Source: Propionibacteriaceae bacterium
GTDB lineage: Bacteria; Actinomycetota; Actinomycetes; Propionibacteriales; Propionibacteriaceae
Assembly (NCBI GenBank): GCA_027346035.1
Contig: DAIESZ010000096.1
Location: 1 to 19,115 of the forward strand
Direction: 5' to 3'
Length of the DNA: 19,115 bases
In this document: positions 1 to 19,115 of the stretch, piece after piece
How the letters are laid out: every line of letters starts with the position of its first letter
Numbering within the stretch: position 1 is the first letter of the stretch
The notes under the pieces: generated by a model
What the model saw: only the letters and a program-made list of their open reading frames with translations
Database searches by the model: none
What the model was told of the DNA's origin: nothing
Program-made: the position numbers and the translations under genes

Positions 1-1029
1 CTGGTGCTGCTGGCGCTGCTGATCGTCCTGATCAGCACCGGACGCCGCCTGTCCGACGCCCTGGCCGGCTGGGACGTCCAGCACTTCCTGGCGATCGCCC
101 AGGTGGGCTACTCCGATCCCGAGAACATGGCGTTCTTCCCCGCCCTGCCGGCCGTGATGCGGGCGTTCGCGGCGATCGGGGTGCCCATGCTCGTCACGGG
201 CGAGCTTCTGGCCCTGGCCGGCTCGGCGTTCGCCGCGTGGGCGCTGTACCGGCTCGGCGGCGTGCTTCCCGCGGTGTTCTGGCTGCTCGCGCCGATGACC
301 GTGTTCACCGCCGTGACCTACACCGAGGCCCCGTTCGCGGCCGAGGCGTTCTGGGCCTGGGAACGGGCCCTGTCGCGCCGGTGGTTGCAGGCGGCGCTGC
401 TCGCGGCCGTCGCCTGCGGTTTCCGGGTCAGCGGTGTGTTCCTGGTCGGGGCGCTCGTCATCCTCGCCGTCTACCAGCGCGGCCGGGTCGGCGTGAGGCT
501 GTCCACGCTCCTGGTGCCCGTGGCGGTGGTGGCCGGCTACCTGGCCTACCTGCACTCCCTCACCGGATCGTGGATGGCCTGGTTCAACGCGCAGAGCCAG
601 GGCTGGAGCAGGCACGGGATCCACTCCCCGCTCGAGTCGTTCCAGAACACCCTGGACGCCGCGCACGCGTCCTACTGGCCGGCGGGCCAGCATCTGGTGG
701 CGGTGATGTTCGCCGCCGAGATCATGACGATCGCCGTGGGCACGGTCACCACCGTCTGGTGCCTCGTGCGCCGCGAATGGCCCGAGGCCGCCTACGTCGG
801 CGTCCAGGTGCTCGTGTTCGTGACCAGCTACTGGTGGATGTCGAGCAACCGGGCGCTGCTCCTGTGGTTCCCGCTGTTCCTGCTGCTCGGGCAGCTCGCA
901 TCGCGCCGGCCGAAGTCGCAGCTGGGCCGACTGCTGTGGGGAGGCTTCATCGCGCTGGCAGTGACGGCGTCCTGCCTGGCCGTGGTCGGCTGGTCGTGGT
1001 TGTTCTTCTCGGGTCACTGGGCCAGTTGA
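1..1029 (+). CDS. PIG-V-like mannosyltransferase, integral membrane (5'-partial)
   Basis: The reading frame is open from the first base of the window, so the true start lies upstream; it stops at TGA 1027-1029. The visible 342 residues are strongly hydrophobic with many membrane segments. Near the N-terminus is a GWDVQHFLAIA block followed by GY and AFFPALP, the lumenal/extracytoplasmic Asp-containing signature of the PIG-V (GPI mannosyltransferase 2) family. By family knowledge, actinobacterial members transfer mannose from a polyprenyl-phosphate donor to a glycolipid or protein on the outer face of the membrane; the acceptor here is unknown. The gene converges on the racemase-like gene with only 13 bases between the two stops. 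A different GT-C fold glycosyltransferase is the main alternative. Confidence 0.75.
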   Translation: MVLLALLIVLISTGRRLSDALAGWDVQHFLAIAQVGYSDPENMAFFPALPAVMRAFAAIGVPMLVTGELLALAGSAFAAWALYRLGGVLPAVFWLLAPMTVFTAVTYTEAPFAAEAFWAWERALSRRWLQAALLAAVACGFRVSGVFLVGALVILAVYQRGRVGVRLSTLLVPVAVVAGYLAYLHSLTGSWMAWFNAQSQGWSRHGIHSPLESFQNTLDAAHASYWPAGQHLVAVMFAAEIMTIAVGTVTTVWCLVRREWPEAAYVGVQVLVFVTSYWWMSSNRALLLWFPLFLLLGQLASRRPKSQLGRLLWGGFIALAVTASCLAVVGWSWLFFSGHWAS

Positions 1030-1042
1030 CCCGCGTGATCCC

Positions 1043-2074
1043 TCAGCCGTCGATCCGGTCGACGGTGACGGTGGTGAGCCGCACCTCGACCGGGATCTCG
1101 TCGCCGATGGCGACACCGGCGTCACCGGGCAGGAAAACCAGTGACGACTGCATGTGCGGAGGCTCGACGAAGAACCGCTTCTTCCCGTCGATGCGGTAGG
1201 GCGACAGGGCCAACCCGAGTGCCTCCATCGACCCGGACGCCGCGGCGAGCATTCGCTGCCGGGAGGTGACGCCGGCGGTCGGCGCCTCCATCGCGACCCC
1301 GTTGGCGGTGCCGCCCGACACGACGACGACATAGCCGGATCGGGGCAGTCGGCGTTGCCAGTAGCCGACGCGCTCGCCCCGCTCGACGCGGTGCACGTCG
1401 AGCACCCGGGCGGTGACCCGCCGGGTCTGCGGGGCTCCCAGCCACAGCGCGGTGCCCACGCGCAGCCGGAGTGGCACCGGCACCTCGCCGGCCAGCGTCG
1501 TGTACTCGTCGGAGCGCAGATGCGACATCCACAAGGGCACCTGCAGCTGCTGCAACGCGGCGGAGGCCAGCGCTCGCGCCTCTGCGAGTCGCCCGGACTC
1601 CACCATGGGCAGGTGGATCGTCCAGCCCTCGACCCTCAGTTGTGAGCCGGTGACGATCGCCACCGCCTGGGCGAGTTCACTTGTGGGCAGCCCGTGGCGG
1701 CGCATCGAGGTGAGGACCTCGAGCAGCACCCGGGTGCCGGGATGCCCGGTGGCGAGGGTCCGCAGATCCCCCAGCCGCGAGACCGTGACGATCGCCCGGG
1801 GGTCGGCGAGCACCTCGGTGCCGTCGGCCGGTGTCCATGGGGTGAGTACGACGACGTCGCCGGTGAACCCGGCGCGCCGCACCACCGCGACCTCCTGGAC
1901 GATGCCGACCGCCAGGGTGTCGGCGCCCAGCGCGATCACCTCGGCGGTGAGCCGGCCCAGCCCGAACCCGTACCCGTTGCCCTTGGCCACCGGAACCAGA
2001 CCGGGCGTCGTGTCGGCCACGTGCCGAAGGTGCTCGCGCCACGCGCCGGTGTCGAGATGAAGGGTGAGAGTCAT
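1043..2074 (-). CDS. Alanine racemase-fold PLP protein
   Basis: This 343-residue protein has the order of a fold-type III alanine racemase: an N-terminal PLP barrel with the Schiff-base lysine at K31 in PVAKGNGYGFG, the phosphate-loop-like LRVGTALWLG at about 204-213, and a C-terminal beta domain with the candidate catalytic tyrosine Y238 in GERVGYW. Canonical enzymes read VVKANAYGHG and VGYG at these places, so this is a divergent branch and may not be the housekeeping alr. It starts at ATG 2074-2072 and I see no good ribosome binding site. It lies 115 bases downstream of sulP on the same strand, in a group headed by a FemX-like gene. Association with FemX suggests a role in cell-wall amino-acid supply or modification, but that is inference. 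The substrate could be an amino acid other than alanine. Confidence 0.72.
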   Translation of the reverse strand: MTLTLHLDTGAWREHLRHVADTTPGLVPVAKGNGYGFGLGRLTAEVIALGADTLAVGIVQEVAVVRRAGFTGDVVVLTPWTPADGTEVLADPRAIVTVSRLGDLRTLATGHPGTRVLLEVLTSMRRHGLPTSELAQAVAIVTGSQLRVEGWTIHLPMVESGRLAEARALASAALQQLQVPLWMSHLRSDEYTTLAGEVPVPLRLRVGTALWLGAPQTRRVTARVLDVHRVERGERVGYWQRRLPRSGYVVVVSGGTANGVAMEAPTAGVTSRQRMLAAASGSMEALGLALSPYRIDGKKRFFVEPPHMQSSLVFLPGDAGVAIGDEIPVEVRLTTVTVDRIDG

Positions 2075-2189
2075 GCGAACCGCCCGTTCGGTGAGGGAAT
2101 GTGGCCCCGGCGTGGTGGGTCGCGCGTCACGACGCGCGGTGCGACATCGAGGCTACCGGGTCGATGTGCCCGGTGTGCCGAGCCGCGGG

Positions 2190-3908
2190 TCAGCCCCGTG
2201 GGCGGTCATCGGGCAGGTCACGGCGCACCACGTTGACGGCCTCTTCGACCGACAGGAAGACCTCGCCACCTTCGATGACCTTCAGCAGCCCGCCGTGCTT
2301 GAGCTCGTGGTGCAGCGGCCGGGACGCTCGTGCCACCGCGACCCGCACCCCGGCGGCCCGGAGGTCGTCGAGCAGTTCCCGGAGGGCCGCTGCGGCCGTG
2401 TAGTCGATGTCGGACACCGCGTCGGCGTCCAGGACGAGGGCCCGGACGGGCGGATCGGCCCCGTCGATGAGGTGACGCAGCCGGCGGACGACGTGGGCCG
2501 CGTTCGCGTACCACAGGGGCGCGTAGACGAGGTACACGACGAGCCCGGGCAGCTGGCGGGTGGGGCGGGCGATGTTCGTCGGGATCCAGTGGTCGGTGCC
2601 GACCTCCTGACCCATGAGGGTGTCGTGGGGTCGGGTCTCGCGGTGCACCCGCACGGCGAGCGAGAGGGCCATCGCGACGATCATCGCCTGTTCGATGCCG
2701 AGCACGATGACCGCGACCACGGTGAGCGTCCCGATCGTGAATTCGACCCGGTCGAACCGCAGCACGGCCACGAGGTCACCCACGCGGAACAGCCGGCCGG
2801 CCACGAACAGAAGGACGCCGGCCAGCGCGGCCTCGGGGACTCGCTGCAGGGTCCCTCCGGCCAACAGCACCACCACGAGCACCAGGCCGGCCGCCACCAG
2901 GCCGGACACTTGGGTGCGTGCCCGCGACGACGCGAGGACTTGCGACCTGGGCGGGGACGAGTCGACACCGAAGGTGCCCAGCGCGCCGGCCACCACCGAG
3001 GCCGCTCCGATCGCGAGCACGTCCCGCTCGAGGTCGGCGGCGGTGTCCTCGACGGCCCGCTCGGTGGTGGCGGTCTGCATGACACAGACGAACGCGACCG
3101 TCACCGCAGTGAGCACCACCCGGCCGGCCGTCGCGGGCGTCCACAGCGCGAGGTCGGGGTGCGGAAGGCCACCGGTGATGACGCCGAGCACCCGGACGCC
3201 GCGCACGTCGAGGTGACCGACGATGACGGCCGCCGTGGCCGCTCCGACACCGATGAGCGCGCCGGGGATGCGGGCGTCCAGGCGTTCGGTCGCGACCATC
3301 ACCGCCAGCACGCCGAGTCCGAGTGCAAGCGGCCACGGCTGCACCGCGCCGAGCTCGCGGGCGGCCGACAGTACCCGGTGCGTCAGGGAACCGCTCGTGG
3401 CGGGAATGCCCAGGAGGGCCGGCAGCTGGTGGACGGCGATCTCGATTGCGATCCCGATGAGCACCCCGGTCATCGCCGGACGGGACAGGAACTGGGCGAC
3501 CCAGCCCAGCCGGGCCGCGCCGACCACGAGGAGCAGGATGCCGGCCAGCACCCCGATGAGCGAGACGACCGAGAGGTACGCCGAGCCGCCGGCCACGGCC
3601 ACCCCCGCCGCGCCGGCGGCGATGATCGGGGCGATCGTCGAATCCGCACCCACCGACATGAGGTGGTGGCGTCCGAGCAGCGCGAACACCACCGAACCCA
3701 CGACGAACACCCACAGTCCGGTGGCCGCCGACACCCCGACAAGGTGCGCGGTGGCCATCTGCTCGGGAACGGCGATCGCCGTCAGCGTGAGCGCGGCGAC
3801 GAGGTCACTCGCCAGCCACGAGCGCCGGTAGCCCGCCAGCGACGACAACAACCAGCGTCCGGACGGGGCGACCCCGGCGTCCGGACGCGTGACCGCCACC
3901 CGTGCCAT
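2190..3908 (-). CDS. SulP family anion permease with C-terminal STAS domain
   Basis: The 572-residue product has the SulP layout. About 12-14 hydrophobic segments fill residues ~20-410, including IAVPEQMATAHL and LMSVGADSTIAPI, which match the conserved TM1 and TM3 regions of the family. A cytoplasmic STAS domain (~435-560) follows, containing VVYLVYAPLWYANAA and the ALVLDADAVSDID strand-helix. SulP proteins carry sulfate, bicarbonate or other anions, usually by H+ or Na+ coupling; the substrate cannot be read from sequence. ATG 3908-3906 is preferred; a TTG two codons upstream (3914) is possible. It follows the FemX-like gene by 33 bases on the same strand and is probably co-transcribed, though no functional link is obvious. 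Confidence 0.87.
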   Translation of the reverse strand: MARVAVTRPDAGVAPSGRWLLSSLAGYRRSWLASDLVAALTLTAIAVPEQMATAHLVGVSAATGLWVFVVGSVVFALLGRHHLMSVGADSTIAPIIAAGAAGVAVAGGSAYLSVVSLIGVLAGILLLVVGAARLGWVAQFLSRPAMTGVLIGIAIEIAVHQLPALLGIPATSGSLTHRVLSAARELGAVQPWPLALGLGVLAVMVATERLDARIPGALIGVGAATAAVIVGHLDVRGVRVLGVITGGLPHPDLALWTPATAGRVVLTAVTVAFVCVMQTATTERAVEDTAADLERDVLAIGAASVVAGALGTFGVDSSPPRSQVLASSRARTQVSGLVAAGLVLVVVLLAGGTLQRVPEAALAGVLLFVAGRLFRVGDLVAVLRFDRVEFTIGTLTVVAVIVLGIEQAMIVAMALSLAVRVHRETRPHDTLMGQEVGTDHWIPTNIARPTRQLPGLVVYLVYAPLWYANAAHVVRRLRHLIDGADPPVRALVLDADAVSDIDYTAAAALRELLDDLRAAGVRVAVARASRPLHHELKHGGLLKVIEGGEVFLSVEEAVNVVRRDLPDDRPRG

Positions 3909-3941
3909 GGCCAAGTTCTACCATCCGGACGCCGGGGTGTG

Positions 3942-5099
3942 TCAGCGTCCGCGGCGGCTCATGTACAGGTCGAAGGCGGCGTACAGGGCCCGGTTGAGCG
4001 GCAGGTCCCATTCGCCGATGTAGCTGTACGCCTCCCCACCGGTGCCCACCTTGAACTGGATGAGCCCGATCTCGGGGTCATCGGACGCGACGCCCGGAGT
4101 GATGCCACGCAGGTCGTAGACGTCGGCCCCGCAGTCCCGGGCGTCGCGGATCATCCGCCACTGGATCGCGTTGGACCCACGCACCTCGCGCTTGTCATTG
4201 CTGCTCGCGCCGTAGCTGTACCACGCGCGCCGGCCGAGCCGGATCCACGTGGTCGCGGCGACGAGGTCGCCCTCGTGGGTGGCGAGGTAGACACGCATGC
4301 GGTCGGGGTCCTCCCCGTTGAGGGCGTCCCACATCGTCTCGAAATAGCCGAGCGGTCGCGGCGTGAAGTGGTCGCGGGACGCCGTGAGGAGGTACAGCTC
4401 GTGAAACCGCGCGAGGTCGGCGCGCGTGCCGGCAACGGCCTCGACGCCGAGCTTGTCGGCCTTCTTGATGTTGCGCCGCCACAGTTGGTTCATGCCGGCG
4501 AGAAGCTGGTCGTCGGTCTTCGGCGTCCCATCGTCGTGGGTGAGGGGCAGGGCGAAGTTGTACTGAGGCTGCCCGGCGGCGAACCCGTCGGCCGACTTCG
4601 GTGCCCGCCATCCGAGGTGGCGCAGGGTGTTGGTCAGGCGGGTGCCGACCCGCGCGGTGGCCGTCGGCGCCACCTGGTCGAGTGAGGTGATGCCGGCATC
4701 GGCGACGGCCGACTTCACCGTCTCGGTGTCCCAGCGCCGCCAGACGACGGTCGGGCCGATCCGCAGCCCGAAGGCGCCCCGGCGCTGCACGTGAGCGGCG
4801 AGGGCGCGCAGCGCGTCGGCGACGTCGGGCGCGTCCCAGTCGAGGATCGGCCCCTCGGGCAGGTAGGCCAGCGACCTCCCGATCCGCGGCAGGCTCCGGT
4901 AGAGCACGAGGCCGGACCCCACCGGTGTCCCGTCGCGGAAGAAGCCCACCGACTCGTGGCGCCACTCGGGCTTGACCTTGGCCCACGCGGGGGTTTGCAG
5001 GAAGCTGGCGACGGGCGCCACCGGCCGCCGGTCGGCCGACGCGGACGTGACCAATGCCAGGTGCTCGTCCGGGTTGATCTCGCGAACCTCGATACTCAC
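3942..5099 (-). CDS. FemX/FemAB-type peptidoglycan bridge aminoacyltransferase
   Basis: The 385-residue protein matches the FemABX family: two GNAT-like halves that move an amino acid from aminoacyl-tRNA to the lipid II stem peptide in the cytoplasm. Visible landmarks are FLQTPAWAKVKPEW (33-46), LAYLPEGPILDW (78-89), QLWRRNIKKADKLGVE (205-220, the basic helical region), WYSYGASS (293-300), YDLRGITPG (328-336) and LIQFKVGTGGE (346-356), the last being the family C-terminal signature. The length is usual for FemX, and no long coiled-coil arm as in FemA is seen. The start is GTG 5099-5097 with only a weak G-rich ribosome site before it. It heads a minus-strand group with sulP and the racemase-like gene and is divergent from the response regulator. 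The residue added to the bridge cannot be predicted. Confidence 0.88.
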   Translation of the reverse strand: MSIEVREINPDEHLALVTSASADRRPVAPVASFLQTPAWAKVKPEWRHESVGFFRDGTPVGSGLVLYRSLPRIGRSLAYLPEGPILDWDAPDVADALRALAAHVQRRGAFGLRIGPTVVWRRWDTETVKSAVADAGITSLDQVAPTATARVGTRLTNTLRHLGWRAPKSADGFAAGQPQYNFALPLTHDDGTPKTDDQLLAGMNQLWRRNIKKADKLGVEAVAGTRADLARFHELYLLTASRDHFTPRPLGYFETMWDALNGEDPDRMRVYLATHEGDLVAATTWIRLGRRAWYSYGASSNDKREVRGSNAIQWRMIRDARDCGADVYDLRGITPGVASDDPEIGLIQFKVGTGGEAYSYIGEWDLPLNRALYAAFDLYMSRRGR

Positions 5100-5133
5100 C
5101 CCCCGAGGCTACCGGAGCTGTGCCGATCGAACG

Positions 5134-5192
5134 GCGGCCCCGCAGGGGGCCGCGTGCCGGGCGTTCGGCCCAGAATCCCCCCAAATGGGGGG
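5134..5192. other. Two short perfect hairpins in the femX/response-regulator divergent region
   Basis: The 206-base divergent region 5100-5305 holds two close inverted repeats. GCGGCCCC at 5134-5141 pairs with GGGGCCGC at 5146-5153 over a 4-base loop. CCCCCC at 5177-5182 pairs with GGGGGG at 5187-5192 over an AAAT loop. They lie 35-93 bases before the femX start and 114-172 bases before the regulator start. They could be operators, for example for autoregulation by the neighbouring response regulator, or 5'-leader structures. I see no convincing -35/-10 pair here. Confidence 0.4.
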
Positions 5193-5305
5193 CTCGACGG
5201 CATGATGGGGTCCACGGAATAGTCTGCACAGGCCGGTGCAGGGGCCCGCGGGTTGGGGAGTATCCCGCGATCGGCTCGTGGCAGCGACCTGGGACGGAGG
5301 AGATG

Positions 5306-5950
5306 ATGGCGGGTTTGCGCGTAGCGCTGATCGATGACCATCCACCGATCCTTCGGGGGGTTGTCGACGCCATCGCCTCCGTCCTACCGATCGACGACGC
5401 GCTGACGGCGCATCGGGTGAACGAGGTTCTCGACGCCGGCGGTCCCTACGACGTCGTGGTCCTCGACCTGCAACTCGGCGACGGGTCCCTCCCTGCCGAC
5501 AACGTCAGCGCACTTGTCGGGAGGGGGTGGCCGACCCTGTTGTACACACAGGAAACCAATGCAGCGGTGGTCGGCCGCTGCTTCCGCGCGGGGGCGAGCG
5601 GCATCGTCGCCAAGACCGAGGAGTTGTCGGTGCTGGCGGAGGCCGTGCGCATCGTCGCCAGTGGCGAGCCCTACCTCAGTGGCGACTGGGCCGGTGTCCT
5701 CGACTCCCAGGAGCAGGAGATCCCCAATCTCGCGCCCCGCGAGGCCGAGGCGCTGCGGCTGTACGCCACAGGACTGCCGATGAAGTCGGTCGCCCGTCGG
5801 ATGGGCATAGCCCCCGACACCGTGAAGGACTACCTCATGCGGGTGCGGCGTCGCTACGACCTGGTCGGTCGACCGGCGGCCACGAAGACCGAGCTGTACA
5901 TGCGGGCGGTCGAAGACGGATTCGTCGAGGCTCCCCGCCCGACACACTGA
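5306..5950 (+). CDS. NarL/FixJ family response regulator
   Basis: The 214-residue protein has an N-terminal receiver domain with acidic pair D10-D11 (LIDDHP), phosphoacceptor D54 (VVVLDLQLGDG), the switch Thr in LLYTQE and the invariant Lys in GIVAKTEE. A C-terminal LuxR-type HTH (~143-205) begins LAPREAEALRLYATGL and contains the recognition helix APDTVKDYLMRVRRRY. GGAGG at 5296-5300 sits 5 bases before ATG 5306, which decides the start over the adjacent ATG 5303 and a long upstream extension. It is followed 51 bases later by the sensor kinase, so the two should form a two-component pair. When phosphorylated it is expected to dimerise and bind promoters; targets are unknown, but the flanking divergent region is the first place to look. 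Confidence 0.92.
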   Translation: MAGLRVALIDDHPPILRGVVDAIASVLPIDDALTAHRVNEVLDAGGPYDVVVLDLQLGDGSLPADNVSALVGRGWPTLLYTQETNAAVVGRCFRAGASGIVAKTEELSVLAEAVRIVASGEPYLSGDWAGVLDSQEQEIPNLAPREAEALRLYATGLPMKSVARRMGIAPDTVKDYLMRVRRRYDLVGRPAATKTELYMRAVEDGFVEAPRPTH

Positions 5951-5983
5951 CCCACCCAGCACCCACAACGAGGCTGGGCACGC

Positions 5984-5989
5984 TATTCT
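5984..5989 (+). promoter_or_regulatory. Possible -10 box for a near-leaderless sensor-kinase transcript
   Basis: TATTCT at 5984-5989 fits the actinobacterial TAnnnT -10 element. A start of transcription 7-8 bases downstream would fall at about 5997, only a few bases before the kinase ATG at 6002 and next to GTG 5998. No -35 box and no ribosome binding site are visible, which is compatible with leaderless translation. This rests on a single hexamer and is weak. Confidence 0.3.
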
Positions 5990-6001
5990 GCCTAGTCGTG
6001 G

Positions 6002-8341
6002 ATGCTCCCGCCCCGAACAGATACGTGGCCCCCGATGTGGCGCGCCGGCCTCGGTAACGATCCGCTCGACGGACGCGACCTGGCCCACCGGTTGCGCCGC
6101 GTTGTCGTGGTCGCGCTGGCGGTGACGTGGCTGCTCGGTCTCGGTGAGACGCTCGCTCAGCCCCTCTACTATCCCCTGTGGTTCGCTGTGGCGGCACAGG
6201 CGCTGCTCGCGGTCCCGCTCGTCGTCGGGCTCGCCTTCTGGAGGTCGCCGCGGCACACGCTGACGGCCCTCAGGGTGTTCGTCATCGTGGCCATGGTGGT
6301 GGGCGTGGCGCTCGCGATGACGCGGCGCGAGGCCCCTGGCCTCGGCGCCTACACGCCTCTCGCCTATGTGCTCGCGGTCGGGATGGACGTGGTCGGGGTG
6401 GTCCTGATGCCACCGCTCGGGATCCCCATCGTGATCGTCGACGTGGCCGCCCTGGTCATCCGGCGCGTGGAGCTGATCGGGGTCGTCCAGGGCATCAGTG
6501 AGGGGATCCTCGTCGGCACCGGAGGCTTCGTCGCCTTCATCGTCGCCCGCGCGCTGCGGGCGGAGGTGACGCGGGTGGAACGGGCGGCGGCCCTGACCGA
6601 ACGGAGGCGGCACCAGGCCGCCCTGGGCCGCGAGCGGATCTGGCTCCGGGAGCGCTGGGACGCGCTCATCCACGACACCGTGCTCGCCTCGCTGACACTC
6701 GCGGCCCGTGGCGATCAGGCCGCGGCCCGCGACCTGGCGGAGCGGGCCCTCGAGCAGTTGGCGGGCCATCGCCCGAGCGACCAGGATCCACTCCGGACGG
6801 TCCGGGCACACGCCAGGCGACTCGGCCTCGACCTCGACGTCCGGGGGCCCGGCTGGCCGACCGGGCCGGCAGGTGAGCCGCTGGAGGTGGCCGCCTGCGA
6901 GGTGCTGTCCAACGTGGCCCGGCACTCGGGCCGCACCGCGGCCGCGCTGACGAGTCGCATCGATGGGGACACCTTCGAGGTGACGATCGTCGACGGTGGC
7001 CGGGGCTTCGACCCCTCGCAGGTGTCGGAACGCCGGCTCGGCCTCCGCACCAGCGTGCAGGCCTCGCTGGAGGCTGTGGGTGGACGGGCGGAGGTCCGGT
7101 CGCGCCCGGGGTCCGGCACCAGCGTGATCCTCCGGGTGCCGCTCGTCGACCCGGAACCCGTCGCGGACGGTCGGGAACGCCAGTGGCGGATCCGGTCGCT
7201 GGCAGCCGCATTCGTGCTGGCCGCCATCCAGGTCGCCAGCGCCACCGTGATCGGCGTCATGTACGTGAACGCCCAGACCGTGCCCGGCCTGTCGATCGCC
7301 GGCATGGTGCTCATCCCACTGGTCACACTCGCCGTCGCGGTCGTCCCGACCCGCGATCCCTGGTGGTCGTCGGCGGCCGTGGCGGTGGCGCTCGTGTGGG
7401 CGGCGCAACTCGCCAACCTGAGGTCTCCGCAGATCCTCGACTATCGCACCTGGTTCATCAGCGCCTTCGACCCGGCCGTGGTCATCATCGCCGTCCGCGA
7501 GCGCATGCGCACCGCGCTCGCCGTCATCGCGACCGCGACCGTGATCGGATCGTTCGTCCTCCTCCTCCGCGGACAGTTCGCGCTGCTCCCCCTGGTCGAC
7601 GGCACCTACCAGACGGTCATCTGGGGGGTGTGCGCCGGCTACCTCCGCCAGTTCATGGACCGCACCAGTCGTCAGGTGGCCGACGAAGCCGCTGCTCAGG
7701 CCGGCGTCGAGCGTGGCCGTGCCCTCGAGCGCGCCCGAGAGGAAGAGATCTCACGCCGCCAAGCGTCCCTTGACGGCGAGGTCGTGCCGATGCTGCAGCG
7801 GATCGCGGCAGGCGAACGGCTCGGCCCGGACGAGCGCGCGGTCTGTTCGCTGCTGCAGAGCACCACCCGCGATCATCTCGTCGCCGAATCGTTGCTCACG
7901 ACCGACTTGGCTGCGGCCATCCGGGCGGCGCGGGCACGCCGGGTCACCGTCGCCATCGCCGGTCGCCGGGTTGACGGCGCCGACCTCGCGGACTTCCACC
8001 GGGTCGCCGTGGCCATGCTCGACCGTGCACGACCACACGATCGGGTGCAACTCAGCTGGCGCTCCTCACCGCGAGGTCAGGTCGGGTCGGCCTGCCTGAT
8101 CGGACCGGGGGCCGGTTCGTTGTGGTCTGAGTGGGCGGCGCCCCTGACCGACGCCGGCGATCACGAGGTATCAGTCGACGAGGATTCCGTGCTGGTCGAG
8201 TTCACCGACGGTGGAACCGCGGCGCCGGAGGAGGAGGGCGGGTCGAGCTTCGGGAGCGGTGTGCGCCGACAGGGGGGCATGGTCGTCGCGACCGCACCCG
8301 CCGGCCAACCGGCGCACGAGCCGGGCCCCGACGCCACCTGA
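6002..8341 (+). CDS. Two-unit sensor histidine kinase, second kinase unit degenerate
   Basis: The 779-residue protein has two tandem units. Unit 1 is a membrane region (~33-185, about five to six segments), a linker helix, a HisKA_3 DHp helix with phosphoacceptor H224 in DALIHDTVLASL, and an HATPase domain with N-box E300/N304 (CEVLSNVARHSG), G1 DGGRGFD (331-337) and RLGLRT (345-350). Unit 2 is a second membrane region (~398-545), a charged helix (~553-585) and ASLDGEVVPMLQRIAAGE (588-605), which resembles unit 1's DHp helix but has D591 where H224 would be. The ATP-binding boxes are not recognisable after it. The tail is Gly/Glu/Pro-rich. Unit 1 should phosphorylate the adjacent response regulator; unit 2 may sense or tune. 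No ribosome site precedes ATG 6002; ATG 6035 is an alternative. Confidence 0.87.
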   Translation: MLPPRTDTWPPMWRAGLGNDPLDGRDLAHRLRRVVVVALAVTWLLGLGETLAQPLYYPLWFAVAAQALLAVPLVVGLAFWRSPRHTLTALRVFVIVAMVVGVALAMTRREAPGLGAYTPLAYVLAVGMDVVGVVLMPPLGIPIVIVDVAALVIRRVELIGVVQGISEGILVGTGGFVAFIVARALRAEVTRVERAAALTERRRHQAALGRERIWLRERWDALIHDTVLASLTLAARGDQAAARDLAERALEQLAGHRPSDQDPLRTVRAHARRLGLDLDVRGPGWPTGPAGEPLEVAACEVLSNVARHSGRTAAALTSRIDGDTFEVTIVDGGRGFDPSQVSERRLGLRTSVQASLEAVGGRAEVRSRPGSGTSVILRVPLVDPEPVADGRERQWRIRSLAAAFVLAAIQVASATVIGVMYVNAQTVPGLSIAGMVLIPLVTLAVAVVPTRDPWWSSAAVAVALVWAAQLANLRSPQILDYRTWFISAFDPAVVIIAVRERMRTALAVIATATVIGSFVLLLRGQFALLPLVDGTYQTVIWGVCAGYLRQFMDRTSRQVADEAAAQAGVERGRALERAREEEISRRQASLDGEVVPMLQRIAAGERLGPDERAVCSLLQSTTRDHLVAESLLTTDLAAAIRAARARRVTVAIAGRRVDGADLADFHRVAVAMLDRARPHDRVQLSWRSSPRGQVGSACLIGPGAGSLWSEWAAPLTDAGDHEVSVDEDSVLVEFTDGGTAAPEEEGGSSFGSGVRRQGGMVVATAPAGQPAHEPGPDAT

Positions 8342-8376
8342 CGGGTGTGCGGCCGGTGTGGCCGGCGTCCGGCTCG

Positions 8377-9129
8377 TCACACGAGCAGCCAGGCCGCCGC
8401 GAGTGCGCTGAAGCCGAGCACGAGGGGGTCGAACACCCGCTGGGGCATGATCCTGGCCAGTCGCACGCCCACCAGCGCGCTCAGGAGGATGACCGGTGCC
8501 ATCAGGCCGGCGGTCGTCAGGGTCTGCCACCCCACGCTGCCGACGGCGATCGCCACCGGGACCTTGATGAGGTTGACGGCGAAGTAGAACCATGCCGTGG
8601 TGCCGAGGAAGCGCACCACGTCGAAGCCCGCCGACAGCATGTAGATGCTGGTCACGGGGCCGCCGGCGTTGGCGACCATGGTCGTGAAGCCGGCGAGGCT
8701 TCCGTAGAACCACCGGCGGACCGGGTGGATGCTCGACTCGTCCCCGTGATGCGGGTTGGGGCGCCGGGACAGCCTGCGCCGCACGACCGTCCAGGTGACC
8801 ATCGCCAGCAGGATGCCCCCGATGGTGCGTTTGGTTGCCAGATCCGAGGCGAACGACAGGTATCCGCCACCCGCGGCGACGCCGACCAGTACCGCCGGCA
8901 GCAGCCGCTTGAGCGCTCCGAAGTCCGCGTCACGCCGGTAGACGGTGATCGCCGCGACATCACCGACGATGAGCATCAGCAGCACGATGCCGGTGGACGC
9001 CTTCGCGGGGAGGACGCCGGCGAGCAGCGCAACCGGGAGGATGCCGCTCCCGGGCAGCGCCGTCTTGGCCAATCCGACGAGGATCGCCGCCACCACGATG
9101 AGAGTCCATGCGGTCACTCCGAGAACCAT
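8377..9129 (-). CDS. TauE/SafE (sulfite exporter) family permease
   Basis: The 250-residue protein is almost entirely membrane segments (about eight) and shows the TauE/SafE (DUF81) pattern. The N-terminal repeat has GLAKTALPGSGILPVALLAG and a second, similar repeat around GFTTMVANAGGPVTSIYML. ATG 9129-9127 is chosen because GGGGAGGG lies on the minus strand at 9146-9139; an upstream in-frame extension to 9216 would add a Arg/Gly-rich, non-membrane leader. Family members export sulfite, sulfoacetate or other organic anions; the substrate here is not known. It lies 103 bases behind the transaldolase-like gene on the same strand and could be read from the same inositol-type promoter. It converges on the sensor kinase (35-base gap). 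Confidence 0.85.
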   Translation of the reverse strand: MVLGVTAWTLIVVAAILVGLAKTALPGSGILPVALLAGVLPAKASTGIVLLMLIVGDVAAITVYRRDADFGALKRLLPAVLVGVAAGGGYLSFASDLATKRTIGGILLAMVTWTVVRRRLSRRPNPHHGDESSIHPVRRWFYGSLAGFTTMVANAGGPVTSIYMLSAGFDVVRFLGTTAWFYFAVNLIKVPVAIAVGSVGWQTLTTAGLMAPVILLSALVGVRLARIMPQRVFDPLVLGFSALAAAWLLV

Positions 9130-9232
9130 GACGGTTCGCCCTCCCCTGTTCGTCGACACCCGTGTCGCGGGGCGGGTAGCCACCGGTCCAGGGCGACCCA
9201 CTCCGGTGAGCCTCACTGGATCCTTGCAGATG

Positions 9233-10309
9233 TCACGGACGCGGCAGGATCACGTCTCGCACCAGCATGTCGAGATCGTTGTCGGCATCGAGGAACGCGC
9301 GCAGCGTCCGCCGGGTCGCGCCGTAGGCGTCGAACTCGTCGGGGGTCATGCCGTCGGGCTCGTAGGCGCGGACGAAGTCGGGGATCCGCATCAGGGTGTC
9401 CATGATGTGGGGGGCAACGGGTTCGTCGATGCGGGAGACCACTTGGTAGCCCGACCCGTTGATGCGCTGCTGCCACGCGAACGGCGGCGAGATCACGAGG
9501 TCGCCGCCGAGGAGTTCGGACCACTGGAGCACGTTACGGAACGCCGCGTTGAGGATGCGGGCCCGCAGGCCGCGTTGCTGGAACTCCCGGTAGGCCCGTT
9601 TGATCGCGGCGATCCCGGCCCACTCCAGATGTCCGGGGTCGAGGAACAGCTGGTCGCGTTCGGCGACGATCTTCAGCCAGTCGTCGAGGCGTCCGCCCAT
9701 GATCGTCACCACCGGCCCCATGCGGGAGACGTCGTTGCCGTCGGCCTCGCGGCGCGTGAGTCCTCGCTCGATGGCCTCGCCGGTGGCCACAGCCTGCGGC
9801 ACCGAGAACGAGACCGTGACGTTGATCGACACCCCGCGGTAGGTCGCCTCCTCGATCGCCCGCAGCCCGGCGCTCGTGGCGGGCACCTTGACGACCATGT
9901 TGGGGGCGAGATCGGCGAATTCCTGCGCCTGCGCGACGAGGGCGTCGGCGCTTCGGGCGAGGCGGGGATCTGTCTGAACCGACATGCGTCCGTTGATGCC
10001 CCGGTGTTCCTCGAAGATCGGCTCCAGCAGCTTCGCGCCCTCGATCGACAACTCCCGGACGACCTGCCAACCGATCTCGGACTCGCCGGCGTCCGGCATC
10101 TCCTCGGCCAGTTCCCGGATGCGGGGGATCCAGCGCTCCCGCTTCTGGGTGATGGCGGCGAAGGCGATGGCCGGATTGCACGTGGCCCCGACGGCACCGA
10201 AGGAGATCGACTGGCGCAACTCGTCCGGATCGGCCGAGTCGTTCCACAGCACGGTGGGAAACTTCCGGGCCGCGTCGAGCAGGGGCCCGGGCGTGTAGGC
10301 GATCGGCAT
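9233..10309 (-). CDS. Transaldolase-family enzyme of the inositol regulon, Glu-to-Gln at the catalytic water site
   Basis: The 358-residue TIM-barrel protein aligns by eye with E. coli TalB: D24 (D17), N45 in ATCNP (N35), Schiff-base K141 in VVKVPAT (K132), T165 in NVTVSFS (T156), R207 in GGRLDDW (R181) and R258 in AAFRN (R228). Differences are Q112 in RMSVQTDPRL (TalB E96), T202 (S176) and M204 (F178). Gln at the E96 place is what fructose-6-phosphate aldolases carry, so a true aldolase rather than dihydroxyacetone transfer is possible. The start ATG 10309-10307 has AGGAG at 10323-10319, 9 bases away. The gene sits behind the same 22-bp operator as iolC, pointing to a role with inositol-derived phosphorylated sugars such as 2-deoxy-5-keto-gluconate 6-phosphate or its triose products. 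The exact reaction is inference. Confidence 0.83.
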   Translation of the reverse strand: MPIAYTPGPLLDAARKFPTVLWNDSADPDELRQSISFGAVGATCNPAIAFAAITQKRERWIPRIRELAEEMPDAGESEIGWQVVRELSIEGAKLLEPIFEEHRGINGRMSVQTDPRLARSADALVAQAQEFADLAPNMVVKVPATSAGLRAIEEATYRGVSINVTVSFSVPQAVATGEAIERGLTRREADGNDVSRMGPVVTIMGGRLDDWLKIVAERDQLFLDPGHLEWAGIAAIKRAYREFQQRGLRARILNAAFRNVLQWSELLGGDLVISPPFAWQQRINGSGYQVVSRIDEPVAPHIMDTLMRIPDFVRAYEPDGMTPDEFDAYGATRRTLRAFLDADNDLDMLVRDVILPRP

Positions 10310-10413
10310 GGGTGGGAACTCCTTGATGGCTCGTCAGCCGATGCTGCCTCGGCTGCAATCTCGTCGTCGGCCTCCCCGGGCGCAGTAGGGGGATGGCCGA
10401 GCGCCTCGCATCC

Positions 10414-10442
10414 ATTGAATTACCGACGGCAGGGAATGTCAA
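10414..10442 (-). promoter_or_regulatory. Promoter of the transaldolase-like gene
   Basis: On the minus strand TTGACA (10442-10437) is a perfect -35 box. After a 17-base spacer comes TTCAAT (10419-10414), a four-of-six match to the -10 consensus. The -35 overlaps the right end of the 22-bp operator, so a bound repressor would exclude RNA polymerase. The leader to the start codon would be about 100 bases. Confidence 0.5.
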
Positions 10443-10459
10443 CCATATGTCAGGACAAA
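10438..10459 (-). promoter_or_regulatory. IolR-type operator, copy 1 (transaldolase)
   Basis: This 22-base element, read on the minus strand, begins TTTGTCCTGACA and ends GGTTGAC. It is identical over all 22 bases to the element upstream of iolC and matches 16 or so positions of the element upstream of the aldolase. The core TGTCCTGACA is a perfect dyad (TGTC/GACA, 2-base centre), as expected for a dimeric GntR regulator. It also fits the KGWCHTRACA motif I remember for Corynebacterium glutamicum IolR. Confidence 0.72.
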
Positions 10460-10500
10460 TCAGCAGCATGAGATGAGGCCTCAGCCCCGGAAGGCGTGGC

Positions 10501-11247
10501 TCAGCTGGCGAAGACCGTCGAGTCGAAGGTGTAGCGGTCGGCGCGGTAGATGTGATCGCCGTACTCGATGATCTCCCCGGCGTCGTCGATGGTGGTTCGA
10601 CGCATCGTGAGCAGCGACGCGCCCCGCTTCATCTGCAACAATCTCGCCTCGTCGGGGGTCGCGTTGCGGGCCCCGATCGACTGACGGGCCGACAGAAGCT
10701 GCACGTTGCGCTGCCGCAGGCCCTCGTAGAGCCCCGTGGCCTCGAGTTCGTCGCGGCTCGGTGCCAGTCTCGCGGGCAGGAGGTTGCGCATGAGTGCGAT
10801 CGGCTCCCCGTCGGCCAGGCGCAGTCGACGGGTCTCGATGATCGGTGTGTCTTCGGGGACGCCGAGCAGTGCGGCGTCCCCCGCATCGGCGAGGCGCTCC
10901 GTGTAGTCGAGCACCTGTGTCGTGGCGTGGAAGCCGCTCTGGATGAGGTCGCCCAGCAGGCTGGTGAGTTCCGAGGGGCGGTGGATCAGTTGGGGTGCGA
11001 CCTGGGTTCCGACGCCGCGTCGACGCACGACCAGGCCCTGGTCGACGAGCCGCTGGAGGGCACGCCGCGCGGTCGGCCGCGAGACCTTGAGCCGCTTGGC
11101 CATCGACAACTCGTCCTCGATCCGCGTGCCCGTCTCGAGTTGCCGGGACAGGATCAACTGGGCGATCGGCTCGGCGATCTGGAAGTAGAGCGGCACGGGG
11201 CTGTTGCGGTCGAGGTTGATCGAGGGGGCGAAGACGTCGCCGGTCAT
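10501..11247 (-). CDS. iolR: GntR/HutC-family (UTRA) regulator, probable inositol repressor
   Basis: The 248-residue protein has an N-terminal winged HTH (~15-80) with PVPLYFQIAEPIAQLI, the ETGTRIEDELSMAKRLKVSRPTARRALQRL helix-turn-helix block (given in parts: TRIEDELSMA, then SRPTARRALQRL) and the wing GLVVRRRGVGTQV. A UTRA ligand domain (~95-240) follows, ending in YGDHIYRADRYTF. AGGAG at 11260-11256 is 8 bases before ATG 11247-11245, so the longer frame from 11283 is rejected. It is divergent from the aldolase-iolBDE operon, and operator copy 2 lies between them. The likely role is repression of the three operator-bearing promoters, relieved by an inositol pathway intermediate. This rests on position, family and motif, not on binding data. 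Confidence 0.83.
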   Translation of the reverse strand: MTGDVFAPSINLDRNSPVPLYFQIAEPIAQLILSRQLETGTRIEDELSMAKRLKVSRPTARRALQRLVDQGLVVRRRGVGTQVAPQLIHRPSELTSLLGDLIQSGFHATTQVLDYTERLADAGDAALLGVPEDTPIIETRRLRLADGEPIALMRNLLPARLAPSRDELEATGLYEGLRQRNVQLLSARQSIGARNATPDEARLLQMKRGASLLTMRRTTIDDAGEIIEYGDHIYRADRYTFDSTVFAS

Positions 11248-11365
11248 GTCTGGCACTCCTTCGTGGTGCGCGAGGCTATGCACAGGCTAGCGATCAACCG
11301 GTAGGTCCGGGCATAAAGCTCACGTATCGTCAGGGTGTACGCGTCTTACGACAAGAGGAAGTCAT

Positions 11366-11387
11366 TTTGTCCGGTCAATTGATTGAC
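11366..11387 (+). promoter_or_regulatory. IolR-type operator, copy 2 (aldolase-iolBDE)
   Basis: This diverged copy of the 22-base element starts TTTGTCCGGTCA and ends GATTGAC on the plus strand. It contains two overlapping dyads: TTGTCCGGTCAA (one mismatched pair) and a perfect GTCAAT-TG-ATTGAC. The TTTGTCC and TTGAC ends and the central G-CA and TG are kept relative to copies 1 and 3. It lies in the divergent region shared with the GntR gene, so it may also serve autoregulation. Confidence 0.65.
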
Positions 11388-11411
11388 ATGCGAAGTTCCA
11401 CGGTGCAGGCT
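11383..11411 (+). promoter_or_regulatory. Promoter of the aldolase-iolBDE operon
   Basis: TTGACA at 11383-11388 is a consensus -35 box overlapping the operator end. CAGGCT at 11406-11411, 17 bases further on, keeps only the A at position 2 and the final T of a -10 box. The predicted leader is about 40 bases. The -35 is convincing; the -10 is weak. Confidence 0.45.
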
Positions 11412-11461
11412 GGTGCCCATTGCCCGGGATCGACGCGACCGGGGTCGAACGAAGGATGACG

Positions 11462-12328
11462 ATGTCCCTCACGGAACGCCTCGTGCAGATCCGGGCATCG
11501 CACCCGGAGCGGATCGCCGAAACGCTCGCCACCCGCCCCAGGGGGGTGCTGCCTTCGGGCGGCGACAGGCTGATGGTCATCGCGTGTGATCATCCCGCGC
11601 GAGGTGCGCTGGGCGCGGGTCGCGACGACACGGCCATGGCCTCGCGGGAGGAACTGCTCGGCCGCTGCGTGGAGGCGCTGAGCCGCCCGGGAGTCAACGG
11701 CTTCCTCGGCACCGCCGACATGATCGAGGACCTCGCCCTGCTCGGGGCGCTCGACGGGAAGCTCGTCTTCGGATCGATGAACCGCGGCGGCCTGAAGGGT
11801 GCGAGCTTCGAGATGGACGACCGGTTCACCTGCTACGACGCCCGAGGTGTCGTGTCGGCAGGCCTCGACGGCGGCAAGATGCTGTTACGGATCAACTACT
11901 CCGATCCGGGCAGCGCGAACACCCTCGAGGCCTGTGCGCACGCCGTCGACGAGTTGGCCGAGCACCGCGTGATGGCGATCATCGAACCCTTCGTCACGCG
12001 GTGGCGCGACGATCGGATCGTCAACGACCTGAGCCCCGAGGCGGTCATGACCTCGATGGCCATCGCGTCCGGGCTCGGACGCACCTCCGCATACACCTGG
12101 CTGAAGCTCCCGGTGGTTGCGAACATGGAACGGGTGCTGCGGGCCGGCACCCTCCCGGTGCTGCTCCTCGGTGGCGCCGTTCCGGATCGGCCGGATGAGA
12201 CGCTGGAGGCCTGGCGCACCGCGCTCACTCTTCCCACCGTGAGGGGCCTGGTGATCGGGCGCTCGCTGTTGTTCCCGCCGTCCGGCGATGTGGCGGCGGC
12301 AGTCGACGAAACGGTAGGACTCCTGTGA
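11462..12328 (+). CDS. Cgl0159-family (beta/alpha)8 aldolase-like protein
   Basis: The 288-residue protein resembles the Cgl0159-type class I aldolases found in actinobacterial inositol clusters, related to the DhnA/FbaB and DeoC group. Landmarks are LMVIACDHPARGAL (37-50), VNGFLGTADMIEDL (78-91), MLLRINYSD (140-148), the candidate Schiff-base lysine K215 in YTWLKLPVV, and the phosphate-binding-like LLLGGAV (234-240) and RGLVIGRSLLFPP (261-273). AAGGA at 11452-11456 is 5 bases before ATG 11462, which fixes the start over ATG 11456 and an upstream TTG at 11420. The likely role, replacing IolJ, is cleavage of 2-deoxy-5-keto-gluconate 6-phosphate to DHAP and malonate semialdehyde; that is inference from cluster context. 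It is first in the operon and its stop overlaps the iolB GTG start. Confidence 0.8.
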   Translation: MSLTERLVQIRASHPERIAETLATRPRGVLPSGGDRLMVIACDHPARGALGAGRDDTAMASREELLGRCVEALSRPGVNGFLGTADMIEDLALLGALDGKLVFGSMNRGGLKGASFEMDDRFTCYDARGVVSAGLDGGKMLLRINYSDPGSANTLEACAHAVDELAEHRVMAIIEPFVTRWRDDRIVNDLSPEAVMTSMAIASGLGRTSAYTWLKLPVVANMERVLRAGTLPVLLLGGAVPDRPDETLEAWRTALTLPTVRGLVIGRSLLFPPSGDVAAAVDETVGLL

Positions 12329-13194
12329 ACACGAATCCCGACCTCTACGTTCCCGCCGGTGGCAGCGCGCATGACCGGTTCACGGTCGACATCACCCCCG
12401 AGCGGGCGGGGTGGTCCTGGTCCGGGCTCAAGGTCGTGAACCTCGCGCCCGGTGAGGCGGAGACGGTCGCGACCTGCGCCGACGAGGCCCTGGTGCTCTC
12501 GCTCGAGGGTGGCTGTCGGGTGCAGGTGGACGACGCGCACTTCGAGATCACCGGGCGTCCCGGGGTGTTCCAGGGGGTCAGCGACGTCGTCTACGTTCCG
12601 CGCCACTCGATGCTGACGATCACCTCCGATGGCGGTGGGCGGTTCGCGGTGCCCACCGCGCGGGCGAGTGCCGACCTGCCGGCGTCCCACTACGACGCCG
12701 ACCAGGTGCGCACCGACCTGCGGGGGGCGGGTGACTGCTCACGGCAGGTGAACAACTACGCGCTGAACAACGGGGTCGCGACCTCCCACCTGCTGGTGTG
12801 CGAGGTGCTCACTCCGGGCGGCAACTGGTCGTCGTACCCCGCCCACAAGCACGAGGAGCACAGCGAGGTCGAGCGGGAACTCGAGGAGATCTACTACTTC
12901 GAGGTCGCCGCCGGGCCAGACGGACCCGGGTTCGCGTTCCACCGCACCTACGGCACCCCGGAGCGGCCGGTCGACCTGTTCGCCGAGGTCGGCGACGGTG
13001 ACGTCGCGCTGGTGCCGCACGGCTGGCACGGCCCCTGCGTCGCGGCCCCGGGTTACGACCTGTATTACCTCAACGTGATGGCCGGGCCGGCCGATGACCA
13101 CACGTGGCTGGCGGTGGACGACCCGCACCACCACTGGATCCGCAGCACCTGGGACGACCAGGACATCGATCCCCGCCTTCCCTTCACCCGCTGA
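12325..13194 (+). CDS. iolB: 5-deoxy-glucuronate isomerase
   Basis: The 289-residue protein is a bicupin of the IolB family, which converts 5-deoxy-glucuronate to 2-deoxy-5-keto-gluconate in the cytoplasm. The metal-site motif PAHKHEEH (172-179, H174 and H176), the acidic helix ending in EEIYYFEV (187-194, candidate E188) and VPHGWHGPC (230-238, candidate ligand H232 or H235) are all present, together with the family's YYLNVMAGP (247-255) close to the end. The length is usual. It starts with GTG 12325 inside the TGA of the upstream gene (a GTGA overlap), so translation is probably coupled; a weak TAGGA lies at 12315-12319. iolD follows after 17 bases. Confidence 0.93.
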   Translation: MNTNPDLYVPAGGSAHDRFTVDITPERAGWSWSGLKVVNLAPGEAETVATCADEALVLSLEGGCRVQVDDAHFEITGRPGVFQGVSDVVYVPRHSMLTITSDGGGRFAVPTARASADLPASHYDADQVRTDLRGAGDCSRQVNNYALNNGVATSHLLVCEVLTPGGNWSSYPAHKHEEHSEVERELEEIYYFEVAAGPDGPGFAFHRTYGTPERPVDLFAEVGDGDVALVPHGWHGPCVAAPGYDLYYLNVMAGPADDHTWLAVDDPHHHWIRSTWDDQDIDPRLPFTR

Positions 13195-13211
13195 ACACCA
13201 GGAGCACATCC

Positions 13212-15116
13212 GTGAGCAACGAAGCCTATCGGGACACGGTCGACCTGACCGTCGCGCAGGCGACCATCCGTTTCCTCTCCAACCAGTACTCCGAACGCGA
13301 CGGGGTGGAACGCCGCCTCATCCCCGGCGCCTTCGGCATCTTCGGGCACGGCAACGTCGCCGGCCTCGGCCAGGCGCTGCTGCAGAACGAGATCGCCCGG
13401 GCCGACGGCGAGAACGAGATGCCCTACATCATGCCCCGCAACGAGCAGGGCCAGGTGCACGCGGCGGCCGCGTTCGCCAGGGCCACCAACCGCCTGCAGA
13501 CCTGGATGTGCACGGCGTCCATCGGGCCGGGCTCCCTGAACATGGTCACCGGCGCCGCCCTCGCAACGACCAACCGGGTTCCCGTCCTGCTGTTCCCCTC
13601 CGACCAGTTCGCGACCCGCGTCCCCGACCCGGTGCTGCAGCAACTGGAGGACCCCACCACCCTCGACGCGTCGGTCAACGACTGCTTCCGTCCGGTGTCC
13701 CGGTTCTTCGACCGGATCAATCGACCCGAGCAGCTGATCCCGTCGCTGCTCAACGCCATGCGAGTGCTGACCGACCCGGCCGAGACCGGGGCGGTGACTA
13801 TCGCGATGCCGCAGGACGTGCAGGCCGAGGCGCACACGTGGCCGGTCGAGTTCTTCGACAAGCGGGTGTGGCGCGTGCGCCGGCCGCCGGCCGAGCCCGC
13901 CGCGCTGGATCGGGCGGCGCGCCGGATCCGCGAGGCACGGCGCCCGCTCGTCATCGCCGGGGGTGGCGTCATCTATTCCGAGGCCGGTGAGCAGTTGCGC
14001 GAGTTCGCCCGCCGCACCGGCATCCCGGTGGCCGACACCCAGGCCGGCAAAGGCGCGATCAACTTCGACCACGAATGCTCGGTCGGGGTAGTGGGCTCGA
14101 CCGGCTGCGATGCCGCCAACCACCTCGCCGACGCCGCCGACCTCGTCATCGGCATCGGCACCCGCTACTCCGACTTCACCACCGCGTCCAAGACCCAGTT
14201 CAAGAACCCGACGGTCGGCTTCGTCAACATCAACGTGTCGGCCTTCGACGCGGCCAAGGAATCCGCCGAGATGGTGGTGGCCGACGCCCGGGAGGCGCTC
14301 ACCGCCCTCACCGATCTGCTCGACGGCTATCGGGTGGACGCCGCGTACAGCGAGCAGATCAGGGCCGAGAAGCAGGCCTGGCTCGCCGTCACCGACAGGC
14401 ACTACCACCTGGGGCACGGGCCGTTGCCCGCGCAGACCGAGGTCTTCGGAGCCCTCAACGAACTGCTGGGCGACGACGACGTGGTGATCAACGCCGCCGG
14501 GTCGATGCCCGGGGACCTGCAGGCACTGTGGCAGGCCCGCACCCCGGTCCAGTACCACGTCGAGTACGCCTTCTCGACGATGGGCTACGAGATTCCGGCC
14601 GCTCTCGGCGTCAAGCTGGCACGCCCGGAGGCGGAGGTGGTCGCGATCGTCGGCGACGGGTCCTATCAGATGCTGCCGATGGAGCTTGCGACGGTCGTGC
14701 AGGAGAACATCAAGGTCATCTACGTGCTGCTGCAGAACCATGGGTTCGCCTCGATCGGAGCCCTCTCCGAGTCCCGGGGGTCACAGCGCTTCGGCACGGT
14801 GTACCGGCGTCGCGGCGAGGGCGGCCACCTCGACGACGACCAGCCGGTCGGCGTCGACATCGCGGCCAACGCGAGATCGTGGGGGCTCGACGTCCTCGAG
14901 GTGCACGGGATCGACGAGTTCCGCGACGCCTACCGGCGGGCCCACGCCTCGCGGCGTCCGACCATGATCCACATCGAGACCGACCTGTCCGGCCCCAACC
15001 CACCCGGATCGAGCTGGTGGGACGTCCCGGTCTCCGGCGTCTCGACCCTCGACAGCACCCGTCGGGCCCGCGACGAGTACGAGCACGCCAGGCGTCCCCA
15101 GCGGCACTACCTGTGA
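13212..15116 (+). CDS. iolD: 3D-(3,5/4)-trihydroxycyclohexane-1,2-dione hydrolase (ThDP-dependent)
   Basis: The 634-residue protein has the three-domain acetolactate-synthase-like architecture. The N-terminal pyrimidine-binding domain carries the catalytic Glu E78 in RNEQGQVHAA. A central Rossmann-like domain (~225-370) follows. The C-terminal pyrophosphate domain has GDGSYQMLPMELA (481-493) and the ThDP-Mg motif completed at LLQNHGF (506-512). IolD hydrolyses the cyclic diketone from inosose dehydration to 5-deoxy-glucuronate. Its full length and RFGTVYRRR (527-535) support IolD rather than acetolactate synthase. AGGAG at 13200-13204 is 7 bases before GTG 13212. It is third in the operon, 105 bases before iolE. 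Confidence 0.94.
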   Translation: MSNEAYRDTVDLTVAQATIRFLSNQYSERDGVERRLIPGAFGIFGHGNVAGLGQALLQNEIARADGENEMPYIMPRNEQGQVHAAAAFARATNRLQTWMCTASIGPGSLNMVTGAALATTNRVPVLLFPSDQFATRVPDPVLQQLEDPTTLDASVNDCFRPVSRFFDRINRPEQLIPSLLNAMRVLTDPAETGAVTIAMPQDVQAEAHTWPVEFFDKRVWRVRRPPAEPAALDRAARRIREARRPLVIAGGGVIYSEAGEQLREFARRTGIPVADTQAGKGAINFDHECSVGVVGSTGCDAANHLADAADLVIGIGTRYSDFTTASKTQFKNPTVGFVNINVSAFDAAKESAEMVVADAREALTALTDLLDGYRVDAAYSEQIRAEKQAWLAVTDRHYHLGHGPLPAQTEVFGALNELLGDDDVVINAAGSMPGDLQALWQARTPVQYHVEYAFSTMGYEIPAALGVKLARPEAEVVAIVGDGSYQMLPMELATVVQENIKVIYVLLQNHGFASIGALSESRGSQRFGTVYRRRGEGGHLDDDQPVGVDIAANARSWGLDVLEVHGIDEFRDAYRRAHASRRPTMIHIETDLSGPNPPGSSWWDVPVSGVSTLDSTRRARDEYEHARRPQRHYL

Positions 15117-15172
15117 GCCGAACGCCGCGGAGGATCGCGGTGCCCCACCTGCCATCGAGCAGCCCTACCGCA

Positions 15173-15190
15173 GTCGGGCCGTGTCCCGAC
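15173..15190 (+). other. Small hairpin in the iolD-iolE gap
   Basis: GTCGGG (15173-15178) and CCCGAC (15185-15190) form a perfect 6-bp stem with a 6-base loop in the 106-base gap between iolD and iolE. No T-tract follows, so it is more likely an intercistronic RNA structure affecting processing or relative expression than a terminator. The rest of the gap shows no operator copy and no clear promoter. Confidence 0.35.
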
Positions 15191-15222
15191 CCGACACATC
15201 ACCACCATGAATGGAGAGACAC

Positions 15223-16083
15223 ATGTTCATTGCCGGTGCTCCGATCAGCTGGGGCGTCTGTGAGGTCCCTGGCTGGGGTCATCAGATGGCCCCCGAGCGG
15301 GTCCTCGCGGAGATGAGGGAGATCGGACTGACGGCGACGGAGTTCGGTCCGCAGGGCTGGCTGCCGGTGGAACCGCAGGCGCGAGCAACGGAAGTGGCCA
15401 AGTATGGCCTCACCCCGGTGGGGGCGTTCTTCCTCGCGGTCATGCACGACCCGGCATCCGACCCGATTCCCGCGGTCGAGCGCGAACTCGACGCCTTCGA
15501 GGTTGCCGGTGGCTCCTACCTGGTCCTGGCCGCGCATTCGGGTGCCGAGGGCTACGACGCTCGGCCGGTACTCGACGAGGCGGGGTGGCGGACGCTGGTC
15601 GACAACCTGGACCGGATCGGGGAGGTCTGCGCGGCCAGGGGAGTGACCGCCTGCCTGCACCCGCATTGGGGCACCATGGTGCAGAACGCGGACGAGATCG
15701 ACCGCGTGCTGCGCAACAGCTCGGTGGGCCTGTGCCTCGACACCGGACACATCACCTGCGGCGGGGGCGACCCGGTCGCGATCGTCGAAGAATTCGCGGA
15801 TCGCATCGACATCGTCCACGCCAAGGACGTTCGTCATGACCTCACCGACAAGCTCCTCACCGGTGAGCTGACGTGGTCGGAGGGCATCAGGGCGGGGATG
15901 TTCACCCCGATCGGCAAGGGGGACATCGACTTTGCGGCGATCGTGTCCAAACTCGGATCGGCCGGGTTCGACGGCTACTACGTGCTCGAACAGGACATCA
16001 TGATCGACGGGGAACCGGCCCCGGGCCGCGGCCCGATCGACAACGCGCGCGCGTCACTGGCCGCGCTGCGAGCCCTGGGCTGA
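15223..16083 (+). CDS. iolE: Inosose (2-keto-myo-inositol) dehydratase
   Basis: The 286-residue TIM-barrel protein belongs to the xylose-isomerase-like AP endonuclease 2 superfamily and matches IolE. The N-terminus has APISWGVCEVPGWGHQM (6-22) and TEFGPQGWLP (39-48). Candidate metal-ligand segments are LHPHWGTMV (145-153), GLCLDTGHITCGGGDP (169-184), DIVHAKDV (196-203) and YYVLEQD (252-258, E256). IolE removes water from scyllo-inosose to give the diketone used by IolD. GGAG at 15213-15216 is 6 bases before ATG 15223; an in-frame ATG at 15211 would overlap that site and is disfavoured. It is last in the plus-strand operon and converges on iolA. Confidence 0.9.
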   Translation: MFIAGAPISWGVCEVPGWGHQMAPERVLAEMREIGLTATEFGPQGWLPVEPQARATEVAKYGLTPVGAFFLAVMHDPASDPIPAVERELDAFEVAGGSYLVLAAHSGAEGYDARPVLDEAGWRTLVDNLDRIGEVCAARGVTACLHPHWGTMVQNADEIDRVLRNSSVGLCLDTGHITCGGGDPVAIVEEFADRIDIVHAKDVRHDLTDKLLTGELTWSEGIRAGMFTPIGKGDIDFAAIVSKLGSAGFDGYYVLEQDIMIDGEPAPGRGPIDNARASLAALRALG

Positions 16084-16090
16084 ATCGCGC

Positions 16091-16134
16091 CGCCGGCAGG
16101 GGGTTTCGACGCGTGGCCGGGCCCCCTGCCGGCG
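16091..16134. terminator. Bidirectional hairpin between convergent iolE and iolA
   Basis: GCCGGCAGGGGG (16092-16103) pairs perfectly with CCCCCTGCCGGC (16122-16133), extended by one C-G pair on the outside, around an 18-base loop. It fills the 58-base gap between the two converging stop codons, where a shared terminator is expected. No U-run follows on either strand, as is common for high-GC actinobacterial terminators. Confidence 0.65.
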
Positions 16135-16141
16135 TCCGGCG

Positions 16142-17644
16142 TCAGTTGCTGCCGGGGAAGTGCATGCTGGCGTCCTGGTGCTGCTCCACGTGGGGCCACC
16201 GAGTCGTGATCACCTTGTTGCGCGTGTAGAACCGCACCCCCTCGGGACCGTGGGCGTGGTGGTCTCCGAACAACGAGTCCTTCCAGCCGCCGAAGGAGTA
16301 GTAGCCGACGGGGACGGGGATCGGGACGTTGACCCCGACCATGCCGGCCTGGACGTTCTCGGTGAACGTGCGGGCGGCCTCGCCGCTGGAGGTGAAGATC
16401 GCCGACCCGTTCCCGTAGGGCGAGCCGTTGACGAGGTCCAGGGCCTCCTCAAGGGTGTCCACCTCCATCACCACGCACAGCGGGCCGAACACCTCGTCGC
16501 AGTAGGCGCGCATCGTCGGGCGGACGTTGCGCAGGACGCTCGGGCCGACGAAGAATCCCTTCTCGTGGCCGGGAACCACCAGATCGCGCCCGTCGACGAC
16601 CGCCTCGGCTCCACCCTCGACGGCCTCGGTGATGAATTCGATCACCCGCTCACGGGCCTGCGGGGTGATCACCGGGCCCATGTCGGTGCCGGCACTGCTG
16701 CCCGGACCCACGGTGATCTTCTCGGCCTCGGCCCGCAGGGCGGCGACGAGGGGCTCGGCAGCGGCACCGACCGCCACCGCGACGGGGACGGCCATGCAAC
16801 GCTCGCCGGCGGACCCGAACGACCCTGCCGCGATCTGGCCGGCGGCGAAGGCGATGTCGGCGTCCGGCATGACCACCGCGTGGTTGTTGGCTCCGCCGAG
16901 GGCCTGGACGCGCTTACCGTGCTCGATGGCGGTGCGCTGAATGTACCTGGCGATGGGAGTGGATCCCACGAAGCTGACCGCGGCGATGTCCGGGTGGGTG
17001 AGCAGGGCGTCGACGGCGTCCTTGCCGCCGTGAACGACCTGGAAGATGCCGTCGGGCAGGCCCGCTTCCCGATAGAGCCGCGCCACGAGATTGGACGCCC
17101 CGGGGTCACGCTCGGAGGGCTTGAGGATGAATGCGTTGCCGGTGGCGATCGCGATGGGATGCATCCACAGGGGCACCATGGCCGGGAAGTTGAACGGGGT
17201 GATGCCGGCGACCACGCCGAGCTGATACCGGGAGCTGTGCACATCCACGCCGGTCGAGGCGTTCGCACTGAATTCGCCCTTGGACGCCTCGGCGATGCCG
17301 CAGGCGAACTCGACGGTCTCGCGACCCCGTGCGATCTCGCCCAGGGCGTCGGGCACCGTCTTGCCGTGCTGAGCGCTGATGACCTCGGCGATCTCCTCGG
17401 CGTGCTCGACGAGCAGTTGACGGAAGCTGAACATCACCTGTGTGCGCCTGGCGAGGGATGCGGCACCCCAGTCCTTCTGAGCGGCCAGGGCCACGGACAC
17501 GGCGCGCCCCACCGCGTCGGCACCACCGAGGGCCACCGCCGCGATCACCTCCCCGGTGGCGGGGTTGTACACGGGTTGGGTGCGGGTTGCCGAGTCGTCC
17601 TCGGCGCCGTTGATCCAGTGACGGATGATCGGCAGATCGGTCAT
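16142..17644 (-). CDS. iolA: Methylmalonate/malonate-semialdehyde dehydrogenase (CoA-acylating)
   Basis: The 500-residue aldehyde dehydrogenase is of the MmsA/IolA type, which oxidises malonate semialdehyde with CoA and NAD+ to acetyl-CoA and CO2. Landmarks are ITPFNFPAMVPLWM (148-161, N152 stabilising the oxyanion), LKPSERDP (174-181), VSFVGSTPIARYI (223-235), ALGGANNHAVVMPDAD (248-263) and the nucleophile C283 in GERCMAVPVAV. The CoA-acylating subfamily lacks the general-base Glu used by hydrolytic ALDHs, and here the equivalent stretch reads ALGGANNHA, consistent with IolA. AAGGAG (17654-17649) lies 4 bases before ATG 17644. It follows iolC by 40 bases on the same strand, and both should share the iolC promoter. 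Confidence 0.93.
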   Translation of the reverse strand: MTDLPIIRHWINGAEDDSATRTQPVYNPATGEVIAAVALGGADAVGRAVSVALAAQKDWGAASLARRTQVMFSFRQLLVEHAEEIAEVISAQHGKTVPDALGEIARGRETVEFACGIAEASKGEFSANASTGVDVHSSRYQLGVVAGITPFNFPAMVPLWMHPIAIATGNAFILKPSERDPGASNLVARLYREAGLPDGIFQVVHGGKDAVDALLTHPDIAAVSFVGSTPIARYIQRTAIEHGKRVQALGGANNHAVVMPDADIAFAAGQIAAGSFGSAGERCMAVPVAVAVGAAAEPLVAALRAEAEKITVGPGSSAGTDMGPVITPQARERVIEFITEAVEGGAEAVVDGRDLVVPGHEKGFFVGPSVLRNVRPTMRAYCDEVFGPLCVVMEVDTLEEALDLVNGSPYGNGSAIFTSSGEAARTFTENVQAGMVGVNVPIPVPVGYYSFGGWKDSLFGDHHAHGPEGVRFYTRNKVITTRWPHVEQHQDASMHFPGSN

Positions 17645-17684
17645 GGCGCTCCTTCGGTGGTGTCGGTCGGGTGCTGGCATGGAT

Positions 17685-18677
17685 TCACATGCTGTCGAGG
17701 CGGGGGACCCACGCGTCGAGGACATCGGTGGTGCCGGCGGCGACGACCGCGTCGATCTCGGCGGCGGTCGGCATCGCGGTGGAGCATTCGAGTCGCGACG
17801 CGACGATCGCCCCCGCCGCGCTGGCCCGCTCGATCATCTGGCGCAGGGGCAGGCCGCGCAGCAGGCCGTCGATGAGCGAGCCGCCGAACGCGTCGCCGGC
17901 GCCGAGTCCGTTGACGATCGTCGCCCTCGTGGGCGCGATCTCGACGCGGTCGTCCCGGGTCTTGGCAAGCGTGCCCCGCGGGCCCTGCTTGACGACGGCG
18001 ATCTCGACACCACGCTCGAGCAGGGCATCGGCCGCGCGTTCGGGATCGGTCTCGCCGACCGCCACCTCGCACTCCTCGCGGTTGCCGACCGCGACCGTGG
18101 AATACCGGAGGGCGTCGGCGTAGCGATCGAACGCCACCCGGCGCTCGCGCCAGAACACGTCGCGCCAGTCGAGGTCGAAGACCGTGTGCTGGCGGCGTCC
18201 CCGGTTCTCCAGGGCGGTCAGGTGGGTCCAGTAGCTCGGCTCCTGGGACAGGCCGGTGCCGGTGAACCAGAACACGTCGGCGTTGACGATGTCGCCGAGA
18301 GGGATGTCGTAGGGGGAGATCTGCAGGTCGGGAGCCGTGGGGCGTCGGTAGAAGTAGAGGGGGAAGTTGTCCGGCGGGAAGATCTCGCAGAAGGTGATCG
18401 GGGTGGGCAGGTCGTCGACGGTCTGGACGTAGCGGTCGCTCACGCCGAGCCGGCGCATCTCCTCGCGTAACCAGCGGCCGAAGGGGTCACCGCCCACCGC
18501 GGTGACGGCCGCGACTTCGTCGTGACCCAGTCGCGCGGTGGCGACGGCGACATTGGTGGAGCTTCCGCCGAGGAACTTGCCGAAGGTGCTGACCTCTCCG
18601 AGCCCCTTGCCAATCTGGAGGGGGTAGAGGTCGACACCGATGCGTCCCATCGTGATGACCGACTGGCCGGTGCCCAT
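17685..18677 (-). CDS. iolC: 5-dehydro-2-deoxygluconokinase
   Basis: The 330-residue PfkB/ribokinase-family protein shows GRIGVDLYP (11-19), the substrate-side GGSSTNVAVATARLG (37-51), NREE (199-202) and the ATP/anion-hole motif GLGAGDAFGGSL (257-268) with catalytic base D262. IolC phosphorylates 2-deoxy-5-keto-gluconate at C6, the step before aldol cleavage. Some Gram-negative IolC proteins carry a fused aldolase domain; this one ends after the kinase, so the aldolase must be separate. ATG 18677-18675 is chosen because GGGGAGG lies 8 bases before it (18692-18686). The longer frame to 18755 would translate the operator. It is first of the iolC-iolA pair. Confidence 0.93.
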   Translation of the reverse strand: MGTGQSVITMGRIGVDLYPLQIGKGLGEVSTFGKFLGGSSTNVAVATARLGHDEVAAVTAVGGDPFGRWLREEMRRLGVSDRYVQTVDDLPTPITFCEIFPPDNFPLYFYRRPTAPDLQISPYDIPLGDIVNADVFWFTGTGLSQEPSYWTHLTALENRGRRQHTVFDLDWRDVFWRERRVAFDRYADALRYSTVAVGNREECEVAVGETDPERAADALLERGVEIAVVKQGPRGTLAKTRDDRVEIAPTRATIVNGLGAGDAFGGSLIDGLLRGLPLRQMIERASAAGAIVASRLECSTAMPTAAEIDAVVAAGTTDVLDAWVPRLDSM

Positions 18678-18714
18678 GCGAGGAACCTCCCCTGAAGCGT
18701 CACTGCTCGTAAAA

Positions 18715-18736
18715 GTCAACCATATGTCAGGACAAA
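18715..18736 (-). promoter_or_regulatory. IolR-type operator, copy 3 (iolC-iolA)
   Basis: This element is identical in all 22 bases to copy 1, over 8 kb away, and has the same orientation relative to its gene. The core TGTCCTGACA is a perfect dyad. Its end forms TTGACT, a -35-like box at 18719-18714 pointing to iolC; no good -10 is visible 16-18 bases downstream (TTCAGG at 17). Tight conservation in an otherwise unrelated upstream region argues for a protein binding site. Confidence 0.72.
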
Positions 18737-18765
18737 GTGCGAGTTGTTGTCCCATCCGAAACGCG

Positions 18766-18798
18766 ACGTGGCCGGACCCCCTCGGGGACCGGCCACGT
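18766..18798. terminator. Hairpin 1 of a tandem pair
   Basis: ACGTGGCCGG (18766-18775) pairs with CCGGCCACGT (18789-18798), and an inner CCCC/GGGG stem with a CTC loop continues it past an A-A mismatch. It lies between the iolC operator and the oxidase stop. It is probably a second, back-up terminator for the minus-strand oxidase gene, keeping read-through out of iolC. No U-run is present. Confidence 0.55.
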
Positions 18799-18805
18799 AC
18801 GGGGG

Positions 18806-18841
18806 CTCACGGCGTCCCGGATCGGTCCGGGACGCCGTGAG
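18806..18841. terminator. Hairpin 2 of a tandem pair, directly after the oxidase stop
   Basis: A perfect 16-bp stem (CTCACGGCGTCCCGGA at 18806-18821 with its complement at 18826-18841) closes on a TCGG tetraloop on the plus strand. It ends one base from the stop codon of the FAD-linked oxidase. Position and strength suggest an intrinsic-type terminator without a U-tract, for the gene reading leftwards. Confidence 0.65.
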
Positions 18842-18842
18842 G

Positions 18843-19115
18843 TCAGGCGTCCTCGCTGTTGGCCGAGATCCCCGGACGCCCCTCGTGCACGATCTTGCCG
18901 GGGTTGAGGTTGCGTCCCGGGTCGACGGCCTCGAACAGCTTCGCCTGGATGTGGACGCCGGCGGGCGAGATGTCCTGGTCCATCCACGGAGAGTGCTCCT
19001 CGCCGACGCCGTGGTGGTGCGAGACCGTGCCGCCGTGCTCCATGACCGACTGCTGGATCGCGCGCTTGACCGTGTCGTAGCTGCGCAGGTTCGTCTCCGA
19101 CGCGTCGGAGATGGC
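18843..19115 (-). CDS. FAD-linked oxidase, alkyl-DHAP synthase-like (C-terminal fragment)
   Basis: Only the last ~90 residues are in the window; the frame runs off the right edge and ends at TGA 18845-18843. The fragment holds VMEHGGTVSHHHGVGEEHSPWM (seen as HGGTVSHHHGVGEEHSPWM) and a terminal LFEAVDPGRNLNPGKIV. The HGG-SHHHGVG block with the closing DP-NPGK is the C-terminal signature of the VAO-type FAD-linked oxidases that include alkyl-dihydroxyacetonephosphate synthase and D-lactate/glycolate dehydrogenases. The SHHH stretch favours the alkyl-DHAP synthase branch. It lies upstream of iolC on the same strand but is separated by two hairpins and the operator, so it is probably a separate transcription unit. 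A role in inositol metabolism cannot be shown from this fragment. Confidence 0.8.
   Translation of the reverse strand, partial: AISDASETNLRSYDTVKRAIQQSVMEHGGTVSHHHGVGEEHSPWMDQDISPAGVHIQAKLFEAVDPGRNLNPGKIVHEGRPGISANSEDA

Follow-up and report, generated by a model that had tools for sequence, protein, structure and literature searches.

A candidate transaldolase for unphosphorylated 5-dehydro-2-deoxy-D-gluconate encoded with actinobacterial inositol genes

What reaction is catalyzed by a transaldolase-like protein that is encoded among inositol-catabolic genes and carries Gln in place of the catalytic Glu? The question is raised by the window analyzed here, the whole stretch of 19,115 nucleotides that makes up contig C249 of a 384-contig, 77% complete Propionibacteriaceae assembly (Table 1). 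The initial annotation, made from the sequence alone, had suggested a new aldolase of the inositol pathway. In our assessment the best explanation, to which we assign a probability of roughly 45%, is that this transaldolase-like protein (TLP) functions as an inositol-pathway transaldolase, moving dihydroxyacetone (DHA) from unphosphorylated 5-dehydro-2-deoxy-D-gluconate (DKG, the product of IolB) to glyceraldehyde-3-phosphate (G3P) to yield fructose-6-phosphate (F6P) and malonate semialdehyde.

Table 1. Positions of the TLP gene, its operator and the neighboring inositol genes in the window.
Feature	Position	Strand	Remarks
TauE/SafE-family permease	8377..9216	-	directly downstream of TLP
TLP gene	9233..10309	-	ATG start, 358 aa; active site Q112, K141, T202, M204, R207, A256, R258
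Operator TGTCCTGACATATGGTTGACA before TLP	10437..10457	-	21 bp
GntR/UTRA-family regulator, adjoining TLP	10501..11283	-	likely the IolR
Cgl0159-like protein, presumed DKG-phosphate aldolase	11462..12328	+	PF22649; start uncertain (11420/11456/11462)
iolB, 5-deoxy-glucuronate isomerase	12325..13194	+	TIGR04378 over cut-off
iolD	13215..15116	+	TIGR04377 over cut-off
iolE-like inosose dehydratase	15211..16083	+	TIGR04379 170 bits versus cut-off 290
iolA-like (methyl)malonate-semialdehyde dehydrogenase	16142..17650	-	TIGR01722 over cut-off
iolC, DKG kinase	17685..18677	-	start probably 18677, because a start at 18755 places the operator within the ORF
Same operator before iolC	18714..18734	-	20/21 bases identical to the TLP site

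An altered active site in the transaldolase fold

TLP adopts the transaldolase fold, matching Pfam TAL_FSA (PF00923) with 126.4 bits against a cut-off of 27 (E 1.9e-36). It falls below the cut-off of every NCBIfam transaldolase profile (best 118.2 versus 367 bits) and of the fructose-6-phosphate aldolase (FSA) profile TIGR00875 (49.1 versus 245.95 bits). The closest protein among the best 120 of 7967 matches, 92% identical, comes from a metagenome-assembled genome labeled 'Propionibacterium sp.' The only other TAL-family match in the window's genome, L001 on contig C209, is a canonical transaldolase that keeps the Glu and is 27.5% identical to TLP.

In a MAFFT alignment with TalB and FsaA, both from E. 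coli K-12, TLP retains the TalB residues K132 (K141, the Schiff-base Lys position), D17 (D24), N35 (N45), N154 (N163), T156 (T165), R181 (R207) and R228 (R258). TalB E96 is replaced by Q112 (RISTEVDARL against RMSVQTDPRL), where FsaA likewise has Gln, and F178 is replaced by Met204. TalB S176 corresponds to T202; here a MAFFT gap displaced the single residue, and the pair was read instead from LISPFVGR/VVTIMGGR, an ungapped stretch in which R181/R207 serve as the anchor. The comparison confirms these three replacements, which the initial annotation had assigned by hand, and adds changes that it did not mention: S226 to A256, L158 to S167, T34 to C44, A16 to N23 and V97 to T113.

The altered pocket is a fixed property of the subfamily. 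After removal of duplicates, the 127 sequences gathered gave 117 unique ones, in all of which K141, D24, N45, Q112, T165, T202, M204, R207, A256 and R258 are invariant, as are S167, C44, N23 and T113. A chance substitution or a decayed gene is ruled out by this invariance. A copy in genome G075 (C1:3069169-3070226), which matches as two segments in separate reading frames and may thus be disrupted or wrongly assembled, was left out of the 117. In a predicted model of TLP (pLDDT 92.2) strand 3 terminates at Q112 and strand 6 at M204, and a pocket read from the alignment and these strand ends contains no acid/base Glu or Tyr that we could see, a point against our best explanation.

Comparison with characterized enzymes sets TLP apart on two sides. 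Classical transaldolases have a Glu at position 96 where all 117 subfamily sequences have Gln; against the enzymes of C. glutamicum and Neisseria (PDB 3R5E, 3CLM), with which TLP shares 24-26% identity, both Glu to Gln and Phe to Met distinguish the pocket. FSA resembles TLP in the Gln at the catalytic-water position and in the Lys, Asp, Asn and Thr. However, the catalytic water of FSA is described as held by Gln59, Thr109 and Tyr131, with Tyr131 the dominant proton shuttle (PMC13259622), and the place of this acid/base residue, which aligns with TalB F178 (a position engineered to Tyr), is occupied by Met204 in 117/117 sequences. TLP is also longer, at 358 residues versus about 220. Judged by their titles, structures 4RZ5 and 4RZ6 present a man-made counterpart of the Glu to Gln change, namely TalB E96Q and TalB E96Q with F178Y, and 4XZ9 the Thermoplasma acidophilum counterpart; TLP instead pairs the Gln with Met. 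Since the Gln of FSA is here combined with Met at the place of the catalytic Tyr of FSA, TLP is, as judged from its sequence, a distinct actinobacterial subfamily that is neither a classical transaldolase nor an FSA.

The Gln at the E96 position, likened from the outset to that of FSA, is thus borne out by FsaA in the alignment, but the conclusion drawn from it, a new aldolase, is weakened, because FSA works through Tyr131 and Gln alone does not make an FSA. We reject the designation of TLP as a new FSA on this ground. A related proposal, that TLP cleaves DKG in the manner of FSA to malonate semialdehyde and free DHA, the latter then passing to DhaK, draws on Gln112, on the engineered TalB E96Q/F178Y (4RZ6) and the T. 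acidophilum structure 4XZ9 as titled, and on genome G188, where free DHA could be used because DhaK/DhaL are present. We regard this proposal as quite unlikely.

Two further positions bear on the substrate. We take R228 and S226 to be the phosphate-binding residues of TalB beside R181; TLP keeps both arginines of this site (Arg207, Arg258), but the Ser is Ala, a change that should weaken phosphate binding and counts against our best explanation. According to PMC3962226, the acceptor phosphate in TalB is bound by two Arg and one Ser. The same source reports that TalB F178Y/S176A gains hydroxyacetone activity and that FSA A129S gains DHA activity (PMC3962226), so that a hydroxyl at the Ser176 place, as provided by Thr202, goes with a DHA donor.

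A sister protein, 31% by tblastn, is encoded on a Shinella sumterensis plasmid (NZ_CP132303; L136:9824-11032). It has the same Gln/Ser/Thr/Met constellation, with Ser256 and Thr44, and its gene lies between those for PDH E1 alpha/beta and, by reading, E2/E3, near genes for a class II aldolase, a phosphoglycolate-phosphatase-like protein and TpiA, perhaps as part of a further sugar pathway.

Linkage of TLP to inositol catabolism

The IolR-type operator that the initial annotation placed before TLP is real, and the same 21-bp site, differing at one base, stands in front of iolC; in 200 shuffles, two matches of TGTCCTGACATATGGTTGACA never occurred. Within the TLP operator, the palindrome TGTCCTGACA (10448-10457) runs into a -35-like TTGACA (10437-10442), and a -10-like hexamer, TTCAAT, can be read at 10414-10419. 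Both window operators match KGWCHTRACA, which we take to be the pattern for C. glutamicum IolR and for which 0.39 matches are expected under a first-order model; the motif TGWCNWRNNNNWYNNWCA gave no matches. Among 101 scanned upstream sequences, the window included and some genomes represented twice, 56 contain an operator-like site (at most 6/21 mismatches) within 400 nt of TLP, a count made with no shuffle control, and these sites lie 58-128 nt before the gene.

The genomic context of TLP is consistently that of inositol catabolism. In fetched loci of the best 80 of 473 relatives, the stored flank contains an iol-like gene (at least 35% identity) in 79/80, a figure in which IolG-like matches at 35% identity may take in other Gfo/Idh dehydrogenases, and iolB, iolC, iolD or a Cgl0159 homolog at the same threshold in 71/80. 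Inspection of the window and 20 relatives placed iol genes in 19 of the 21 neighborhoods, with TLP often followed by iolG; one (L037) has only an IolG-like gene. Two TLP copies without nearby iol genes (L043 and L045, from G061 and G022) share gene clusters, the former lying beside genes for isocitrate lyase and malate synthase G. TauE-like genes, as in the window, also come after TLP-iolD in L105, L120, L128, L132 and L137. A plasmid-borne iol cluster with TLP occurs on Clavibacter pCI3 (L135), where the Cgl0159-like gene is annotated as deoxyribose-phosphate aldolase. The TLP sequences of two records titled Tissierella and Xylanimonas (L103, L081) group with those of Varibaculum and Schaalia, and the names look doubtful.

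Co-occurrence points the same way. TLP is present in 31 of the 97 genomes of our family sample (in G075 as the two-piece copy). IolD scores over cut-off in 30/31 of these, the IolD of the last (G089) being cut by a contig end, versus 8/66 genomes that lack TLP (Fisher 1.3e-16, uncorrected for kinship); the comparison of TLP with iol genes that the initial annotation had suggested making is thus favorable to it. In seven of these eight, IolC and Cgl0159 each score over cut-off. The eighth, G044, has neither, and its IolD may belong to another pathway or to a further DKG route. By its iol gene neighborhood and the shared operator TLP is a probable member of the iol regulon, and linkage, operator and co-occurrence together support the earlier assignment to the inositol pathway. 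A soy proteome of P. freudenreichii includes Transaldolase 1 and IolC/D/G among its entries, and we found no row for a TLP ortholog in the main text of that report (PMC7736159).

Genomes with and without IolC and Cgl0159

TLP-positive genomes can be sorted by whether both IolC and Cgl0159 are present (many genomes), IolC only, or neither over cut-off. Genomes with TLP beside the Cgl0159-type protein and genomes with TLP in its absence both exist, as the initial annotation had anticipated. TLP and Cgl0159 occur together in 25/31 TLP-positive genomes of the family sample (one as a fragment), and IolC is present in 27/31 of these and in 30/30 TLP-positive genomes of a second set. Thirteen TLP-positive genomes have IolC without Cgl0159, comprising 11/30 of the second set (three of which also belong to the family sample), G094 and G273; G006, with an IolC fragment at a contig end and no Cgl0159, was excluded. 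A single class II aldolase match (~980-990 bp) is found in nine of the thirteen, and a second, shorter one in G097, G099, G101 and G103.

This retention of IolC without Cgl0159 is the strongest fact against the reading of DKG and G3P as substrates. Because nine of the thirteen genomes have a single class II aldolase, TLP could itself be a class I (Schiff-base) aldolase that splits DKG-6-phosphate to dihydroxyacetone phosphate (DHAP) and malonate semialdehyde and is equivalent in role to Cgl0159 and IolJ; moreover, every family-sample genome with IolC over cut-off has TLP, Cgl0159 or both. DKG-6-phosphate is the expected substrate of the Cgl0159-like protein and IolJ. The former (PF22649; PDB 3FOK, titled uncharacterized) and IolJ would act at the same point of the pathway as TLP, and the families differ. 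A genome that lacks Cgl0159 need not rely on TLP for this step, as an FBA-like protein may serve; such a protein has been suggested to fill the IolJ role in Caulobacter (PMC2597717). Against a DKG-6-phosphate aldolase also stand the presence of TLP together with Cgl0159 in 25/31 TLP-positive family-sample genomes, the T202 hydroxyl, which on the precedent of PMC3962226 would go with DHA rather than DHAP, and eight TLP-positive genomes that lack IolC over cut-off with the active site unchanged. We judge this reading rather unlikely.

In these eight, from 17 TLP-positive genomes (G058, G151, G188, G217, G253, G343, G387 and G413), no IolC or Cgl0159 scores over cut-off, and other PfkB-type matches occur in each. 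Five (G151, G217, G253, G413 and G058) contain a second, shorter class II aldolase, so that a DKG-phosphate aldolase may be present there; G188, G343 and G387 have one only. G151, G188 and G217 are each assembled as one contig (1.3-1.4 Mb, 99% completeness) and share the order iolA-iolB-iolD-iolE-like-TLP-Gfo-iolG. In G343 the order is TLP-iolD-iolB-iolA with iolE divergent, and in G253 TLP is convergent with iolD-iolB. No IolC match (1e-8) was found in the 20-kb stretch around TLP in G151, G188, G217 or G343. G188, read whole, contains no Cgl0159 and no IolC (best partial match 50 bits); the IolC profile gives three weak matches, which look to be of the fructokinase/ribokinase type, and there is one class II aldolase. 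The single contigs and the complete reading of G188 counter the objection that these genomes are merely incomplete. G253 is a weaker case, as its contig ends ~0.7 kb beyond iolB and a Cgl0159 match of 20.7 bits lies below cut-off. So are G413, with a PfkB gene beside its cluster, G058, with no iolB nearby, and G387, with no iol gene nearby. In a quick tree with open forks the eight rows lie scattered among IolC-positive ones.

The G413 cluster (L144:9427-18709) runs iolB-D-E-G-TLP with an upstream GH4 alpha-galactosidase gene, a divergent PfkB kinase gene and, by reading, genes for a lipoprotein and a DeoR-like regulator; it may serve in galactinol use. In G387 (L141:8602-10891) TLP adjoins an iron-containing alcohol dehydrogenase, and no iol genes were found nearby.

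An ordinary isozyme of pentose phosphate pathway transaldolase, merely induced with the inositol genes, is the least likely of the readings considered. TLP is the sole TAL-family match in 9/20 genomes (seven of the g58 genus, G343 and G329), and it lies away from iol genes in G170, G261, G291 and G301. Yet a further match is present in the other 11/20, as in the window's genome, and a different substrate is favored by the loss of Glu96, the S226A change and the strong linkage to iol genes. The g58 genus is instructive in this respect: TLP lies within the iol cluster in 3/3 genomes without IolC, and outside any iol cluster in 4/4 genomes that have IolC (the four just named, which carry IolC and Cgl0159 elsewhere).

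Proposed reaction and its meaning for inositol catabolism

From the eight genomes without IolC over cut-off and the Thr202 hydroxyl at the Ser176 place, the most likely substrate of TLP appears to be DKG in its unphosphorylated form and not DKG-6-phosphate, whose donor-carbon phosphate should be a poor fit for the site. Numbered from its ketone end, DKG matches D-fructose in configuration at C3 and C4, with C5 a CH2 group and C6 a carboxylate; this follows from the known structures of fructose and gluconate by derivation rather than computation, and would make DKG D-fructose-like at the carbons adjoining the ketone. In the proposed transaldolase reaction, DKG would form a Schiff base on K141, and cleavage between C3 and C4, assisted by D24 and N45, would release malonate semialdehyde for IolA. 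The bound DHA would then be handed to G3P, held at the anion site R207/R258, to give F6P. IolC and the DKG-phosphate aldolase would thereby be bypassed. Where IolC and Cgl0159 are present, as in the window, TLP would provide a second, ATP-free exit from DKG.

This scheme would parallel sulfoglycolysis, in which SqvA moves the glycerone unit of sulfofructose to G3P to yield F6P (PMC9594981). Like sulfofructose transaldolase (SqvA/SftT, PDB 8BC2-8BC4), TLP would cleave a C6-anionic analogue of D-fructose and transfer DHA to G3P. A true transaldolase fits G188, because TLP is the only TAL-family match there and the genome encodes zwf, a Gnd-like gene, rpe and tkt, besides pfk. It is conceivable, at somewhat less than even odds, that such organisms run a kinase-free inositol pathway in which IolC and DKG-phosphate aldolase are dispensable, and that in the small single-contig genomes the same protein is the sole transaldolase of the pentose phosphate pathway.

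No iol-linked transaldolase appeared in the titles or opening abstract lines of the open-licence PMC papers retrieved for transaldolase with inositol terms, and no such paper was found that combines transaldolase, inositol and malonate semialdehyde. The P. freudenreichii genome paper assigns cleavage of the phosphorylated intermediate (DKGP) to IolD, and its main text, as available, does not use the word transaldolase (PMC4437456). A large genome survey treats iolC as one of four essential core genes of inositol degradation and requires any three of them (PMC9430895); clusters without IolC would go unseen, because they still satisfy this rule. The named relatives of TLP among the best 120 of 7967 matches carry the bare label transaldolase, and metabolic models of Propionibacterium, Cutibacterium and Actinomyces could be misled by it.

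The initial annotation was right as to the pathway and probably wrong as to an FSA-like activity, and its proposal is here sharpened to a kinase-free branch. Should the DKG transaldolase reading be true, the family would offer a natural test of a water-site Gln without Tyr, a question posed so far with engineered TalB and FSA, and inositol would become, after sulfoquinovose, a further substrate split through transaldolase chemistry.
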